Positions 1 to 64,000 of a stretch of 64,000 bases of DNA are shown here, one piece after another. Origin of the DNA: Steroidobacter gossypii (GTDB lineage Bacteria > Pseudomonadota > Gammaproteobacteria > Steroidobacterales > Steroidobacteraceae); contig NZ_JAEVLS010000005.1 of assembly GCF_016801985.1 (NCBI RefSeq), positions 682,001 through 746,000 on the forward strand, given 5' to 3'. How positions within the stretch are numbered: the first letter of the stretch is position 1; each line of letters starts with the position of its first letter. The notes beneath the pieces were generated by a model. That model was not told the DNA's origin, made no database searches, and saw nothing but the letters and a program-made list of their open reading frames with translations. Position numbers and translations under genes: made by a program.

Positions 1-660
1 GAGCCGCCCCCAGCCCAGCGGACTCCACACGACGGCGCCGATACCTTGGTCGATGCCGACCGGCATGAGCTCCCACTCGTAGTCTCGACCGATGAGCGAG
101 TAGTACGCCTGGTTGGCGACGAAGCGCGCGTAGCCGTAACGATCGGCGACGGCTTGCGACTTCATCAGCTGCCAGCCGGAGAAGTTGGACGCGCCGATGA
201 ACCGGACCTTGCCGGCGCGCACCAGATCGTCGAGCGTGGACATCACCGACTCGACCGGCGTCATCGAATCGAAATGATGCAGCTGAAGCAAATCGATGTA
301 GTCGGTGCCAAGACGTTGCAGTGCCCGATCCGTCGCCCGAATCAAGTGATGCTTCGACGCGCCGACGGCATTCGGATCATCGCCCACACGCAGCGTGAGT
401 TTGGTTGAGATCACCACTTGGTCGCGGCGACCCTTGATTGCGGCGCCGAGAATGGATTCGGAAGCGCCGTCGGAATAGGCGTCCGCGGTATCGAAGAAGT
501 TCAAGCCGGCATCGAGGCTGATGTCGATGAGACGCCGCGCCCCATCCACATCGGTGTTACCCCACGCGCTGAACAGCGGCCCTTTACCGCCGAAAGTACC
601 CGCACCAAAACCCAGCGCCGAGACTCTGAAGCCCGACGCACCCAAGAATCGATATTCCAT
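1..660 (-). CDS. Aldo/keto reductase, C-terminus beyond window edge
   Basis: Reading the minus strand from the ATG at 660 gives an open frame of 220 codons that runs off the left edge. The N-terminus has the aldo/keto reductase strand followed by the catalytic Asp and Tyr (FFDTADAY, about residues 55-62), a Lys in STKL (about 87) and a His in LLQLHH (about 128), which together make the AKR tetrad. Such enzymes reduce carbonyls with NADPH in the cytoplasm. The gene is divergent from the LysR regulator at 781, so that regulator may control it. Substrate cannot be read from sequence. Confidence 0.9.
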   Translation of the reverse strand, partial: MEYRFLGASGFRVSALGFGAGTFGGKGPLFSAWGNTDVDGARRLIDISLDAGLNFFDTADAYSDGASESILGAAIKGRRDQVVISTKLTLRVGDDPNAVGASKHHLIRATDRALQRLGTDYIDLLQLHHFDSMTPVESVMSTLDDLVRAGKVRFIGASNFSGWQLMKSQAVADRYGYARFVANQAYYSLIGRDYEWELMPVGIDQGIGAVVWSPLGWGRL

Positions 661-780
661 GTTCGCTCTCCCGATCGATGACCGCTGCGACGAGCGGCCG
701 ATGGAGCGCAGATTAGGCAGCCGGGCTTTGTGATAAAACCACGCGCGGCCAACAGCACTTTCTAGCTTTCGTTGAAAATC

Positions 781-1716
781 ATGGATCACCTGGGCGACTT
801 GAACCTGTTTCTGCGCGTGCTCGACCTCGGCTCGATCAGCGCCGCCGCGCGGAGCCTGGACCTATCGGTGGCCGTTGCCAGTCAGCGGCTCAAGCGCCTC
901 GAACGCGGCTTGGGCGTGAGACTGCTGCACCGGACGACGCGGCAGTTGCGCCCCACTCCGGAAGGCCTGGCGCTCGCCGAACAGGGGCGTCCGCTGGTGG
1001 AGGAACTGGACGTGTTGACCAGCAGCTTGCGTGGCACCGCGAAGAACGTTGCCGGCACGCTGCGCGTATCGCTGCCGGCGACGTTCGGAAAGCAATACAT
1101 CTCGCCGCTGTTGCCGCAATTCATGGCGCGACATCCTCGGCTGCGGCTGCATATCGATTTGTCGGATCAGATGCGCGATCTGGTCGGTGAAGGGCTGGAT
1201 CTGGCCATTCGTATCGGCACGCTCAAAGATTCGGAGCTGGTCGCGACGCGGCTCGCGTCGAACCGCAGAGTGTTGTGCGCCTCACCGGAGTATCTGCGAC
1301 GCCATGGCGTGCCGAAGAAGCCCGAGGACCTGGCCAAGCACGAATGTTTGTTGATGGCGGTCAGCCGGGACTCTTCCGACGTGTGGCATCTTCGCGGACC
1401 GAACGGTGAGGAGGCCGACGTTCGTGTGCAAAGCCGCCTGAAGAGCAATCTCGGCGAAGTCATTCGCGACGCTGCGCTCGGCGGGCTCGGCATTTCGCTG
1501 CACTCGACCTGGCACGTGTGTGAAGACCTCCGTGCCGGGCGCCTCAAGCTGGTGCTGCCCGATTATGATTTACCCGAGAGCGCCATCTACGCCGTCATGC
1601 CACAACGCCGCATGGTGCTACCTCGCGTGCGCGCGTTCGTCGACTTTCTCAGCCAACAGTTCGGCGACACACCGCCCTGGGAACGTTATCTGGCGGCTAA
1701 GCCTTCAAGGAAATGA
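781..1716 (+). CDS. LysR-family transcriptional regulator
   Basis: This 311-residue protein has the LysR arrangement: an N-terminal winged helix-turn-helix (residues 1-60, with a typical SISAAARSLDLSVA stretch) and a C-terminal periplasmic-binding-like effector domain containing the family-typical GLDLAIRIG. Length fits the family. The ATG at 781 was chosen over an in-frame TTG at 772 because the helix-turn-helix starts immediately after it. It is divergent from an aldo/keto reductase and 68 bases ahead of a glutathione S-transferase, either of which could be a target. The effector is unknown. Confidence 0.93.
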   Translation: MDHLGDLNLFLRVLDLGSISAAARSLDLSVAVASQRLKRLERGLGVRLLHRTTRQLRPTPEGLALAEQGRPLVEELDVLTSSLRGTAKNVAGTLRVSLPATFGKQYISPLLPQFMARHPRLRLHIDLSDQMRDLVGEGLDLAIRIGTLKDSELVATRLASNRRVLCASPEYLRRHGVPKKPEDLAKHECLLMAVSRDSSDVWHLRGPNGEEADVRVQSRLKSNLGEVIRDAALGGLGISLHSTWHVCEDLRAGRLKLVLPDYDLPESAIYAVMPQRRMVLPRVRAFVDFLSQQFGDTPPWERYLAAKPSRK

Positions 1717-1784
1717 TGTCGCTGGCCGCAGCGCGCTGGAATGCGGCTATCGAGCCAGGTGGCGAGGCGTCATTGGAGGTCGTG

Positions 1785-2504
1785 ATGGTCTATGAGCTGT
1801 ATTACTGGCCGGGCATTCAGGGACGTGGCGAGTTCGTGCGCCTGGCGCTCGAAGAGGGCGGCGCGAAATACATCGATATCGCGTTGGAGCCTGATGGCGG
1901 CATCCCCGCCATGAACAAATTTCTCGAAGGCCCTCGCGTGCCGCGCCCGCCCTTCGCGCCTCCCTTCTTGAAGGCCGGCAAGCAGCTCATCGGCCAGACG
2001 GCGAACATCCTGCTGTTCCTCGGCGGCCCATTGAAACTTGCACCTCGCGATGAGGCGGGCAAACTGTGGGTCCATCAATTGCAACTGACCGTCGCCGATC
2101 TTGTTGTGGAGGCCCACGACACACATCATCCCATCGCCGTCGGCCTCTATTACAAAGACCAGAAGGCCGCGGCCAAACGTCGCGCGGAAGACTTTCGCGA
2201 CAACCGCATTCCGAAGTTCTTCGCATACTTCGAGAAAGTGCTCACCCGCAACCGCACCTCCGGCCCGTGGCTGGCCGGCCCTCGCCTCACCTATGCCGAC
2301 CTCTCCCTCGCCCAGACGATTGCCGGCATTCGCTACGCCTTCCCGAAAGCCTCCTCCAAAGCGTTGCGCAAACACCCGCGCTTGCTGAAGCTCCACGACG
2401 CGGTCTTCGAACGCCCTCGCATCAGGCGCTACCTCGAATCCGGCCGCCGCCTCGCCTTCAACAACGACGACCTGTTCCGCAACTACCCTGAATTGGATGG
2501 ATGA
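1785..2504 (+). CDS. Glutathione S-transferase family protein
   Basis: The 239-residue product starts with a thioredoxin-like GST N-domain (YELYYWPGIQGRGEFVRLAL) and ends with an all-helical GST C-domain containing GPWLAGPRLTYADLSLAQ. Glutathione S-transferases conjugate or reduce electrophilic substrates in the cytoplasm. The ATG at 1785 is preferred over upstream in-frame starts because a good ribosome site (GGAGGT, 1775-1780) lies just before it. It follows the LysR gene on the same strand and may be co-transcribed with it. The physiological substrate is unknown. Confidence 0.88.
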   Translation: MVYELYYWPGIQGRGEFVRLALEEGGAKYIDIALEPDGGIPAMNKFLEGPRVPRPPFAPPFLKAGKQLIGQTANILLFLGGPLKLAPRDEAGKLWVHQLQLTVADLVVEAHDTHHPIAVGLYYKDQKAAAKRRAEDFRDNRIPKFFAYFEKVLTRNRTSGPWLAGPRLTYADLSLAQTIAGIRYAFPKASSKALRKHPRLLKLHDAVFERPRIRRYLESGRRLAFNNDDLFRNYPELDG

Positions 2505-2653
2505 GATCGAACGCTCGCGTCCGTTCGCGATTCAAGGGAGGAGGAGCCAGGCGGTGGTTCGATCTCGGACGACGCCAGCCACCGACACCTTTCTCCGAAC
2601 ACGCGAGCACCTCATCCGATGCGATGAGGCATGGTATTGAAGTGAACCGACCG

Positions 2654-3229
2654 TTACGACGGCAACAACGCCGTTCGCAGCCCACGATCGGACAATTTGC
2701 GCAGGAACAGCGGCAGGATTTGCAACAACTGATCTGGCCGATTGTGCTGGTTGCGGCCGTCATGCATCAGCACGATGTCGCCACCCTTCACAGCCGCCAG
2801 CCGTTTTTCGATATTGTCCGCCGACCCCATCGGCCCCCAATCGATGGCGCTCACATCCCAAAGCACCACTCGCTCCCCACAGCGCTGCGCCTCATCGCTC
2901 ATGCACGCGCGCTGCCGACCATGGGGCGGGCGATAGAACTGGGGAGCAACGCCGAGCACATCACTCAGCGCCTTCGCGCCGTCGCGCACCTGAGCTCGCG
3001 CAGCTCGCGAGAACATGAACCAGGGATGCCGATGACTATATGTGTGGTTGCCGATCGCATGACCCGCCGCGTGAACACGGCGCATCAGATCAGGCGAGCG
3101 CAGCGCTTGCTGACCGACGGCGAAGAACGTCGCCTTTACTCCGGCGTCCGCGAGGGTATCGAGCACGCGTGGCGTCCATTCCGGGTCCGGCCCGTCGTCG
3201 AATGTGAGATAAACGCGATCGGCAGTCAC
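2654..3229 (-). CDS. Polysaccharide deacetylase (NodB homology domain)
   Basis: This 191-residue protein is essentially one NodB domain. Metal-binding motif 1 is TFDDGPD (residues 9-15) and motif 2 is HTYSH (about residue 65); RPPHGR and a late VLMHDG follow as expected. Family members remove N- or O-acetyl groups from glycans. A GTG start at 3229 is chosen because it lies 2 bases after the stop of the upstream gene and the catalytic domain begins at once; there is no signal peptide. It is third in a compact operon with a glycosyltransferase and a YkoP-like protein, suggesting action on a glycolipid or surface glycan. Confidence 0.88.
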   Translation of the reverse strand: MTADRVYLTFDDGPDPEWTPRVLDTLADAGVKATFFAVGQQALRSPDLMRRVHAAGHAIGNHTYSHRHPWFMFSRAARAQVRDGAKALSDVLGVAPQFYRPPHGRQRACMSDEAQRCGERVVLWDVSAIDWGPMGSADNIEKRLAAVKGGDIVLMHDGRNQHNRPDQLLQILPLFLRKLSDRGLRTALLPS

Positions 3230-3231
3230 CG

Positions 3232-3786
3232 CTAGCCCGCCTTCAACTTTCCGAGATTTCTCGCCAACGCTTCTCGCGTCAGCCAATACAACCGCGGTTC
3301 GGCCTGCTCCCGATTGCGGATCCGCGCCGCCGGCGCAAACACCCACATGAGCATCTTGAAATGCGCCGAGAGCAACCGGGTCTTCCAGGTCTTGGGCAGC
3401 GGCGTGCTGACGAACCCGACGACCTCGCCATGCGCGGGAATCCACGTCGTACCCTGAAATACACGCACATCCGCGAAAGCCGGGTCGTTATGCGCCGCTT
3501 CCGCCAGCTTCCGCAGCGACTCGCGCATCAACTTGGCGAAGCGAAAACCCACCCGATGCATCGATCCTTCACCCAGCGCCGCGATGCTCGCGTTATTGAA
3601 GTGCAGCCGACCAATGTAGTCGTTGTCACGAAGCAGCGTGCCGTCCTCGAACCGCATGTCCGGCCCGCGGTACTGCGCGCGACCGATGAACAAAACCGGA
3701 CCGAGCGTTCGCAATTTGTAACGCCGGTAGTACCACGCGTCGACCAGGCCGAGCGCGCGCTGTGCGAGCCGATGCAGGAGCTTCAT
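3232..3786 (-). CDS. Uncharacterised protein, possibly YkoP-like
   Basis: The 184-residue product has no signal peptide or clear membrane helix. It carries the stretch DGTLLRDNDYIGRLHFNN near residues 48-65 and a C-terminal hydrophobic segment (KMLMWVFAPAA). Its position between an MGDG-synthase-like glycosyltransferase and a polysaccharide deacetylase, together with that internal stretch, recalls the Bacillus YkoP group that sits beside the YkoN glycosyltransferase; this match is from memory and tentative. The ATG at 3786 overlaps the upstream TGA (ATGA), implying translational coupling. Biochemical function is unknown. Confidence 0.7.
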   Translation of the reverse strand: MKLLHRLAQRALGLVDAWYYRRYKLRTLGPVLFIGRAQYRGPDMRFEDGTLLRDNDYIGRLHFNNASIAALGEGSMHRVGFRFAKLMRESLRKLAEAAHNDPAFADVRVFQGTTWIPAHGEVVGFVSTPLPKTWKTRLLSAHFKMLMWVFAPAARIRNREQAEPRLYWLTREALARNLGKLKAG

Positions 3787-5195
3787 CGCGATTGCAATGC
3801 CACTGTCCGATGGATGGACGCCAGATCCAGAGCCAGTTGCGCCACTCTGGCTGCGCCGTCGCGCTGACCGAGCAACCACGCGCGACGCTGCATATTCTGC
3901 AATGCTTCACGATTGCCGAGTAGTGCGTCCACGCGATTCAGCAATTCGCCATCGGCAACCAACCCGCCGACCTCGTGACGGGTCAGAAAATCGACATTGA
4001 ATCCCTCCTGGCCGCCCAGCGATCGCGTGGCCAGCAACGGTCGACCGCAGGCGAGCGCCTCTGCTACGGTGATGCCACCGGGCTTACCCACCACGATGTC
4101 GGCCGCTCGCAAGTAGATATCCATGCGATCGGTCCAGTCACACACTCTGAGCCGCTGCGGGTGGCGAGCCGCAAGCTGATCCAGCGCCGCACGCGCCTTG
4201 TTGTTCTTGCCCGGCATGACGATCACGTGCGTCGACGTGGGCCGCCGCAACAGCGACATCGCCGCCGTATCCACGCTGATGCCCAACCCGCCACCGAGCA
4301 CCAGCACCACCTGTGCGTCCTCAGGCAAGCCGAGCTCGCGTCGTGCCTCCGATTGTGACGGCGGGAATGCAAAATCCGGCATCAAAGGCACGCCGGTCAC
4401 AACTGCGCGCGACGATGTCGCGGCACCGTCACCATCCAGAATGGATTCGTGCGCGACGCAATAGCGATCGACGCCACGCTGCTTCCAGAAATCGTGCACG
4501 CCGAAATCCGTGAGCACACCGATCATGGACGCCTGCACCTTGCCGCGCTGTTTCAGATACGAAGCCATCGCGGCGGGAATCATCTGCGTGCTCACGATGA
4601 CGTCCGGCGCAAATTTCCGAATCGCCGGCTCGAGCCGGCGGATCAGACGCAGCCAGGTGAACTTCCAAAGCGCCAGACGCGCGCGAACTCCATTACCGGC
4701 AAGACTGTCACCGTCATACGGCATGGAAGTACACAGCAGCGAATAGAGCAATTTGTCAGACGCGTAACGCCCGCCGCGTGGGATGGTCATACCCTCTTTC
4801 GCGGCCACCGACGCAATGAGCTGGAACACTTCCAGCACTTCCCGCGGCGGGCCCGACTTGCTTTCCAACACCTGGCGCCAGGTGCCCGCCTCCAGATGAT
4901 AGAGGCGTTCATACAAATCGGAATGATTCTGAACCAGATCGAGATACGTGGCATGGATGGCGCGCGCCGCGCCGGAGTGCATCAGCGACCAGAAATCCAC
5001 GGTCTCGATCTCGGCTTGATCCTTCAGCGCCGCGGCCACAGCCTGCGCGGCCCGCACATGTCCCAGGCCAAGACCGGACGTCAGCAGCAATACGCGCAAC
5101 GGCGGACCGTCGTGCGATATCGGCTCATCGTCAGCAGAAAATACCAGCGCTTCTCGAGCTTGTTGCAGTCCTGAGCGAGGGAGATCGAGGCGCAT
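3783..5195 (-). CDS. MGDG-synthase-like glycosyltransferase (GT28-type)
   Basis: The 470-residue protein has the two Rossmann halves of GT-B glycosyltransferases of the diacylglycerol glycosyltransferase (MGDG synthase/UgtP/MurG) group. The N-terminus has the acceptor-side glycine loop LTSGLGLGHVRAAQAV (about residues 38-53) and the C-terminal half has the nucleotide-sugar motif VVGKPGGITVAEALACG. These enzymes transfer hexose from UDP-sugar to a lipid acceptor at the inner membrane. It is first of three coupled genes (stop overlaps the next start). I infer glycolipid synthesis, with trimming by the deacetylase, but the lipid acceptor and sugar are not readable. Confidence 0.85.
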   Translation of the reverse strand: MRLDLPRSGLQQAREALVFSADDEPISHDGPPLRVLLLTSGLGLGHVRAAQAVAAALKDQAEIETVDFWSLMHSGAARAIHATYLDLVQNHSDLYERLYHLEAGTWRQVLESKSGPPREVLEVFQLIASVAAKEGMTIPRGGRYASDKLLYSLLCTSMPYDGDSLAGNGVRARLALWKFTWLRLIRRLEPAIRKFAPDVIVSTQMIPAAMASYLKQRGKVQASMIGVLTDFGVHDFWKQRGVDRYCVAHESILDGDGAATSSRAVVTGVPLMPDFAFPPSQSEARRELGLPEDAQVVLVLGGGLGISVDTAAMSLLRRPTSTHVIVMPGKNNKARAALDQLAARHPQRLRVCDWTDRMDIYLRAADIVVGKPGGITVAEALACGRPLLATRSLGGQEGFNVDFLTRHEVGGLVADGELLNRVDALLGNREALQNMQRRAWLLGQRDGAARVAQLALDLASIHRTVALQSR

Positions 5196-5315
5196 GCCTT
5201 TATTCCGATGCCCGAGACCCGACCCGGGCGTGTAATGAACATTACTCCGTTGAATGCCCCATCTTAGTCCTCGGTTCCGGGGTTCGCGGGCAGGTATTGT
5301 TCATCTTCGATCACT

Positions 5316-5921
5316 TCACTTGTGAACACTGCCCCCTGCGGGCCGTTCAGCTCGCGGCGGCATCACCCACATATATATACCGTCCGCGCCGAGGTTGATG
5401 GAACGATCCGGCGGCCAGTCCCGCCCCATGTCGAAATCGTGCGAAACCACGCGCGCGCCGTCCGGCAGCTCGGCTAACAACTTGGGTTTCAAACGGCGGT
5501 TCAGCTCGGGCAGCAGATACAACAGCACGACGTTGGCTTCGCGCAGATCGGTCTCGAACATGTCGCCGACATGGAAAGTGACCAGTTGCTCCACCCCGGC
5601 TTTCTTGGCGTTCGCGCGAGCTTCTTTGATACGCGCCGGATCGAGATCGACGCCGACGCCGCGTGCGCCGAACTTCTTGGCCGCCGCGATCACCATGCGA
5701 CCGTCGCCGCAACCCAGGTCGTAAACCACGTCGGTGGGACGGATCTTGGCTTCATCGAGCATGCGATCGACCACTTCGTGCGGCGTAGGGACGTACCAAA
5801 CGTCGAGCTGACGCTTCGGTCCCACCGCTTCGGCCTCGGAGGCGTTACCTATTTGCCAGGGCGCCAGCAGTAAAAATGCTGATAGCGCGAGCGCACACTT
5901 GGCCACTGCAGCGTTCCCCAT
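5316..5921 (-). CDS. Exported class I SAM-dependent methyltransferase
   Basis: The 201-residue protein begins with a hydrophobic export signal (ALALSAFLLLAPWQIGNASEA) and continues into a compact Rossmann methyltransferase core with motif I VYDLGCGDGRMVIAAAKK and an acidic motif II GVGVDLDP. Downstream motifs VVLLYLLPELN and VVSHDFDM fit the family. A strong GGAGG ribosome site precedes the ATG at 5921. SAM methyltransferases are normally cytoplasmic because SAM is, so the leader is unusual; it may instead act as a membrane anchor. The substrate is unknown. Confidence 0.85.
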   Translation of the reverse strand: MGNAAVAKCALALSAFLLLAPWQIGNASEAEAVGPKRQLDVWYVPTPHEVVDRMLDEAKIRPTDVVYDLGCGDGRMVIAAAKKFGARGVGVDLDPARIKEARANAKKAGVEQLVTFHVGDMFETDLREANVVLLYLLPELNRRLKPKLLAELPDGARVVSHDFDMGRDWPPDRSINLGADGIYMWVMPPRAERPAGGSVHK

Positions 5922-6106
5922 GGGGGCAACCTCCGCTCTTCAGTCGATCTTGATTTTTTTGCGCGTCACCGTTCCACGCGGGAACAATGACCCCCTTCGC
6001 AATCGTTGGCCTGGGATGGCGCGGCGTTGATCACCGAACGACCAATCCAACGCTCAGGCCATGATCCGCCGCGAATGCGCGAAGTCAAGCCTCGGTTATG
6101 CAGAAG

Positions 6107-6129
6107 TTATCCACCGCTTCTGTGGATAT
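6107..6129. promoter_or_regulatory. Inverted pair of DnaA-box-like 9-mers
   Basis: TTATCCACC (6107-6115) and TGTGGATAT (6121-6129) each match the DnaA box TTATCCACA (or its complement) at 8 of 9 positions and face each other across 5 bases. They lie about 50 bases upstream of the tRNA gene at 6180, and a TAGAAT hexamer at 6155-6160 could be its -10 element. No other origin features are seen, so this could be a DnaA-responsive site or chance. The rest of 5922-6179 has no recognisable gene. Confidence 0.35.
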
Positions 6130-6179
6130 CTGGGCGACCTGCCCGGTGGTGCGCTAGAATTACTGGCTTGAGTCGACGT

Positions 6180-6515
6180 GGGCCTGTAGCACAACGGTTA
6201 GTGCAGGGGACTCATCGAAAAAGGTGCCTTCGTGCGCGAAAGCCACGAAGTGGACGGGATGAATTCAGGGAACCCTTCCGCCTTTCCCGTCGGGGAGGCG
6301 TGGCAACCCTGAGCCAAGCCGGCGGTACACCGCCGGAAGGTGCAGAGACTACCTGAGGGCTTTAGCGCCCTTGATAACAGGCTGGAGCGTCCCGCACCCC
6401 ACCGCCGCCGCGAAATTTTTCGCCGGCGCGGGTGAAGAGATAGTCCACTCCCTTTGGAAACATCGGGCAACAGTGAATCCCTTGGTTGCAGGTTCGAATC
6501 CTGCCGGGCCCACCA
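6180..6515 (+). tRNA. ileX: tRNA-Ile(CAU), interrupted by a group I intron
   Basis: Exons 6180-6215 and 6476-6515 join into a complete cloverleaf with encoded CCA. The acceptor GGGCCTG (6180-6186) pairs with CGGGCCC (6505-6511), with one G-U. The D stem is GCAC/GTGC, the anticodon stem GGGGA (6206-6210) pairs with TCCCT (6478-6482), and the T stem is GCAGG/CCTGC with loop TTCGAAT. The joined anticodon loop is CTCATAA with anticodon CAU at 6213-6215. Base pair 1-72 is G-C, so it is not an initiator. The anticodon arm and variable region (ACUCAUAAU then CUUGGU) resemble E. coli tRNA-Ile2, which needs lysidine at C34 (TilS) to read AUA; elongator Met is the less likely alternative. Confidence 0.93.
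6216..6475 (+). ncRNA. Self-splicing group I intron (IC3-like) in tRNA-Ile(CAU)
   Basis: A 260-nt insertion lies immediately after anticodon position 36 and ends in a terminal G (6475). P1 forms between exon CAT (6213-6215) plus the first intron C and the guide GGTG (6222-6226 region), with the expected U-G wobble at the 5' splice site. P2 is a hairpin at about 6228-6250 closed by a GAAA loop. P3 pairs GGACG (6252-6256) with CGTCC (6388-6392). P4 pairs TCAGGG (6265-6270) with CCCTGA (6307-6312). The Q-type element CCCTGAGCCAAGCC (6307-6320), R element GTGCAGAGACTA (6340-6351) and S element AAGAGATAGTCC (6435-6446) are near-textbook, and P7 pairs GACTA with TAGTC. It has no homing endonuclease frame. 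It resembles the smaller intron of Azoarcus tRNA-Ile(CAU) and cyanobacterial tRNA-Leu introns. Confidence 0.95.
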
Positions 6516-6552
6516 CTTCGTTTGCACGCACGAGAGATCGGCCCCGGCGCTT

Positions 6553-7050
6553 CTATTCGCCGCGCAGCTTCTCGCAGGCCACGCGCTTCATCTCAAAGTC
6601 AAAGCCGCGAAGCGCGCCGTTGCGGGTGCCTTCGATGCGCGCGATCAGTTGATCGTCGGACTGCAACTGATAGGTGACTTTCTGTGGAAAGTCGTGCTGC
6701 GGATTCTCGAAGGTCACGGAGCGATCGCCGACCGCGGACGCCACGAAAGTGGTCTCTTTTTGACCCGACGGCAGTGCGATGTACACCAGCTTGCCTTGCG
6801 TGTTGACTCGCAATTGCATGAACTCGAACTCCACCGTCTTACCATTCTTCACTGTGCGGCTCACGCCCAGCATGGTTCCACCGGCAGGCGGCAGCCAATG
6901 TTCGCCCGTGCCCGCCTCGCCCCACTCGGCCTGCCAACAACCGGCGAGCCACGCCAGCGAAGCAACATCACTCTCGGCCGCGACCGCGTTCAGCGGGACC
7001 GCCACGAACGAGATCATGAGCAGTGGGCGCAAGACTGAATCGAGATCCAT
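6553..7050 (-). CDS. DUF6265-family exported protein
   Basis: The 165-residue product has a short signal peptide (about residues 1-24, ending NAVAA) and a beta-rich domain starting LAWLAGCWQ with PAGGTMLGVSRTV, EFEFMQL and ENPQHDFPQKVTY, which match the pattern of the DUF6265/THAP4-like beta-barrel group. A GGGAG site sits 5 bases before the ATG at 7050. It probably acts in the periplasm. Function is not known; the related barrel fold can bind heme or other small ligands, but no ligand residue can be assigned here. It stands alone between the tRNA and the small-gene island. Confidence 0.8.
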   Translation of the reverse strand: MDLDSVLRPLLMISFVAVPLNAVAAESDVASLAWLAGCWQAEWGEAGTGEHWLPPAGGTMLGVSRTVKNGKTVEFEFMQLRVNTQGKLVYIALPSGQKETTFVASAVGDRSVTFENPQHDFPQKVTYQLQSDDQLIARIEGTRNGALRGFDFEMKRVACEKLRGE

Positions 7051-7195
7051 GAATACTCCCTATCAACCGAAGACTGGCGGATGCGGCGAGCTTCGTTCAA
7101 CGCGAGTGCTTGATGTTAGCAACCGTTTCGCGAGAATGAAGCGCGGTTTCAGATAGCTGCATCAGCGCTCGCCAGCATCGCCACCGTCGGAGCCG

Positions 7196-7372
7196 TTACC
7201 AACGAAAGCTGTGAGGCCATGTCAGATGCCGGCGCACGAAATCACTCAGCACCAACTCTTCGGAAAGCAGTTGAACTATGGCAACCTCCGCGATACTCGA
7301 TGACAAGGCTTCCAGCAACTGACGCAGCGAAGTCTCGACCGCCGATAGTTTTTGCAACTTCTCTAATTCCAT
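7196..7372 (-). pseudogene. Shortened paralogue of the 103-residue gene at 8648-8959
   Basis: This 58-residue frame starts MELEKLQKLSAVETSLRQLL, closely resembling the start of the gene at 8648-8959 (MDTVKLQTYRRIEGSLRKLL). It lacks the roughly 18 residues that follow SIAE in that gene and ends early after an aligned EVAIVQLLSEELVL segment. I read it as an internally deleted or decaying duplicate. The ATG at 7372 follows the stop of the Imm21-like gene by 19 bases, so it would be co-transcribed. It could still be a functional small protein. Confidence 0.5.
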
Positions 7373-7391
7373 AGCACCGGAACGCCCGTCG

Positions 7392-7982
7392 TCACATGGT
7401 CTTGTTAGTAGCCGCATCACACGGCATGAGCGTGAGCCGCATGGCTCTCGATGCGTTGAGTGACACTGTGTCGTGCCAACAGCGGTAGTGATGACGTGCG
7501 ACCTTCATCACAACGGCGGAGTTGTTCAGAGCAGTGCCTTCCGCGGACTCGAAATCTCCCGATATTTCAGTAGGCACCGGCTCGCCAGGCTCTGCCGCCC
7601 AAAGCACCGCTAACAGACCGCTTGGAACACTGATGTCACCGATCGGCACACAAGCGGTCGCATCGAGGAGAGCCAACTGTTCCAGCTGCTCCGACGTATC
7701 TTCCTCCACCCAAGCACGTACCAGCCTGAGTTGGCCGCCGCCATGCTGGTACACATACGCTGTGCCGGCACCAGCCATCTCCCATGCAACGGCTCGCTGC
7801 GCATCGATGACGATTTCGACGCCTTCGAGCTCAGGTTTCGCATCGAACATTGCGCACAGATTCTCGTAGTCCTGGCTTCCGTCCAAGCTTCCATGCCACG
7901 AGTTCGCTGCGCGCGCGTCCACAAGCAACAGCGGCCCACCCTCAGCGTTGATTGTGATAGGACGCACCTTGCCGACCCTCAT
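7392..7982 (-). CDS. Imm21-like immunity protein candidate
   Basis: The 196-residue protein lacks a signal peptide. Its N-terminal segment (INAEGGPLLLVDARAANSWHG, then a DYENLC stretch) resembles the conserved opening of the Imm21 immunity family, in which a GGPL(I/L)LL strand is followed by a W-x-G and a DY motif. Imm21 proteins protect against polymorphic toxins delivered between cells. It lies in a run of small same-strand genes without any toxin gene in view. The assignment rests on motif memory, so an alternative is an unrelated protein with a similar start. Confidence 0.6.
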   Translation of the reverse strand: MRVGKVRPITINAEGGPLLLVDARAANSWHGSLDGSQDYENLCAMFDAKPELEGVEIVIDAQRAVAWEMAGAGTAYVYQHGGGQLRLVRAWVEEDTSEQLEQLALLDATACVPIGDISVPSGLLAVLWAAEPGEPVPTEISGDFESAEGTALNNSAVVMKVARHHYRCWHDTVSLNASRAMRLTLMPCDAATNKTM

Positions 7983-8025
7983 TCAGCCGTAAGCGATAAC
8001 TCAGCACGCAGTAAGACATCGAGAA

Positions 8026-8496
8026 TCAAGCTGGCCGCATAAGAGGACGAACAAACACGGTCAATGTGAATGACTTTTCATCATCATCGACGTTGAAGTC
8101 GGTGTCCTGAAACTCGTCGGCCGGTATGCCCGATCGATAGTTCGAATCCGCCACTTCGCGCGCGAGCGGCCCAGGGATATCCACCAGCTTCAGCGCGCAC
8201 GAAAAAGGCAGTTCGGACGGAGACGCGACGCGACATGCTCCACAACGCAACGTTCCGGACATTTCGTCCAGCCATGCGTAGAACCAACCCACGAAACCCG
8301 CCTGTTCCGACTTGCCGAGGAATTCTCGATATACGCTCATTAGAAACTCGGCCAATTCATGAGGCTCAATGCCCTGGGAAGAAATGTCCGAGAGCGGCAA
8401 CACCAGCATGTTGCGATTTGCCTCCTCTTGCAAGTCGCTAGCCGGCCGCAAGCGATGTTTCGCCACGCAAATGCGCCACTCCGTCGGCAACGTCAT
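8026..8496 (-). CDS. Hypothetical protein in immunity-like island
   Basis: A 156-residue soluble protein with no signal peptide or membrane helix. It has two cysteines in CGAC (about residue 86) and an acidic C-terminal part (DFNVDDDEKS) ending in a hydrophobic strand. I do not recognise the family. Its size, acidic character and position 43 bases upstream of the Imm21-like gene are what one expects of an immunity protein, but that is inference from context. The 151 bases upstream of it, to 8647, hold no convincing gene. Confidence 0.6.
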   Translation of the reverse strand: MTLPTEWRICVAKHRLRPASDLQEEANRNMLVLPLSDISSQGIEPHELAEFLMSVYREFLGKSEQAGFVGWFYAWLDEMSGTLRCGACRVASPSELPFSCALKLVDIPGPLAREVADSNYRSGIPADEFQDTDFNVDDDEKSFTLTVFVRPLMRPA

Positions 8497-8647
8497 TGTT
8501 TTGCTACCACGTTCAGCTTAGACCACGAATCATTACACCGACGTGCGCTCTTGTGCTTGCCTTTGATGAAGTCGAATAACCGCCCAGCCATGGCACCGTC
8601 GCTTCGCGGATTGGAGTGGCCTTGCGCGTCGAGCCGACCGGACTGAC

Positions 8648-8959
8648 TCAGTCGCCTGTCTCCGTCTGTAAAAACCGGCGCATCTTCTCCCAAAACCAAT
8701 AATCCTCGTCTCCTTCCTGGTTCATCTGCATCTCCTCCATGAGCTCGAGCATCAGACGTTTGCTCGCGCCATCCAGCGTGAACTCGTTCTCTAAGATCAA
8801 TGCACCGATGACTTGCAGGGCGATCGCGAACTCATCGTGATCGATCTTCTCTGTGGCCTCGCGGCGATCGCTCTCAGCGATGGTCGGCGGCAATGAGTCC
8901 AGCAACTTCCGCAGCGATCCCTCGATGCGCCGATACGTTTGCAACTTCACTGTGTCCAT
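8648..8959 (-). CDS. Small acidic helical protein, MafI-like immunity candidate
   Basis: This 103-residue acidic, mostly helical protein contains HDEFAIALQVIGALILENEF, a pattern reminiscent of the MafI-type immunity proteins (E-[FY]-x-x-AL, then an (I/L)xEN/YE helix). The assignment is tentative. A shortened relative is at 7196-7372, so the gene has been duplicated locally. No signal peptide. The genes around it are also small and same-strand. It could alternatively be an antitoxin or an orphan helical protein. Confidence 0.6.
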   Translation of the reverse strand: MDTVKLQTYRRIEGSLRKLLDSLPPTIAESDRREATEKIDHDEFAIALQVIGALILENEFTLDGASKRLMLELMEEMQMNQEGDEDYWFWEKMRRFLQTETGD

Positions 8960-8999
8960 TGCGACTTAGGGGCGGGGAGTCACGTGGGTAGGATAACCG

Positions 9000-9485
9000 T
9001 CAGTAAGTCACCCGGGACCAGCTCTGCCCTTGGACTTCGATTGTCATACGCTGATGCCCCGACAACGAGGCCGAGAAATCCAGCAACAGACGATCGGTTA
9101 AGCCGCTAGTTACGAACGACAGGATTCCATCGTCGTTGATGGAGAAGTCGAAGTCGAATCGGATAGCTGTCAGTGAGGGCACCTCGAGGACGCCACAATC
9201 GATTGTTTTGGGGGTCCACACCTGGATCGATGATGGGTTGGCCGCCTGCAGCCTCTGAATGAATGAGCGAAATCTTTCCGTCGTTCGGTCGGAGAACGGC
9301 ACCTCTGTGCTTGCCGCCGGGTCTTCGGTCAGAGCCTTCGCCCGCACACGAATCTCGCCGGCCTGCTCAGGACTACTCAGTTCGTCAGCTCGAACCGGGC
9401 GGCCGATCAAGACGGAGAGCTCCCGCAAATACGACTGCAAGCTGATCGATCGCCGCAACCGCTGCTGGACCAATAGGGAGTTCAT
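9000..9485 (-). CDS. Hypothetical protein in immunity-like island
   Basis: A 161-residue soluble protein of unknown family. The first 40 residues are helical and basic-hydrophobic; the second half is beta-rich and ends in QGQSWSRVTY. No signal peptide or metal motif is visible. It is 32 bases from the next gene in the same direction (start of 8648-8959 at 8959 to stop here at 9000 gives a 40-base gap), which suggests a shared transcript. Immunity function is only inferred from the neighbourhood. Confidence 0.55.
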   Translation of the reverse strand: MNSLLVQQRLRRSISLQSYLRELSVLIGRPVRADELSSPEQAGEIRVRAKALTEDPAASTEVPFSDRTTERFRSFIQRLQAANPSSIQVWTPKTIDCGVLEVPSLTAIRFDFDFSINDDGILSFVTSGLTDRLLLDFSASLSGHQRMTIEVQGQSWSRVTY

Positions 9486-9517
9486 GGCTCGACGCGCATC
9501 GACCGAACGCCCTTCGG

Positions 9518-9925
9518 TTAACCTGAGAGACGAAGAACTGCGGCCGCCACGGCACGAACGACACCAGCATCATCCTCCACATATCGCTCATACCAGTGCT
9601 CGAACGACGCCACAGCAGCTGGAACGATCTCCGCATCGCAACCATTCGCAGAGACAGTCAGGACCATCGCTGGCGGAATCTCTCGCGCGGAAAATTCGAA
9701 CAGAGCCGCAGGCACGAGACGAATGTCAGGTGGACTGGACCAAGGACTCTGGGTGACGTACAGCCACGTGGTCCCATGCCGTAGGGACATTCCGAACACC
9801 AGGTATTCGCCGCCCTTCTCCAAGCCGAAATCGTAGTCGATCGGGTTGATGATGCCGCGATAGACATCGAGCCGATCCCCACCCGTGGCTTCAACGATGG
9901 AAAGATGTTTGCAGATCGTGCGCAT
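9518..9925 (-). CDS. Hypothetical protein in immunity-like island
   Basis: A 135-residue protein without export signal. It has a beta-rich centre (GEYLVFGMSLRHGTTWLYVTQ) and a helical, alanine-rich C-terminus containing VASFEHWYERYVEDD. I do not recognise the family. Gap to the next same-strand gene is 32 bases, consistent with an operon. Size and context match the other small genes here; function cannot be stated. Confidence 0.55.
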   Translation of the reverse strand: MRTICKHLSIVEATGGDRLDVYRGIINPIDYDFGLEKGGEYLVFGMSLRHGTTWLYVTQSPWSSPPDIRLVPAALFEFSAREIPPAMVLTVSANGCDAEIVPAAVASFEHWYERYVEDDAGVVRAVAAAVLRLSG

Positions 9926-10030
9926 CAGCAGCTGCTACTTTTCCGAATTCCCCGTTTGAACTATCTCCCGACTCCATAGCCCACAGCATGACTGTGCCCG
10001 CCACGGGGCGCCGATGATAGCGTCGCAAAT

Positions 10031-10105
10031 TCACCTTACTGAGACAATCCAAATTGCTCGAGGAACGGCGCTTCCGCGTTCGACGAGCACCAATAAGTCG
10101 TTCAC
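10031..10105 (-). pseudogene. Truncated copy of the start of the gene at 10571-10948
   Basis: From a GTG at 10105 the frame reads MNDLLVLVERGSAVPRAIW and then stops after 24 codons. The intact gene at 10571-10948 begins MNTLVLLVERGSAWSPETW, so these are the same N-terminus. Bases upstream of both starts also look alike (GATCGAC followed by a GCC-rich run and the start codon). I interpret it as a 3'-deleted duplicate, a mark of cassette duplication in the island. Confidence 0.6.
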
Positions 10106-10148
10106 GGCTGGGCAACGCGGGGTCGATCTTCTCTTGCTGCTTCGGAGC

Positions 10149-10484
10149 CTAACGGCGTGCTCCAGGAGCGCGCGCCATGGGTCCAGCGTAGGGCCGAATC
10201 TTCGTTGATGACCAGACACCGTCGGGCGCGAGACAGTCGGCCTGGATAGGGTGGTGATCGAGACAATCATAGGAATAGATCTCGAAACTCGGCGGCAGGC
10301 GCCTGGCTCGTAATTGATCCGGGTCGAGCCGGACGTCGTCCGACACGTCCTGATCGATGGGTCCCGCCGACCCCTCCGCCCAAACGAACATGACGCGCGG
10401 CCCGTCATTGCCTTGCCACTCCTGCAGGGGGCGCTGACACACCGGCCATCGGAGCTCACCCGCCGGCCTGTAATGGTCGAACAT
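10149..10484 (-). CDS. Hypothetical small protein
   Basis: A 111-residue frame from an ATG at 10484 (a TTG lies two codons upstream). It contains RLPPSFEIYSYDCLDHHPIQ and ends with a basic tail. No family is recognised, and no signal peptide or membrane segment is seen. An AGGAGG sequence at about 10512-10517 is too far from the start to be its ribosome site, which lowers confidence. It sits between the truncated and intact copies of the gene at 10571-10948. Confidence 0.4.
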   Translation of the reverse strand: MFDHYRPAGELRWPVCQRPLQEWQGNDGPRVMFVWAEGSAGPIDQDVSDDVRLDPDQLRARRLPPSFEIYSYDCLDHHPIQADCLAPDGVWSSTKIRPYAGPMARAPGARR

Positions 10485-10570
10485 TTCCAAGTTTGCTATC
10501 TCACCGTACCTCCTGCCGCGCGCACCACATTGGCCAGCTCTTTGTTGTAGTGGCTAGCGCATCGGCTGGA

Positions 10571-10948
10571 CTATGGCAGCTTGCTGGCCGTCACCCATGC
10601 ATCGAGCGGCAGGTTCGCGACTTCGTGGACAGAGACCATCAGACCATAATCGTTGTCGACAACGACGTTGGTTCCGGGCGGAACGGACCGTAATAGCTTT
10701 TCCAGGAGCACGCTTCCCCTCCATTCGATCAGGTACGTCTCCGGCTCGGTCATCACCTCGGCAAGACGAAGCCGTTCCTCTGGTTCGAAGTCGTTGAGCG
10801 TTCGATCGTCCCGGAGGACATTGAGCCACTCGGGCCTGCGCTCGATCACGACTTGGCCGAGCGCACCGCGCTCCCCTCCATGATCGAGGAGCCAGGTCTC
10901 TGGTGACCAGGCGCTTCCACGTTCGACTAACAGCACTAAAGTGTTCAT
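10571..10948 (-). CDS. Hypothetical protein, immunity-like, duplicated locally
   Basis: A 125-residue acidic soluble protein starting MNTLVLLVERG, with PETYLIEWRGSVLLEKLL in the middle and VVVDNDYGLMVSVHEV towards the end. A broken copy of its N-terminus lies at 10031-10105. Its ATG overlaps the TGA of the small upstream frame ending at 10945 (ATGA), so the two are probably translationally coupled. Toxin C-terminal ends are often coupled like this to immunity genes, but I cannot identify either partner's family. Confidence 0.6.
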   Translation of the reverse strand: MNTLVLLVERGSAWSPETWLLDHGGERGALGQVVIERRPEWLNVLRDDRTLNDFEPEERLRLAEVMTEPETYLIEWRGSVLLEKLLRSVPPGTNVVVDNDYGLMVSVHEVANLPLDAWVTASKLP

Positions 10949-11055
10949 GGCTTGACGACGTCGATCAGCGTCTTCTCACACGTTGTGGAAGTACAACCGC
11001 GCAGAACCGACAGTCCCAGATTAGGCCCATAACCAATGGACGGGAGCCCGGTCAC
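10945..11055 (-). CDS. Possible remnant frame coupled to the gene at 10571-10948
   Basis: A 36-codon frame from a GTG at 11055 ends in GCTSTTCEKTLIDVVKP and its TGA overlaps the next ATG. The frame stays open further upstream, to about 11247, but the upper part does not look coding. It may be the C-terminal remnant of a larger, decayed gene such as a toxin tip. Low confidence that it is expressed on its own. Confidence 0.3.
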   Translation of the reverse strand: MTGLPSIGYGPNLGLSVLRGCTSTTCEKTLIDVVKP

Positions 11056-11081
11056 CCGTTCGGCTTTCTGAACTTGGGTCG

Positions 11082-11189
11082 TCAGGCCTTCCCACGGCCT
11101 TCCGGTTCGACGCGAGTCGAGACCATATAGCCGCCGACGATCAATGCAGCGGCAATCGCCGCGAGCCCGAGCTTGACTCCTGTCTTCAC
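11082..11189 (-). CDS. Very small single-pass membrane protein candidate
   Basis: From a GTG at 11189 a 35-residue frame reads a basic N-terminus (MKTGVKLG), a strongly hydrophobic segment LAAIAAALIVGGYMV and a polar tail. It lies in a 314-base stretch (10949-11262) that otherwise contains only the coupled remnant at 10945-11055. A ribosome site is weak. It could be a genuine small membrane protein or the transmembrane remnant of a larger gene. Confidence 0.35.
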   Translation of the reverse strand: MKTGVKLGLAAIAAALIVGGYMVSTRVEPEGRGKA

Positions 11190-11262
11190 ATTCCACCCGG
11201 CGCTCCGCGCCTGCGTCAATTGGGTGTGCGACTGTATTCCGTCGCACTTACCGCAAGCAAGC

Positions 11263-13107
11263 TCAGCGTTGCCTGCGCAGGAATTCGTGCAAATCCATCA
11301 GCTCCGCTGCCAGCACGGCGGGCATCGGTTGTAGCGGCGGCGACGATGTGCCATTCATGATTGAATCGATGAACTCATCGAGCGCCTTCTGAACTCGAGC
11401 CGCGCCGTCGTTAGAAAACATTGAGGCAGCGGTTTCGCGTGCGGATTCGGCGCCAAGTCGTTCAAGTGCCCAGCAAGTCGAGAGCGTGCGATACGCGAGG
11501 CGCTCGACAGCGGCGATGGCAGGCCACAGTTCCTCGGCAGCAACGCGCCGAGCGCGTGATGCAACCAAACTGTCTTCATACGCGTGCGTGAGCGCGAAGC
11601 TCGCCAGTTGCAGCTCGCGACGCGCTGTCCTGGCTTTCTTTGTTGTGACTGCGCCATGAGCGAGATGCGATATCACATCCGAAACAGCGCGCAATGCGCG
11701 AGCCAGTTGCTGAGGGATATACAGGGTGCTGGCGCGGGGTGGAATGAGGCGAAACACGGCCAAGGCGACCACACAGCCGAGTAAAGTATCGACGCCACGG
11801 GCCCACAGATAGCCGCCGACGTCATCTACCGGATGGCCGCCGGCTGCGATGGTGAGCGCCACGCCGGTGATGAACACAGCGGCGAGCGCATAGTTGCGCA
11901 CTACGAGCATCTCGATCGTGAACTGCAGCGCCATGACCGTCAGCACCAACCAAAGACCTTGTGGATGAAGAATCAGAATGGCGCCGGCAAGCAGCAGGCC
12001 GATCCACGTGCCTAACAATCGCTCGATACTTCGCTGGAGCATGCGGAGCCAGTCGAAGCCTTGATGCAGCATCAGCACAGTGGCCGCGATGGCCCAATAC
12101 GCACGCTCGAAATGCAACACAGCCGCGAGCGCACTCGCCACCACGGCGGCAACGCCGACACGCAAGATGACGCGCATCGAGTTGGAACCGGGCTGCAACG
12201 CCTCGGTCATCGCAGCCCATGCCGTAGGATGACCGAGCGGGATCGCGTCTGGGGTGGGCAAGTGCTTCGGATCACGAACCTGGTCGACGAGCTTGCGAAT
12301 GTCGTCGCTCAACTCCGGCGCGGGCGATTGAGAGCGACTCGCCGCTCCCATGGCCTCGGCGAAGCGCAAATGTAACTCGCGATTCAAAGCGCGCAGCCGA
12401 CCGACGGGACTATCGGCGCTCACGTTCGATGGCTGATGATTGACTAACGTCGCCCACGCATGGTGTAACGCAAGCGCGGCGCGATGGCGAGCAGCAGTTT
12501 CTCCGGAGACGCCGATGGTTTTGATATATGCGATCACAGCTTCGCCGGCATTGCGAACGGCGGCGCGCTCTGGTCCTCGAAAAGAGATCAACGCGCCGCT
12601 CATGTGGACCGCCCATGCGAAGGCGCCGCCACCAAAAACCAACAATGACGCGCCGACAGGCCCGATGTGCTCCGCCGGCATCGCGGTTCCGGCAGCGCAC
12701 GCCAGCGTAAACATATAAGCGCCAGGCGGTCCGATCTGCAGCGCGTTGCTCAACCACGTCGCGATCATCGCGATCGCCGCCACGACGATGACCACCGCCC
12801 AGCCGCTCGGCGCCACCAACATTCCCAGTCCGACACTGAATGCAAATGCCAGCGCAATCAGCGCTAGTTCTATCGCACGGCTGAGATACGGCCGGCCGCT
12901 GCCATATAGGGCGGTAAATCCGCCAATCGACGCCATCAACCCCGCCGAAACGTCACCGGCCAGCCACCCCGCGAGGATCGGCGCCCCCATGCACACCGCG
13001 GCTCGCAATGAAAAGAGCCATCTTCCAGGCGGCGCCGGCCGCAGCACGAACAAACTGCGCAGAATTTGCCGGGTCAGCGAAGGACGTTGCGATGTTGGGC
13101 CAAGCAT
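11263..13107 (-). CDS. FUSC-family membrane transporter (YccS/AaeB-like)
   Basis: The product (about 614 residues) has two blocks of closely packed transmembrane helices separated by a soluble central domain, the layout of FUSC-type (fusaric acid resistance/AaeB/YccS-like) inner-membrane proteins. The first block includes GWLAGDVSAGLMASIGGFTALYG and the second ERAYWAIAATVLMLH, which match the family repeat. Such proteins export aromatic acids or related compounds. The start is uncertain: ATGs at 13107 and 13146 are both possible, and longer starts would run into the divergent reductase gene at 13229. No membrane-fusion partner is adjacent. Confidence 0.85.
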   Translation of the reverse strand: MLGPTSQRPSLTRQILRSLFVLRPAPPGRWLFSLRAAVCMGAPILAGWLAGDVSAGLMASIGGFTALYGSGRPYLSRAIELALIALAFAFSVGLGMLVAPSGWAVVIVVAAIAMIATWLSNALQIGPPGAYMFTLACAAGTAMPAEHIGPVGASLLVFGGGAFAWAVHMSGALISFRGPERAAVRNAGEAVIAYIKTIGVSGETAARHRAALALHHAWATLVNHQPSNVSADSPVGRLRALNRELHLRFAEAMGAASRSQSPAPELSDDIRKLVDQVRDPKHLPTPDAIPLGHPTAWAAMTEALQPGSNSMRVILRVGVAAVVASALAAVLHFERAYWAIAATVLMLHQGFDWLRMLQRSIERLLGTWIGLLLAGAILILHPQGLWLVLTVMALQFTIEMLVVRNYALAAVFITGVALTIAAGGHPVDDVGGYLWARGVDTLLGCVVALAVFRLIPPRASTLYIPQQLARALRAVSDVISHLAHGAVTTKKARTARRELQLASFALTHAYEDSLVASRARRVAAEELWPAIAAVERLAYRTLSTCWALERLGAESARETAASMFSNDGAARVQKALDEFIDSIMNGTSSPPLQPMPAVLAAELMDLHEFLRRQR

Positions 13108-13228
13108 GCGCCGGCAGTATGACTGACTCAGTTGGCGTCCATCCATGCACCGGCCACCGACGCAGGCACGGATGGCAGGGCGACGCGCTTCGAGCCTAAG
13201 ATGAGCAAACCTTACTGGGGAGCTCCGT

Positions 13229-13777
13229 ATGAAAAACATCGGATACATCGTCGGCAGCCTGCGCAAAGGCGCGTACACGCGATTGTTGTCGCAGGCGGTG
13301 TGCGAGCTTGCGCCGCAGTCGTTCAAGATGAGCGAGATCGGCATCGGCGAATTGCCGCTCTACAACCAGGATCTGGAAACGGCTACCCCGCCGACCCAAT
13401 GGGTGAGCTTTCGCGATCAGGTGAAGAGCTGCGACGCGATTGTGTTCATCACGCCCGAATACAATCGCGGCCTGCCGGGCGCGCTGAAGAATGCCATCGA
13501 CGTGGGCTCGCGGCCGATAAAGGAGAGCGTATGGAAAGGCAGGCCGGCGCTGATCATGTCACTGACGCCCGGCAAGCTCGGCGCCATGGCGGCCCATCAG
13601 CAGTTGCGGCTGGGGCTGTCCGTCATCGGCGTACCGGTGATGCCGTTGCCCGAGCTCTATCTGCCCAATGCCGGCGAGCTGTTCGACGGCGGCGGCAAGC
13701 TCGTCAATGAAGACACGCGCAAACTCCTCGCGACGGCGCTGAACGAGTTCGAGACCTGGATCGGGCGATTCAAGTAG
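13229..13777 (+). CDS. NADPH-dependent FMN reductase family protein
   Basis: A 182-residue flavodoxin-like protein. The N-terminal phosphate-binding loop GSLRKGAYTRLL (residues 9-20) and the conserved FITPEYNRGLPGALKNAID stretch (about 73-91) are typical of NADPH:FMN/quinone/azo reductases. It would bind FMN and reduce flavin, quinones or metals in the cytoplasm. It is divergent from the FUSC transporter across 121 bases, so the two may share regulation for aromatic-compound stress; that is inference. Confidence 0.92.
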   Translation: MKNIGYIVGSLRKGAYTRLLSQAVCELAPQSFKMSEIGIGELPLYNQDLETATPPTQWVSFRDQVKSCDAIVFITPEYNRGLPGALKNAIDVGSRPIKESVWKGRPALIMSLTPGKLGAMAAHQQLRLGLSVIGVPVMPLPELYLPNAGELFDGGGKLVNEDTRKLLATALNEFETWIGRFK

Positions 13778-13793
13778 GCCGTACCGCCAAAGG

Positions 13794-14402
13794 TCACTCG
13801 GGCGCCTGATCGGGAAACGCCGGGATCTTCTGGCCGGGATACCAGAACTTGAGGTGGCAGCCCTCGCACACCTCATCCATGGTTTCGCCGGCGTCCATGA
13901 TGGCCTTGGTATCGCGTTTCTCGGCCGCCTTGAGAAAAGTCACGCCCACTTCGTGCAGCGCCCGGCCGAAGCTCTCGAAGGTGGCGCGGTCGGCAGCGAT
14001 AGCCTGCTCGACTTGCTCCGCGGTGAGATTGCCGGGCGTGCCGTGATCGTCGAGTAGCTTACCTTCACGCACCACGTGACGTCCGTTCATCAGAATGAGA
14101 TTGGCGGACTCGGCGATGATGATGGAGTGCCTGCGAAGCTCGGCCCACTCTTCATCGGTTCGCGGCTGTTTCTCCTCGACGCCCTCGGCGGTCTCGGTGA
14201 CGCCGACCGATTCCCACAGGAACTCCGCCGATGGCTCGATCATGTCGTGCATGATGTCCTGGATGCCGGCCGTCAACTCGATGGAGCTGGAAGTTGCCGC
14301 CGGCGCCAACCCGGCGGCAGGCGACTCGGCCTGGCTGCACGCGGCAAGCGCGCCAGCAAGCGTCATGGCGGCGACCACCTTGAGCTTTCCTGAATCGATC
14401 AT
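13794..14402 (-). CDS. Cytochrome c-type lipoprotein
   Basis: The product (about 202 residues) has a lipoprotein signal (LAGALAAC then S) and a single heme-c motif CEGCH close to the C-terminus (VCEGCHLKFWYPGQ). A helical domain with the heme site at the end resembles cytochrome c'. It should be anchored on the periplasmic side and carry one heme. The ATG at 14402 is chosen because the signal peptide starts there; upstream in-frame ATGs at 14411 and 14420 are possible. It is convergent with the FMN reductase and stands alone. Confidence 0.85.
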   Translation of the reverse strand: MIDSGKLKVVAAMTLAGALAACSQAESPAAGLAPAATSSSIELTAGIQDIMHDMIEPSAEFLWESVGVTETAEGVEEKQPRTDEEWAELRRHSIIIAESANLILMNGRHVVREGKLLDDHGTPGNLTAEQVEQAIAADRATFESFGRALHEVGVTFLKAAEKRDTKAIMDAGETMDEVCEGCHLKFWYPGQKIPAFPDQAPE

Positions 14403-14473
14403 TCGGCCCATCCCCGTCATGAATGCAGGCCGACACTGTACCCGCACCGCTGGCGGGCTTCATAAAAGTAGAG

Positions 14474-14683
14474 TCAAGAAGTGCCGCAAGTTGGCATGTG
14501 ACCGTCCCGAAACCTCGCGCCCTGAGCCGGCTCAGCGTCCGCGGCCACCAGGCCGGCCCGCGCCTGCTCTGCTTTGAGCAGCCGGCGCGATCGACGGCGA
14601 GTGAGGACGAACGCCGTCAAACCGCCGGCAGAACCGGCTCCTGCGGCAACCCACGCGGCCGCGGCGAAACATGCGGGGCACAT
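14474..14683 (-). CDS. Small membrane protein coupled to the DUF899 gene
   Basis: This 69-residue protein begins MCPACFAAAAWVAAGAGSAGG, a CPAC motif followed by one transmembrane segment, then a basic, charged tail. Its ATG overlaps the TGA of the DUF899 gene (TGATG), so the two are translationally coupled. Small CPAC-membrane proteins of this kind are familiar beside thioredoxin-like genes. The cysteine pair could interact with the DUF899 partner in redox chemistry, but no function is established. Confidence 0.7.
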   Translation of the reverse strand: MCPACFAAAAWVAAGAGSAGGLTAFVLTRRRSRRLLKAEQARAGLVAADAEPAQGARFRDGHMPTCGTS

Positions 14684-15429
14684 CAGACGGTCTCCTCGTG
14701 TGGCACGTTGGCAGGGGCGCTACTCTCTTCGTACCGGTCGTGATGCCGGACCCAGGCCATGGGGAACTCGAATTCGTCTTCGTCACGACCTCGCGGGGCG
14801 ATATCCAGAAAGTTGTATGTATTGGCGAGCTGTTCCACACCCCGCGCATAACTCGAATACGTATGGAAAACCTCGCCGGCAGCGTCCTTGTAGAAGACGC
14901 TGATACCGTGCGATTCCTCGGTCGGATACTCCAGCAGGCCGTAGTTGTAAGTCGCCGTGTTGTTGGCAACCTCCTCCGGTGTGTGCGAGGCCTGGAAGTC
15001 GTAATTGAAGTCGCTGCCGTGCGAGGACACCCAGTCGAACTGCCAGCCCATGCGACGTCGGAACGGCGCGATCTGCGCATATGGCGCGCGTGACACGGCC
15101 ATGACTTTCACATCGCGCTGTTTGAGATGAATCATGGCGCTATCGATATGGTCGGCGAGGAACGAACAGCTCGGGCAGCCTTCCTTCCAGCCGGGCCCCA
15201 GCATGAAGTGATATGTCATCAACTGACTGTAGCCGTCGAACAGCTCGGCCAACGCGCGCCGACCCTGCGAGCCCTCGAACACGTACGGCTTGTCGATCCG
15301 CACCCACGGCAGGCGGCGCCGCTCGGCGCTCAGCCGATCGCGCAGGTAAGTCAGCTCCTTTTCCTTTTGCAGCAGCTGCTTGCGAGCTGCCAGCCACTCG
15401 TCTCGGGATACGATTCGGTTATTCTTCAT
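14683..15429 (-). CDS. DUF899 family thioredoxin-like protein
   Basis: The 248-residue protein matches the DUF899 pattern: an N-terminal helical segment (SRDEWLAARKQLLQKEKELT), then a thioredoxin-like domain with GCPSCSFLADHID (CPSC about residue 84) and DVKVMAVSRAPYAQI. The C-terminus has EFPMAWVRHHDRY, also typical. It is cytoplasmic. The ATG at 15429 is chosen because upstream in-frame sequence is not protein-like. It forms a pair with the small CPAC membrane protein at 14474-14683. The reaction is unknown; a disulfide-based redox role is an inference. Confidence 0.88.
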   Translation of the reverse strand: MKNNRIVSRDEWLAARKQLLQKEKELTYLRDRLSAERRRLPWVRIDKPYVFEGSQGRRALAELFDGYSQLMTYHFMLGPGWKEGCPSCSFLADHIDSAMIHLKQRDVKVMAVSRAPYAQIAPFRRRMGWQFDWVSSHGSDFNYDFQASHTPEEVANNTATYNYGLLEYPTEESHGISVFYKDAAGEVFHTYSSYARGVEQLANTYNFLDIAPRGRDEDEFEFPMAWVRHHDRYEESSAPANVPHEETV

Positions 15430-15525
15430 GACACGGCTCCGCTGGCTGTCCGGGGTTGATGCTCCAAGGACGAGCGGGCGGCGGCGATTTCGACAATGGG
15501 GCCGGAATATCTTCGAGCGCCGACG

Positions 15526-16113
15526 ATGATCTACACGGTAGGCCACTCCAATCATCCGCTGGGGCATTTCCTCGCCCTGTTGCAAGGGCCGGGGGTGACG
15601 CTGCTGGCTGACGTGCGATCAACGCCTTACAGCCGGTTCAACCCACAGTTCCGGCGCGATGCGCTGACGGCCGCGCTGGCCGAGCACGGCATCGAGTATT
15701 TGTTTCTAGGCGAGGAGCTCGGCGCGCGTAGCAAGGATCGGGCGTGCTATGAGGATGGCCGGGTCAGCTACCGCAAGTTGGCGGCGAGCGATCTGTTCCG
15801 ACAGGGCATTGAACGGCTGCTCTCCGCCGCCGAAACGCACACGGTGGTCATCATGTGCGCCGAGAAGGATCCACTGGATTGTCACCGCACGATACTGGTC
15901 GCTCGCGAACTGGTCAGGCGCGGCGAGCCGGTCGCGCACATCCTGGCCAGCGGCGAGGTCGAGTCGCACGATCGAGTCATGCAACGCTTGCGTGAGAAGC
16001 TGAAGATCGAGCCGCAGGATTTGTTTGGCGACGACGTGAACGAGCGAGCCTATGACCTGCGCGGCCAGCAGATCGCGTATGTCGACCCGAAGGCGGCGCG
16101 CACCTCGAGCTAG
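15526..16113 (+). CDS. DUF488 domain-containing protein
   Basis: The 195-residue protein starts MIYTVGHSNHP and contains LADVRSTPYSRFNPQF and VVIMCAEKDPLDCHR, the signature blocks of DUF488. Members are widespread soluble proteins, some near DNA repair or restriction genes, with no settled biochemical role; the conserved Cys and His suggest catalysis or metal binding. The ATG at 15526 matches the family start and is preferred to one at 15496. Its end overlaps the convergent sigma factor gene by 4 bases. Confidence 0.9.
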   Translation: MIYTVGHSNHPLGHFLALLQGPGVTLLADVRSTPYSRFNPQFRRDALTAALAEHGIEYLFLGEELGARSKDRACYEDGRVSYRKLAASDLFRQGIERLLSAAETHTVVIMCAEKDPLDCHRTILVARELVRRGEPVAHILASGEVESHDRVMQRLREKLKIEPQDLFGDDVNERAYDLRGQQIAYVDPKAARTSS

Positions 16114-17369
16114 TGCTTGCGTTTCTTTCCCTCTTCCATCAGCTTGTCCAAGTGCGTGCGAATGTGCGCCGCCTCCGCCGCGGTGTTGGCCAGTGAAATC
16201 GCCTTGTCGAACGAAACACGCGCTTCATCGTTGCGGTTGAGCTGCATCAACAGCCCGCCGCGCAGTCCATGGAAATGGAAGTAGCCCGACAATGCCGATG
16301 CCAGCGGCTCGATCATCTCCAGTGCTTTGGCCGGTCCATCGCATTTCATGACCGCCACCGCGCGGTTCAAGGTCACAACCGGCGAAGGCTGGACCGTTTC
16401 CAACAGCGCATACAAGCGGTCGATCTCGTGCCAGTTCGTATCCTCCGCTCGCGGCGCACGCGCATGCACGGCCGCGATCGCTGCTTGAATCTGGTACGGG
16501 CCCGGCTGTTGCAACCGGACGGCCTTGTCGAGCAGCGCGAAAGCTTCCGCAATCATCTCCCGCCGCCACAAACGCCGATCCTGATCTTCCATCAGCACAA
16601 TGTTTTGATTGGCATCGAGCCGCGCCGGCGCACGCGCGTGCTGCAACAACAGCAGCGCATTGAGCCCCATGATCTCGGGATCGCCGCGAAATAAACGCAG
16701 CAGCAAGCGAGCGAGCCGTATCGCCTCCTCGCACAGCGGCTCACGAATGTGCAACTCGCCGCCGCTCGCCGAGTACCCTTCGTTGAACAGCAGGTAGATC
16801 ATCGCGGCGACAGTGGACAGGCGCTCTGCCCGCTCCACCGCGCCCGGAGTTTCGAACGGCACATCCGCTTGCGACACACGCCGCTTGGCGCGAGTGATCC
16901 GTTGTTCCATCGCCGACTCGCCGACCAGGAACGCGCGGGCGATCTCCTGCACCGACAGCCCCGATACGATGCGCAACGCCAGGGCGATCTGCTGATTCGC
17001 GGGGAGATCGGGATGACAGCAGACGAACAACAGCCGTAGCACGTCGTCGCGGTAGTCTTCGCTGTCCAGTCGGTCGGCCATGGCAGTCTCGGCATCGTCG
17101 GTGTCGGAGAGGATTTCCTCATCCGGCAATGCCTGCTGCTTGCTGCGTCGACGAGCCTCGTCGAGCGCGAAATTGCGCCCCACCAGGATCAACCACGCCG
17201 CGGGATCGCGCGGCGGTCCGTTGACCGGCCACTTCTGCAAAGCGCGGAGGCACGCTTCCTGAAAGGCCTCCTCCGCCGTCTCCAGATTTCGGAAGTAGCG
17301 CAGCAGTGCGGCCACGGCCTGGGGCCGCGCCGACGTCATCGCTGCATCTATCCAACCCAGATCAGTCAT
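16110..17369 (-). CDS. ECF42-type RNA polymerase sigma factor with C-terminal extension
   Basis: The 419-residue protein has sigma-70 region 2 (residues 10-80, with EEAFQEACLRALQKWP) and region 4 (about 120-180, GLSVQEIARAFLVGESAMEQRI), then a 240-residue helical extension of the DUF6596/TPR-like kind starting LLFNEGYSA. This architecture defines the ECF42 group, whose members usually pair with a DGPF (YCII-related) gene rather than an anti-sigma factor. Exactly such a gene lies directly upstream at 17379-17765, separated by 9 bases. The extension is thought to regulate the sigma factor. Target genes cannot be read here. Confidence 0.93.
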   Translation of the reverse strand: MTDLGWIDAAMTSARPQAVAALLRYFRNLETAEEAFQEACLRALQKWPVNGPPRDPAAWLILVGRNFALDEARRRSKQQALPDEEILSDTDDAETAMADRLDSEDYRDDVLRLLFVCCHPDLPANQQIALALRIVSGLSVQEIARAFLVGESAMEQRITRAKRRVSQADVPFETPGAVERAERLSTVAAMIYLLFNEGYSASGGELHIREPLCEEAIRLARLLLRLFRGDPEIMGLNALLLLQHARAPARLDANQNIVLMEDQDRRLWRREMIAEAFALLDKAVRLQQPGPYQIQAAIAAVHARAPRAEDTNWHEIDRLYALLETVQPSPVVTLNRAVAVMKCDGPAKALEMIEPLASALSGYFHFHGLRGGLLMQLNRNDEARVSFDKAISLANTAAEAAHIRTHLDKLMEEGKKRKH

Positions 17370-17378
17370 GGTGGTCGC

Positions 17379-17765
17379 TCATTGACCGCTCGCCGCTTCG
17401 CCCGCCAAGCCCGGCACACCGGGGTGGTAATACATCACCGGACGAATCTCCACGCAGCCCGGCTCGTGAACCAGCTCACGCGCCGCTGTGATGACTTCCT
17501 CCAGCGTTTCACAATCGAACAGATAGAAGCCGAGCATCTGCTCCTTGGTCTCCGCAAACGGGCCGTCCAGCACCATCATTTCACGGCCGCTACGGACGGT
17601 CGTCGCCGTGGTGGTGGGCATGAGGCGCGCCACGGGTCCGAGCTTGCCTTTGGCGGCGAACTTGGCCATGACGCCCTGGTGGTGTTGCATCACCGCCTCG
17701 TCCTTTTCTTTGGACCAGGCGCCGACGACGGCTTCGGAGTTGTAGCAAATGACCGCATACAGCAT
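17379..17765 (-). CDS. YCII-related (DGPF) domain protein
   Basis: A 128-residue single-domain protein with the defining block LDGPFAETKEQMLGFYLFD at about residues 65-83 and the N-terminal MLYAVICYNSE strand. The dimeric alpha/beta fold resembles YCII-like enzymes, but the catalytic role is unproven. It precedes the ECF42 sigma gene, and DGPF proteins are conserved partners of ECF42 sigma factors. It may be a target, a sensor, or both. Cytoplasmic. Confidence 0.93.
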   Translation of the reverse strand: MLYAVICYNSEAVVGAWSKEKDEAVMQHHQGVMAKFAAKGKLGPVARLMPTTTATTVRSGREMMVLDGPFAETKEQMLGFYLFDCETLEEVITAARELVHEPGCVEIRPVMYYHPGVPGLAGEAASGQ

Positions 17766-17886
17766 GTTTGGCTCCTTCGTGATTCAAGGACGAAGCAGTA
17801 TGACGGATTCCGACACGGGTCGGCCGCGGCAGGCACAACAGGCGTGACAGCCCGACGACCGGGCCGGTGCGTTCAGTCAGGAGGGT

Positions 17887-18144
17887 TTATTCGCAGGCCA
17901 CAGCCGCCAGCACGATGGGCAGCTCGTTGATCTTGGAAACGACCACGCGAAAGCCGTCCGCGGCCAGTTCCGCCGGGTCGAGCTCGATCTGGATCTGAAG
18001 ATATTCGTCGCCGAGCCGCTCGCTCGCGACGCTGCGCGGGATGAGATTACGCGCCTGGAAGAATTGCAGCACCCGGACCAGGGAGCCCGGGTCCGCTTCC
18101 ACCACCGCTTTGAGCCGCAGAGCTGCAGCATTGCCGACTTGCAT
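17887..18144 (-). CDS. Small ACT-like domain protein
   Basis: An 85-residue protein whose single domain looks like an ACT fold: LRLKAVVEADPGSLVRVLQFF has the loop in which ACT domains bind amino acids, followed by alternating strand and helix (YLQIQIEL, FRVVVSKINE). It resembles the small regulatory subunits of acetolactate synthase, but no such large subunit is nearby. The ATG at 18144 is preferred over a longer start because the domain begins there. It stands alone, so a ligand-sensing role is inferred only from the fold. Confidence 0.7.
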   Translation of the reverse strand: MQVGNAAALRLKAVVEADPGSLVRVLQFFQARNLIPRSVASERLGDEYLQIQIELDPAELAADGFRVVVSKINELPIVLAAVACE

Positions 18145-18513
18145 GATCGATCGCCTCCGCTTCACCTGAATTCGCCATTCGCATCGACACCCCGGCATCC
18201 GCAGATGCCGGGCGGCGAATTTGAATTCCGATGAAACGGTGGGCGGTCACGTCAGAACATCGCTGCCTGGTGGAACGGTTAAGAGTGTAGCTCAGGTAGT
18301 TCGATGGCGGCTACGTGCAGTCGCCTCTGTAGCCATGGCCGGCGGTGCGGGCCTATTTCGAGCGCATTCCTGCAGCGGCCGAGCCTGGCGCGGGCCCGGA
18401 GCGAAGAGTTCGCTTTATATAAAGAGGAGCGTCTGCGGCACGCGAGCCGAGCGCAGCCTGTCCCACTCCGACGTGGATCGGGCGTCCTGCCCGATCCCTG
18501 AAGTCACGGTCCT
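18145..18513. other. Intergenic stretch with one hairpin, no gene seen
   Basis: These 369 bases hold no convincing gene on either strand. The sequence GGATCGGGC (18475-18483) and GCCCGATCC (18489-18497) form a perfect 9-bp stem with a 5-base loop, just past the minE stop. It may help end minCDE transcription, although there is no T run beyond it on the minus strand. A TTTATATAAAG stretch near 18413-18423 is AT-rich and could be promoter DNA. Confidence 0.5.
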
Positions 18514-18771
18514 TCAGGCCTTGCTCTTCTCCGGCAGCGCCACGGTGAACTCCAGCACCTCGTGTCCATCCTCTTTTTCCAGGTTCATCTGCACGGCGTC
18601 CGGATCGACGTTGATGTACTTGCGGATGACCTCCAGCAGCTCACGCCGCAAGGTCGGCAAGTAATCGGGCCCACCCCGGGTGGTGCGTTCCTGCGCGACG
18701 ATGATGCGCAACCGCTCCTTGGCGACGTTGGCGGTCGGCTGGGCGCGGCGAAAAAATGCGAGCAATCCCAT
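18514..18771 (-). CDS. minE: Cell division topological specificity factor MinE
   Basis: The 85-residue protein matches MinE in length and order: a short membrane-binding N-terminus (MGLLAFFRR), the MinD-interacting segment [16 protein letters not shown] (about residues 18-33) and the dimeric topological domain with [18 protein letters not shown]. MinE displaces MinD from the membrane and drives pole-to-pole oscillation so the Z ring forms at midcell. It starts 2 bases after the minD stop and is the last gene of minCDE. Confidence 0.97.
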
Positions 18772-18773
18772 TC

Positions 18774-19586
18774 TCAACCTCCGAACATGCGGGCCAGGAA
18801 GCCCTTCTTGGGTTCGTCGAGGAACCGCAGGGGCAAGGTGTCACCCAACAGGCGCGCGACCGAGTCCTCGTATGCCTTGGACACGTCGCTCTGCTCGTTC
18901 AGGATCACCGGCGTGCCGGCGTTGGAAGCCGACAGCACATCCGGCGACTCCGGGATGACCCCGATCACGTCCAGCCCGAGAATCTCTTTCACGTCTCCGA
19001 CGCTCATCATCTCGCCGGTGGCGACCCGGCGCGGGCTGTAGCGGGTCAGCAGCAGGTGCTCCTGCACCTTGCCGTCGCCCTTCTCGGCTTTCTGCGTTTT
19101 GCTGGAGAGCAGGCCAAGGATGCGATCGGAATCGCGCACCGAGGACACTTCGGGATTCACCACCACGATGGCGCGATCGGCGTAGTACATCGCCAGGTGC
19201 GCGCCTTTTTCGATGCCGGCGGGCGAATCGCAAATGATGTACTCGAAGCCGTCTGCGATCAGCTCGTCGAACACCTTGCGCACGCCTTCCATCGACAGCG
19301 CTTCTTTATCGCGCGTCTGCGAGGCCGCCAGTACGAACAGCGAGTCGATGCGCTTGTCCTTGATCAGCGCCTGCTTGAGCGTGCAGTCGCCTTGGATGAC
19401 GTTGACGAAGTCGTAAACCACGCGCCGCTCGCAGCCCATGATCAGGTCGAGGTTGCGCAAGCCGATATCGAAATCGATGACGGCGACCTTTTTGCCTCGG
19501 CGGGCCAAGCCGCATGCGACGCTGGCGGACGTGGTCGTCTTGCCGACGCCACCCTTGCCGGATGTCACAACGATGATTTCAGCCAA
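18774..19586 (-). CDS. minD: Septum site-determining ATPase MinD
   Basis: The 270-residue protein begins [20 protein letters not shown], a deviant Walker A (KGGVGKTT) with the signature lysine of MinD/ParA ATPases, and ends in an amphipathic membrane-targeting helix ([10 protein letters not shown]). Length equals that of E. coli MinD. The start is a TTG at 19586, supported by a GGGAGA ribosome site and the family N-terminus. MinD binds the membrane with ATP and recruits MinC and MinE. It lies between minC and minE. Confidence 0.97.
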
Positions 19587-19663
19587 AGTGGCAGTCTCCC
19601 GGAAAATTGAAGTGGGAAGTGGAAGTTTTGGATTCGAGGGTTGGGACCGGCTGCGAGCGCACT

Positions 19664-20422
19664 TCAGCCACCGATGCGAGCGAAGCGCAGATCGTCGCCG
19701 TCCAGCCAGGCTTGCACGGGCTTGCCGGCAAGCTCTGGCGGCAAGGTCTCGAACACCCGGAACACACCGGCGATGGAGATCAGCTCGGCATGGAATTCCT
19801 GGCAGAACACGCGCGCGGTGACTTCGCCCCGGGCTCCAGCCACGGCGCGACCGCGCAGCGTTCCATAGATATGTACACAACCGTCGGCGATCACTTCGGC
19901 GCCGGCGCCCACCGTCGATGTCACGACCAGATCCGAGTGGCGCGCATAAACCTGTTGCCCGGAGCGAACCGGCTGATGCTGCATCAATGAGGGTGTATGC
20001 AGAACGGCCGGTTCCGGCGGTGGCGCGGGAGCCTTCGGTGGCGGCGCCGGTTCTTTTACGGTCGGCACCGGCGAGGCTTTGCCTTGTACGCGGAACTGCG
20101 TGAGCACCGGCACTTCGAGCGTACGAGCCAGCGCGTCCACGGCCGCGGTTCCATGCGCCAGTCCAACCGTCAGCATTCCGGCCCGGCGAACGGCGTCGAA
20201 AACATCGCGCATGTCACTGGTCGACGGTTCTTTCTCGAGCGCGCTCAGGTCCAAGCACACGGCGGTCCGTTCGAAAAAGTGGGGAGCGGCGGCGACGCGG
20301 CCGGTGAGCTCGTCGAGAATGGCGCCGGCGTCGGTGGTGCGAATGCGCACCTGCGCCAGACCCACCTGGCCAAAGCGGATTTCTACGGCTGGTTCTCGCG
20401 CAGCTTCGAGGGGTTTATTCAT
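19664..20422 (-). CDS. minC: Septum site-determining protein MinC
   Basis: The 252-residue protein has an N-terminal FtsZ-inhibiting domain (residues 10-110), a proline-rich linker (PAPPPKAPAPPPEPAV, about 125-140) and the C-terminal beta-helix dimerisation domain with GQQVYARHSDLVVTSTVGAGAEVIADG. MinC blocks FtsZ assembly away from midcell and rides with MinD. It is the first gene of minCDE, 77 bases ahead of minD. The ATG at 20422 is favoured; a GTG one codon earlier is possible. Confidence 0.95.
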   Translation of the reverse strand: MNKPLEAAREPAVEIRFGQVGLAQVRIRTTDAGAILDELTGRVAAAPHFFERTAVCLDLSALEKEPSTSDMRDVFDAVRRAGMLTVGLAHGTAAVDALARTLEVPVLTQFRVQGKASPVPTVKEPAPPPKAPAPPPEPAVLHTPSLMQHQPVRSGQQVYARHSDLVVTSTVGAGAEVIADGCVHIYGTLRGRAVAGARGEVTARVFCQEFHAELISIAGVFRVFETLPPELAGKPVQAWLDGDDLRFARIGG

Positions 20423-20661
20423 CACTTAGGTTCGCACGGGCCCGTGGGACTTTTGCCGGGCGAAGTGTAACGGATGCTGCGGCCGCTGCGTGGCCAGATG
20501 CAAACTGTCGTGCGGTATCGACAGCGGTTTTTTATATACCGAGGGAACGATGCGTGCCGTTGGTTCGTCATGCTTCGAGTTTCGATATTCCACGAGGATC
20601 ACGGCCGGGGTTGGCCGTAAACTTTTCGAGGGCAGCGAAGCCCTTTTGCGCGAGGACGCAC

Positions 20662-21465
20662 ATGGCTGCACCGACGCCGCTGCTGTGGACCGGAGGCTGG
20701 GATTCCACCTTTCGGCTGCTCTCGCTGCTGCTCCGTGAGCAACGCGAAGTCCAGCCTTACTATGTCATAGACAGCCTGCATTATCGGCCGGCGGTGCCCG
20801 CCGAGCGCGAAGCGATGCGAGCCATCCGGCAGACGCTGTTGAAACGCCATCCCGAGGCAGCTGTCAGATTGGCCGACACCGTCGAATGCCGACTCGCGGA
20901 CATCGACGCCGACACCGAGACCATGCGTTACTACGAGCGTTGCCTCGCCATCGGCTTCATCGGCGGTCAATACGAATGGCTGGCGCGTTATTGCCGCCAG
21001 CACGGCATCGAAGGCATGGAGCTGTCGATCCACCGGGACGACAAGGCTCGGGAGCTGCTTGCCGAGTTGATCGGCCCGAGCCGCGATCGACTCGATCCCC
21101 GCTTCGCCGGGGACTGCCGATATGAGCTGTTCAAATCGTTCCGCTTTCCGCTGTTCGATATGACCAAACGGCAGATGCAGGCCGAGGCGCGGGCCGGCGG
21201 CTTCGAAGATTTGATGCGAATGACCTGGTTTTGCCACAAGCCGCGACACGGCCAGCCCTGTGGCACCTGCAATCCCTGCATCTACACCATCGAAGAAGGC
21301 CTCGGCGAACGCGTGCCGTTGAGTGGACGGCTGCGTTATCACTTACGCGTCGTGCCTCGGCTGCGGCATTGGCTGGCGCGTCACCCCGATCTCTACATGC
21401 GAGTGCGCGGGTTGTATCGACGATTGCGGTCCGGCTCGGTCGGCGCTCCGGCGGCGGGAGCCTGA
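20662..21465 (+). CDS. QueC-like PP-loop ATPase
   Basis: The 267-residue protein starts with a PP-loop LLWTGGWDSTFRLL (residues 7-20), the SGGxDS-type ATP pyrophosphatase site. Near residue 190 it has CHKPRHGQPCGTCNPC, a C-x8-C-x2-C-x2-C zinc site with the exact spacing of QueC (7-cyano-7-deazaguanine synthase). Overall sequence and the WTGGWDST variant differ from canonical QueC. No queC, queD or queE partner is adjacent. It may make another nitrile or amide, or modify a surface glycan precursor. A GAGG site supports the ATG at 20662. Confidence 0.8.
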   Translation: MAAPTPLLWTGGWDSTFRLLSLLLREQREVQPYYVIDSLHYRPAVPAEREAMRAIRQTLLKRHPEAAVRLADTVECRLADIDADTETMRYYERCLAIGFIGGQYEWLARYCRQHGIEGMELSIHRDDKARELLAELIGPSRDRLDPRFAGDCRYELFKSFRFPLFDMTKRQMQAEARAGGFEDLMRMTWFCHKPRHGQPCGTCNPCIYTIEEGLGERVPLSGRLRYHLRVVPRLRHWLARHPDLYMRVRGLYRRLRSGSVGAPAAGA

Positions 21466-21534
21466 GCTTTCTGACAGCGGTTGACCGGTTTGTCGAGTAG
21501 TGTGGCGTCTTCCCGCTTTCCAGGAGACGTCGCA

Positions 21535-22356
21535 ATGACTGCCACTCAAAAAGATAAAGCCGTTACCTTCCGGGCACTGCACGAGCAGCCCCGCGCCTTC
21601 GTCATCGCCAATGCCTGGGACGCGGGCTCGGCGCAGTTGCTGGCCGGGCTCGGCTTCCCGGCGATCGCCACGTCCAGCGCGGCGTCGGCCGGCACGCTGG
21701 GCCGACCAGACGGCAGAATCACCCGTGAGGAAGCGATTGCCCATGCCAAGGCGCTCTCGGACGCTGTGGATGTGCCGGTCTCGGCGGATCTCGAGAACGG
21801 CTTCGGCCATTCGCCACGCGATGTCGCCGAGACCATCCGGCTCGCCGCACAGGCCGGAGTGGCGGGCGGTTCCATCGAAGACCACACCGGCGACGCCAGC
21901 CGACCCATCTATGACTTCGAGCAGGCGGTGGAACGAGTGGCCGCCGCCGTCGAAGCTGCCCGGGCATTGAGCTTCCCGTTCACCTTGACAGCCCGTTGCG
22001 AAAACTTTCTGCACGGCCATCCAGACCTCGACGACACCATCAAACGCTTGCAGGCCTTCGAAAAGGCCGGCGCGGATGTGTTGTTCGCCCCCGGCCTTCC
22101 GGACCTGAAAGCCGTGCGCGCCGTGTGCTCGTCGCTGACCAAGCCGGTGAACTTCATGGTTGGCATCCCTGGCCGCTCGTTCAGCGTCGCCGAACTCCAG
22201 GACGCCGGCGTGCGACGAATCAGCCTGGCCACCTCGCTGCACCGGGCTGCCATGAGCGGGCTGTACCGCGCTGCCCTGGAAATCAAAGACCAGGGCACGT
22301 TCGATTTCTTGGACACCCTGGTCAGCTCCAAAGAGCTCGGCCGGTTCCTGCGCTGA
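21535..22356 (+). CDS. Isocitrate lyase/PEP mutase family protein
   Basis: The 273-residue protein has the TIM-barrel pattern of the PEP mutase/isocitrate lyase superfamily, with FVIANAWDAGSAQLL near the N-terminus, the acidic metal-binding SADLENGFG (about residues 83-91) and SIEDHTGD. It lacks the KKCGHL-type cysteine motif of true isocitrate lyases. It likely cleaves or rearranges a small 2-oxo or phosphonate-related acid with Mg, but the substrate is undefined. A purine-rich AGGAGAC lies just before the ATG at 21535. Confidence 0.88.
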   Translation: MTATQKDKAVTFRALHEQPRAFVIANAWDAGSAQLLAGLGFPAIATSSAASAGTLGRPDGRITREEAIAHAKALSDAVDVPVSADLENGFGHSPRDVAETIRLAAQAGVAGGSIEDHTGDASRPIYDFEQAVERVAAAVEAARALSFPFTLTARCENFLHGHPDLDDTIKRLQAFEKAGADVLFAPGLPDLKAVRAVCSSLTKPVNFMVGIPGRSFSVAELQDAGVRRISLATSLHRAAMSGLYRAALEIKDQGTFDFLDTLVSSKELGRFLR

Positions 22357-22367
22357 CGCAATCGCCA

Positions 22368-22838
22368 TCAATGCCGCCGCATCTTCTTCAGCAGCTCGTG
22401 CAAGCGACCCTGCATCATGTGAGCTCTGGCCTCGTAGTAGCGCTCGGCCTTGCTCGCATCCGAGCTGCGTTTGGACGGCCGCTTGTTCCGCGGCGAAGTG
22501 CGGCGCCGGGTTTTCATGGCGCGGGCGATGTCGATGCCGAGCTCCAACGCGTCATCGCTGCCCAGGATGCCGGCCACCAGCATGACTCCGACTTGGGTGA
22601 ATGCGAGCACCGGCCGGCGATCCAGTCGGCCGCGATCGTGCGCCTTGGATATTTTGAAGAACGCCGCCGGCTGCAAGCGCCACAACTTGCGGCCGACCTT
22701 CCCGTAGAACTTCGTCAGGCTGATGCCGAACAACGCCGCCAGATCCGAATCCTTGATCGTCTTGTAACCGCGAACGTTGACGATCAATGGCGCGATCGTG
22801 CTGGCGACCACTCGCCCGGTGTTACGCGCGACGGTCAT
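22368..22838 (-). CDS. ORF6N-like DNA-binding domain protein
   Basis: The 156-residue protein has, near residues 17-50, IVNVRGYKTIKDSDLAALFG followed by LTKFYGKVGRKLWRL. This resembles the ORF6N/KilA-N class domain of phage-related DNA-binding proteins, in which an (I/V)RG strand precedes a DLAxLYG helix. The C-terminus is basic and helical. It lies 28 bases downstream of an XRE regulator on the same strand, likely one operon. The pair may be of phage or mobile origin; a role cannot be assigned. Confidence 0.65.
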   Translation of the reverse strand: MTVARNTGRVVASTIAPLIVNVRGYKTIKDSDLAALFGISLTKFYGKVGRKLWRLQPAAFFKISKAHDRGRLDRRPVLAFTQVGVMLVAGILGSDDALELGIDIARAMKTRRRTSPRNKRPSKRSSDASKAERYYEARAHMMQGRLHELLKKMRRH

Positions 22839-22866
22839 GACAGCGCACCGCCGCGCGCCACTCGAG

Positions 22867-23232
22867 CTAGCGAGCGTTGCCTTCTTCGAGCACGTCGATG
22901 ATTCGAATCACGAAACGCTGCTGGGTTTTGGTCAGCGATTGCAAGCGCTCCGCGTGTCGCATGGCTCGTGGCGACACCTTGCTCTTGGCAACGCGAACCG
23001 GCCGCGCCATGCCGACCAGCTCCTCGACCGAGATCAAGAACACGCGAGCGATCTTGGTCAGCAGCAGCACCGAGACGCGACGCTCTCCCAACTCGTATGC
23101 AAATACCGCTTGTTGCGAGACGCCGATGGCTCGCGCCAGTTCCGCCTGGGTCAGCCCACGAGCCTTGCGCAAGTTGGAGATGTGCGCACCGAGAGCTTTG
23201 AAGTAAGCACGACTTTCCTGCTTGATCACCAT
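22867..23232 (-). CDS. XRE-family helix-turn-helix regulator
   Basis: A 121-residue protein with an N-terminal Cro/C1-type helix-turn-helix (SNLRKARGLTQAELARAIGV, about residues 19-38, followed by QQAVFAYELGER) and a basic helical tail. It should bind DNA as a dimer and probably regulates its own operon with the ORF6N gene downstream. The upstream DNA is AT-rich and has a palindrome at 23338-23359 that could be an operator, although it lies over 100 bases from the start. Confidence 0.9.
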   Translation of the reverse strand: MVIKQESRAYFKALGAHISNLRKARGLTQAELARAIGVSQQAVFAYELGERRVSVLLLTKIARVFLISVEELVGMARPVRVAKSKVSPRAMRHAERLQSLTKTQQRFVIRIIDVLEEGNAR

Positions 23233-23635
23233 TCAACTTGCCCATGTTTGTTTTTTCCTCAAACATTCCAATCTCGCTTTGGCGGACCCGCTGGCAATTC
23301 CTTTAGAGGGGTCGGGCCTCATCCCACCATTTGTGATATCGAGACAAACGTTTCTCGATGTTTATTTTATGAAGCACGCGATGTCGCATTTGCTCCGTTA
23401 ACGCGAATTTTCGACATCGTTGTCAGGTCAAAACGAACGATCTTGCGCAAACGACCTTCGCGCCTCGTACTGCGGCATTTATCGCGGAACGTAGTGGCTA
23501 AAGCAGGACGGCTTAAGCGGCGGGCAGTGGGCGATCCACTATGGCGTCGGCACGTGGAGCTCAGCGCAAGCAATCCCGCGGAGCTTCACAGGGATCGCGG
23601 CCTCGAAGATACTGCGGCTTCTTCCCGGCTCGAGG
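23233..23635. other. Intergenic, AT-rich region with a palindrome
   Basis: These 403 bases contain no convincing gene. The part at about 23240-23420 is clearly AT-richer than its surroundings. ATCGAGA (23338-23344) and TCTCGAT (23353-23359) form a perfect 7-bp inverted repeat around 8 bases and are next to a TTTATTTTATG stretch, which would suit an operator and promoter for the XRE operon or for the DUF6524 gene on the other strand. Lower GC may mark acquired DNA. Confidence 0.45.
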
Positions 23636-24064
23636 ATGGCCAAAGTGAACGATCTGAGTTTCGGTGGGTTTCTGCTGCGGGCGTCGCTGTCGCTCGTGCT
23701 GGTGTTGCTCACCTTCAACCCCAGCGGCTACTCCTATGTTCATATGGTGTCCGACGGTTTTCCGAATGTGACCCCCGTGGAAGCCGTGCTTGGCATCCTG
23801 CTGCTGATCGGCTGGATCGTGTTCCTGGGGGCGACGCTCAAATCCATCGGATTGATCGGCATGGTGCTGGCATTCGCGCTTTGCGCCGCATTGATCTGGA
23901 TGATCGTGTCGTGGGGCTGGGTCAGCTTGGATGACACCAACGCACTGACCTGGATCGGCCTGGTGATCCTGGCGCTGATCATGGCCATCGGGATGGCGTG
24001 GGCGCATCTGTACCGTCGCTGGACGGGACAGGCGACGGTCGACGAGGTCAAGGAGGGCCAGTGA
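23636..24064 (+). CDS. DUF6524 family membrane protein
   Basis: A 142-residue inner-membrane protein with four hydrophobic helices (near residues 10-26, 46-64, 69-91 and 103-122) and a short charged tail. The opening with GGFLLRASLSLVLVLLTFNPSGYSY matches the DUF6524 family pattern as I know it. The only domain is this membrane unit. A hairpin at 24088-24109 follows it. Function unknown. Confidence 0.8.
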   Translation: MAKVNDLSFGGFLLRASLSLVLVLLTFNPSGYSYVHMVSDGFPNVTPVEAVLGILLLIGWIVFLGATLKSIGLIGMVLAFALCAALIWMIVSWGWVSLDDTNALTWIGLVILALIMAIGMAWAHLYRRWTGQATVDEVKEGQ

Positions 24065-24087
24065 GTCTCGTTAGATTCGGCCCCAAG

Positions 24088-24109
24088 CCCCTCCCGTGAA
24101 CGGGAGGGG
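24088..24109. terminator. Bidirectional hairpin terminator
   Basis: CCCCTCCCG (24088-24096) and CGGGAGGGG (24101-24109) form a perfect 9-bp stem with a TGAA tetraloop. It lies between convergent genes ending at 24064 and 24130. No strong T run is visible on either side, so termination may rely on Rho or hairpin strength. Confidence 0.6.
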
Positions 24110-24129
24110 AAGAATGCTCCTATTCGACG

Positions 24130-26034
24130 TCACTCCGCGTTTTCGGCGGGCGTGGTCTTCCAGTAAACGGTGTAGCGCTGGTAGTCCAGTTCGTGGAACG
24201 GGCGCAGCGTTATCTCTTTGCGCGGCGAGGCGGTCGTCAATCCGAACGCGAGCGCTTCGCCGGGCAACCGGCTCAGGTTGGCAGCCAGCTGCTCCGGATC
24301 GCCACTGAGAGTCGGGACGGCGACGGACTCCGCTTTCAAGTTCGCACCCTGCTCTTTCGCATACGGTACGGTTGGGCCGTCCGGCGCCGGGCCCAAGTCA
24401 CCCGCCAGAACGACGGGGCCATACACAAACGCAAACTGGTCCGAAGCGCCATGCAAGGGCTCGGTGCGAACCGACGTGGGGATGGTCACATCGAGCACGT
24501 CGCCTTTGTTCCATTTCCTCTGCACTGTCGCGTACCAACCCGGCTTGGTATCCAGATCGAGCGCCTTGCCATTCAATGTGAGCGTGGCATCGGCGCTCGC
24601 CCAGGAGGGAACGCGAACGCGCAAAGCCAACGAGCCGGACGGCGCCTTGGTAACTTTCAAGGTCGTGCGATTGCTGCGGGGATAATCCGTGTGCTGCTCC
24701 AACTCGAGCCCCCGCTCCTTCCAACGCAGTCGCGAGGGAATGAACAGATTCACATACAACGCATCCGACGCCTGGAAGTAAATCCCCGACCCATACTTGG
24801 TGTGATTCTCCATGCCGCTGCCGACGCAGCACCAGAACGAATCGTGCGGCGTGCTGTAGGTCTTGTAGTGGCCCGGTTTCATCGACATGAAATACGTGAA
24901 CATCCCCTGCTTCGGCTCCTGCGAAGCGAGGATGTGGTTGTACAGCGCGCGCTCCTGGAAGTCCGCGTACTCGACTTGCTGCTTCCAGCCGAACAGCCTC
25001 TCGGTAAGGCGCAGCATGTTATAGGTGTTGCAGGTCTCGGCGGTCGCGGCGCTCAGATGTTCGGAAGCGGTTTTCGGTGAAAAGAAAAACTCACCCTCGC
25101 TGTTGCCACCGATCACCCAGGAATGATTGTGAACGACTGTCTTCCAGAAGTTCTCGGCGATCGGACGACCTTCCAATTGATTCGCGACTTCATAGCCGCG
25201 CGCCGCGCCGATGACTTTGGGGATTTGAGTGTTCGCGTGCTTGCCTGGCAGCTCGTCACGCCCGACGACCAGCGGATTCAGAATGGCGCGATGTTCGAAA
25301 CGCTGCGCCGTCTGGAGATAGCGCGGGTCCTTGGTCAGCCCGTAGATATCGAACAGCACCTCACGCATGCCGCCATGCTCGACGCTCAGCATGGTTTGCA
25401 GTTGCTCCTCGTTCAGACCGGCCGTGACATCATTGACCCAATCGGCCAGACGTAGCGTGACCTGCTTGGCCTGCGTGCTCCCGCCCAGGGTCCAGGCATC
25501 TCTCAACCCGGCGAGGATCTTGTGCTGTGTGTACCAAGGGACCCAGCTACCGTCTTGGAAGAAGAAGCCGTCCTTCACGTCGATCTTGCCTTGTTTCAGG
25601 CCACGCAGGGTCGCCAGCTCCTTGGCAGGCAACGCGCCGACGTATCCATCGCCATAAACACGCTGCGCTTCCGCCATCTCCTTGATGATGTAATCGATGC
25701 GGGCTTTGAAGCGCTGGTCGCGGGTCGCTGCGTATTGCTGCGACAAGGCAGTGAGATAGTGACCGAGCGTGTGGCCAGCGATCCCTTGCGACTCCCAGCC
25801 GCCGTACAACTCGCCCTTCGGCTGCAGGCCCGCATATTTGCGCGTGTTGTGCAGCAGTCGATCCGCGTCGAGACTGAGCAGGTACTCGGCGTTGCGCTCC
25901 ATGGCCTGTTTGAACGGGCTGTCGAACAACTCGACATCGCCCAAGCCGAACGCCGTCACCGGCGGGGTCGCGGCGTTCGCAGCCAGGCTCGCCACGGCCA
26001 GAGTCCCAAGCAATACGGATCGCAGCAGCTGCAT
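24130..26034 (-). CDS. GH127-type beta-L-arabinofuranosidase
   Basis: The 634-residue protein has a signal peptide (residues 1-21, ending AANA) and the (alpha/alpha)6 domain of DUF1680/GH127 (and GH146). The zinc-thiolate site is visible: AETCNTYN supplies Glu333 and Cys335, and FWCCVGSG supplies Cys402 and Cys403, the first of which acts as nucleophile in characterised relatives. GGWESQGIAGHTLGHYL is also characteristic. It removes beta-linked L-arabinofuranose from plant glycans or glycoproteins, probably in the periplasm. It is the last gene of the GH43-ABC-GH51 operon, 10 bases after GH51. Confidence 0.93.
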   Translation of the reverse strand: MQLLRSVLLGTLAVASLAANAATPPVTAFGLGDVELFDSPFKQAMERNAEYLLSLDADRLLHNTRKYAGLQPKGELYGGWESQGIAGHTLGHYLTALSQQYAATRDQRFKARIDYIIKEMAEAQRVYGDGYVGALPAKELATLRGLKQGKIDVKDGFFFQDGSWVPWYTQHKILAGLRDAWTLGGSTQAKQVTLRLADWVNDVTAGLNEEQLQTMLSVEHGGMREVLFDIYGLTKDPRYLQTAQRFEHRAILNPLVVGRDELPGKHANTQIPKVIGAARGYEVANQLEGRPIAENFWKTVVHNHSWVIGGNSEGEFFFSPKTASEHLSAATAETCNTYNMLRLTERLFGWKQQVEYADFQERALYNHILASQEPKQGMFTYFMSMKPGHYKTYSTPHDSFWCCVGSGMENHTKYGSGIYFQASDALYVNLFIPSRLRWKERGLELEQHTDYPRSNRTTLKVTKAPSGSLALRVRVPSWASADATLTLNGKALDLDTKPGWYATVQRKWNKGDVLDVTIPTSVRTEPLHGASDQFAFVYGPVVLAGDLGPAPDGPTVPYAKEQGANLKAESVAVPTLSGDPEQLAANLSRLPGEALAFGLTTASPRKEITLRPFHELDYQRYTVYWKTTPAENAE

Positions 26035-26044
26035 GCATCACTCC

Positions 26045-27556
26045 TTACGCGGATTGGGTGACGATGACGTTCCAGGACAGTGGCTTCAGGCGTGCGCTGA
26101 GCACGCCGTTGGCGATGGCCACATCGGTTCGATCCTTCGGCGTCACCGCGTTCGGCGCCATCTTACTGTTGATGGCTTTGAGATCGGTGTGATGCAGCTC
26201 ACTCGCGAACGACACCTTGCGCCCTTCGCCCAGACCGCGCAGTTCCACCTCGAGCTGCATATCGTCGGTGGTGCTGCGATTCAGCGCCAGGATGGTCACG
26301 GCGCCGGTCTCTTCGTCATGAATGACGCTCGACAACAGCAGCGCCGCGTCCGGATGCGTTTTGGTCGAGAACGTGTCGGTCTGCACCTTGGTGCGCAGGA
26401 CCTGCCCGCGCGCATAGCGCGATGCCTGTGCGAACGGATGGAAAATGGTTTGGCGCCAGGCCGCGCCGCCGGTCTCGGTCATGATCGGACCGATCACGTT
26501 CACCAGCTGCGCCAGGCACGCCGCTTTGACGCGATCGGCGTTGTTGATCATGGTGATCAACGCCCCGCCCACGATCAGCGCATCTTCGAAGTTATAGATT
26601 TCTTCGATCAGCGGCGGCGCCTTGGGCCAGCCCGGCTTGCGCAGGTCGGCCGGCGTATGCGCCTTGTACCAGACATTCCACTCGTCCAGCGACAGCATGA
26701 TGCGCTTGGGCGAGCGCCGCTTGGCGGCCACCGCGTCGCCGATGGCGGCGACTTCCTTGATGAAATAATCCAGGTCCTCGATGACCGTGAAATAGTCCTT
26801 GATGTCGTCCTTGTCGTTGCGGAAGTAGGCGTGCAGCGAGATGAAGTCCACCTCGTTGAAACAATGATCGAGCACTTCGTACTCCCACGCGCCATAGGTG
26901 GGCATGGCGCGCTGTGAGGAACCGCATGCGGCGAGTTGCAGATCGCTGTCGACCCAGCGCATGACCTTGGCGGTCTCCTGCGCGATGCGCCCGTATTCCT
27001 GCGCCGTCTTGCGACAGATCTGCCAAGGGCCGTCCATCTCGTTGCCCAGGCACCAGAACTTGATCCCGTGCGGCTGTTCGTAGCCGTGCGAACGTCGCAG
27101 GTCGGAGTAATGAGTGCCGCCGGGGTGATTGCAGTATTCGAGCAAGTGGCGCGCCTCGTCGGGACCGCGCGTGCCGAGATTCACAGCAAACATCGGTTCG
27201 ACCTTGGCCGTGCGACACCAGGTGATGAACTCATTGGTGCCGAACTCGTTGGTCTCGGTGGAGCCCCAGGCCAGATCCAGGCGCGTCGGACGCTGATCCT
27301 TCGGACCGACGCCGTCCTCCCAGTTGTAGCCGGACAGGAAGTTGCCGCCGGGGTAACGCACGATGGTGGGACCGAGCTCGCGCGTCAGCTCCAGCACGTC
27401 CTGCCGGAATCCGTCCTTATTGGCAGTGGGATGGCCGGGCTCGTAGATGCCGCCATAAACACACCGCCCCATGTGCTCGACGAAGGTGCCGAAGACACGC
27501 CGGTCCAGCGCGGAAATGACAAAGTCGCGATCGACGACGATACGGGAAGTCAGCAT
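26045..27556 (-). CDS. abfA: Intracellular GH51 alpha-L-arabinofuranosidase
   Basis: The 503-residue protein lacks a signal peptide and has the GH51 TIM barrel followed by a C-terminal jelly roll. The acid/base Glu173 is in FWCLGNEMDGPW and the nucleophile Glu292 in SLDEWNVWY; GTFVEHMGRCVYGGIYEP is the family N-terminus. Length is typical. It releases L-arabinose from imported arabino-oligosaccharides in the cytoplasm. It follows the solute-binding protein gene by 30 bases and belongs to the arabinan operon. Confidence 0.95.
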   Translation of the reverse strand: MLTSRIVVDRDFVISALDRRVFGTFVEHMGRCVYGGIYEPGHPTANKDGFRQDVLELTRELGPTIVRYPGGNFLSGYNWEDGVGPKDQRPTRLDLAWGSTETNEFGTNEFITWCRTAKVEPMFAVNLGTRGPDEARHLLEYCNHPGGTHYSDLRRSHGYEQPHGIKFWCLGNEMDGPWQICRKTAQEYGRIAQETAKVMRWVDSDLQLAACGSSQRAMPTYGAWEYEVLDHCFNEVDFISLHAYFRNDKDDIKDYFTVIEDLDYFIKEVAAIGDAVAAKRRSPKRIMLSLDEWNVWYKAHTPADLRKPGWPKAPPLIEEIYNFEDALIVGGALITMINNADRVKAACLAQLVNVIGPIMTETGGAAWRQTIFHPFAQASRYARGQVLRTKVQTDTFSTKTHPDAALLLSSVIHDEETGAVTILALNRSTTDDMQLEVELRGLGEGRKVSFASELHHTDLKAINSKMAPNAVTPKDRTDVAIANGVLSARLKPLSWNVIVTQSA

Positions 27557-27586
27557 GGAAAGGTCCAGGTGGGCTGCGATAGGAGG

Positions 27587-28897
27587 TTACAGAACATGGA
27601 AGAGCAGATCGTTGACCCGATGCTCGGCATCTGCCAGCGCGGCGTCGACGGGCTTGTGGCCGGTGATGGCGGCGGACATCTCCTCGCCGATGATGTCCTG
27701 CACGGGATACTGACGTTGCACGCTCGAGGGCAACGTCATGCCCGTGGATGAGAGCTTCGCAATCTCGCTGCGATGAGGCAGTGCGTTGAAGCGCTCGCTT
27801 TGAATCACCGCTTGGATGGACGGCAGGTGTCCGGTTCGCGACCACTCGTAATCGTGATCGGCGAGAAACCTGAGCAGTCGGAACACAGCCTCGCGCTGTT
27901 GGGGCGTGCGCTCCTTGGCCGGCATCACCCAGGCGTGGCCGTCGATGTACGTCGCATCGCGCCCGGGATAGAGCTGCGGGAATGGCACGACCGCGTAGCC
28001 GTTGGACAGCGGCCGGTCGGGCCTGCGCGACTCCGCCTCGAAGTCGCCGATCAGCCACGTGCCGACGATGAAGATACCGCCGGCGCCATTGATGAAAGCG
28101 TTGGTGGAGGCCGCGTAGTCCAGATTCTTGGTGGTCAGGTCTTCGACATAGATCTGCCGGAACAATTCCAGCACGCGCTTGGCTTCGGGCGTTTGCAGCT
28201 GGATCCGCTGCGGCTCCGGAAAGATGTCCGCGTTCTGCTGCATCAGCAAGGTGTACAGGTTGCGCGAATATGAGGCTCGCTCGATCGCAAGGGTCTGCAC
28301 CAGATACGGCTTGCCGGTCGCCTGTTTGAAGCGTCGCGCATGCTCCAGCAACTCCTCGGGACTGCGCGGCAGGATGGGCTTGCCATCCTTTACCAGTCCG
28401 GCTTGCCGGAAATAGTTCATGTTGACGTGCCACAGCGGCGCCCAGTTATCGATGGGCAGACCGTAAATCTCGTTTTGTATGCTGACGCCGGCCAGGCTTG
28501 CAGGCGTGAAGCCCTGCGGATCCACGCCGACGGCGCGCAGCTCTTTGCCGAGCGGCTCGATCAACGCTCGAGATTGGTAATCCGGAATCGCCGACAAGTG
28601 CATGGTCACCAGGTCAGGCGGATCGCCGGCCGCGAGCTGCGCCGACAACTGGTTATATCCGGGCCAGGCCACCGGGCTGACGCGCACTTTTACGTCCGGA
28701 TTCTCCGCGCCGAATTTGTTGATCAGCGTGGTCATGATGCCGCACTCGCCTTGGGCCGCTGCGACGTCGGTGCGATCTCCATACTGAGCTGCGCAGGTAC
28801 CGAAGAACCGCTGCACGACGATCTCGTTCGGCGCCTGCTGTACGCCACAGCCGGCGAGTACGAGGCAGCTCAACAGTGTCGCGAATGCGCGCTTCAC
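27587..28897 (-). CDS. ABC sugar transporter substrate-binding lipoprotein
   Basis: The 436-residue protein starts with a lipoprotein signal (LLSCLVLAGC then G) and has the bilobal solute-binding fold of family 1 sugar binders (NPDVKVRVSPVAWPGYNQL, AAGDPPDLVTMHLS). It should capture arabino-oligosaccharides or arabinose in the periplasm and pass them to the two permeases upstream. A GTG start at 28897 overlaps the permease TGA (GTGA), so they are coupled. Cysteines near residues 33 and 51 may form a disulfide. Ligand is inferred from the neighbours. Confidence 0.92.
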   Translation of the reverse strand: MKRAFATLLSCLVLAGCGVQQAPNEIVVQRFFGTCAAQYGDRTDVAAAQGECGIMTTLINKFGAENPDVKVRVSPVAWPGYNQLSAQLAAGDPPDLVTMHLSAIPDYQSRALIEPLGKELRAVGVDPQGFTPASLAGVSIQNEIYGLPIDNWAPLWHVNMNYFRQAGLVKDGKPILPRSPEELLEHARRFKQATGKPYLVQTLAIERASYSRNLYTLLMQQNADIFPEPQRIQLQTPEAKRVLELFRQIYVEDLTTKNLDYAASTNAFINGAGGIFIVGTWLIGDFEAESRRPDRPLSNGYAVVPFPQLYPGRDATYIDGHAWVMPAKERTPQQREAVFRLLRFLADHDYEWSRTGHLPSIQAVIQSERFNALPHRSEIAKLSSTGMTLPSSVQRQYPVQDIIGEEMSAAITGHKPVDAALADAEHRVNDLLFHVL

Positions 28898-29742
28898 GTT
28901 GCCGCTCCGGAGACTGCCCGCACGATGTATTTCTGAAAGAACATATAAACGATCAGGACGGGCACGAACGCAAACACCGCTTGCGCCATCAGGTAACCGA
29001 GACCGGCCGACTCGGCGAAGTTCTGCTGCGTGGAGGCGATGCCGACGGTGAGCGTGTACATCTGCGGATTGGTGCCGGACACCATGGGCCACCAGTAATC
29101 GTTCCATGCGTGCAGGAACGTGAAGATGCCGAGCGTCGCCTGCGCCGGCAGTGTCATGGGTAGCAGCACGCGCCAGAAGATCTTGAAGCGCGATGCGTTA
29201 TCGAGCATGGCCGCTTCGTCGATCTCGGTGGGAATGGCCTTGAAATACTGGGTCATCAGGAACACGCCAAAGGGCGCCGACATGCCCGGCAGCATCAAGC
29301 CCGCATAGGTGTTGTGCAGATCCAGATCGCTGAACAACTGGTGCCGCACCAGGATCACGGCCTGCTCCGGAATGGCCAGGCCGAACAGCACCAGCACGAA
29401 AATCACGTTGCGACCGGGAAAATCCAGACGCGCGAAGCCATAGCCCGCGAGCGAGGCCAGCACCAGCACCCCCAAGCTCATGCCGAACGACACGATGATG
29501 CTGTTGAGCAGCCAGCGGAACACGCCCGAGCCGATCAAGATGTCGTAATAGTTCGTGAGCGTCCACGGCGCGCGCAGCACCGAGTTGGTGTCGATCAGCA
29601 ACGCCTGATTGGTTTTCAACGACAGGCCGACCGCCCACAACATGGGCATGATCATGACGATCGCCAGCGCAATCGTCGCCCCCAGGATCAGACGATCGCC
29701 GAAGCCCCTACCCACCGTTCCCGAGGCGAACTGCGCGCTCAT
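28894..29742 (-). CDS. ABC sugar transporter permease (MalG-like)
   Basis: A 282-residue inner-membrane protein with six predicted helices and the EAA loop EIDEAAMLDNASRFKIFWRVLLP near residue 185. The MalG-like C-terminal part is FVPVLIVYMFFQKYIVRAVSGA. It forms the pore with the MalF-like permease and is powered by the ATPase at 30673. Its ATG overlaps the upstream stop (TGATG) and its stop overlaps the start of the binding protein gene. Confidence 0.93.
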   Translation of the reverse strand: MSAQFASGTVGRGFGDRLILGATIALAIVMIMPMLWAVGLSLKTNQALLIDTNSVLRAPWTLTNYYDILIGSGVFRWLLNSIIVSFGMSLGVLVLASLAGYGFARLDFPGRNVIFVLVLFGLAIPEQAVILVRHQLFSDLDLHNTYAGLMLPGMSAPFGVFLMTQYFKAIPTEIDEAAMLDNASRFKIFWRVLLPMTLPAQATLGIFTFLHAWNDYWWPMVSGTNPQMYTLTVGIASTQQNFAESAGLGYLMAQAVFAFVPVLIVYMFFQKYIVRAVSGAAT

Positions 29743-30671
29743 CAGAACGCCTCCTTGCGACGCGCGATCAGGTACTGCGCGAACGCGGCCATGGCGATGA
29801 AGGCGAACAGGATCTGACCGGCGGCGACCGCGTAGCCCACGTCCCAGCGAGTGAAGCCGACCTCGAACAGGAACAGCACCATCGGCCGCGACGCGTTGTT
29901 CGGCCCGCCCTGAGTCATCAGGTACGCCTGCCCGAACAGCTGGAATTGCAGCACCACCTCGATGATCAGCACCAGCGCGAAAGTGCGCCGGATCGAAGGC
30001 AGCGTCACGCTCCACAGCGTCTTCCAGCGCCCGGCATTGTCGAGCGCCGCGGCTTCATACAACTCGCGCGGCACCTGCTGTAACGCCGCCAGGAACAACA
30101 TCATGGGCAGCCCGATGCACCACCAGATGGTGGTGATGGCGATGGCGGGCAAGGCCAGATCCGCATCGTTGAGGAAGGCCACCGGCTGGCGTCCGAATGC
30201 TTCCAGCACATTGGCGAGAAATCCGCCCTCGGGCGCGAACACCACCTTCCACAGCAGCGTCACGATGGTTACGGACAGCACCGACGATGAGAAGAACACG
30301 CCTCGCAGGATCGCCGCCGTGCGCGTCTGCCGATTCAACGCCAACGCCAGCCCCAAGCCGATGATCGCCAGCGCCGGCACCGTCAACAGAATGAAATAAA
30401 AGGTGTTGCCGACCGCGCCGAGGAACACCTGGTCCTGTAACAGACGCGAGAAATTCTCGAGGCCGACGAAGCGGCGCCCGCCGAACAGGTCCGCCTTGTG
30501 CAGGCTCAGCCAGAAGCCGGCAAACAGCGGATAAACCAGCAAGGTCACGTACAGAAACAGGTAGGGCGCCACATACAACAGGTGGCTCCAGCGACTCTGA
30601 TGCGCGCCGGCGCACGCCGGCTGCACCCGAGCCTGGCCCAGATCGCTGAGCTGACCCGCCGCCGCGCTCAC
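29742..30671 (-). CDS. ABC sugar transporter permease (MalF-like)
   Basis: A 309-residue inner-membrane protein of the MalF/UgpA type: a cytoplasmic N-tail, first helix YVAPYLFLYVTLLVYPLFAGFWLSL, and EAA loop ELYEAAALDNAGRWKTLWSVTLP near residue 215. The GTG start at 30671 is one base after the ATPase stop. It works with the second permease and the lipoprotein binder as a carbohydrate importer. Confidence 0.93.
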   Translation of the reverse strand: MSAAAGQLSDLGQARVQPACAGAHQSRWSHLLYVAPYLFLYVTLLVYPLFAGFWLSLHKADLFGGRRFVGLENFSRLLQDQVFLGAVGNTFYFILLTVPALAIIGLGLALALNRQTRTAAILRGVFFSSSVLSVTIVTLLWKVVFAPEGGFLANVLEAFGRQPVAFLNDADLALPAIAITTIWWCIGLPMMLFLAALQQVPRELYEAAALDNAGRWKTLWSVTLPSIRRTFALVLIIEVVLQFQLFGQAYLMTQGGPNNASRPMVLFLFEVGFTRWDVGYAVAAGQILFAFIAMAAFAQYLIARRKEAF

Positions 30672-30672
30672 G

Positions 30673-31776
30673 TCAGGACCCCACGTCCGCCACGGCGTGA
30701 TGACCGCGATCCTGATCGTCGAACAAATGCGCGCAGGCTCCGTCGAACTTCACACCGACCGAGTCGTTGAGCGCGACGCGGCTGGTGCCTGCGTCTTCTG
30801 CAACCACGGTCGTGCCATCCGACAGCCGCACATACACCAACGTTCGATCGCCCAAGCGCTCCACGAACTGCGCGACGCCCGCGGTATCGCCCTGCTCGGC
30901 CCCGCAAATGCGTAACGACTCGGCGCGAATGCCGAGCTTGAATGCTTTGGATCCTGGCAGAGATGCCTGCTCGATCCTGGTAGGAATGGTCACCCCGTCC
31001 GGCAAACGAGCCGAGACGAAACCATTCGGCCCGTCGGTCAGCTCGACCGGCGCGAAATTCATCGCCGGCGTGCCCACGAAACCCGCGACGAACGCGGTCG
31101 CCGGCCGCGAGTAGATCTCCATCGGCGTGCCGATCTGTTCGATCTTGCGGTTGTTCATCACCACGATGCGATGCGCGAGGGTCATCGCTTCGACTTGATC
31201 GTGCGTAACGAAAATCATGGCCGCCTCGACGCGCTGATGCAGCTGTGCGATCTCGATTCGCGTGCGCACGCGAAGCGCAGCGTCGAGATTGGACAGCGGC
31301 TCATCGAACAGGAACAGATGCGGCTCCTTGACGATCGCGCGACCGATGGCCACCCGTTGCCGCTGACCGCCCGAGATCTGGCCCGGCTTGCGCTCGAGCA
31401 GATGCTCGATCTCGAGCATCCTGGCGGCAGCGGCGACGCGCTTGTCGATCTCGGCGGTCGGCATCCGCACATTGCGCAACCCGAAGGACATGTTCTCCCG
31501 CACTGTCATATGCGGGTACAAGGCGTAATGTTGGAACACCATCGCGACCCGACGCTCGCCCGGGGCGAGCTGATCGACGCGTCGATCGCCAATCCAGATC
31601 TCGCCGGCGTCGACCGACTCGAGCCCCGCGATCATTCGTAACAGAGTCGACTTGCCGCAGCCGGACGGGCCCAGGAACACCATGAACTCGTGCGGCCGGA
31701 TGCTCAGCGACACATTGTCGATGACGGTGGCCGCGCCGAAGGTCTTGATGAGGTTTTTGAGTTCGATGCCGGGCAT
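30673..31776 (-). CDS. ABC sugar transporter ATPase (MalK/UgpC-like)
   Basis: The 367-residue protein has the full nucleotide-binding domain: Walker A GPSGCGKST (residues 36-44), Q-loop FQHYALYPHMT, signature SGGQRQR and Walker B FLFDEPLSNLD, then the regulatory TOBE-type C-domain typical of MalK/UgpC/MsmK. It energises the import complex. Having its own ATPase in the operon means the transporter is self-contained. The ATG at 31776 is chosen because upstream sequence in frame is not family-like. Confidence 0.95.
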   Translation of the reverse strand: MPGIELKNLIKTFGAATVIDNVSLSIRPHEFMVFLGPSGCGKSTLLRMIAGLESVDAGEIWIGDRRVDQLAPGERRVAMVFQHYALYPHMTVRENMSFGLRNVRMPTAEIDKRVAAAARMLEIEHLLERKPGQISGGQRQRVAIGRAIVKEPHLFLFDEPLSNLDAALRVRTRIEIAQLHQRVEAAMIFVTHDQVEAMTLAHRIVVMNNRKIEQIGTPMEIYSRPATAFVAGFVGTPAMNFAPVELTDGPNGFVSARLPDGVTIPTRIEQASLPGSKAFKLGIRAESLRICGAEQGDTAGVAQFVERLGDRTLVYVRLSDGTTVVAEDAGTSRVALNDSVGVKFDGACAHLFDDQDRGHHAVADVGS

Positions 31777-31810
31777 GAGAACCGACTGATGACAGATGAC
31801 TGATGAAGGG

Positions 31811-32860
31811 TCAGAGCACGACCGGCCAGCCGTCGGCCGTCCACTCGATGGGCGCGATACGCAGCGTCGCGCGACCGTCATGTTCGGCGTCGTAGGCGTG
31901 GTACACGAGATAATCGCGACCGCCATCGCGAAGCACGGCCTGATGGCCGGGGCCACGGAATCGCCGATCGCCTCGGAGCACGACGGTGCCAAAGCCGTCC
32001 ATTTGTGACTTACCATCGCGACCGACATACGGGCCGAGCACATCGCGCGACCGTCCGACCACGATATAGTACGAGCTGCTCGCGCCTCGACAGCAGTAGT
32101 CGAACGACGTGAACAAATAGTAGTAGCCGTTGCGCTCGATCAGGAAGGGCGCTTCGATGGCGGCCGGTGCGTTCTCCGGTGCGGGCCGCGATGCCAGCGA
32201 ATATTTACTCCGGTCGTTCGGCAACCGCTTGCCGGTGGCGGGGTCGAGCGGAAACATTTTGATGCCGCTCCAGAAACTGCCCAGGCACAGCCAGTGCTTG
32301 CCGTCCCGGTCGATCAGGTGATTGGCGTCGATGGCGTTGAAATCGTCACCGCGCTGGGACTCCACCACCGGGCCCCGGTCCTGCCACTTGAAGTCGCTGG
32401 AATCTCGATCCAGAGTCGGGGTGGTGGCGAGCCCGATGACGGACCGGTTCGAGCCGAAGGTCGAGCACGAGTAGTACAGGTGATACAAACCATTGAAGTA
32501 TGCGATGTCGGGCGCCCACACACCGCGAACGCCGGGCACCGCGAGCTGCGCCCATTGCGGAATGGACTCGAACACGCGGCCGTGGAGTGTCCAGTGCACC
32601 AGGTCCTTGGAGGTCCGCCACGGCAGCAGGCCGGTCGGATCGTGAGCGTGCCCGGTCGAGAACAAATGGTAGGTGTCGCCCTGCCTGATGATGCAGGGGT
32701 CGTGCACGGGCGCGAGATCGCCACCGAGTCTGTCGTTCAGAGGAGCCGGCGTTTGGGCGTCAGTCGCCGTGCTCCGGCCAAGGGTCGGCAGGCTGAGCGT
32801 GGTGCCCATTAGAACGGAAGCGCGCAACAGGGCGCGCCTTTGTACAGTCGCACTCAGCAC
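31811..32860 (-). CDS. GH43 endo-alpha-1,5-L-arabinanase
   Basis: The 349-residue protein has a Tat-like leader (QRRALLRAS, residues 7-15, then a hydrophobic stretch) and a five-bladed GH43 propeller. The catalytic residues are visible: Asp54 in VHDPCI, Asp178 in NAIDANH and Glu236 in IEAPFL. GVWAPDI and YCCRGASSSYYIVVGRS fit endo-arabinanases. It would cut arabinan outside the cytoplasm, feeding the ABC importer encoded downstream. It is first in the operon, and an upstream motif at 32932-32942 may control it. Confidence 0.93.
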   Translation of the reverse strand: MLSATVQRRALLRASVLMGTTLSLPTLGRSTATDAQTPAPLNDRLGGDLAPVHDPCIIRQGDTYHLFSTGHAHDPTGLLPWRTSKDLVHWTLHGRVFESIPQWAQLAVPGVRGVWAPDIAYFNGLYHLYYSCSTFGSNRSVIGLATTPTLDRDSSDFKWQDRGPVVESQRGDDFNAIDANHLIDRDGKHWLCLGSFWSGIKMFPLDPATGKRLPNDRSKYSLASRPAPENAPAAIEAPFLIERNGYYYLFTSFDYCCRGASSSYYIVVGRSRDVLGPYVGRDGKSQMDGFGTVVLRGDRRFRGPGHQAVLRDGGRDYLVYHAYDAEHDGRATLRIAPIEWTADGWPVVL

Positions 32861-32926
32861 GTGCTTCCCGCCACGTGGCCGCTGGTATTCATCCCCCTAC
32901 CCCCGGTAATCCACTCTAGCTTGAAC

Positions 32927-32978
32927 GATATAACTCAGACAATTTCATGTTAGCGGCTTTCGATTTGTCAGGCAAATC
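32927..32978. promoter_or_regulatory. Divergent promoter with candidate GntR operators
   Basis: On the minus strand, TTGTCTGAGTT (32942-32932) is followed by TATATC (32932-32927), which could be the -10 of the GH43 operon. The same TTGTCTGAGT motif occurs before two other arabinose operons. On the plus side, GATTTG (32962-32967) and CAAATC (32973-32978) form a perfect inverted repeat around TCAGG, and its core TTGTCAGGCAA has the same TCAG-RCAA centre. These are candidate operators for the regulator starting at 33077. Confidence 0.55.
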
Positions 32979-33076
32979 ATATGAACCCTGCGAATCCGCA
33001 GGCGGCGTGCGTAAACTACTGGCCTGACGCTTGGGCGACCGGCGCTATCCGGGGCCGGCGTTTGAGGGAGCGATTG

Positions 33077-33850
33077 ATGTCGAACAAGAAGTCCTTGGCC
33101 GCGAGGGCCAACGCGAAGGCGCGCCGCAAGTCGCTGCGCCTGCATGGAACCATCGCGCGCGATCTGGGGGTGCTGATCGTCTCGGGCCGTTACAAGCCTG
33201 GCGACATCCTCAACGGCGAGATCGATGCGAGCGATCGTTTGCAGGTCTCGCGCACGGCGTATCGCGAGGCAGTGCGCATCCTCGCCGCCAAAGGCCTGGT
33301 CGAGTCGCGGCCCAAAGTCGGCACGCGAGTGAGCCCGCAAGCGCGCTGGCACATGCTCGATCCTGATGTGCTGTCGTGGATTTTCGAGTTCGAGCCGGAC
33401 GACACGCTGCTGTCCAACCTGTTCGAGCTGCGCAAGATCGTCGAGCCGGAAGCGGCGGCGCTGGCGGCCATGCGCCGCACCGACGAAGAACTGGAAATCA
33501 TGGAAAAGGCGCTGCAAGGCATGGCCACGCATACGCTGGCCAGCGAGGCGGGACGCCTCGCCGACCAGGAGTTCCACTCGGCCATGCTGCGCGCGAGCGG
33601 CAATGCCTTCATCGTGTCTTTGACCAGCGGGGTCGGCGCGGCGGTATCGTGGACCACGATCTACAAACAACGCCAGAACCCACTGCGTCGCGACCCGATC
33701 CCGGACCACCAGAAGGTGTTCGAGGCGGTCAAAGCTTCTGATCCCAAGGCCGCGCACGCCGCGATGTTGAACCTGGTCGAGCTTGCGCAGTTGGATACCA
33801 CCAACTCGCGCAAGCCCAGGACCAAGGCCGCTAGCTCAGCCAGAAGCTGA
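33077..33850 (+). CDS. FadR-subfamily GntR regulator of the arabinose locus
   Basis: The 257-residue protein has a basic N-terminus, a winged helix (residues 25-90, RDLGVLIVSGRYKPGDILNGE and LQVSRTAYREAVRILAAKGLV) and a helical FadR-type C-domain with the metal/effector-binding block FELRKIVEPEAAALAA and late EFHSAMLRASGN. A GAGGG site supports the ATG at 33077. Sitting amid the arabinose genes, it is the obvious local regulator, and the motif repeated before three operons is its likely operator. The effector is probably a pathway intermediate. Its 3' end overlaps the convergent symporter gene by 20 bases. Confidence 0.93.
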   Translation: MSNKKSLAARANAKARRKSLRLHGTIARDLGVLIVSGRYKPGDILNGEIDASDRLQVSRTAYREAVRILAAKGLVESRPKVGTRVSPQARWHMLDPDVLSWIFEFEPDDTLLSNLFELRKIVEPEAAALAAMRRTDEELEIMEKALQGMATHTLASEAGRLADQEFHSAMLRASGNAFIVSLTSGVGAAVSWTTIYKQRQNPLRRDPIPDHQKVFEAVKASDPKAAHAAMLNLVELAQLDTTNSRKPRTKAASSARS

Positions 33851-35546
33851 AGTACACGTACAGCCCGACCACCAGGGTCAGGATGAGGGTGGCCAGGACC
33901 TTGTTGCCGGTATCCCAGCTGCGGCTGATCTCTTCGCCATGCAGCTCGCGGATAGAGCCGTAAGTCAGGCCTTTGATCTGCGCTTCCTGCGGCGGCGGGC
34001 TGGTGAGCGAGCCGACGATCATCAAAATCGCGCTCAGCACGAACAGAATGCCGGTGGCATACAGGAAGTTGAAATCGCCGATGGCGGCGAGCCACGCCGG
34101 GTCCGCGATCTTGTTGGCGCCAAAGAATGCCTGGCAGGTGAGCTTGAACATGCCGAGCACGAAGCCGCCGCCGAGCGCCCACACTGCGCCGCGCCCGTTC
34201 AAGCGTTTCCAGAACAGCCCAAGCAGAAACACCGCGGTGATCGGCGGCGCGAGATAGCCCTGCACGCTCTGCAGATACTGATACAAGCCGCCGCCGGAGA
34301 TGACCTTCATCACCGGAATCCACAAGATGCCAAGCACCACCACCACGGTCGTGGCGATACGGCCGACCGTCAACAGATGCCTCTCCGACTGGCCGGGCCG
34401 CAGCTTTTCGTAGATGTCGACCGTGAACAGCGAAGCGCTGGAATTGAACAGCGACGCCAGCGAGCTCATCAACGCCGCAAGCAGGCAGGCGACGATCAGC
34501 CCGCGCACCCCGGAGGGAAGCAACGTGGTCACAAGCGTCGGGAACACGGTGTCGCCGTCGATGACCGACACGCCATCGACCATCTTCATCGGCAGCTGCA
34601 ACAGTCCCTTCTGATGTAACGCCCAGCCGATCATGCCGGGCACCAGGAAGATCAGCACCGGCCAGACTTTCAGCAGGCCGCCGAACAATGCGCCACGCCG
34701 CGCCGACTGCAGATCCTTCGCGGACAGTGCACGCTGCACGATGTATTGATCGGTGCACCAGTACCAGATGCCGATGATGGGCGAGGCAATCAACACGCCC
34801 AGCCACGGGAAATCCGGATCGCTCAACGGGCGCCACAACGCGAACTGCGTGGCGTTGCTGCTGGCTGCGCTCACCAATTCGCTCCAGCCCGCGCCGACAC
34901 CGGCGCCGTCGCCGAGCTTCATGAGCCCGGTCCAGGTGATGACGAACGAGCCAAACAGAATGATCACCGCCTGCGGCGTCGCTGTCGCCATGATGGCTCG
35001 CATGCCGCCGAAGACCGTGTAGATGCCGGTGAGGATCACGGTGGTGAACGCGCCGACCCAGAAAGCGTTGTCGCGTGAGCCGAAGGTGTCCGGCAGCAGC
35101 GCCTGGAACACGATCGCGCCGGCGAACACCGTGACGCTCACCTTGGTGAACACATACGCAACCAGTGACACCACCGAGAGAATGGTGCGCGCCCGCGCGT
35201 TGAAGCGGCGCTCGAGAAACTCCGGAATCGTCTGCACGCCCGACTTGTAATAGAACGGCACGAAAAAGCCGGCGAGCAGGATCAGCACCCAGGCGTGCAA
35301 TTCCCAGTGCGCCATGGCCATGCCGGTCGAGGCGCCCTGCCCGGCCAGTCCGACGATGTGTTCGGAGCCGATGTTGGAAGTGAAGATCGAGGCGCCGATG
35401 GTGATGAAACCGGCGTTGCGCCCGGCCAGGAAGTAATCGACGGCGTCCTTCTGATGTCGGCCATACCACCACGCCAGTACACCGATGACGGTGAAATACA
35501 GCGCGATGACGACCCAGTCCAACCCGGTCAGATATGAATTTTGCAC
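33831..35546 (-). CDS. Sodium:sugar symporter (SSS/SGLT family)
   Basis: The 571-residue protein has about 14 membrane helices and the SSS signature near residues 45-75 (GRNAGFITIGASIFTSNIGSEH, then GLAGQGAS), as in Na/galactose cotransporters of the SglT type. It should import a monosaccharide such as L-arabinose with Na. A GTG start at 35546 follows AGGGGTG. Divergent from the oxidative pathway operon, it provides a second uptake route beside the ABC importer. Confidence 0.93.
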   Translation of the reverse strand: MQNSYLTGLDWVVIALYFTVIGVLAWWYGRHQKDAVDYFLAGRNAGFITIGASIFTSNIGSEHIVGLAGQGASTGMAMAHWELHAWVLILLAGFFVPFYYKSGVQTIPEFLERRFNARARTILSVVSLVAYVFTKVSVTVFAGAIVFQALLPDTFGSRDNAFWVGAFTTVILTGIYTVFGGMRAIMATATPQAVIILFGSFVITWTGLMKLGDGAGVGAGWSELVSAASSNATQFALWRPLSDPDFPWLGVLIASPIIGIWYWCTDQYIVQRALSAKDLQSARRGALFGGLLKVWPVLIFLVPGMIGWALHQKGLLQLPMKMVDGVSVIDGDTVFPTLVTTLLPSGVRGLIVACLLAALMSSLASLFNSSASLFTVDIYEKLRPGQSERHLLTVGRIATTVVVVLGILWIPVMKVISGGGLYQYLQSVQGYLAPPITAVFLLGLFWKRLNGRGAVWALGGGFVLGMFKLTCQAFFGANKIADPAWLAAIGDFNFLYATGILFVLSAILMIVGSLTSPPPQEAQIKGLTYGSIRELHGEEISRSWDTGNKVLATLILTLVVGLYVYFSFWLS

Positions 35547-35771
35547 CTATGCACCCCTGCTGTTGTTGAGCGGCCTTGTTCGATGTTGGCGCGAGTGAGT
35601 TAATGCCACGGCGGCGCGGCCCCCTGCCACGCCCGCAACGGCAACCATCGTCATTTCCCCGCCCGCGACCGCAAGGCCACAGCTGGGGAAGCGCCCATGG
35701 TAACGCTACCTTAAACTCAAGACAGTCCCAGCCGAGCTACGGCGATTGCCCGCCACGGTGCAACTGGGATA

Positions 35772-35786
35772 TTGTCTGAGTATATC
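35772..35786 (+). promoter_or_regulatory. Candidate operator/promoter of the arabinose oxidation operon
   Basis: TTGTCTGAGTATATC at 35772-35786 lies 32-46 bases before the dehydrogenase start at 35818. Its first 12 bases (TTGTCTGAGTAT) are identical to those in front of the galM operon (45039-45028, minus strand) and nearly so before GH43. TATATC (35781-35786) could be the -10 hexamer, so a bound repressor would cover the promoter. Confidence 0.55.
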
Positions 35787-35817
35787 AACGGTAAAAAGTT
35801 TACGCGGAGAATCTCCC

Positions 35818-37392
35818 ATGCCTCTGACCGGTCAGCTATTCATAGGTCGCGAACGCGTCGCGACCGCCCAAAGCTTTCGCGCATACAACCCCACCACGGC
35901 GACGCATCTGGAGCCGGCATTCAGCTCGGCCGGCGCGGCCGAAGTAGAGCGCGCCTGCCAACTGGCCAGCGAAGCTTTCGATCAGTACCGCGCTCTGGAC
36001 AGCGAAACCCGCGCCAAATTCCTCGAGACTATCGCGGATCGCATCATGGCGCTGGGCGACGAACTGCTCGAGCGTGGCCATGCGGAGTCCGGTCTGCCGG
36101 TCGCGCGCCTCACCAACGAGCGCGGCCGCACTGTCGGTCAGCTGCGTCTGTTCGCCGATGAGCTGCGCAAAGGCGGCTGGCAGGGCGTGCGCATCGATCC
36201 GGCGATGCCGGATCGCAAGCCGATGCCGCGCGCGGACCTGCGCCAGCGCAAGATTCCGCTCGGCCCTGTGGTGGTGTTCGGCGCCAGCAACTTCCCGCTC
36301 GCATTCTCCGTCGCCGGTGGCGATACCGCTTCTGCGCTGGCGGCCGGCTGTCCTGTGATCGTCAAAGGTCACTCGGCGCATCCGGGCACCAGCGAGCTGG
36401 TGGCGTCGGCCATCGTCGAAGCCGTCGCTCAGTGCGGCTTGCATCCGGGGGTGTTCTCGCTGTTGAACGGCGACAAGCGCGACCTGGGCGCGGGCCTCGT
36501 TGCCGATCCTCGCATCAAGGCCGTGGGCTTCACTGGCTCGCGCGGTGGTGGCACGGCGCTGATGAAGATCGCGCAGTCCCGGCCCGAGCCGATTCCGGTG
36601 TACGCCGAGATGAGCAGCATCAATCCGGTGCTGTTGATGCCCGGTGCGCTCGCCGCTCGCGCCGAAGCGCTTGGCAAGGAATTCGTCGCCTCGCTCACGA
36701 TGGGCGCCGGGCAGTTCTGCACCAACCCTGGCCTGGTGTTCGCGCTCGAAGGCCCGCACGTCGAAACGTTCATCGCCTCTGCCAGCGCCGCTCTCGGCGG
36801 CTCGCCGCCGCAGGTGATGCTCACCGCGGGCATCTATGACGCGTATCAGAAAGGCGTGGATCGCCTCGCCGCCAACAAGTCGGTGAAGACCATCGCGCGC
36901 GGGGCTGACGCTCCGGGCAAGAACTGCGGCCGTGGCGCGCTGTTCTCGGTCAACGCAAAAGAACTGCACCCGGAGATCATGGAAGAAGTCTTCGGCGCCT
37001 CGTCGGTCCTCGTTCGCTGCGCGAACGAGTCGGAGCTGATCGACGCGCTGGAAAAGATCGAAGGTCAGCTCACCGCGACACTGCATGTCACCGAAGAAGA
37101 CTACGCGCTGGCGGCGAGCATCATGCCCACGCTGGAGCGCAAGGTCGGTCGCATTCTCGCCAACGGCTGGCCCACCGGCGTGGAGGTTTGTCACGCCATG
37201 GTTCACGGCGGCCCGTACCCGTCGACCTCGGACGGTCGCACCACTTCGGTGGGCACGCTTGCGATCGAACGTTTCCTGCGTCCGGTGTGCTACCAGGACA
37301 TCCCTGACGCGTTGCTGCCGCACGTGTTGCGACGGGGCAATCAATCTTCCCTGCCGCATCGACTCGACGGCGTCTACAAGACCGGAGCTTAA
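35818..37392 (+). CDS. Alpha-ketoglutaric semialdehyde dehydrogenase
   Basis: The 524-residue protein is an NADP-type aldehyde dehydrogenase of the 2,5-dioxovalerate class: oxyanion Asn158 in FGASNFP, general base Glu264 in YAEMSSINP and nucleophile Cys301 in GAGQFCTNPG. Length and these blocks fit KGSA dehydrogenases. It oxidises 2-oxoglutarate semialdehyde to 2-oxoglutarate, the final step of L-arabinose oxidation. It is first of a four-gene operon, and its stop overlaps the next start (TAATG). The ATG at 35818 is the family start. Confidence 0.94.
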   Translation: MPLTGQLFIGRERVATAQSFRAYNPTTATHLEPAFSSAGAAEVERACQLASEAFDQYRALDSETRAKFLETIADRIMALGDELLERGHAESGLPVARLTNERGRTVGQLRLFADELRKGGWQGVRIDPAMPDRKPMPRADLRQRKIPLGPVVVFGASNFPLAFSVAGGDTASALAAGCPVIVKGHSAHPGTSELVASAIVEAVAQCGLHPGVFSLLNGDKRDLGAGLVADPRIKAVGFTGSRGGGTALMKIAQSRPEPIPVYAEMSSINPVLLMPGALAARAEALGKEFVASLTMGAGQFCTNPGLVFALEGPHVETFIASASAALGGSPPQVMLTAGIYDAYQKGVDRLAANKSVKTIARGADAPGKNCGRGALFSVNAKELHPEIMEEVFGASSVLVRCANESELIDALEKIEGQLTATLHVTEEDYALAASIMPTLERKVGRILANGWPTGVEVCHAMVHGGPYPSTSDGRTTSVGTLAIERFLRPVCYQDIPDALLPHVLRRGNQSSLPHRLDGVYKTGA

Positions 37393-38387
37393 TGATGAGT
37401 TTGCGTTTGATACAGGTGCGCGCTGCAGACGGACAGCGCGGTGTCGCCGCCATCGGTGACGACGGCGTCGCTCGGAAAGTGAAAGGTTTCGCCAGCACGT
37501 ACGAGCTGGCGCAGGCCGCACTGAAGAATGGCGCGACGTTGGCCGCCACCGTGGCCGCGAACCTTGCCGACGAACGTTTGGATCTGGCGGAGCTGCAGGC
37601 GTCCAAGCGCCTGCTTGCTCCCATCGATCACGCGGACCCGGCACACCTGTATCTGACGGGCACTGGCCTGACGCATCTCGGCTCGGCCGAAGGTCGCGAC
37701 AAGATGCACAAGGCTGCCGCCGGCGGCACGCTCACCGATTCCATGCGGATGTTCAACATGGGCCTGGAAGGCGGCAAACCCGCCGCCGGCCAGGTCGGTG
37801 TGCAACCCGAATGGTTCTATAAGGGCGACGGCTCCTGCGTCGTCGGCACGGGCGAGGCTCTGCCCTCGCCCGACTTCGCACTTGACGGCAGCGAAGAGCC
37901 GGAGATCGCCGGCATTTATCTCATCGACGCCGCGGGCAATCCGCGGCGGCTCGGCTTCTGCCTCGCCAATGAGTTCTCGGATCACATCACCGAGCGTGGC
38001 AACTATCTGTGGCTGGCGCATTCGAAGCTGCGTCATGCGGCGCTCGGCGCCGAACTGCTGGTGGGCGACCTGCCGGCCGACGTGCGCGGCATGAGTCGAG
38101 TCATTCGCGATGGCAAGACGCTGTGGGAAAAGCCGTTCCTCACCGGCGAAGCCAACATGTCGCACACCATCGCGAACCTCGAGCATCATCATTTCAAATA
38201 CGGCTTGTTCCGCCGGCCGGGCGACGTGCACGTGCATTTCTACGGCACCGCCACGTTGTCTTTCTCGGAAGGCATCCAGACACGTGAGGGCGACGTGTTC
38301 GAGATCCACGCGCCGCCGTTCAGCCTGCCGTTGCGCAATTCTCTGCAGCGTGTGGAGTCGCCGGCTGCAGGCGTGAAGGCGCTGTAA
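37392..38387 (+). CDS. AraD1/GguC-like FAH-family protein
   Basis: The 331-residue protein has the C-terminal fumarylacetoacetate hydrolase fold, with metal-binding acidic residues in DGSEEPEIAGIYL and LANEFSDH, and FLTGEANMSHTIANLEHHHF. It matches the AraD1/GguC group found in sugar acid operons. In this pathway the missing step is conversion of L-2-keto-3-deoxyarabinonate to 2-oxoglutarate semialdehyde, which in Azospirillum is done by a DHDPS-family enzyme; no such gene is present here, so this protein probably fills it. That assignment is inferred from context. A second ATG lies one codon in. Confidence 0.85.
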   Translation: MMSLRLIQVRAADGQRGVAAIGDDGVARKVKGFASTYELAQAALKNGATLAATVAANLADERLDLAELQASKRLLAPIDHADPAHLYLTGTGLTHLGSAEGRDKMHKAAAGGTLTDSMRMFNMGLEGGKPAAGQVGVQPEWFYKGDGSCVVGTGEALPSPDFALDGSEEPEIAGIYLIDAAGNPRRLGFCLANEFSDHITERGNYLWLAHSKLRHAALGAELLVGDLPADVRGMSRVIRDGKTLWEKPFLTGEANMSHTIANLEHHHFKYGLFRRPGDVHVHFYGTATLSFSEGIQTREGDVFEIHAPPFSLPLRNSLQRVESPAAGVKAL

Positions 38388-38390
38388 CTC

Positions 38391-39317
38391 ATGAGCCCGA
38401 TCAAACTGGCCATCGTCGGCTTGGGCAAGATCGCGCGCGATCAACATCTGCCCTCGCTGGCCGCCAACCCCAACTATCAGCTGGTGGCCGTCGCCAGTCC
38501 GAACAACAAGCTCGATGGCGTGCCCAGCTATCCCGACATCGAAACCCTGTTGCGCGAGCAGCCGGGCATCGAAGCGGTTTCGCTGTGTACGACGCCGCAG
38601 GTTCGATATGACATCGCACGCTATGCGCTGGAACAAAACCGGCACGTGATGCTGGAGAAGCCGCCGGGCGCGACCCTGAATGAAGTGGCGGCCTTGATGG
38701 ACCTGGCGCAGCAGCGTCAGCTTGCATTGTTTGCAACGTGGCATTCGCGTGAAGCCGCGGCAGTCGAGCCGGCGCGCGATTGGCTGGTTGGACGCACGAT
38801 TCGCAAGGTGCAAGTGACGTGGAAAGAAGATGTGCGCGTGTGGCATCCGGGGCAGGCCTGGATCTGGCGCGCCGGCGGGCTCGGTGTGTTCGATCCCGGC
38901 ATCAACGCGCTTTCCATCATCACGCGCATCCTGCCGCAGCCCGTGGTGCTCAAGGACGCCGAGCTGTTCTTCCCCTCCAATTGTGAAACGCCGATTGCGG
39001 CTCAGCTGAGCCTGCAAGGTCCGGGCGGACTGCCGGTGCGCGCGGACTTCGATTTCCGCCAGACCGGCCCGCAGAGCTGGGACATCGACATCGACACCGA
39101 CGACGGTCATCTGCGGCTCGCCAAGGGCGGCTCGGAAATGTTCGTCGACGGCAAGCCGACGGTCCAGGCGCCGGATCGCGAGTACGCCAACCTGTACGCG
39201 CGTTTCGCACCGCTGGTTCGCGAGCGTCGCATGGACGTCGATCTCGCAGCATTCCGTCTGGTCGCCGACGCTTTCATGTGCGGCCGACGCTCCATGGTCG
39301 ATCCCTTCATCGAATAG
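38391..39317 (+). CDS. Gfo/Idh/MocA sugar 1-dehydrogenase (L-arabinose/galactose)
   Basis: The 308-residue protein starts with a Rossmann NAD(P) loop ([20 protein letters not shown]) and has the [11 protein letters not shown] block with the catalytic Lys. The [30 protein letters not shown] segment is typical of galactose/L-arabinose 1-dehydrogenases. It oxidises L-arabinose to L-arabinono-lactone, the entry step. Third in the operon, 3 bases after AraD1. Confidence 0.93.
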
Positions 39318-39328
39318 AGGACAACAAG

Positions 39329-40897
39329 ATGCCGATTTTCAAGGGGGCTTTACGCCTGACCGCCGCGTTCGGTCTGGCGACGCTCGGTTTGGTTCCTTTT
39401 GCCGCGGGCGCGGCCGAATCGGTCGCGGTTTCCGTGACCATCCAGGCCGACAAGCCTGGCGCGAAGATCGATAGAAACATTTACGGCCAGTTCGCCGAGC
39501 ACCTCGGCCACGGCATCTACGAAGGCATCTGGGTCGGCGAAGACTCCTCGATTCCCAACACTCGCGGCTATCGCAACGACGTGGTCGCAGCGCTGAAGAA
39601 GTTGAAAGTGCCGGTGGTGCGCTGGCCCGGCGGCTGCTTCGCCGACGAATACCACTGGCGCGACGGCATCGGCCCGCGCGACAAGCGGCCGACCAAAGTG
39701 AATACGCACTGGGGCTACGTGGAAGAGCCGAACTCGTTCGGCACGCACGAGTTCCTGGACTTCGCCGAATTGATCGGGGCGGACGCTTATGTGTCCGGCA
39801 ACGTCGGCTCGGGCACTCCGCAGGAGATGGCGGATTGGGTCGAATACATCACCTCCGACACCAACTCGACGCTGGTCCAGGAACGTCGCAAGAACGGTCG
39901 TGAGAAGCCTTGGAAGCTGCCCTACTTCGGCGTGGGCAACGAGACCTGGGGCTGCGGCGGCAACATGCGGCCGGAGTTCTTCGCCGACCTGTACAAACAG
40001 TTCCAGACCTTCGTCAAGGCGCCGCGCGACAACCGCCCCTTGAAAATCGCTAGCGGCGCGAACGTGGATGACTATCACTGGACCGAAGTGATGATGTCGC
40101 AGGCGGTCAAGCACATGAATGCTTACTCGCTGCACTACTACACCTTCCCCGGCCGCTGGGAGAACAAGGGCCCGTCCATCGGCTTCACGGAAGATCAGTG
40201 GGCCTCCACTCTCAGCCATGCGCTGCGCATGGACGAGCTGGTGACCAAGCATTCGGCCATCATGGACAAGTACGACCCGGACAAGAAGGTCGGACTGTAC
40301 GTCGACGAATGGGGCACCTGGTACGACCCGGAGCCGGGCCGCAATCCTGGCTTCCTGTATCAGCAGAACACGCTGCGCGACGCATTGGTCGCTTCACTGA
40401 CCCTGGACATTTTTCATCGGCACGCCGATCGCGTGAAAATGGCGAACATCGCGCAGATGGTGAACGTGCTGCAGGCGATGATCCTCACCGACAAGGAGAA
40501 GATGGCGCTCACGCCGACGTATCACGTGTTCGAGATGTACATCCCGTTCCAGGATGCGACGTCGCTGCCGGCCGATGTGAAGGCGCCCACATATCAGCGT
40601 GGCGAATTCTCTTTGCCTCAGGTGTCTGTGTCCGCTGCGCGTGACGCGTCCGGCAAGCTGCACATCGCTTTCACCAACGTCGACCCGAATCGGGGCGCTG
40701 CCGTTTCGACCAAGATCAATGGTGCGGCTTTCAAGTCCGCGACCGGCCGCATTCTCACCGCGTCCGCGCTTGATGCTCGCAACACAGTCGATAAGCCGGA
40801 GGCTGTGAAGCCGGCGCCGTTCAAGGCTTCGAAGAAAGGCAACGAACTGCGTGTCGATCTTCCGCCGAAGTCGGTAGTAGTTGTGGCGGTGGAATAA
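39329..40897 (+). CDS. Secreted GH51 alpha-L-arabinofuranosidase
   Basis: The 522-residue protein has a signal peptide (cleavage after about residue 28, AAGAAES) and the GH51 barrel: acid/base Glu205 in [11 protein letters not shown] and nucleophile Glu327 in [10 protein letters not shown]. It should remove arabinose side chains in the periplasm or outside, unlike the cytoplasmic GH51 at 26045. A GAGGAC site precedes the ATG at 39329. It is last in the dehydrogenase operon, and a strong hairpin follows at 40909-40937. Confidence 0.95.
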
Positions 40898-40908
40898 GAA
40901 GTTGCTTT

Positions 40909-40937
40909 ACCGGTGGCGGCGTAACGCCGCCACCGGT
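40909..40937. terminator. Strong bidirectional hairpin terminator
   Basis: ACCGGTGGCGGCG (40909-40921) and CGCCGCCACCGGT (40925-40937) make a perfect 13-bp stem with a 3-base loop. It lies between convergent operons ending at 40897 and 40995. No T run follows, but the stem is very stable. Confidence 0.7.
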
Positions 40938-40994
40938 GATGGGAAACGAGTTCGCCGCCTGCTCAGAAAAGAAACGAGCTCGAACTGGCGGCCC

Positions 40995-41867
40995 TCAGCC
41001 GGCAAATGAACCCGGCGGCAAACCTCGCACGCCGCCGGCATCGACTTCGAACAAAGCGCCAGCGTAACGCTCCTTGTCCCGATCCAATCCCTTCGCCGCC
41101 GAAGTCACGAACAAACGATCCAGCTCCGGCCCGGCAAACGTCATGCTGGTAATGCGCGGCGCAGGCAGGCGAATCTCGCGATCGAGCTTCGCATCCGGCG
41201 ACCACCGACTCACACGCGCCCCATCCCAGTGGGCGATCCAGATGAAGCCTTCCGAATCGACCGTCATGCCATCCGGGTTGCCCATCTCGTCAGTGAACTT
41301 CAGCCACACCCGTTTGTTGCTGAGCTCACCTTCCGGCGACAGATCGAAACGATAGATGGTCTTGAGCCCCGTATCGGTGTGATACATCGCATCCTGCGTG
41401 AGACTGAACGTCGGCCCGTTCGTCACCTTGTAGCCTTCATCGACGCGACGCACGCTCAAATCCGGCCGCAGGCAATACAAGGAACCTCGCGTCTCGACGA
41501 TGTCCGCGTCCATGGTCCCCGCCCAGATGCGGCCGTGCCGATCCGCCTTGGCGTCGTTCAAGCGATTGCCCGGAAACTCCGGCTCCGGATCGACGATCGG
41601 ACGCAGCGCGAACGGCTCCAGTTCCAGCTCGTAGAAGCCGCTCTGCAAGCCCGCGATGAACCCCGGCTTGTTGCTCCGCTCGATCACCCAGCCAATGCGC
41701 TCCGGCATGGCCCAGCTCTGCACGCTGTGGTCGGCGAGCGAATAGCGATAGACGAACTTCGAAAGAATGTCGACCCAGAAAATGGCGTTGTGCCGGGCAG
41801 ACCAGAGCGGACCCTCACCCAGTTCGTCTCGCTGTTCGCGAGCAATCACTCGCCATGATTCGGCCAT
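40995..41867 (-). CDS. SMP-30/gluconolactonase-type L-arabinonolactonase
   Basis: The 290-residue protein is a six-bladed SMP-30 propeller. The metal-binding Glu18 is in GEGPLW, and NRLNDAKADRHGRIWAGTM, TNGPTFS and GNPDGMTVD carry the other ligand and substrate residues. It hydrolyses L-arabinono-lactone to L-arabinonate in the cytoplasm. It is the last gene of the galM-dehydratase operon and is preceded by a 12-bp hairpin. Confidence 0.93.
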   Translation of the reverse strand: MAESWRVIAREQRDELGEGPLWSARHNAIFWVDILSKFVYRYSLADHSVQSWAMPERIGWVIERSNKPGFIAGLQSGFYELELEPFALRPIVDPEPEFPGNRLNDAKADRHGRIWAGTMDADIVETRGSLYCLRPDLSVRRVDEGYKVTNGPTFSLTQDAMYHTDTGLKTIYRFDLSPEGELSNKRVWLKFTDEMGNPDGMTVDSEGFIWIAHWDGARVSRWSPDAKLDREIRLPAPRITSMTFAGPELDRLFVTSAAKGLDRDKERYAGALFEVDAGGVRGLPPGSFAG

Positions 41868-41892
41868 TGGAAACCTCGCTACAAATGGACAA

Positions 41893-41921
41893 CTCCCGCG
41901 CGAGCCAGTCTCGCGCGGGAG
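41893..41921. repeat. Intercistronic hairpin between dehydratase and lactonase genes
   Basis: CTCCCGCGCGAG (41893-41904) and CTCGCGCGGGAG (41910-41921) form a perfect 12-bp stem with a CCAGT loop inside the 69-base gap of one operon. It may terminate part of the transcripts or protect the upstream mRNA end, lowering lactonase relative to dehydratase expression. Confidence 0.6.
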
Positions 41922-41936
41922 CAGGCGGACCGAGAA

Positions 41937-43748
41937 TCAGTGATTATGCCGCGGCACGCCCTTGGTTTGGGCCAGCCGCTGGTATTTGACCGCCGATTCG
42001 AGCACCGCCCCGGTATCCGCCTGCCCGACGTCGGCGCGCTGCAACTCCTGCCAGGGCGTCTGGCTCGGCGGGATCGGAAAGCCACCTGCCTGTTTGAGCG
42101 CCTCGCGACGCCGCTCGAGCTCTTCGTCGCTGATCAGAATGTTCGCTTCGCCCTTGCGCAGGTCGATGCGCACGCGGTCGCCCGTCTTGAGCAGCGCCAG
42201 ACCGCCGCCCACCGCGGCTTCGGGCGATGCATTGAGAATCGACGGCGATCCCGAGGTGCCGGACTGGCGTCCATCGCCGATGCACGGCAGGTTGTGAATG
42301 CCGGCTTTGATCAGGTTCACCGGCGGCCGCATGTTCACCACTTCCGCCGCACCGGGATACCCGATGGGCCCCGTGCCTCGCATGAACAGCAAAGTATGCT
42401 CGTCGATCTGCAGCGCTGGATCGTCGATGCGCGCGTGATAGTCCTCCGGACCGTCGAACACCACCGCGCGACCTTCGAACGCCTCGGGATCCTTGGGATT
42501 GGAAAGATAGCGCGCGCGGAATTCATCCGAGATCACGCTCGTCTTCATGATGGCCGAGTCGAACAAGTTCCCGCGCAGCACCGAGAAGCCGGCGCGCGGC
42601 TTCATCGGCTGATCGAACGGCTTGATGACATTGGTGTCGAGAATGCTCGCCCCACGGCAGTTCTCGCCAAGGGTCTTGCCGTTCACGGTCAGCGTGGACT
42701 CATGGATCAAACCCTGCCTCATCAGCTCGGCCACCACCGCCGGCACACCGCCGGCGCGATAGTAATCCTCGCCGAGATATTCGCCGGCGGGCTGCAGGTT
42801 CACGAGCAACGGAATATCCAATCCGTATTGCTGCCAGTCGTCCACCGTCAGCTCCACACCGATATGCCGCGCCAAGGCGTTCAAATGAATGGGCGCATTG
42901 GTCGAACCGCCGATGGCCGAGTTCACGCGGATGGCGTTGATGAAAGCTTCACGCGTGAGGATGTCCGACGGCTTGCGATCCGCCCATACCATTTCAACAA
43001 TCTGCTTGCCGGTGAGATAAGCACATTCCTGGCGGTCGCGCAGCGGCGCGGGAATCGCGGCCGAGCCGGGCAATGACATGCCCAGCGCTTCGGTAAGGCT
43101 GTTCATGGTGGTCGCCGTGCCCATGGTGTTGCAATAACCCGTGGACGGCGCGGACGACGCGACCAGCTTGATGAAACCCTGATAGTCGATTTCACCCGCG
43201 GCCAGCAGCTCGCGCGCGCGCCAGACGATGGTGCCCGACCCCGTGCGCACACCCTTGTACCAACCGTTGAGCATGGGACCGACCGACAGGGCGATGGCAG
43301 GCATGTTCACCGTCGCCGCCGCCATCAAACACGCCGGGGTGGTTTTGTCACAGCCGACCGTCAACACCACACCGTCCAGCGGATAGCCGAACAACACTTC
43401 CACCAGGCCGAGATACGCCAGATTGCGATCCAGCCCGGCGGTCGGCCGCTTGCCGGTCTCCTGAATCGGGTGCACCGGGAATTCCAGCACGATGCCGCCG
43501 GCTTCACGGATGCCTTCGCGCACGCGCTCGGCCAGCACGAGGTGATGTCGATTGCAGGGCGACAGATCGCTGCCGGTTTGCGCGATGCCGATGATGGGCT
43601 TGCCCGACTGCAGCTCCTGCAGCGACAGCCCGAAGTTCATGTAGCGCTCCAGGTAGAGCGCCGTCATGTCCGCATTGGCGGGATCGTCGAACCAGGCGCG
43701 CGAACGCAGGCGACGAGAGGCGGACGGATCGGAATTGGATGAGGTCAT
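41937..43748 (-). CDS. L-arabinonate dehydratase (IlvD/EDD family)
   Basis: The 603-residue protein belongs to the IlvD/EDD dehydratases. Three cysteines that can hold a [2Fe-2S] cluster are Cys65 (LSPCNRH), Cys133 (GCDKTTPAC) and Cys206 (TGYCNTMG). Their spacing equals that reported for the Rhizobium arabinonate dehydratase, and length fits too. Mg-binding residues lie in the GCDKTTP area. It converts L-arabinonate to L-2-keto-3-deoxyarabinonate. It sits in the galM-lactonase operon, 14 bases after galM. Confidence 0.94.
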
Positions 43749-43762
43749 GTTTCGACTTGAGG

Positions 43763-44989
43763 TCAGGAAGCTCGCGGCGCCACGGAGAACCGCAGCACCA
43801 TGGTGTTGACGTACGTCTGACCGGGATTCAGGCGCGCGTTGGGGAAATCGTTGCGATTCGGCGAGTCGGGAAACACTTGCGGCTCGAGGCAGAAGCCGTC
43901 GCCCTGCCGGTACACGCGGCGGCTCTTGCCGACGCTGGTGCCGTCCAGGAAATTGCCCGAATAGAACTGCACACCGGGCGCGCTCGCGAGCAGCTCGAGC
44001 ACGCGACCGGATTGCGGATCCTCGACCCGAGCGGCCGGCCGCAACTGGCCAGGCTCGCCATCGACGATGTAGTTGTGATCATAGCCGCGGCCGATGCGCA
44101 GCTGCTCGTCGCTGCCCTGGCGAATCCGCGCGCCAATCGTCTGCGGCTGGCGGAAATCGAATGCGGTCCCGGCGACCGGCCGACGCTCGCCGGTGGGAAT
44201 CAGCGTCTCGTCGACCGGCGTGTACTGGCTCGCGAACAAAGTCAGGCGATGCCCGAACACGTCGCTGGGCGTCGCTTCACCGGCCAGATTGAAATAACTG
44301 TGATTGGTGATGTTGGCGATGGTCGGCTGGTCGGTGCTGGCGCGATATTCGATGGCCAGCTCGTTCTTGTCGTTGAGCGTATAGGTGGCGGTCACGGCGA
44401 GCTTGCCGGGGTAGCCGCCCTCGCCGTCCGCGCTCACATAAGAGAGCACCGCTTTGGCCGGAGAACCCGCGCTGACTGAGTCGATCGTCCACAGCACCTT
44501 GTCGAAGCCGCGCGTGCCCCCGTGCAGGTGATTGGGGCCGTCATTGGTCTCGAGCTGATACTGCTTGCCGTCCAGCGTGAATTTACCGGCAGCGATACGA
44601 TTGGCGTAACGACCGACGGTCGCGCCGAAGTACTGCGGTTTATCCAGGTATTCCTGAGCGGTAGCGTGGCCGAGCACCACGTCCGCCACTTTTCCGTCCC
44701 GATCCGGCACCATCAGCTGCTGGATCACGCCACCCAGCGCAAGGATGCGCACGGACATACCCTGCGAGTTGGTCAGCTCCGCCGACTCCACTTTGCGACC
44801 ATCGGCCAGCGTGCCGAACTCGCCGCGCCGGGCTTCCACCGCGCCCGCTGTACTCATCACACCATTGACCACGAGAACCCCCAACAGCCACCGACTTGCC
44901 CATCCTGCGCCTCTGGAACCTGTATCCAGGGGCGAGACCCTGCCTGCACCGCAAGCGCGAGCCGGCGAAAATAGCTGTTTTTGTGTCAC
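43763..44989 (-). CDS. galM: Exported aldose 1-epimerase (GalM)
   Basis: The product has the GalM beta-sandwich with catalytic His in [13 protein letters not shown] and Glu late ([13 protein letters not shown]), and [16 protein letters not shown] supplying another His. A hydrophobic leader ([17 protein letters not shown]) precedes the domain, so it is probably periplasmic. A GTG at 44989 has a good GGAG site, but an ATG at 45019 is possible. It interconverts sugar anomers before uptake or oxidation. It leads the operon with dehydratase and lactonase, and an operator-like motif lies 40-50 bases upstream. Confidence 0.92.
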
Positions 44990-45027
44990 GAAACTCCAAC
45001 CGGTGAGAGGGGGACGCATCCATTCTA

Positions 45028-45039
45028 ATACTCAGACAA
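45028..45039 (-). promoter_or_regulatory. Candidate operator/promoter of the galM operon
   Basis: Read on the minus strand this is TTGTCTGAGTAT, identical to the 12-mer upstream of 35818 and oriented the same way towards its gene. AT-rich bases follow it (TTAGAAT), suitable for a -10 element. The remaining intergenic DNA up to 45204 shows no gene. Confidence 0.55.
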
Positions 45040-45204
45040 AATGTCAGCAATTGCCACGCGAATTGTCCACCCTGGACAACCATGAACCTGCCCGGGTCGT
45101 GCTGGTCGCATGGGTGGCCGGCTTTGCCGCTGCCCTGCCTCTAGCGGGAAGGATCACGCACAATTGCGCACCGGCAGTCGCCGTTCCCGCCAAGGAGTCC
45201 TCGA

Positions 45205-46698
45205 ATGAAGGGAAGTCAGAGGTCGATAGGTGCGTATCTGGCGATTGCACTGCTGTGGCTTGCCCCAGCCGTGCCGGCTGAGGAGCTGGTCATCGAGCAA
45301 GTGACCGTCGTCTCGCCACAGCATCCCAAGCCGCAGCCCAGGCAGAACGTGCTGATCCGCGACGGGCGCATCGTGAGCGTCGGCTCTCAGCCTGTCAAAG
45401 CCGCGAGCGGCGCCACGCGCATCGACGGTCGCGGCAAATTCCTGACGCCTGGAATCATGGACTCGCATGTCCACGTCGGCGATGTGCCGGGCCTGGCGTT
45501 GGGTCAGAACGACCCGGCAATGCAATCGCTGGCGGACGCCTACATACGCCAACAACCGCGCAGCTATCTCTATCACGGCGTCACTCAGGTATTGAACCTC
45601 GCAAGCGGCCCCGAGCAGCTCGCCGCTTTCGAAGCTCAACCGCAGCATCCGGACCTGTTCAGCTGCGGCCCCGTGATCGTGCTCGACGGCTATCCCACGG
45701 TGTTCATCGACCCCGCGGTTCGTTATCAAGTCATGCCCGACTACGTTTACGAACCAGCCAACGCCGCCGCGCATCCGCTGCCCAAGGGTGCGGACCCGGC
45801 TCAACACACACCCGAAGTCATCATCGACAAGATCGCCGCCAGCGGCGCACCCTGCGTGAAGATTTTCATCGAAGACGGCTTCGCCGAGGGCACCGGCTGG
45901 CCCCTCATGAGCAAGGAGACTCTGCAGCGCGTGCGAGCCGCAACTCGCAAGCGCGGCTTGACTCTGGTCGCGCATGCGAATGCGATCGACATGCAGCGCA
46001 TCGCGGTCGAAGCGCAGGTCGATGTCATCGCGCACGGCTTGTGGAATTGGAATGAATACTCCAGCGACGAAGGCGTGCCGCCCGCGATCGCCGCGCACTT
46101 GCGCGACATTCATGCCAAGAAGATCGGCTATCAACCCACCATGCGAGTGCTGGCCGCGCTCGCGGATCTGTTTCGCGAAGACACGTTGAAGGATCCGGCG
46201 TACGCCAAGGTCGTACCGGCGCCCCTGCTTCAATGGTATGAAACGCCGGCGGGACAATGGTTCAAGGACGAGATGCGCAAGGGCATGGGCAACCCGCCCG
46301 ACATGAAGGCGATGCATAACTATCTGGTAGTAGGCTCGCGCGGCATGCGTGCGGCCAAATATCTGCACGACCTCGGCCACCCGTTGCTGTTGGGGAGCGA
46401 TACGCCGTCCGCGCCCACCTTCGGCAATCAGCCGGGCTACGACACTTATCGTGAGATGCGCATGATGGCGCAGTCCGGTATTCCTCTGCCCACGATCTTC
46501 CAAGCCGCCACGATCAACAACGCGCGCCAGTTCGGTTTGGACAAAGACTACGGCAGCGTCGAAGCTGGCAAGATCGCGAACTTGTTGTTACTTACCGCCA
46601 ATCCCCTGGAAACCATGCGCGCCTGGACCAGCATCGACCGCATCATCCTGCGCGGCGCAGTCATCAAGCGCGAATCGCTGGCTGCGCCACGCGAGTAG
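45205..46698 (+). CDS. Exported metal-dependent amidohydrolase
   Basis: The 497-residue protein has a signal peptide (about residues 1-25, ending PAVPA) and the amidohydrolase beta-sandwich plus TIM barrel. Metal residues are visible as DSHVHVG (first HxH), AHANA (later His) and LGSDTP (final Asp). Barrel Lys in CVKIFIEDG may be the carbamylated ligand. Family members hydrolyse amide, peptide or lactone bonds; a periplasmic dipeptidase or imidazolonepropionase-like role is possible. A CAAGGAG site precedes the ATG. It stands alone and its substrate is unknown. Confidence 0.9.
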   Translation: MKGSQRSIGAYLAIALLWLAPAVPAEELVIEQVTVVSPQHPKPQPRQNVLIRDGRIVSVGSQPVKAASGATRIDGRGKFLTPGIMDSHVHVGDVPGLALGQNDPAMQSLADAYIRQQPRSYLYHGVTQVLNLASGPEQLAAFEAQPQHPDLFSCGPVIVLDGYPTVFIDPAVRYQVMPDYVYEPANAAAHPLPKGADPAQHTPEVIIDKIAASGAPCVKIFIEDGFAEGTGWPLMSKETLQRVRAATRKRGLTLVAHANAIDMQRIAVEAQVDVIAHGLWNWNEYSSDEGVPPAIAAHLRDIHAKKIGYQPTMRVLAALADLFREDTLKDPAYAKVVPAPLLQWYETPAGQWFKDEMRKGMGNPPDMKAMHNYLVVGSRGMRAAKYLHDLGHPLLLGSDTPSAPTFGNQPGYDTYREMRMMAQSGIPLPTIFQAATINNARQFGLDKDYGSVEAGKIANLLLLTANPLETMRAWTSIDRIILRGAVIKRESLAAPRE

Positions 46699-46829
46699 TT
46701 CCGCCTGATGGCATGACCGCCTCCGGTAACAATGCAAACATTCGTCAGTGGCATTGACGCCGCCCCGGGCTGAGACTATGGAGAGCAAGGAACTACAGTA
46801 TGCGCAGCAGTCACTTGGGGGGCTACCAA

Positions 46830-48590
46830 ATGAGCATGAAGCACGGATCGAAGCTGCTCGGTATCGCCACTGCCCTGGCATTGTCGTCCGGCGCGACCAC
46901 CCCGGCATGGGCGCTCAAACCCGGAGATCGGGTCGATAACTTTCGCTTGTTGGATCACAACGGCGCCTCGCGCGAGCTGTACTACCTGTCGGACATGAAG
47001 GCCGTGGTGCTGATGGCCCAGGGCAACGGCTGCGAAGCCGTGCGCAAATCGCTGCCGGAGCTTCAGGCGCTGCGTGACAAATATCATGCTCGCGGCGTGG
47101 AGTTGCTGATGATCAACTCCAACCTGTCGGACTCACGCGCCGCCATCGGGAAGGAAGCAAAGGCGCAAGGCATCGACGTGCCCATCCTGCTCGATGAAAC
47201 ACAGATCATCGGCGAGTCGCTGGGCATGCAGCGCAATGGCGAGTTGCTGGTGATCGACACTCGGGGCTGGAAAGTCGCATATCGCGGGCCGCTGTCAGCG
47301 GGCGGTACGCCACACGCCGCCAACGCGCTCGAGTCGATCTTTGAAGCCAGGCCCGTGAAGACGGCGCAGGTCGACCCGCCCAAGGCCAAAGGCTGCGATC
47401 TGAAATTCCCCGAGCTGGCTCGCAGAGCCGCGCATGCCAAGATCTCTTACGAGAAAACCATCGCGCCCCTGCTGATCGACAACTGCGTCACCTGTCATCG
47501 GCCGGGCGGCATCGGTCCCTGGCAGATGACCAGTTACGACATGATCAGGGGCTTCAGCCCCATGATTCGTGAAGTCGTGCGCACCGAGCGCATGCCGCCA
47601 TGGCACGTCGATCCGCATTACAACGTGTTCTCCAACGATCGTTCGCTGAGTAAAGAAGAGATCAAGACGCTGGTGCACTGGATCGAAGCAGGCTCGCCGC
47701 GCGGCAGCGGCAGCGATCCTCTGGCCACGCTCGACAAACAATGGCCGGAATGGGCGCTGGGCGAGCCCGATCTGATCGTCGAGATCCCCGGCTTCGATGT
47801 TCCGGCCACGGGCGTGATTCCATATCAAATGCCGATGGTGGAAAACCCGCTGGATCGCGACGTGTGGGTGCGCGCCGTCGATTTCCAACCGGGCGACCGC
47901 ACTGTCCTGCATCACATCATCGCCACCATGGGCGCCAACGCGGAGAGTGTTCGCGATGGCGGTAGTCTCGGCGGGTATGTGCCGGGCGCCGGGCCGATGG
48001 TCCTGCCCGACAACACCGGCGTGCTGGTCAAGCAGGATGCAAAGTTCTTTTTCCAGATGCATTACACGGTGAGCGGCAAGGCCACGCGCGATGTGAGCCG
48101 CATGGGTTTGTATTTCCGCAAAGATGCTCCGCAATATCAGCTGCGCAGCGCCGTGCTGCTCAATCCCAAGCTGAAAATCCCGGCCCACGCCAAGGCGCAC
48201 ACCGAGTCGATGACCAAGACGTTCGAGCACGACGTGGTCGTGTACAACTTGCTGCCGCACGCGCATTTCCGTGGCAAGGCGTCGAAGTTCGTCGCGACCT
48301 ACCCGGACGGGCGCGAGGAAGTGCTGCTGTCCGTGCCGAACTACGACTTCAACTGGCAAACCACGTACGAATTGAAAACGCCGAAGCTGTTGCCCGCCGG
48401 GACCAAGGTCACCCACAGCACCACTTGGGACAACTCGGCTCAGAACAAAGCCAATCCCGATCCCAATCGTGAGGTGCCGTGGGGCCAGCAGACCTGGGAC
48501 GAGATGCTGTATGGGGTGGTTCGCTTCCGCTACGTCAATGAGAGCGACGCGAGCGTGCCGCCGAAAGCCAAGCTGTCACAAGCTCAGTGA
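46830..48590 (+). CDS. Redoxin, cytochrome c and copper monooxygenase-like fusion protein
   Basis: The 586-residue exported protein (signal to about residue 28) combines three modules. Residues 30-180 form a thioredoxin-like redoxin with one cysteine (GNGCEAV) instead of CxxC. Residues 205-295 are a cytochrome c domain with CVTCH at 219-223. Residues 310-580 resemble the copper type II ascorbate-dependent monooxygenase fold, with HHIIAT (361-362), FQMHYT (411) and PHAHFRG (477-479) as copper ligands. Electron transfer from the heme to the copper site is likely. Start at 46830 follows a GGGGGG-type ribosome site. Substrate unknown. Confidence 0.85.
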   Translation: MSMKHGSKLLGIATALALSSGATTPAWALKPGDRVDNFRLLDHNGASRELYYLSDMKAVVLMAQGNGCEAVRKSLPELQALRDKYHARGVELLMINSNLSDSRAAIGKEAKAQGIDVPILLDETQIIGESLGMQRNGELLVIDTRGWKVAYRGPLSAGGTPHAANALESIFEARPVKTAQVDPPKAKGCDLKFPELARRAAHAKISYEKTIAPLLIDNCVTCHRPGGIGPWQMTSYDMIRGFSPMIREVVRTERMPPWHVDPHYNVFSNDRSLSKEEIKTLVHWIEAGSPRGSGSDPLATLDKQWPEWALGEPDLIVEIPGFDVPATGVIPYQMPMVENPLDRDVWVRAVDFQPGDRTVLHHIIATMGANAESVRDGGSLGGYVPGAGPMVLPDNTGVLVKQDAKFFFQMHYTVSGKATRDVSRMGLYFRKDAPQYQLRSAVLLNPKLKIPAHAKAHTESMTKTFEHDVVVYNLLPHAHFRGKASKFVATYPDGREEVLLSVPNYDFNWQTTYELKTPKLLPAGTKVTHSTTWDNSAQNKANPDPNREVPWGQQTWDEMLYGVVRFRYVNESDASVPPKAKLSQAQ

Positions 48591-48988
48591 AACAGCTGCA
48601 GCGCCCGCGGCAGCGATGCCGCGGGCGGCCGCTTGCCTTCCAGGATCGCCGAGATCACCTCGATGCTCGGCGGCAGATCGGCGGGATTGTAGGGCTTGCC
48701 GATGAGGCCCAGCGCCAGCTCGCTGTTCTGAAACGCGGCGGGGTGTTGGGCGCTGACGAACACCGTCGGGACGTGCAGCTCACGCAGACGTCTCGCGAGT
48801 TCAACGCCGTCGCCGGCGTGCATCAAGTCGATATCGATCAAAGCGAGCGAGGGATGTCCGGTGCGTGCCAGCTCCAGTCCTTCTTCGAGCGTCGAGGCCG
48901 GCCCCAAAGTCTTGTGTCCAGCATGCTCCAACTCGGCTACCGTGCTCAGCGCGCAAATCGGCTCATCCTCGACTATCAGAATCAACAT
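48584..48988 (-). CDS. Single-domain response regulator
   Basis: The 134-residue product is one receiver domain: acidic pair in LIVEDEP, phosphoacceptor Asp52 in LALIDIDL, the Ser of VSAQ and the Lys of IGKPYNP. There is no output domain, so it acts through protein contacts, as CheY-like regulators do. The ATG at 48988 is chosen at the domain start. No kinase is nearby. Its end overlaps the convergent fusion protein gene by 7 bases. Confidence 0.93.
   Translation of the reverse strand: MLILIVEDEPICALSTVAELEHAGHKTLGPASTLEEGLELARTGHPSLALIDIDLMHAGDGVELARRLRELHVPTVFVSAQHPAAFQNSELALGLIGKPYNPADLPPSIEVISAILEGKRPPAASLPRALQLFH
48602..48627. terminator. Hairpin inside the response regulator 3' end
   Basis: CGCCCGCGGCA (48602-48612) and TGCCGCGGGCG (48617-48627) form a perfect 11-bp stem with a GCGA tetraloop. 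It lies 12 bases past the stop of the plus-strand fusion gene but within the coding region of the convergent response regulator. It may terminate the plus-strand transcript. Confidence 0.5.
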
Positions 48989-49127
48989 CTTCGTTCGGGT
49001 TGCGGCATCTCCTGAAATGTCAACGTCGCAGATTCGCGAATCGTTCCTGGGCCGATTGCCGAGGGGCGCCCAACTTCGTACGAAAATCAATGACGTAGCG
49101 CGGCTACACTAAGCGGAAGCCGCAACT

Positions 49128-50609
49128 TCAGCGCAGATAGATCGGGTTGCCGATGAGCGCCAGCTTGCCGTCGGCGTCGCGCACGTCGATGCGGATCCAG
49201 TGAGACTTGCCGTCCGATGTTTCTTCGAAGGACCACGAGTGCGTCGCCGCCGGAATGGGCGAGCGTTGCGCGATTGCGCCGTCGCGAATGACTTCGATGC
49301 TGCCGTCGGGGATTTGCTCGACACGCACCGTGAACGTCGCCGGCTGGTTCAGCGGCAGCCGCAGTTCGCCACCCATGCTCACCGTCGACTGGCCGTGCCT
49401 CGCCGTCATCTCCAGCTTACGATCGCGCGTCCCGGCAGTGTCGATGAACACGTTGCCAGCGCGGATGCCTTCGACGATGCCATCGACGCTCAACTCGCGG
49501 GCGTAGACCACCGTCGTCGGGACGCCGACTGTTGCCGCCCGCCTTGATTTGATGTCGTGCGTATCGCTACCGCCGATCGCGGTCAGCCGATGCCCCTTCT
49601 GGAGCTGCTCGTGCCAGAACGGAATGCCGGCGGTCGGGCTATCGACATCGTAGCCATTCACGACTTCGACAGCCTGAACCAGCGAAAGATCCGCCGCGGG
49701 CTGCGGCGACCAGCCGCACCCCATGCAAGCCTCGCCGGTGGGCACGCGTGGATGATTGATCGACACCAGCGCCCCTTTGGCCTTGGCCCGCGTCAGCAGG
49801 GAATTCCAGTCCGGCACCTGCTGGCTGCCCACACGAAAATCGAGCGGCTCGCGCAGGTTGAAGGCGTTGGCGTGGCCCTGGAAGGTGGTCATCTCCATGC
49901 CCGGGATCAACAGCGTTCGATCGAAGTACGGCTGCAGCGCTGTCAGCTCTTTTACATGCGAGTTGGTGTTGTGCTCGGTGACGGCCACGAAGTCGAGGCC
50001 ACGCTCGGCTGCGGCATCCAAGGTTAAAAACAACGGACATGGCACCCGCCTGGTGCCGCTCTTGCTCGCACAGCTGCCATCGCTGTGGCTGCTATGCATG
50101 TGCAAGTCGCCTCGATACCACCCAGCCTCCGCTCGCAATGGCTCTGGCTGCGTTGGCAGGCCGTGCGCGTCGTTGCGCTGGAAGTAAACCTGCGCCGTGA
50201 ACTCGGATGTTTGTCCCTTGCGGATGTTCGGCACACCGAGCAACAGCTGCCAGCGCCCGGGCTGGACCGGGCTGGCTAGATAAGACGGTGTCGCATCGCT
50301 GCTGGACAAGATGAATGACCGTTTGTTTCCTCCGCTCCAGCCGCGGAACTCCGCATCGAAGGTTTCGCCCGGACCGAGCAAACCCACGTCGATCGTGGTC
50401 CGCGCGTCGCGCCCCGTGTAGTCGAAGCGAATCTCCACTGCCTTGACGCCTTCGGGCACCTCGAACGGGAGCAGACGATAAGTTCGGAACGCCGTGTCAG
50501 GAATGGTGTCGCGCAGAACCACGTCTGGTGCTCTCTCCGCTGCCTGTGCGTGCGACCACACGTTTGTCGTACAGAGAAGAACAATGACCAGAAGAGATAT
50601 GTATCTCAT
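49128..50609 (-). CDS. CehA/McbA-type PHP metallohydrolase
   Basis: The 493-residue exported protein (signal to about residue 23) has an N-terminal beta domain (30-160) and then a PHP catalytic domain with YRGDLHMHSSHSDGS, FVAVTEHNTNSH, INHPRVPTG and GGSDTHD, which supply His and Asp metal ligands. This arrangement matches CehA/McbA family proteins, some of which hydrolyse carbamate esters. The two Cys in GEACMGCGW are unusual. It is next to a TonB receptor gene on the same strand, suggesting joint uptake and cleavage of an external compound. Substrate unknown. Confidence 0.88.
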   Translation of the reverse strand: MRYISLLVIVLLCTTNVWSHAQAAERAPDVVLRDTIPDTAFRTYRLLPFEVPEGVKAVEIRFDYTGRDARTTIDVGLLGPGETFDAEFRGWSGGNKRSFILSSSDATPSYLASPVQPGRWQLLLGVPNIRKGQTSEFTAQVYFQRNDAHGLPTQPEPLRAEAGWYRGDLHMHSSHSDGSCASKSGTRRVPCPLFLTLDAAAERGLDFVAVTEHNTNSHVKELTALQPYFDRTLLIPGMEMTTFQGHANAFNLREPLDFRVGSQQVPDWNSLLTRAKAKGALVSINHPRVPTGEACMGCGWSPQPAADLSLVQAVEVVNGYDVDSPTAGIPFWHEQLQKGHRLTAIGGSDTHDIKSRRAATVGVPTTVVYARELSVDGIVEGIRAGNVFIDTAGTRDRKLEMTARHGQSTVSMGGELRLPLNQPATFTVRVEQIPDGSIEVIRDGAIAQRSPIPAATHSWSFEETSDGKSHWIRIDVRDADGKLALIGNPIYLR

Positions 50610-50638
50610 CAGCGCCTCGATGCAGCCCCATCAATAGA

Positions 50639-50662
50639 AAAGGCGGCGCAAGCGCCGCCTTT
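50639..50662 (-). terminator. Intrinsic terminator of the TonB receptor gene
   Basis: AAAGGCGGCGC (50639-50649) and GCGCCGCCTTT (50652-50662) form a perfect 11-bp arm pair. Read on the minus strand the stem is followed by TTTTCTATTG, a usable T run. It follows the receptor stop at 50682 and would separate it from the PHP hydrolase gene. Confidence 0.8.
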
Positions 50663-50681
50663 GAACGCGCACCCGGCAGCG

Positions 50682-53153
50682 TTAGAAGTCCCACTGCAAC
50701 GAGAAGGTGAAGTTCCTGCCGTAGATCGGCCGACCGATGAAGAATGGCGAGTTCGCCTCACCGCTCACGAACGAACCCGCGCGCGGATTGCCCTCTGTGA
50801 GCCCGACCTCGTTCAACAGATTCTCGCCACGCACGTACACCGTCATGCGCTCCATCGGCGACCAGCGCAGATTCGCGCTGAGCACATCGTACGAAGGCAA
50901 CTTCAGCAAGTTGGCCGCATCGGAGTAGCGATCGCCGAAGTACTGATAGTCGAGCTCGAAGCGCAGCGCTTCGTTCAGTTGGATCGCCGGCGTGAGGCGC
51001 GCGCTCACCTTCGGCACTCGCAGCAGCCGATTGCCCGTGAAGTCGAAGGTGACCGCCTCTCCGTTGATTACCTGTGTCTGCACGAAGTCGCCGAACTCGG
51101 GGTTCTGCACCGTCGCGCTGAAGCCGATGTCCAGCCAGTCCGTGGCGTCGATCGCACCTTCGATCTCGACGCCCAACGTCTCGGTGTCCGTGAACACGCT
51201 GACATCATCGTAGCCGCCGGTCACCGGGTTGAAGCGACGATCGCCAAAGCGGAAGCTGTCGTAGTTGGTCTGGAATACCGTGGCGTACAGCGAGAAGCGC
51301 TCGGATTGGTACTTGTAACCGGCCTCGATGAAATCCATGGTCTTCACCACCGGCGTCGCACTGGCGTTGGTGATGTAGTCGCCGACGTTCGGCAGGCGAA
51401 ACGTCGAGGTGTAGCGTGCGAACACGCCCATGCTTTCGAGGAATTGCCAGTTCACGCCGGCCGTCCAGCCGAAGTCGTCGAAATCCGTGTCGAAGCGATC
51501 GAACACGCCGGTGCCGGTCAGCACGTTGTCATCGGCGATGCCTGGCAGGCCGAGATTTCGACCGGCAAAACGCTCGACACTGCCCTCGACATCCACCTGC
51601 TCGTAGCGTGCGCCCAGGTCGATGCGCCACTGTTCATTGATCTTCCATTCATCGGAGATGTACAGCGCCTTGGTCATCGACTCGCCCTCGCCGTTGGCGA
51701 ACTCCGAGCCATAGCGCGTAATGCCGTTCTCCGTCACCGTAGCCAACGGATTGCCCGCCGCATCGACCGCGACATAGTTCAGCAGGCGCGCGTTGTCGCG
51801 GATGTCGATGAGCGCGTTCGCCGAGTACCGCGTGAACTCTTCATCCACCTTGGCCACGTACAGGCCGATGGCGACGTCGTGCTGCTGGCCGCCAACCTCG
51901 AAGTTGCGCATCAGGCGCAGGTCGTTCAGCACTTCTTCCAGAGGCACGCTCACCTGACGCAGCGAGCCATCGGTGATCAGACCATTGCCGTTCTGCGCCA
52001 CCACGTCGAACACTTGGTTCGGCGAGTTCACGTAGCGCAGTTGCACGTCCGCCGCTCCCGGCACCGACGCCAGAATGCCGGCACGCACCGAGTCGAGCCG
52101 CGACCGGCCTGTCACGACGCTGTTGGGAAACAAACCGATGCGCGAAGTCTCCGACTCGCGATAGCGCGTACCATTGCGCAGCTGCCATTCACCCGGCAGG
52201 GCATATTCGAACTGCAACGTGTACTGAGTCAGCTCGACATCGGTGCCCCGATCGATGTCGAGCGGAAATGTTCCGTTGGCATCGCGCAGAGTCACGCGAC
52301 GAGTTTCGGGCCCAGAGAGCGTGCCGTGGTGTTCATCGATGCCTGGGACGCCGACCACGTCGCCATCGCTGTCGTAGGTCAACGGCAAGCCTGTATAGAA
52401 GATGACCTGGTCGTCGATGCGCTTGACGTTGAAGTTCACCGAGCCGCCCTCGAACGAGCGCCCGAGGGCGAAACGCAGCTGACCGCCTTTGTTGGCCGTG
52501 TAGCCCGGATCGCGAACTCCGTCGTCTTCGCGATAGAAGCCACCGAAGCCCAGGCGCCAGTCGCCGACTGGCAGGTTGTACCAGCCATCGATGCGGCGCA
52601 GGCCATAGTCGCTGCTCTGAACCTTGATATCGCCGCCCGCGGTGTCGCTCGGCTTGCGAGTGATGAAGTTCACCACGCCGCCCGGCGCGTTCGACGAGAA
52701 CATCGAGGCCGGACCGCCGCGCACCACTTCGATACGCTCGATCGTGTCGTCCATGCGGAACGACTGATCGGCATTCAACCAGCCGATGCCCGGATCGTGC
52801 TGTACAGGCAGGCCATCCTCCAACATGCCGACCGACGAGAAACCTTCGTCCGGAATGCCGCGCGCACGGATGTTCGCACTCGCTTCGCCGCCGGAGGATT
52901 CGACCCAGAAGCCCGGGACCGAACCCAACGCATCCGCCACACCCAGCGGCGAATCCATGCGCAGCGACTCGGCGCCGATGGTGGTCACGGCGTAGCTGAC
53001 TTCGACTTTACGGATTTCCTCCACGCCCGCGCGACCGGTGACCACGACCTCTTCGATGTCGGGTGCGCCGGAATCCTGGGCATGTGCGAGGCCGATAGCG
53101 AAAGGCAAGGCGAATGCAAGCTGCAAACGAATGGCATGACGGAGCTGAGACAT
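50682..53153 (-). CDS. TonB-dependent outer membrane receptor
   Basis: The 823-residue protein has a signal peptide (cleavage after about residue 25, GLAHA), a TonB box-like EEVVVTGR, the plug domain (residues 40-165, with IERIEVVRGGPASMFSSNAPGGVVNFIT) and a 22-strand barrel ending in FTFSLQWDF with a terminal aromatic residue. It imports a large or scarce nutrient through the outer membrane using TonB energy. No STN domain is present. The ligand is unknown but the neighbouring PHP hydrolase may act on it. Confidence 0.94.
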   Translation of the reverse strand: MSQLRHAIRLQLAFALPFAIGLAHAQDSGAPDIEEVVVTGRAGVEEIRKVEVSYAVTTIGAESLRMDSPLGVADALGSVPGFWVESSGGEASANIRARGIPDEGFSSVGMLEDGLPVQHDPGIGWLNADQSFRMDDTIERIEVVRGGPASMFSSNAPGGVVNFITRKPSDTAGGDIKVQSSDYGLRRIDGWYNLPVGDWRLGFGGFYREDDGVRDPGYTANKGGQLRFALGRSFEGGSVNFNVKRIDDQVIFYTGLPLTYDSDGDVVGVPGIDEHHGTLSGPETRRVTLRDANGTFPLDIDRGTDVELTQYTLQFEYALPGEWQLRNGTRYRESETSRIGLFPNSVVTGRSRLDSVRAGILASVPGAADVQLRYVNSPNQVFDVVAQNGNGLITDGSLRQVSVPLEEVLNDLRLMRNFEVGGQQHDVAIGLYVAKVDEEFTRYSANALIDIRDNARLLNYVAVDAAGNPLATVTENGITRYGSEFANGEGESMTKALYISDEWKINEQWRIDLGARYEQVDVEGSVERFAGRNLGLPGIADDNVLTGTGVFDRFDTDFDDFGWTAGVNWQFLESMGVFARYTSTFRLPNVGDYITNASATPVVKTMDFIEAGYKYQSERFSLYATVFQTNYDSFRFGDRRFNPVTGGYDDVSVFTDTETLGVEIEGAIDATDWLDIGFSATVQNPEFGDFVQTQVINGEAVTFDFTGNRLLRVPKVSARLTPAIQLNEALRFELDYQYFGDRYSDAANLLKLPSYDVLSANLRWSPMERMTVYVRGENLLNEVGLTEGNPRAGSFVSGEANSPFFIGRPIYGRNFTFSLQWDF

Positions 53154-53347
53154 GTACCGTGGCGTCCTGTTTATTGGATCGCAGGCGGGCGCGCCGCTTG
53201 CGATTATCGGGCTGCAGAAATAACGGGCCGGCATGCTCGTTCGGACCCGTTAAGAGTCGATGACAGTCGAGTGACTCGCGCGTGACAATCCGGAACGCAG
53301 GCAACGCGTCGTGTATTAACTCCGGTTCGGGTCACGAGGGATCACTC

Positions 53348-53962
53348 ATGAAATATTTCAGCCTTGTAGCTATTGCCCTGCTGATGGCGGGTTGTGGTGG
53401 AAAAGAGGACGCCGCGCCGACCGCCGATGCACCGGCCCCGGCTGGCGACAGTCCATCGGTCGCCAACACGACCGAGCCGGAGACCACCTCGAGCGCCGAA
53501 GCGACCGCAGGCGCTGCCGTGCAGCTCTCACCCACTCAGGGCAACACGGCCAACGGCGGACTGAAAATCACGGCGGCAGGCGCCGGAGTGAAGATTTCCG
53601 GAATGATCCAGGGCCTGAAACCCGACAGCGAGTTCGGTTTTCATTTTCACGAGAAAGGCGATTGCAGCGCGCCCGACGCCACCAGCGCCGGAGCGCATTT
53701 CAATCCCGGCAACCAGCAGCACGGCAATCCGCAGGCCCAGCCGCATCACGCCGGCGACATGTTGAATGTGAAGTCGGACGCGCAGGGCGTGGCCGAAGTG
53801 AGCGTCGACAATGCCGATGTATCGTTGCAGACCGGGCAGCCCAACGACATCCTGGGCAAGGCGCTGGTGCTGCACGCCAAGCCCGACGACTACAAGACTC
53901 AGCCTTCGGGCGATTCGGGCGATCGAATTGCCTGCGGCGTGGTGGCGATTCAGACGAATTGA
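53348..53962 (+). CDS. sodC: Cu-Zn superoxide dismutase family lipoprotein
   Basis: The 204-residue protein starts with a lipobox (LLMAGC then G), followed by a Pro/Ala/Thr-rich linker (residues 20-60) and the SodC barrel: GFHFHEKGDCSAPD (copper His and disulfide Cys), GAHFNPGN, HHAGDM and the C-terminal ACGVV. It disproportionates superoxide in the periplasm. The anchored long linker differs from soluble enterobacterial SodC. An ATG at 53348 follows a GAGGG sequence. Confidence 0.92.
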   Translation: MKYFSLVAIALLMAGCGGKEDAAPTADAPAPAGDSPSVANTTEPETTSSAEATAGAAVQLSPTQGNTANGGLKITAAGAGVKISGMIQGLKPDSEFGFHFHEKGDCSAPDATSAGAHFNPGNQQHGNPQAQPHHAGDMLNVKSDAQGVAEVSVDNADVSLQTGQPNDILGKALVLHAKPDDYKTQPSGDSGDRIACGVVAIQTN

Positions 53963-53969
53963 TCGAACA

Positions 53970-55727
53970 TCAGCTAGGCGGCGCTGGCAAGGCGGGAGTG
54001 ATCGAGGCAGGCGGCGCGTAGTGATATGCCGCCGCCTCCCTGCCGCGAGCGACGCAGTCCGAATTCGGCTTGCCTCGCACGATATACCACTCCGATCGAT
54101 TCGCCCTGCCCAACGGTGTGCTGACGGCGTCGGCGAAGCAGAGCGCTCGCATTTCCGCGTTGACTACCAACTGCCGATTCTCGCGGCCGCTCATCCATCG
54201 GGCTGCGTCGGCCGCTTCCTGTTCCACTTCCCGCCAGCGAGCATGTCCGAAGTGCACGATGGGTCGATGCACGTTGAGCAGATATTGTTCTTTGAAGCCG
54301 ACGAAGCCCAGCTCGGCGCTGCGATCGTCGAAGCGTTCGACGCGCCCGATGAACGCCGCGCCCGACCGCGACTCGTTCATCGCCGGGTTGATCCAGTAAC
54401 TGACGGTCAGCAGCGTAGTCCCGACCAGGCCAGCATAAGCAACGGGTGCATGTCTCAGTCTCGCCACGGCGCAGATCAATGCGCCTACGCCACCGATGAG
54501 TAGCAACGGACCCAGCACATCCAGATCATAGTTGGCGAGCAACTCGTGGCGTCGCTCCGGCCTGATCAACACAAATGCCGCGGCCAGCAGACACACGGCG
54601 GCGATGCCGGCAGTCAGAAAGGATATCGCTCGTTGCACGCCGCGACGCTGCATGAGTTCAGTCAGATACGGCCCGCTGACCAGTGCCAGGGCCGGCAAGG
54701 CGGGCAGAATATACAAACCGCGTTTGCCGCTGCTGAAGCTGAAGAACAACACGACCAGCACGACCCACGACAACAACAAGCCGACACGCAAGTCCCGCGC
54801 CTGCCAGGCCTCGCGCCAACGAGGCACCAGCCACGGCAACAGCAAGGTGAGCGGCAGCCACAGCACTGGGATCACTTCGACAATGAAGTACCAGAACGGC
54901 TCGCGGTGATGCCACGCGTCTGTGTAACGATGCATGGTCTGACGAAACAGAATCTCGTCCCGATACGCCGCCAGACTGGGATCTTCGCTGGCGGCCAACA
55001 GCATGGGCACGAGCCAGGTGCTCACGGCCAGGAGAAAAGCCAACGGCCCGATGAACCAGGTTGCCATGCTCGAGCGCTGCGCGCGGGGCGACCAGCCTCG
55101 CATGAGTGCAAAAGGAATGAGGATCAACAGCGGAAGAAAGCCGACACCCTTGGTGATCACACCGAAGCCCGACGCCGCCCAACCCACGGTGTACCAACCC
55201 CACGCCGGCCCCTGTAACAGGTGCCGCAGCAGCCCGTACAGGCCGAGCACGACCCAGAACAACAGCGTCGCATCGATCTGCGCCTGTCGCACTTGCCAGA
55301 CGAACTGCACTGTCAGCAACAGTCCGAATGCAGCCGCCAGCCCCGCCTCGCGATTCCACAGGCGCCGGCCGAGATCGTAGATCAAGAACAGACAAGCGAG
55401 GCCGCTCAGCAGGGAGGGCAACAGAAATGCGATGCGCAGCGAGCCGGTCGCCAGCAACGCGACGCCCATCATCCAGAAATACAGGGGCGGCTTGTCGGCA
55501 TACACGTCCCCACCCACGTGCGGGAGCAACCATTCGCCGGAAGCCACCATGTCACGCACGATCAGCGCGAAGCGAGGCTCGTCGGCGGGCCATGGATCGC
55601 GCACACCGATGCCGGTGGCGACCAGCAGCAGCGCCAGGCCCAGCAGCCAGAACAGGTCGACTCGCACATCGCGCGCGCTGTTGCTGCCGCTACGAAATAC
55701 TGCCTGGACCCAACTCGCCTGCGTCAT
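53970..55727 (-). CDS. ArnT-like lipid glycosyltransferase (GT39/83 family)
   Basis: The 585-residue inner-membrane protein has about 12 helices and the first periplasmic loop DPWPADEPRFALIVRDMVASG with two acidic catalytic residues, then DKPPLYFWMMG, as in ArnT and PMT family proteins. Such enzymes transfer a sugar (aminoarabinose in ArnT) from undecaprenyl phosphate to lipid A. No arnBCAD genes are seen here, so the sugar may differ. It is divergent from an EptA-like gene, which supports lipid A modification. Confidence 0.88.
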   Translation of the reverse strand: MTQASWVQAVFRSGSNSARDVRVDLFWLLGLALLLVATGIGVRDPWPADEPRFALIVRDMVASGEWLLPHVGGDVYADKPPLYFWMMGVALLATGSLRIAFLLPSLLSGLACLFLIYDLGRRLWNREAGLAAAFGLLLTVQFVWQVRQAQIDATLLFWVVLGLYGLLRHLLQGPAWGWYTVGWAASGFGVITKGVGFLPLLILIPFALMRGWSPRAQRSSMATWFIGPLAFLLAVSTWLVPMLLAASEDPSLAAYRDEILFRQTMHRYTDAWHHREPFWYFIVEVIPVLWLPLTLLLPWLVPRWREAWQARDLRVGLLLSWVVLVVLFFSFSSGKRGLYILPALPALALVSGPYLTELMQRRGVQRAISFLTAGIAAVCLLAAAFVLIRPERRHELLANYDLDVLGPLLLIGGVGALICAVARLRHAPVAYAGLVGTTLLTVSYWINPAMNESRSGAAFIGRVERFDDRSAELGFVGFKEQYLLNVHRPIVHFGHARWREVEQEAADAARWMSGRENRQLVVNAEMRALCFADAVSTPLGRANRSEWYIVRGKPNSDCVARGREAAAYHYAPPASITPALPAPPS

Positions 55728-55876
55728 TCGTCTTGCCTCGCCGGTGCGGCGATTATGCCTGAGCGCTGAACCTTCGCCTGTACCGTGGTGAGACGAGCCA
55801 GGCCAGGAAAATCAATCGCGCCCACTGAGAAAATATTTACGACAGATGACCGCGACCGGCGCCGTCCAACCGGCCG

Positions 55877-57574
55877 ATGCATACACAACATCTGCTCGTG
55901 CCCCAGCTGCCGCTCCACGCACGCATACGCGAGCGTTGGGCGGGTGGAATCGTCTGCTCATCGGACGTCGCATTCGCGTTCATCGTCGCGTTCATCTGGC
56001 TTTCGCTCTACAACGTGCGGTTTTGGGAACTCGCCGCCGCCGCCATGTGGCGCCCGGGGCTTGGCGCATCCCTGTTCATGATTTCGTTGTTCGTCGTAGC
56101 TTGGATGGTGCTGGCGTTGTTATTGCTGGTCCTGCCGAGCCGATGGCTGATGCGCGCTGCCGCCAGTGCGCTGTTCGCAGTCGCCGCGCTGAGCGCGTAC
56201 TTCTGCAACGAGTACGGAGTCATCATGAACCAGGACATGATGCGCAACGTGCTGCAGACGGATCGCGCCGAGGTCGGCGCGCTGCTGAGCGGGGACATGT
56301 GGCTCCATCTCATCGTGCTGGGCCTGATTCCATCGCTGCTGGTGTGGCGGGTGCAGCTGCCAAAAACATCCTGGCGAACTCGGCTTGGTCAGCGCGCACT
56401 CGCCATCGTCATTGCGTTGGGACTGGCGTTCGCCGGCATGTTCGCCAACTCGGCCGACTTCGCCACCTTGTTTCGCGAGCACAAGCCGGTTCGATACACG
56501 CTCAACCCGGCTGCGCCGGTCGTCAGCACGATCGGTCTGCTCGCAGACAGTCGCGACCGTCGGGCCGATCAACCTTTATTGAATCCGTCCGGCCGCGTCG
56601 AACGCACGGCGGCTCCATCGGCCAGGCCGCTGGTGTTGTTCCTGGTCATTGGCGAGACCGCGCGTGCCGCCAACTTCCAGCTAGGAGGCTATGCGCGCGA
56701 GACCAATCCCGAGCTGTCACGGATCGCCGGTCTCACGTATTTCGCAAAAGTCACAGCATGCGGCACATCGACGGCGATCTCGGTGCCCTGCCTGTTCTCT
56801 CACCTGCCGCGCGAGCATTTCAAAGTGGACGAGGCGGCTCGCTATACCAATCTGCTCGACTCGCTGCTCGAAGCGGGCTTCGATGTTCAATGGCGCGACA
56901 ACAACTCCGGCTGCAAAGGCGTCTGCGCCAGGGTCGGCAGCATCGATTACAAACAGTCGAACGACCCCCGATATTGCCGGGGCTCGAACTGTTTCGACGC
57001 AGTGATGCTGGCGGATTTGCCGGAAGTCCTGCATCACATCCAGCGGGACACGGTGATCGTATTTCATCAGAAAGGCAGTCACGGGCCTGCGTACTCGGAG
57101 CGCTACCCGAAGGAGCGCGAGAGATTCAAGCCCGCATGCCGTTCCAATCAACTACAGCATTGCAGCCAGCAGGAGATCACCAACGCTTACGACAACACCC
57201 TGGCCTACACCGATCATGTCCTGGCGCGCCAGATCGGCATGCTCCTCGACGCCGACGCCCGGCTCGACAGCCTGCTGCTTTATGTCTCCGATCACGGCGA
57301 ATCGCTGGGCGAAAACGGCCTCTACCTGCATGGCATGCCCTACGCCTTCGCACCGGCGGTGCAGAAAGAAGTGCCCATGTTGCTGTGGGCTTCGCCAGGC
57401 TACTTGCGCCGGACGCAGCTACGACTCGACTGCCTGCGCGAGTCGGCGAGCCTGCCGGTCAGTCACGATTTCTTCTATCACACGGTGCTCGGAGCGGCCC
57501 AAGCGCGCAGCCAGGTTTATGATCGCGCCCTGGACCTGACCGCCGGCTGTCGCCAGAGCGGCGGCCATGAATGA
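55877..57574 (+). CDS. eptA: EptA-like phosphoethanolamine transferase
   Basis: The 565-residue protein has five N-terminal membrane helices and a periplasmic sulfatase-like domain. Metal and catalytic residues lie in VIGETARAAN (Glu260), CGTSTAISVPC (nucleophilic Thr about residue 297), and SDHGESLGENGLYLHG. Paired cysteines (CKGVC, YCRGSNC) would form the disulfides of this family. It adds phosphoethanolamine to lipid A, lowering charge and polymyxin sensitivity. Divergent from ArnT-like gene by 149 bases. Confidence 0.93.
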   Translation: MHTQHLLVPQLPLHARIRERWAGGIVCSSDVAFAFIVAFIWLSLYNVRFWELAAAAMWRPGLGASLFMISLFVVAWMVLALLLLVLPSRWLMRAAASALFAVAALSAYFCNEYGVIMNQDMMRNVLQTDRAEVGALLSGDMWLHLIVLGLIPSLLVWRVQLPKTSWRTRLGQRALAIVIALGLAFAGMFANSADFATLFREHKPVRYTLNPAAPVVSTIGLLADSRDRRADQPLLNPSGRVERTAAPSARPLVLFLVIGETARAANFQLGGYARETNPELSRIAGLTYFAKVTACGTSTAISVPCLFSHLPREHFKVDEAARYTNLLDSLLEAGFDVQWRDNNSGCKGVCARVGSIDYKQSNDPRYCRGSNCFDAVMLADLPEVLHHIQRDTVIVFHQKGSHGPAYSERYPKERERFKPACRSNQLQHCSQQEITNAYDNTLAYTDHVLARQIGMLLDADARLDSLLLYVSDHGESLGENGLYLHGMPYAFAPAVQKEVPMLLWASPGYLRRTQLRLDCLRESASLPVSHDFFYHTVLGAAQARSQVYDRALDLTAGCRQSGGHE

Positions 57575-57594
57575 GCCGCGATTGATTTTTCCAT

Positions 57595-58239
57595 GTGCGT
57601 CGTCTTACCTGGCAAGTGAGTCCCGTATACAGCACCGACAGCCTCCTGATCGCCGCCATGTTGAAAGGCGACGAGGCCGCCTTTCGCCTGTTTTTCGAGA
57701 CTTATTTCCCGCGCGTGTACCGTTTCGCCCTGCCCCGGCTGGGCGGCGATGCGGAAGCCTGCAAGGAAGTGGTCCAGGCGACGCTGATCAAGGCGATGCG
57801 CGCGCTCGCGGGGTTCCGCGGCGAATCGGCGCTGTTCAGCTGGTTGTGCCAGATCTGTCGCCGACAGATCGTCGACTATCTGCGCGCCCATCAGCGCCAT
57901 GTTCGCAACGTAGTGCTGATCGACGACACGCCCGGCCTGCGGGAAGCCCTGGAATCCATTGCGGCGCCCGCCTCGGACGAGCCGATGCACGGCTATGGCA
58001 GCGCCGAGACGCGACGACTGGTGCAGTCCGTGCTCGATCGCCTGCCCTCCCGCTACGGCGATGTGCTGGAATGGAAATATATCGAGGGGCGCAGCGTGGA
58101 AGAGATCGGCGCCTTGCTCGGCGTCGGGCAGACGGCCGCACAATCGCTGCTGGCGCGCGCCCGAACGGCGTTTCGCGAAGCTGTGGAAACGGTGTTCGGA
58201 TCGGCGGCGAGCGATGTGCTCGCCGGTATGAGAAAGTAG
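57595..58239 (+). CDS. ECF sigma factor (FecI-like)
   Basis: The 214-residue protein has sigma region 2 (about residues 20-95, FRLFFETYFPRVYRFALPRLGG and ALFSWLCQICRRQIVDYLR) and region 4 (about 140-200, LDRLPSRYGDVLEWKYIEGRSVEEIGALLG). GTG starts at 57595 and 57616 are both possible. It is followed 4 bases later by a FecR-type gene and then by a TonB receptor with STN domain, giving a complete cell-surface signalling cassette. It should activate the receptor operon once released. Confidence 0.92.
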   Translation: MRRLTWQVSPVYSTDSLLIAAMLKGDEAAFRLFFETYFPRVYRFALPRLGGDAEACKEVVQATLIKAMRALAGFRGESALFSWLCQICRRQIVDYLRAHQRHVRNVVLIDDTPGLREALESIAAPASDEPMHGYGSAETRRLVQSVLDRLPSRYGDVLEWKYIEGRSVEEIGALLGVGQTAAQSLLARARTAFREAVETVFGSAASDVLAGMRK

Positions 58240-58243
58240 CGCC

Positions 58244-59245
58244 ATGACGACGGTACATCACGAACCCGAGTCGAACGACGCCAGCATCGAAGAGCTGCTG
58301 CGAGAAGTGGGCGCGCGCGATGAGCCTTCAGCCGAGGTGGCGCGCGACGTTATGTCCGCCGTGCACGCCGAGTGGCGCGATATCGTGCAACAGCGCCAGC
58401 GGCAGCAACGGGTCGTTGCCTGGCGCTACGCCGCCGGGTTGGCGCTTGCCGTGTTGGTGTCCACTTTCGCCTATCGCTTCATGGCCTCCGAGCAGGCGCA
58501 GGTAGCAAGCATCGTGCATGGCCACGTGTTGGCGAGCACCGAGGCCGACACTGATCCGAAGGTGCGAGCGGTCGGTGAAATCATCCGCGTCGGCGACATC
58601 GTGCAGACCGAGGTGCAAACTCGCGCTGCCGTTTCATTCCCTGACGGCTTGTCCTTGCGCCTCGATCACGGCACCCGCATCACGGTCGATGCGTCCGATC
58701 GCATTACGCTTGCCGCGGGCGCTGTTTACATCGATGCACCTGCAGACGGCGCCGGCCATGGCCACGCGCTCACGGTGAACACGATTGCCGGCTCCGTGCA
58801 GCACGTCGGCACTCAATATGAAGTACGCACTCAAGGCGACGCCATGCTCGTCAGCGTTCGCGAAGGCCGCGTCGTCGTGACCAGCCCGACCAGCACGAAC
58901 ACCGGCGAAGCCGGACAAGTGCTGCGCCTGAATACCGACGGCGAGCTGACCTTGAGCATGCTGCCTTCCACCGATCCGTATTGGCAGTGGACATTGCAGG
59001 CCGCGCCCACCTTCGACATCGACAATCAATCGCTCGCCGCTTTCCTGCAGTGGATCTCCCGAGAGACCGGGCGCCAGCTCGTGTACTCGACACCGCAAGC
59101 CGAAGCGGCCGCGGCCGATGTGAAACTGCGCGGCTCCATCGAAGGCCTGGACGCCGACGCCGCCCTCGCCGCCGTGCTTTCCACTACTCAATTGCGGCGC
59201 TACCGCACCGACACCCACGAAATCGGCATCGAGCTCGCGCCATAA
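58244..59245 (+). CDS. FecR-type anti-sigma regulator with C-terminal STN-like domain
   Basis: The 333-residue protein has a cytoplasmic N-terminus (1-60), one membrane helix (AAGLALAVLVSTFAYRFMA, about residues 63-81), the periplasmic FecR domain (95-240, DIVQTEVQTRAAVSFPDGLSLRLD) and, unusually, a C-terminal segment (250-333, FDIDNQSLAAFLQWISRETG) that looks like a secretin/TonB short N-terminal domain. It should hold the sigma factor until the receptor signals. The next gene is that receptor. Confidence 0.9.
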   Translation: MTTVHHEPESNDASIEELLREVGARDEPSAEVARDVMSAVHAEWRDIVQQRQRQQRVVAWRYAAGLALAVLVSTFAYRFMASEQAQVASIVHGHVLASTEADTDPKVRAVGEIIRVGDIVQTEVQTRAAVSFPDGLSLRLDHGTRITVDASDRITLAAGAVYIDAPADGAGHGHALTVNTIAGSVQHVGTQYEVRTQGDAMLVSVREGRVVVTSPTSTNTGEAGQVLRLNTDGELTLSMLPSTDPYWQWTLQAAPTFDIDNQSLAAFLQWISRETGRQLVYSTPQAEAAAADVKLRGSIEGLDADAALAAVLSTTQLRRYRTDTHEIGIELAP

Positions 59246-59331
59246 TTCATCTCGACTGTCGGGCGGCACGGACGTTGCTTCCCGGAGCCTGGGCAAGAGA
59301 AGATCTGCCTTCAGTACTCGATGGGAATGCA

Positions 59332-61638
59332 ATGAAGCCAGCGCAGTGGCGCCCAGTGGTGTGGCGCCTCGTCTGTGTGTCTATGGGGATGATGATCTGC
59401 CATGCCGCGCTGGCGCAGCTGCAGGGCCGGAGCGTCGGCGATGTGCTCAATGGCCTGCGGGCTGAAGGTCTCATATTCATCTATAACGATCAGATCGTGC
59501 CCGCCGGCTTGCGGATCGAAACTGAACCGGGCGCCCGGCAAGGACTGGCGCTGGCCGAGGAAATACTGGCCGCGCATGGGCTGACCGTGTCGGAAGCTGC
59601 CCCGCGTGTGTATGCAGTTGTCCGCAATCCGTCCGCCCTGCCGCCACGGCGAACCCCGGCAACCACGCGAGCGGAGCCCACCGAACTGGAGGAGGTTGTC
59701 GTTCAGACCAGCCGCTACACGCTGGCGGCGAACGACCTCACGCCCAGGAACTTCCTGACCCAGGATGAGGTTCAGGCGATGCCCCGGCTTGCGGATGAAA
59801 CATTGCGAGCCGTGCAACGGCTGCCAGGCGCGGCCGTCAACGGCGTGTCGAGCATCAGTTCCATCCGCGGCGGCGAGCCGAATGAGACCGCCATCATCCT
59901 GAATGGGCTGCGGCTGTATGAACCGTTTCATCTGAAGAACTTCTACAGCCCGGTCAGTCTGCTGGACTCGCGCCTGATCGACACCATCGAGTTTTACTCG
60001 GGCGGCTTCCCGGCGCCGTATGGCGATCGCATGAGCGCCATCATCGACGCGCACACCATTCGTCCCGGCCAGCGCTACTACGAAGTCGGCGTGAGCCTGT
60101 TCCATTCCAACGCGCTAGCAGCGACGAGCTTCGACGATCAGCGCGGTCAGGCGCTGATCTCGGCCAGGCGCAGCAATCTCGGCGACCTGGCGCGATACGC
60201 CGAGGAAGACTTTGGCGAGGCGAACTACTCCGACGGCTTTGCCCGCGCGGAATATGCGTTGACCGACGCCACTCGCATCTCGCTCGACGTACTCGCTTCC
60301 AGCGACCGGGTCGTTGCCCGGCGCGACCAGGGAACACAGGAGGCGCACGCCAAGTATCGCAACGCCTACGGTTGGCTCACGTTGGATCACGATTGGTCAT
60401 CGCACGCGGCCACGCGCGTGATCGGTTCGTTCACCGATCTGGTCAATGAGCGACGCGGTTGGGTGGAAGAGCCGGGACGCAGCGGTCAGGTGCGCGATCT
60501 CAGAACATTTCACATCGCCGGGCTGCGTGTGGAAAACGAGCTCGACGCGGGCGCCGTGAGCCATCGCTTCGGCGTGGAGGTCCGTCGCCTTTGGGGCGAT
60601 TACGACTACGCGCTTGATCTTACCGTCGAGCCTGACTTCCCGTTTCCTGGCTCGCCAGGCGCCATGATCACGCGACGCGCATCGCCTGCCCCACAGGGCT
60701 ACGAAAACTCTGCTTACTGGGACATGCGCGCCACGCTCGGCGAGCGGCTGACGCTCGAGGCCGGCATGCGCGTCGACGTACAAACCTACGACGGCAGCGA
60801 TGACGGCGAGCAATGGAGCCCGCGCACCAGCCTGCTTTATATGTTATCGCCCTCGACCAAGCTGCGCGCTGGCTGGGGACGGTTCTATCAGTCTCAGGGC
60901 ATCAATGAGCTGCAGGTCGAGGACGGCGTCTCCCGGTTTTATCCGGCGCAGCACGCCGATCACGCAATCATGAGCGTCGAGCACGCATTCGACGGCTTCG
61001 ACCTGCGCGTCGAGGCCTATCGAAAATATTATCGCGACATCCGGCCACGCTATGAAAACATGCTCGACCCCCTGGTGCTGTTTCCGGAGGCGGAGTTCGA
61101 TCGCGTGATGGTCGATGCGCGTAGCGCTCGCGCCGAGGGCATCGAGGTGCTGATGCAAATGCACCCGAAAGGGCCCTGGAGTGGATGGCTGAGCTACACC
61201 TGGTCGAAAGCGTACGATCGCATCGACAATCGCGAGGTGCCACGCAGCTGGGATCAGCGGCACGCCGTGAATCTCGGCGTGACCTGGGCCAGCGGCCCGT
61301 GGACGGCCACGCTGGTCAACAGCTATCACAGCGGCTGGCCAACCACCTCGCTCACTCTGGATCCGCAAACCGGCGTGCCGAGCATCGATCCAGCGGCCCG
61401 CAATCGCAGCCGCTTGCAGGACTTCAATTCGCTCGATATGCGGCTCACCCGCACGTTCATCATGCCGCGCGGCGCGCTCGATGTATTCCTCGAGATCAGC
61501 AACACGTTCTCGCGGGACAACGCCTGTTGTATCAACTATGACGCGCGCCTGAACGAGGACGGCTCGATCAGTTATGACCGCGACGTGAGTTCGTGGCTGC
61601 CGATCGTGCCTTCCGCCGGCGTGCTCTGGCGATACTGA
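59332..61638 (+). CDS. TonB-dependent receptor with N-terminal STN domain
   Basis: The 768-residue protein has a signal peptide (to about residue 25), an STN signalling domain (28-97, LQGRSVGDVLNGLRAEGLIF), a plug (115-230, with IRGGEPNETAIILNGLRL) and an outer-membrane barrel. The STN domain contacts the FecR regulator when ligand is bound. The plug with short loops is like those of transporters that also take up complexes of unknown type. It is the third gene of the ECF/FecR cassette. The ligand is not readable; the PhoD-like gene next to it suggests phosphate esters, by neighbourhood only. Confidence 0.92.
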   Translation: MKPAQWRPVVWRLVCVSMGMMICHAALAQLQGRSVGDVLNGLRAEGLIFIYNDQIVPAGLRIETEPGARQGLALAEEILAAHGLTVSEAAPRVYAVVRNPSALPPRRTPATTRAEPTELEEVVVQTSRYTLAANDLTPRNFLTQDEVQAMPRLADETLRAVQRLPGAAVNGVSSISSIRGGEPNETAIILNGLRLYEPFHLKNFYSPVSLLDSRLIDTIEFYSGGFPAPYGDRMSAIIDAHTIRPGQRYYEVGVSLFHSNALAATSFDDQRGQALISARRSNLGDLARYAEEDFGEANYSDGFARAEYALTDATRISLDVLASSDRVVARRDQGTQEAHAKYRNAYGWLTLDHDWSSHAATRVIGSFTDLVNERRGWVEEPGRSGQVRDLRTFHIAGLRVENELDAGAVSHRFGVEVRRLWGDYDYALDLTVEPDFPFPGSPGAMITRRASPAPQGYENSAYWDMRATLGERLTLEAGMRVDVQTYDGSDDGEQWSPRTSLLYMLSPSTKLRAGWGRFYQSQGINELQVEDGVSRFYPAQHADHAIMSVEHAFDGFDLRVEAYRKYYRDIRPRYENMLDPLVLFPEAEFDRVMVDARSARAEGIEVLMQMHPKGPWSGWLSYTWSKAYDRIDNREVPRSWDQRHAVNLGVTWASGPWTATLVNSYHSGWPTTSLTLDPQTGVPSIDPAARNRSRLQDFNSLDMRLTRTFIMPRGALDVFLEISNTFSRDNACCINYDARLNEDGSISYDRDVSSWLPIVPSAGVLWRY

Positions 61639-61655
61639 CCCGGCGCGCGACGGAG

Positions 61656-62804
61656 TCAGCTCCTCGCCTGCAACTTATCCAGGCTCAGGCGCTGCTCGAT
61701 GCGAGCGACCCCGTTGAGATCGAGCGCTTTGAGCGTGACGCCCACCGGCGCAGCCGACCAGTCGATCTCGATGAGTCCGAAATTGGGCTCGCGCAGCTGC
61801 TCGCCGACGCGATTGGCGTTCGGAACGTTCACCGGCCACACTTCCGTGAGGCCGCTGGAGGTCAGCTCCCAGAACGGATAGGGAACATTGACGTCCAGCC
61901 GAGTCAGTTCGGCGTAGTGAGTGTCGCCGCTGATGAAGATCACCCCGCCGGCGCGCTTGCGGCGAATCAGCTCGATCAGCCGCTGATGGTCGCGTGCGTA
62001 GTTGATCCAGGCTTCCCAGCCTGGGAAATCCGCGAGCACCTGCAGGCTCGAGGCAAAGATTCTGAGCTGCGCCGGCACGTCGAACTGCTGCTCGAGCCAC
62101 CGCCACTGCTGTTCGCCGAGCATCGTGGCCTCATGATCGGGCAGGCGTGCGTATGGACCGGGAACTTCGCCGCCGGCCTTGCGCTTCGCTTGCTCCCACT
62201 CTTTATATGACTGGCCGCCGAGATCCTGCCGAGCGATCGGCGTGCGATTGAAGCGCAGGTCCGGCATGATGACCTGCACGCGCCGGTCCTCGGGACCGAA
62301 CAAGTAAGAAGCGTAAATGCCATTGCGCGAGCGGCGCGGCGAAGCGGCGTGCTCCTGCCAGAAATCGAGGAAGATCTGGCGCGACTGTTCCTTCATGGGA
62401 TAGTCCGCGCCGGCATCGTCCTCGCCGTAATCGTGATCGTCCCAAATCGCGACGATCGGTGTGGTCGCCCGTAGTTTCTGGAACCCGGGCTTGGCCGCGA
62501 GCTGTGCGTACTTTGCTCGCAGCTCGCCCATGTCGCGCGTGTCGCCGTAGATGTTGTCGCCCAGAAAGACGAACAGATCCGGTCGGCTCGCCAGCACGGT
62601 GTCCCAGATCGGCTGATCCTTGCTCTGCTTGGCGCAGGAGCCGAATGCAATGCGAGTCAGCGGACGCTCGAGCGCCGGATGCGGATCGCTCATTGGCCGC
62701 GACTGCGACCAGGCGGCGCCCGATTGCAGCACGCCGCCAAGCGCTGCACCCACGACGAGACTGTCGCGTACGAATCGTCGTCGAGTCTCGTCGTGGTCGC
62801 TCAT
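61656..62804 (-). CDS. PhoD-like alkaline phosphatase with Tat signal
   Basis: The 382-residue protein has a Tat leader (TRRRFVRDS then a hydrophobic stretch) and the PhoD metallophosphatase pattern: RIAFGSCAKQS, FVFLGDNIYGD, IWDDHDYGEDDAG, FISGDTHYAEL. These provide metal ligands and the family Cys and Asp. It is exported folded and probably cleaves phosphate mono- or diesters in the periplasm. It is convergent with the STN receptor and followed on its strand by another TonB receptor. Confidence 0.93.
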   Translation of the reverse strand: MSDHDETRRRFVRDSLVVGAALGGVLQSGAAWSQSRPMSDPHPALERPLTRIAFGSCAKQSKDQPIWDTVLASRPDLFVFLGDNIYGDTRDMGELRAKYAQLAAKPGFQKLRATTPIVAIWDDHDYGEDDAGADYPMKEQSRQIFLDFWQEHAASPRRSRNGIYASYLFGPEDRRVQVIMPDLRFNRTPIARQDLGGQSYKEWEQAKRKAGGEVPGPYARLPDHEATMLGEQQWRWLEQQFDVPAQLRIFASSLQVLADFPGWEAWINYARDHQRLIELIRRKRAGGVIFISGDTHYAELTRLDVNVPYPFWELTSSGLTEVWPVNVPNANRVGEQLREPNFGLIEIDWSAAPVGVTLKALDLNGVARIEQRLSLDKLQARS

Positions 62805-62820
62805 GCCGAATCGGACCTGA

Positions 62821-64000
62821 TCAGAACCGCGCCTTGGCGGAGATGAAAATCTGTCTCGGCGCGCCACGCAGCAGCGTCTGCATCGAACCGGTCGGATCGC
62901 TGACGCCGAAACCATTGGTGCCGATGGTGCCGATGTACTTCTTATCCGCGAGATTGGTGACGTCCACCTGCACGGTCAGCTGCTCGACCACGCCCAGCGC
63001 ATTGAAGCGATAACCCAGACCGCCGTTGAACAGCGTGTACGAGTCGGCGCTGGCGTCGTTCAAGTACGTGTAGAAGCGCTCGTCCGTGTAGTTGGCATCC
63101 AGCCGCGCGAAGAACGCGCCGTTGTCGTACGACAGTTCCGAGCGAACGAGCCATTCGGGAGCGTCCACCACTTGCTTTCCTGCCGTCGGCACCAGGGTAA
63201 CGCCTTGCGCTGTCTCGAATGTGTAGTCATCGTCATACTCCGAATCGTTCCAGGCCGCCGAGTTGAACCAGGTCAGGTGCGTCATCGGCCGCCAGGACAA
63301 CGCTGCTTCGACACCGTTGGTTTTCACATCGCCTACATTGGCGAACGAGCCCGTGCAACCACGGATGCCGATGCATTGTGGGATGCCGAGTAGTCTATCC
63401 TTGAAGTCGACGCGATAGGCAGTCACGACACTGTTGAATGCAGCGCCTTGGTACCGCCAGCCCAATTCGTAGTTGGTCGAGGTTTCGGGCTCGAGGGTGT
63501 TGCGGATCTCTTCGAACACCTCCGCGGACACATCGAAGGGTCCGCTATTGCTGCCCGGAAACGCGCGCACGTTGCGAGCGACGGAAGCGAACACTTCATG
63601 ATTGTCGCTCAACGACCAGTTCGCGCCGACTTGCGGCAGGAACGACTCGTCCGTTTCGATCGCGCCATTCTTCAGCGGGCCGCCGGCGACCGTCCAAATC
63701 TCGCTCTCGGAGCTCACCGAGCGGAAGCCGGCGTTCAAGGTCAGCGCGTCCGTGATCGACCATGTGTCCTGCAGATGGAACACGACCGTATCCGTGTCGA
63801 AGTCGTATTCCCACTGCGTGAGCAGGGGATTGCGCTGGAAGTCATCGAAGGAACGCGTTGGGCCCGCCACGTTGGGCTCGCCATAGAAGCGACGCGCCTG
63901 ATTGAAGTCGACGGTCTCGAACCACACGCCGCCTTCGATCTCGTGCGCGCCGAGCGAGAACGTGAGCGAGCTCACCACGCCCTGCCGATCGATCTCATAT
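62821..64000 (-). CDS. TonB-dependent receptor, N-terminus beyond right edge
   Basis: The open minus-strand frame runs from the window edge to a stop at 62821, giving about 392 residues of barrel sequence with typical girdle motifs (YELGWRYQGAAFNSVVTAYRVD, LTWFNSAAWNDSEY, GGLGYRF) and a C-terminal strand ending in IFISAKARF with a terminal Phe. The plug and signal peptide lie outside the window. It lies 16 bases upstream of the PhoD-like gene, so the two are probably co-transcribed, linking uptake with phosphate ester cleavage. Confidence 0.92.
   Translation of the reverse strand, partial: YEIDRQGVVSSLTFSLGAHEIEGGVWFETVDFNQARRFYGEPNVAGPTRSFDDFQRNPLLTQWEYDFDTDTVVFHLQDTWSITDALTLNAGFRSVSSESEIWTVAGGPLKNGAIETDESFLPQVGANWSLSDNHEVFASVARNVRAFPGSNSGPFDVSAEVFEEIRNTLEPETSTNYELGWRYQGAAFNSVVTAYRVDFKDRLLGIPQCIGIRGCTGSFANVGDVKTNGVEAALSWRPMTHLTWFNSAAWNDSEYDDDYTFETAQGVTLVPTAGKQVVDAPEWLVRSELSYDNGAFFARLDANYTDERFYTYLNDASADSYTLFNGGLGYRFNALGVVEQLTVQVDVTNLADKKYIGTIGTNGFGVSDPTGSMQTLLRGAPRQIFISAKARF

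Follow-up and report, generated by a model that had tools for sequence, protein, structure and literature searches.

The question raised by this locus is whether a tRNA cloverleaf that is broken in its anticodon loop belongs to a working gene for tRNA-Ile2(CAU), what kind of intron breaks it and how far the cell would depend on its removal. The window, that is, the whole stretch of 64,000 nucleotides that was analysed, was searched for tRNAs, Rfam families and protein domains, and the locus was compared with the rest of its draft genome, with relatives, with a class sample and with a named genome collection.

A tRNA-Ile2(CAU) gene split by a group I intron

ARAGORN finds no tRNA in the window when introns are disallowed and a split tRNA when they are allowed. 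Once positions 6216-6475 are taken out, 76 nt form a complete and clean cloverleaf, the tRNA being interrupted after U36 and the exons joining at CAT/AAT; the exact junctions given in an earlier sequence-only reading of this DNA are the same. Its naming of the tRNA stands as well, in that the E. coli place closest to the spliced tRNA is annotated tRNA-Ile with anticodon CAT (81.6% over 76/76 nt). The tRNA carries C4-G69 and C5-G68, which we take to be the pairs recognised by TilS, and empty tRNA-Ile2 alleles with identical sequence flanking the site are present within the window's genus. The gene is made up of the following parts.

6180..6215, + strand: 5' exon of tRNA-Ile2(CAU), anticodon CAT at 6213-6215 (spliced 76-nt cloverleaf; similarity to E. 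coli tRNA-Ile(CAT))
6216..6475, + strand: group I intron of 260 nt without an open frame of a known family (RF00028, 63 bits, E 1.3e-13; no Pfam match)
6475..6475, + strand: terminal G of the intron, marking the 3' splice site (sequence)
6476..6515, + strand: 3' exon of tRNA-Ile2 with the CCA encoded (spliced cloverleaf)

That the inserted segment is a group I intron, as had been proposed, is borne out by a covariance search, in which RF00028 matched 6216-6475 with a score above its gathering cut-off of 50 bits and was the sole Rfam family above gathering score in the 64-kb window. The core helices and the terminal G are present. A U.G pair stands at the 5' splice site, U6215 pairing with G6224 of the guide, and the intron ends in G6475; the final G of the orthologous introns used below was demanded by the search rule. 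Folding of the precursor gave a z of -3.39 against 100 shuffles. It is confirmed, in gene and in junctions, that tRNA-Ile2(CAU) is split here by a group I intron.

The name that ARAGORN gives to the gene is different. With introns allowed it moves the splice 2 nt further 5' and calls the window copy tRNA-Gln(CTG), as it does in 24 of the 31 loci scanned in all, which would make the locus a tRNA-Gln(CUG) gene. Group I introns are preceded by U at the 5' site and have G as their last base, and such a splice violates both rules, leaving C at the end of the 5' exon and T at that of the intron. The body of the tRNA is nearest to E. coli tRNA-Ile(CAT), the empty alleles read CAT, a normal tRNA-Gln(CTG) exists in the genome, and the split tRNA starts with G where both tRNA-Gln genes read in the genome start with T. 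A glutamine tRNA is hardly credible on these grounds, and the gene is read as tRNA-Ile2(CAU) throughout. An essential gene can be missed or misnamed by tRNA finders in this way.

The absence of an endonuclease frame, noted earlier, was also found here. Three overlapping ORFs in the region 6216-6475 have no Pfam match, none thus being an endonuclease of a known family, and a homing intron with its own endonuclease was rejected for the window copy on that basis. Among 156 extracted introns of the family the longest has 334 nt, and no stop-free stretch exceeds 106 aa. On the - strand a 109-aa ORF containing ARQDSNLQPRDS runs over 6198-6527 of the window; it has no Pfam match and is presumably spurious, of the sort often predicted antisense to tRNA genes.

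Fold of the intron and the hairpin between P7 and P3

The fold was examined in an alignment of 65 introns picked from the 156 extracted (142 distinct) at an identity below 84% and a length of up to 290 nt, a limit that excludes 14 longer introns. The structure counted comprised P2, P3, P4, P5, P6, P6a, P7, P7.1, P7.1a, P8 and P9. Standard pairs occupy 95.8% of 3756 cells, and 32-46% when the partners are slid by 1-3 columns. Changes on both sides were seen in 35 of 58 pairs (shuffles mean 20.1, 0/500 as high), and the covariation score reached 0.354, compared with 0.131 in shuffles and no more than 0.068 in the slid controls. The window copy keeps 56 of the 58 pairs, both mismatched pairs lying in P9. 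Its elements are listed below; percentages are of cells paired, and fractions are of pairs that change on both sides.

6223..6226, + strand: internal guide GGTG, of which G6224-G6226 pair with CAU 6213-6215 (P1, U.G at the splice site; sequence)
6228..6250, + strand: P2 (6228-6234/6244-6250) with GAAA loop; 85.5%, 7/7
6255..6261, + strand: P3 5' strand, partner 6388-6394; 98.7%, 4/7
6265..6312, + strand: P4 (6265-6270/6307-6312) and P5; P4 99.7%, 3/6
6313..6341, + strand: P6 and P6a (6319-6325/6330-6336); P6a 99.6-100%, 7/7
6347..6351, + strand: P7 5' strand (guanosine site), partner 6441-6445; invariant in 65/65
6352..6381, + strand: P7.1-like hairpin, P7.1 6352-6355/6378-6381 and P7.1a 6356-6360/6367-6371; 100% of counted cells
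6388..6394, + strand: P3 3' strand; same covariation analysis
6395..6434, + strand: P8 (6395-6399/6430-6434), variable tip with AATTTTTC loop; 99.1%, 3/5
6441..6445, + strand: P7 3' strand; same covariation analysis
6450..6467, + strand: P9 with GAAA loop, two mismatched pairs in the window copy; 93.6%, 7/7

The P3-P8 core with its P3/P7 pseudoknot was found, and P3 covaries. P7 is paired in 100% and invariant in 65/65, so that covariation is uninformative for it. The outermost P2 pair as drawn is broken in 36/65 rows and one P5 pair in 53/65; the RNAalifold fold moves P5 by one, which pairs it in 65/65. A GGTG stands within the first 60 nt in 156/156 extracted introns.

An enlarged P8 had been pointed out as the peculiarity of this copy. 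P8 length varies freely across the family, and P8 is therefore not the striking part; the main peculiarity is a P7.1-like hairpin domain, about 34 nt long, which separates the P7 5' strand from the P3 3' strand. In the window copy AGACUA (P7 5' strand) is followed by CCUG-AGGGC-loop-GCCCU-UGAUAA-CAGG (6352-6381). The hairpin columns have gaps in 1-3 of 65 rows, and both sides change in 1/4 outer (P7.1) and 3/5 inner (P7.1a) pairs. A strict rule, which asked for a stem with four Watson-Crick pairs that ends no more than 18 nt from P3, was satisfied by 144/156 introns. P3 was not located automatically in 4 of the remaining 12, and the other 8 fail the rule, with P3 misplaced in several; by eye a stem is present in all 12 and includes a G-U pair in L084. 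Directly 3' of P7 the four bases are CCUG in 146 introns, GGGU in 5, GCGG in 4 and GAGU in 1. These counts are of loci with a recognised 3' junction; 14 of 119 loci had none, and by eye 11 of these reach P7 and then a like stem, while 3 stop before P7. Judged by sequence comparison and by trees of moderate support, the window intron appears to carry an extension at the place used by group IA introns on a core that is otherwise IC3-like.

Two structural types at the tRNA-Ile2 site

Introns of group IC3, the Azoarcus type, are small, sit in the anticodon loop of a tRNA and have GAAA in L2 and L9; the Azoarcus tRNA-Ile intron is about 205 nt long. The window copy has GAAA in L2 and L9, a tRNA anticodon-loop host and a small size, but P7 does not lead directly to P3 as in IC3, the hairpin domain intervening. 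The sequence-only reading had compared the locus with the Azoarcus intron and given the latter as shorter. Gene and site are indeed shared; the difference was understated, the window intron being of a separate structural type with the P7.1-like hairpin. With the pre-tRNA-Ile intron of Azoarcus sp. BH72 (group IC3) it has in common the tRNA, the site, the GUG guide, a P2 with GAAA loop and similar sequence at J6/7-P7 and J8/7-P7. The two are 61% identical over 187 aligned nt, the Azoarcus sequence compared being the construct printed in PMC8890501, with the first 8 nt missing; this construct runs from P7 directly into P3 without a hairpin.

According to PMC4498298, what sets the phage T4 td ribozyme apart from the otherwise similar IC3 ribozymes of Synechococcus and Azoarcus is a P7.1/7.2 extension that lies between P7 and P3. 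The extension (P7.1/P7.2) of td and group IA2 introns lies at the same P7-P3 place at which the window intron has one two-part hairpin; the likeness is one of position, and td has a protein gene as host whereas the window intron has a tRNA. The tRNA-Leu(UAA) group IC3 introns of cyanobacteria and some proteobacteria resemble the window intron in placing an IC3 core in the anticodon loop; unlike it, they split the tRNA after U34, and those examined are without P7.1. Gammaproteobacterial tRNA-Leu introns were reportedly described by Vepritskiy et al. in 2002.

Group I introns in bacterial tRNAs are long known (review PMC3984707). In the available part of the tRNAscan-SE 2.0 paper (PMC8450103), tRNA-Ile2 group I introns are reported from Acidovorax and Burkholderia, and absent fMet or Ile2 genes in 36 genomes are explained by group I introns. 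The Acidovorax and Burkholderia introns are, as here, group I introns in tRNA-Ile2 that tRNA finders overlooked, and that part of the paper mentions them without structure. Introns extracted here from Burkholderiales-type records (L034, L035, L044, L054, L084, L104) differ in the sequence of the stem after P7 (GGGTG, GAGTG or GGACG). No description of the P7.1 type in tRNA-Ile2 was recognisable by title in the open-licence literature searched.

Two structural types share the tRNA-Ile2 site, and the textbook Azoarcus type is a minority in these samples. Within the window's family, genome G024 carries at the same site a tRNA-Ile(CAU) intron of 198 nt without the hairpin (L374, on G024:C4). Its identity is 75.6% in a comparison with Azoarcus over 180 nt and 62.1% in one with the window copy over 195 nt. 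When the 369 class genomes were searched by BLAST with the Azoarcus sequence, 11 matches came up, none of them in tRNA-Ile; ARAGORN reads these loci as Leu(TAA) 8, Leu(CAA) 1, Phe(GAA) 1 and Ser(TGA) 1, and we read the Phe(GAA) locus as a Leu-type one with shifted splice. A search with rpoD for an Azonexus-like family found no near relative, the best reaching 70%. Small group I ribozymes are known in large part through the Azoarcus tRNA-Ile intron, a form that proves exceptional at its own site in the samples here; the common sister type bears an extra conserved hairpin.

The window intron may nevertheless be a straight orthologue of the Azoarcus intron, the hairpin having been gained here or lost on the Azoarcus side. 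Gene, site and GUG guide are identical and the cores similar. What speaks against it is that the stem occurs generally among the extracted introns, across beta- and gammaproteobacterial titles. Core trees were made with 19 of the extracted Ile introns, picked by hand; a motif rule removed Leu_L378. In the earlier tree the AU test did not reject a clade uniting Ile(P7.1) and Azoarcus (p-AU 0.311), the P7.1 introns L063 and L144 are neighbours of the Azoarcus and Leu rows, and a tRNA-Lys intron joins the P7.1 rows by a long branch. The later, unrooted tree used the core columns minus the P7-to-J8/7 stretch, with G024 added and Lys_L006 excluded as a long branch. Here Azoarcus and G024 pair (90/64) and the P7.1 introns form one side (94/89), which counts against straight orthology with moderate branch support and long branches between groups. 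The Leu-type introns form another side (93/92), and on that branch P7.1 and Azoarcus types fall together. The Azoarcus types are placed between the Leu-type and the P7.1 introns, and a common origin with gain or loss of the hairpin is therefore as good a fit as two arrivals. Since the unrooted trees agree with it equally well, straight orthology is regarded as a plausible, if not quite probable, account.

Distribution and inheritance

The intron had been taken for a rarity, which the survey contradicts. Among the window's genome and 97 relatives the intron pattern is found in 28/98, the empty pattern in 46/98 and neither in 24/98, and no genome has both intron and empty pattern. Two of the 24 are explained, G016 having a P7.1-type intron of 281 nt behind a variant exon and G024 the Azoarcus type; the remaining 22/98 genomes were assigned neither form. 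In the class sample the pattern occurs in 24/369 genomes, the window's own included, with C as first intron base in all 24. The first intron base was required to be C, G or T in these two sets and C in the named genome collection; a separate scan for introns starting with A gave 1/98 in the relatives set and 0/369 in the class set. In the named collection the Ile2 5' exon followed by C occurs in at least 119 stretches. Among the matches listed, 80 titles are mostly gamma- and betaproteobacteria or plain 'Proteobacteria' and include Dyella, Lysobacter, Luteimonas, Rhodanobacter, Variovorax, Rugamonas, Azonexus, Steroidobacter and Woeseiaceae; single MAGs titled Opitutia and Actinomycetes among them may be misplaced. 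The intron is not rare; it is a member of a common family.

Within the window's genus 7/14 genomes have the intron and 5/14 are empty, the remaining 2 being assigned to neither. Neighbour genes of the window's tRNA lie within about 6 kb of it in 4/5 empty and 5/6 other intron-bearing congeners fetched, and were not found near the tRNA in G013 and G004. Because these neighbours are kept in empty and intron-bearing congeners alike, the tRNA-Ile2 is one orthologous gene. A RpoB tree of 60 genomes (26 intron-bearing, 34 empty) was made without G017, G025, G050, G024 and 12 of the 46 empty genomes, for lack of a full rpoB or by choice; on it the intron trait changes at least 14 times, and well supported branches require 11 of these changes. 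In the intron tree, built from 26 genomes, 8 clades have good support; by our reading among the intron-bearing rows 7 of them match host clades, and the mismatch is a clade of G003, G001 and G011 without G009. Intron and RpoB distances correlate (Mantel, Spearman 0.465, 1/9999 permutations as high). The intron of G009, of the window's genus, has 307 nt and is identical to that at L070, a locus in a record with the title Steroidobacter sp. We read this as inheritance with the host at the genus level together with many clean losses or gains; the trees fit either loss or gain. The P7.1 type supplies many natural variants, and clean empty alleles inside one genus.

Some further observations were made in the relatives. 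The rpoD gene lies about 0.1-0.6 kb from the split tRNA-Ile2 in G178:C1, G405:C1, G131:C188, G403:C3 and G428:C83, and about 21 kb from it in the window's genome. At L006 (G074:C27:99536-99756) a tRNA-Lys(CUU) in a tRNA cluster is interrupted by a group I intron whose P7 is followed by a GCGG/CCGC stem, and the same genome has two empty-pattern tRNA-Ile2 places. RF00028 also matches at L008, L026, L027, L030 and L031, where ARAGORN finds no split tRNA.

Proposed mechanism and dependence on splicing

Our data suggest the following course. In the folded pre-tRNA the anticodon CAU would pair with the guide GUG as P1, and a free guanosine held in P7 would cut after U36. The released 5' exon would then attack behind the terminal G at 6475, ligating the exons, and TilS would turn C34 into lysidine, upon which tRNA-Ile2 could read AUA. 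The P7.1-like hairpin, apparently an insertion separating P7 from P3 in a core that otherwise resembles IC3, may brace the P7-P3-P8 stack by analogy with P7.1/P7.2 in phage IA introns. The intron, which has no endonuclease, would now be passed on mostly with the host and often be lost or regained cleanly. We hold this explanation as a whole to be very probable.

For the question of dependence the tRNA set of the genome was examined. RF00005 gave 50 tRNA matches in the draft genome, which is 97.6% complete; ARAGORN read 46 of them directly, and inspection of the loci gave Gly, Thr and Trp for 3 more. Two contiguous CAT genes, both named Met by ARAGORN, are presumably one initiator and one elongator Met, going by comparison with E. 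coli sequences. Ile(GAT) is present, as is TilS (163 bits, cut-off 93.6). None of the 50 matches is an uninterrupted Ile(CAT), Ile(TAT) or Leu(TAA) gene, and the earlier statement that the cell would depend on splicing, Ile2 being usually single copy, holds for the draft, in which a second copy was not found. The last of the 50 matches, L193 (C11:155945-156016 of the same genome), is a degenerate tRNA-like gene that has an anticodon loop of 6 nt and is followed by an apparent second tRNA 3' end.

The tRNA-Leu(UAA) of this genome (L002, C22:1283541-1283786) is likewise interrupted: another group I intron, one that has no P7.1, sits after U34. This is the genome's second group I match, at 33.9 bits, below the RF00028 cut-off, and an intronless Leu(UAA) was not found in the draft genome. 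Three things make the case noteworthy: the intron's structural type, the occurrence of another type at that site, and the fact that this genome has two split tRNAs, with one copy found of each. As Ile2 and Leu(UAA) were found only in split form, AUA reading depends on splicing, no intact copy having been found in the draft, and UUA reading probably does so too. A second Ile2 copy could be missing, the genome being a draft of the completeness given above.

Codon use was counted in 51 chosen ORFs of the window (17,946 codons), with ATA at 2.45 and TTA at 2.12 per 1000; the ORFs were picked crudely by a GC3 above 0.65, which lowers both values. ATA occurs in 23/51 and TTA in 25/51 of them, and neither in rpoB. 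The rarity of AUA, together with the draft state of the genome and the two mismatches in P9 of the window copy, would suit a dead tRNA-Ile2 gene with a decayed intron, AUA being read by another tRNA. Against this, the exons are intact with the CCA included, nearly all structure pairs are kept, nearly half of the chosen ORFs use ATA, and the 50 tRNA matches hold neither a tRNA-Ile(UAU) nor another Ile(CAU). A dead gene is very unlikely, and the locus is taken as a functional tRNA-Ile2(CAU) gene. In hosts whose sole known AUA-reading tRNA needs a ribozyme, the cost and possible use of the intron are testable.

A bolder view would join these results. The Ile2 site would be held by two separate catalytic-RNA lineages, the main P7.1 type forming an undescribed subgroup that bridges IC3 and IA and Azoarcus being the minority; in hosts with Ile2 and Leu(UAA) both split and single, two guanosine-dependent ribozymes would gate AUA and UUA reading, and splicing could brake genes rich in these codons. 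We consider it speculative and rather improbable in this full form.

Leu-type introns were also observed elsewhere, at L370 (G009), L265 (G013) and L262 and L278 (G403). G009 and G403 carry both Leu and Ile introns, and G013 has a Leu intron together with an empty-pattern Ile2 gene.
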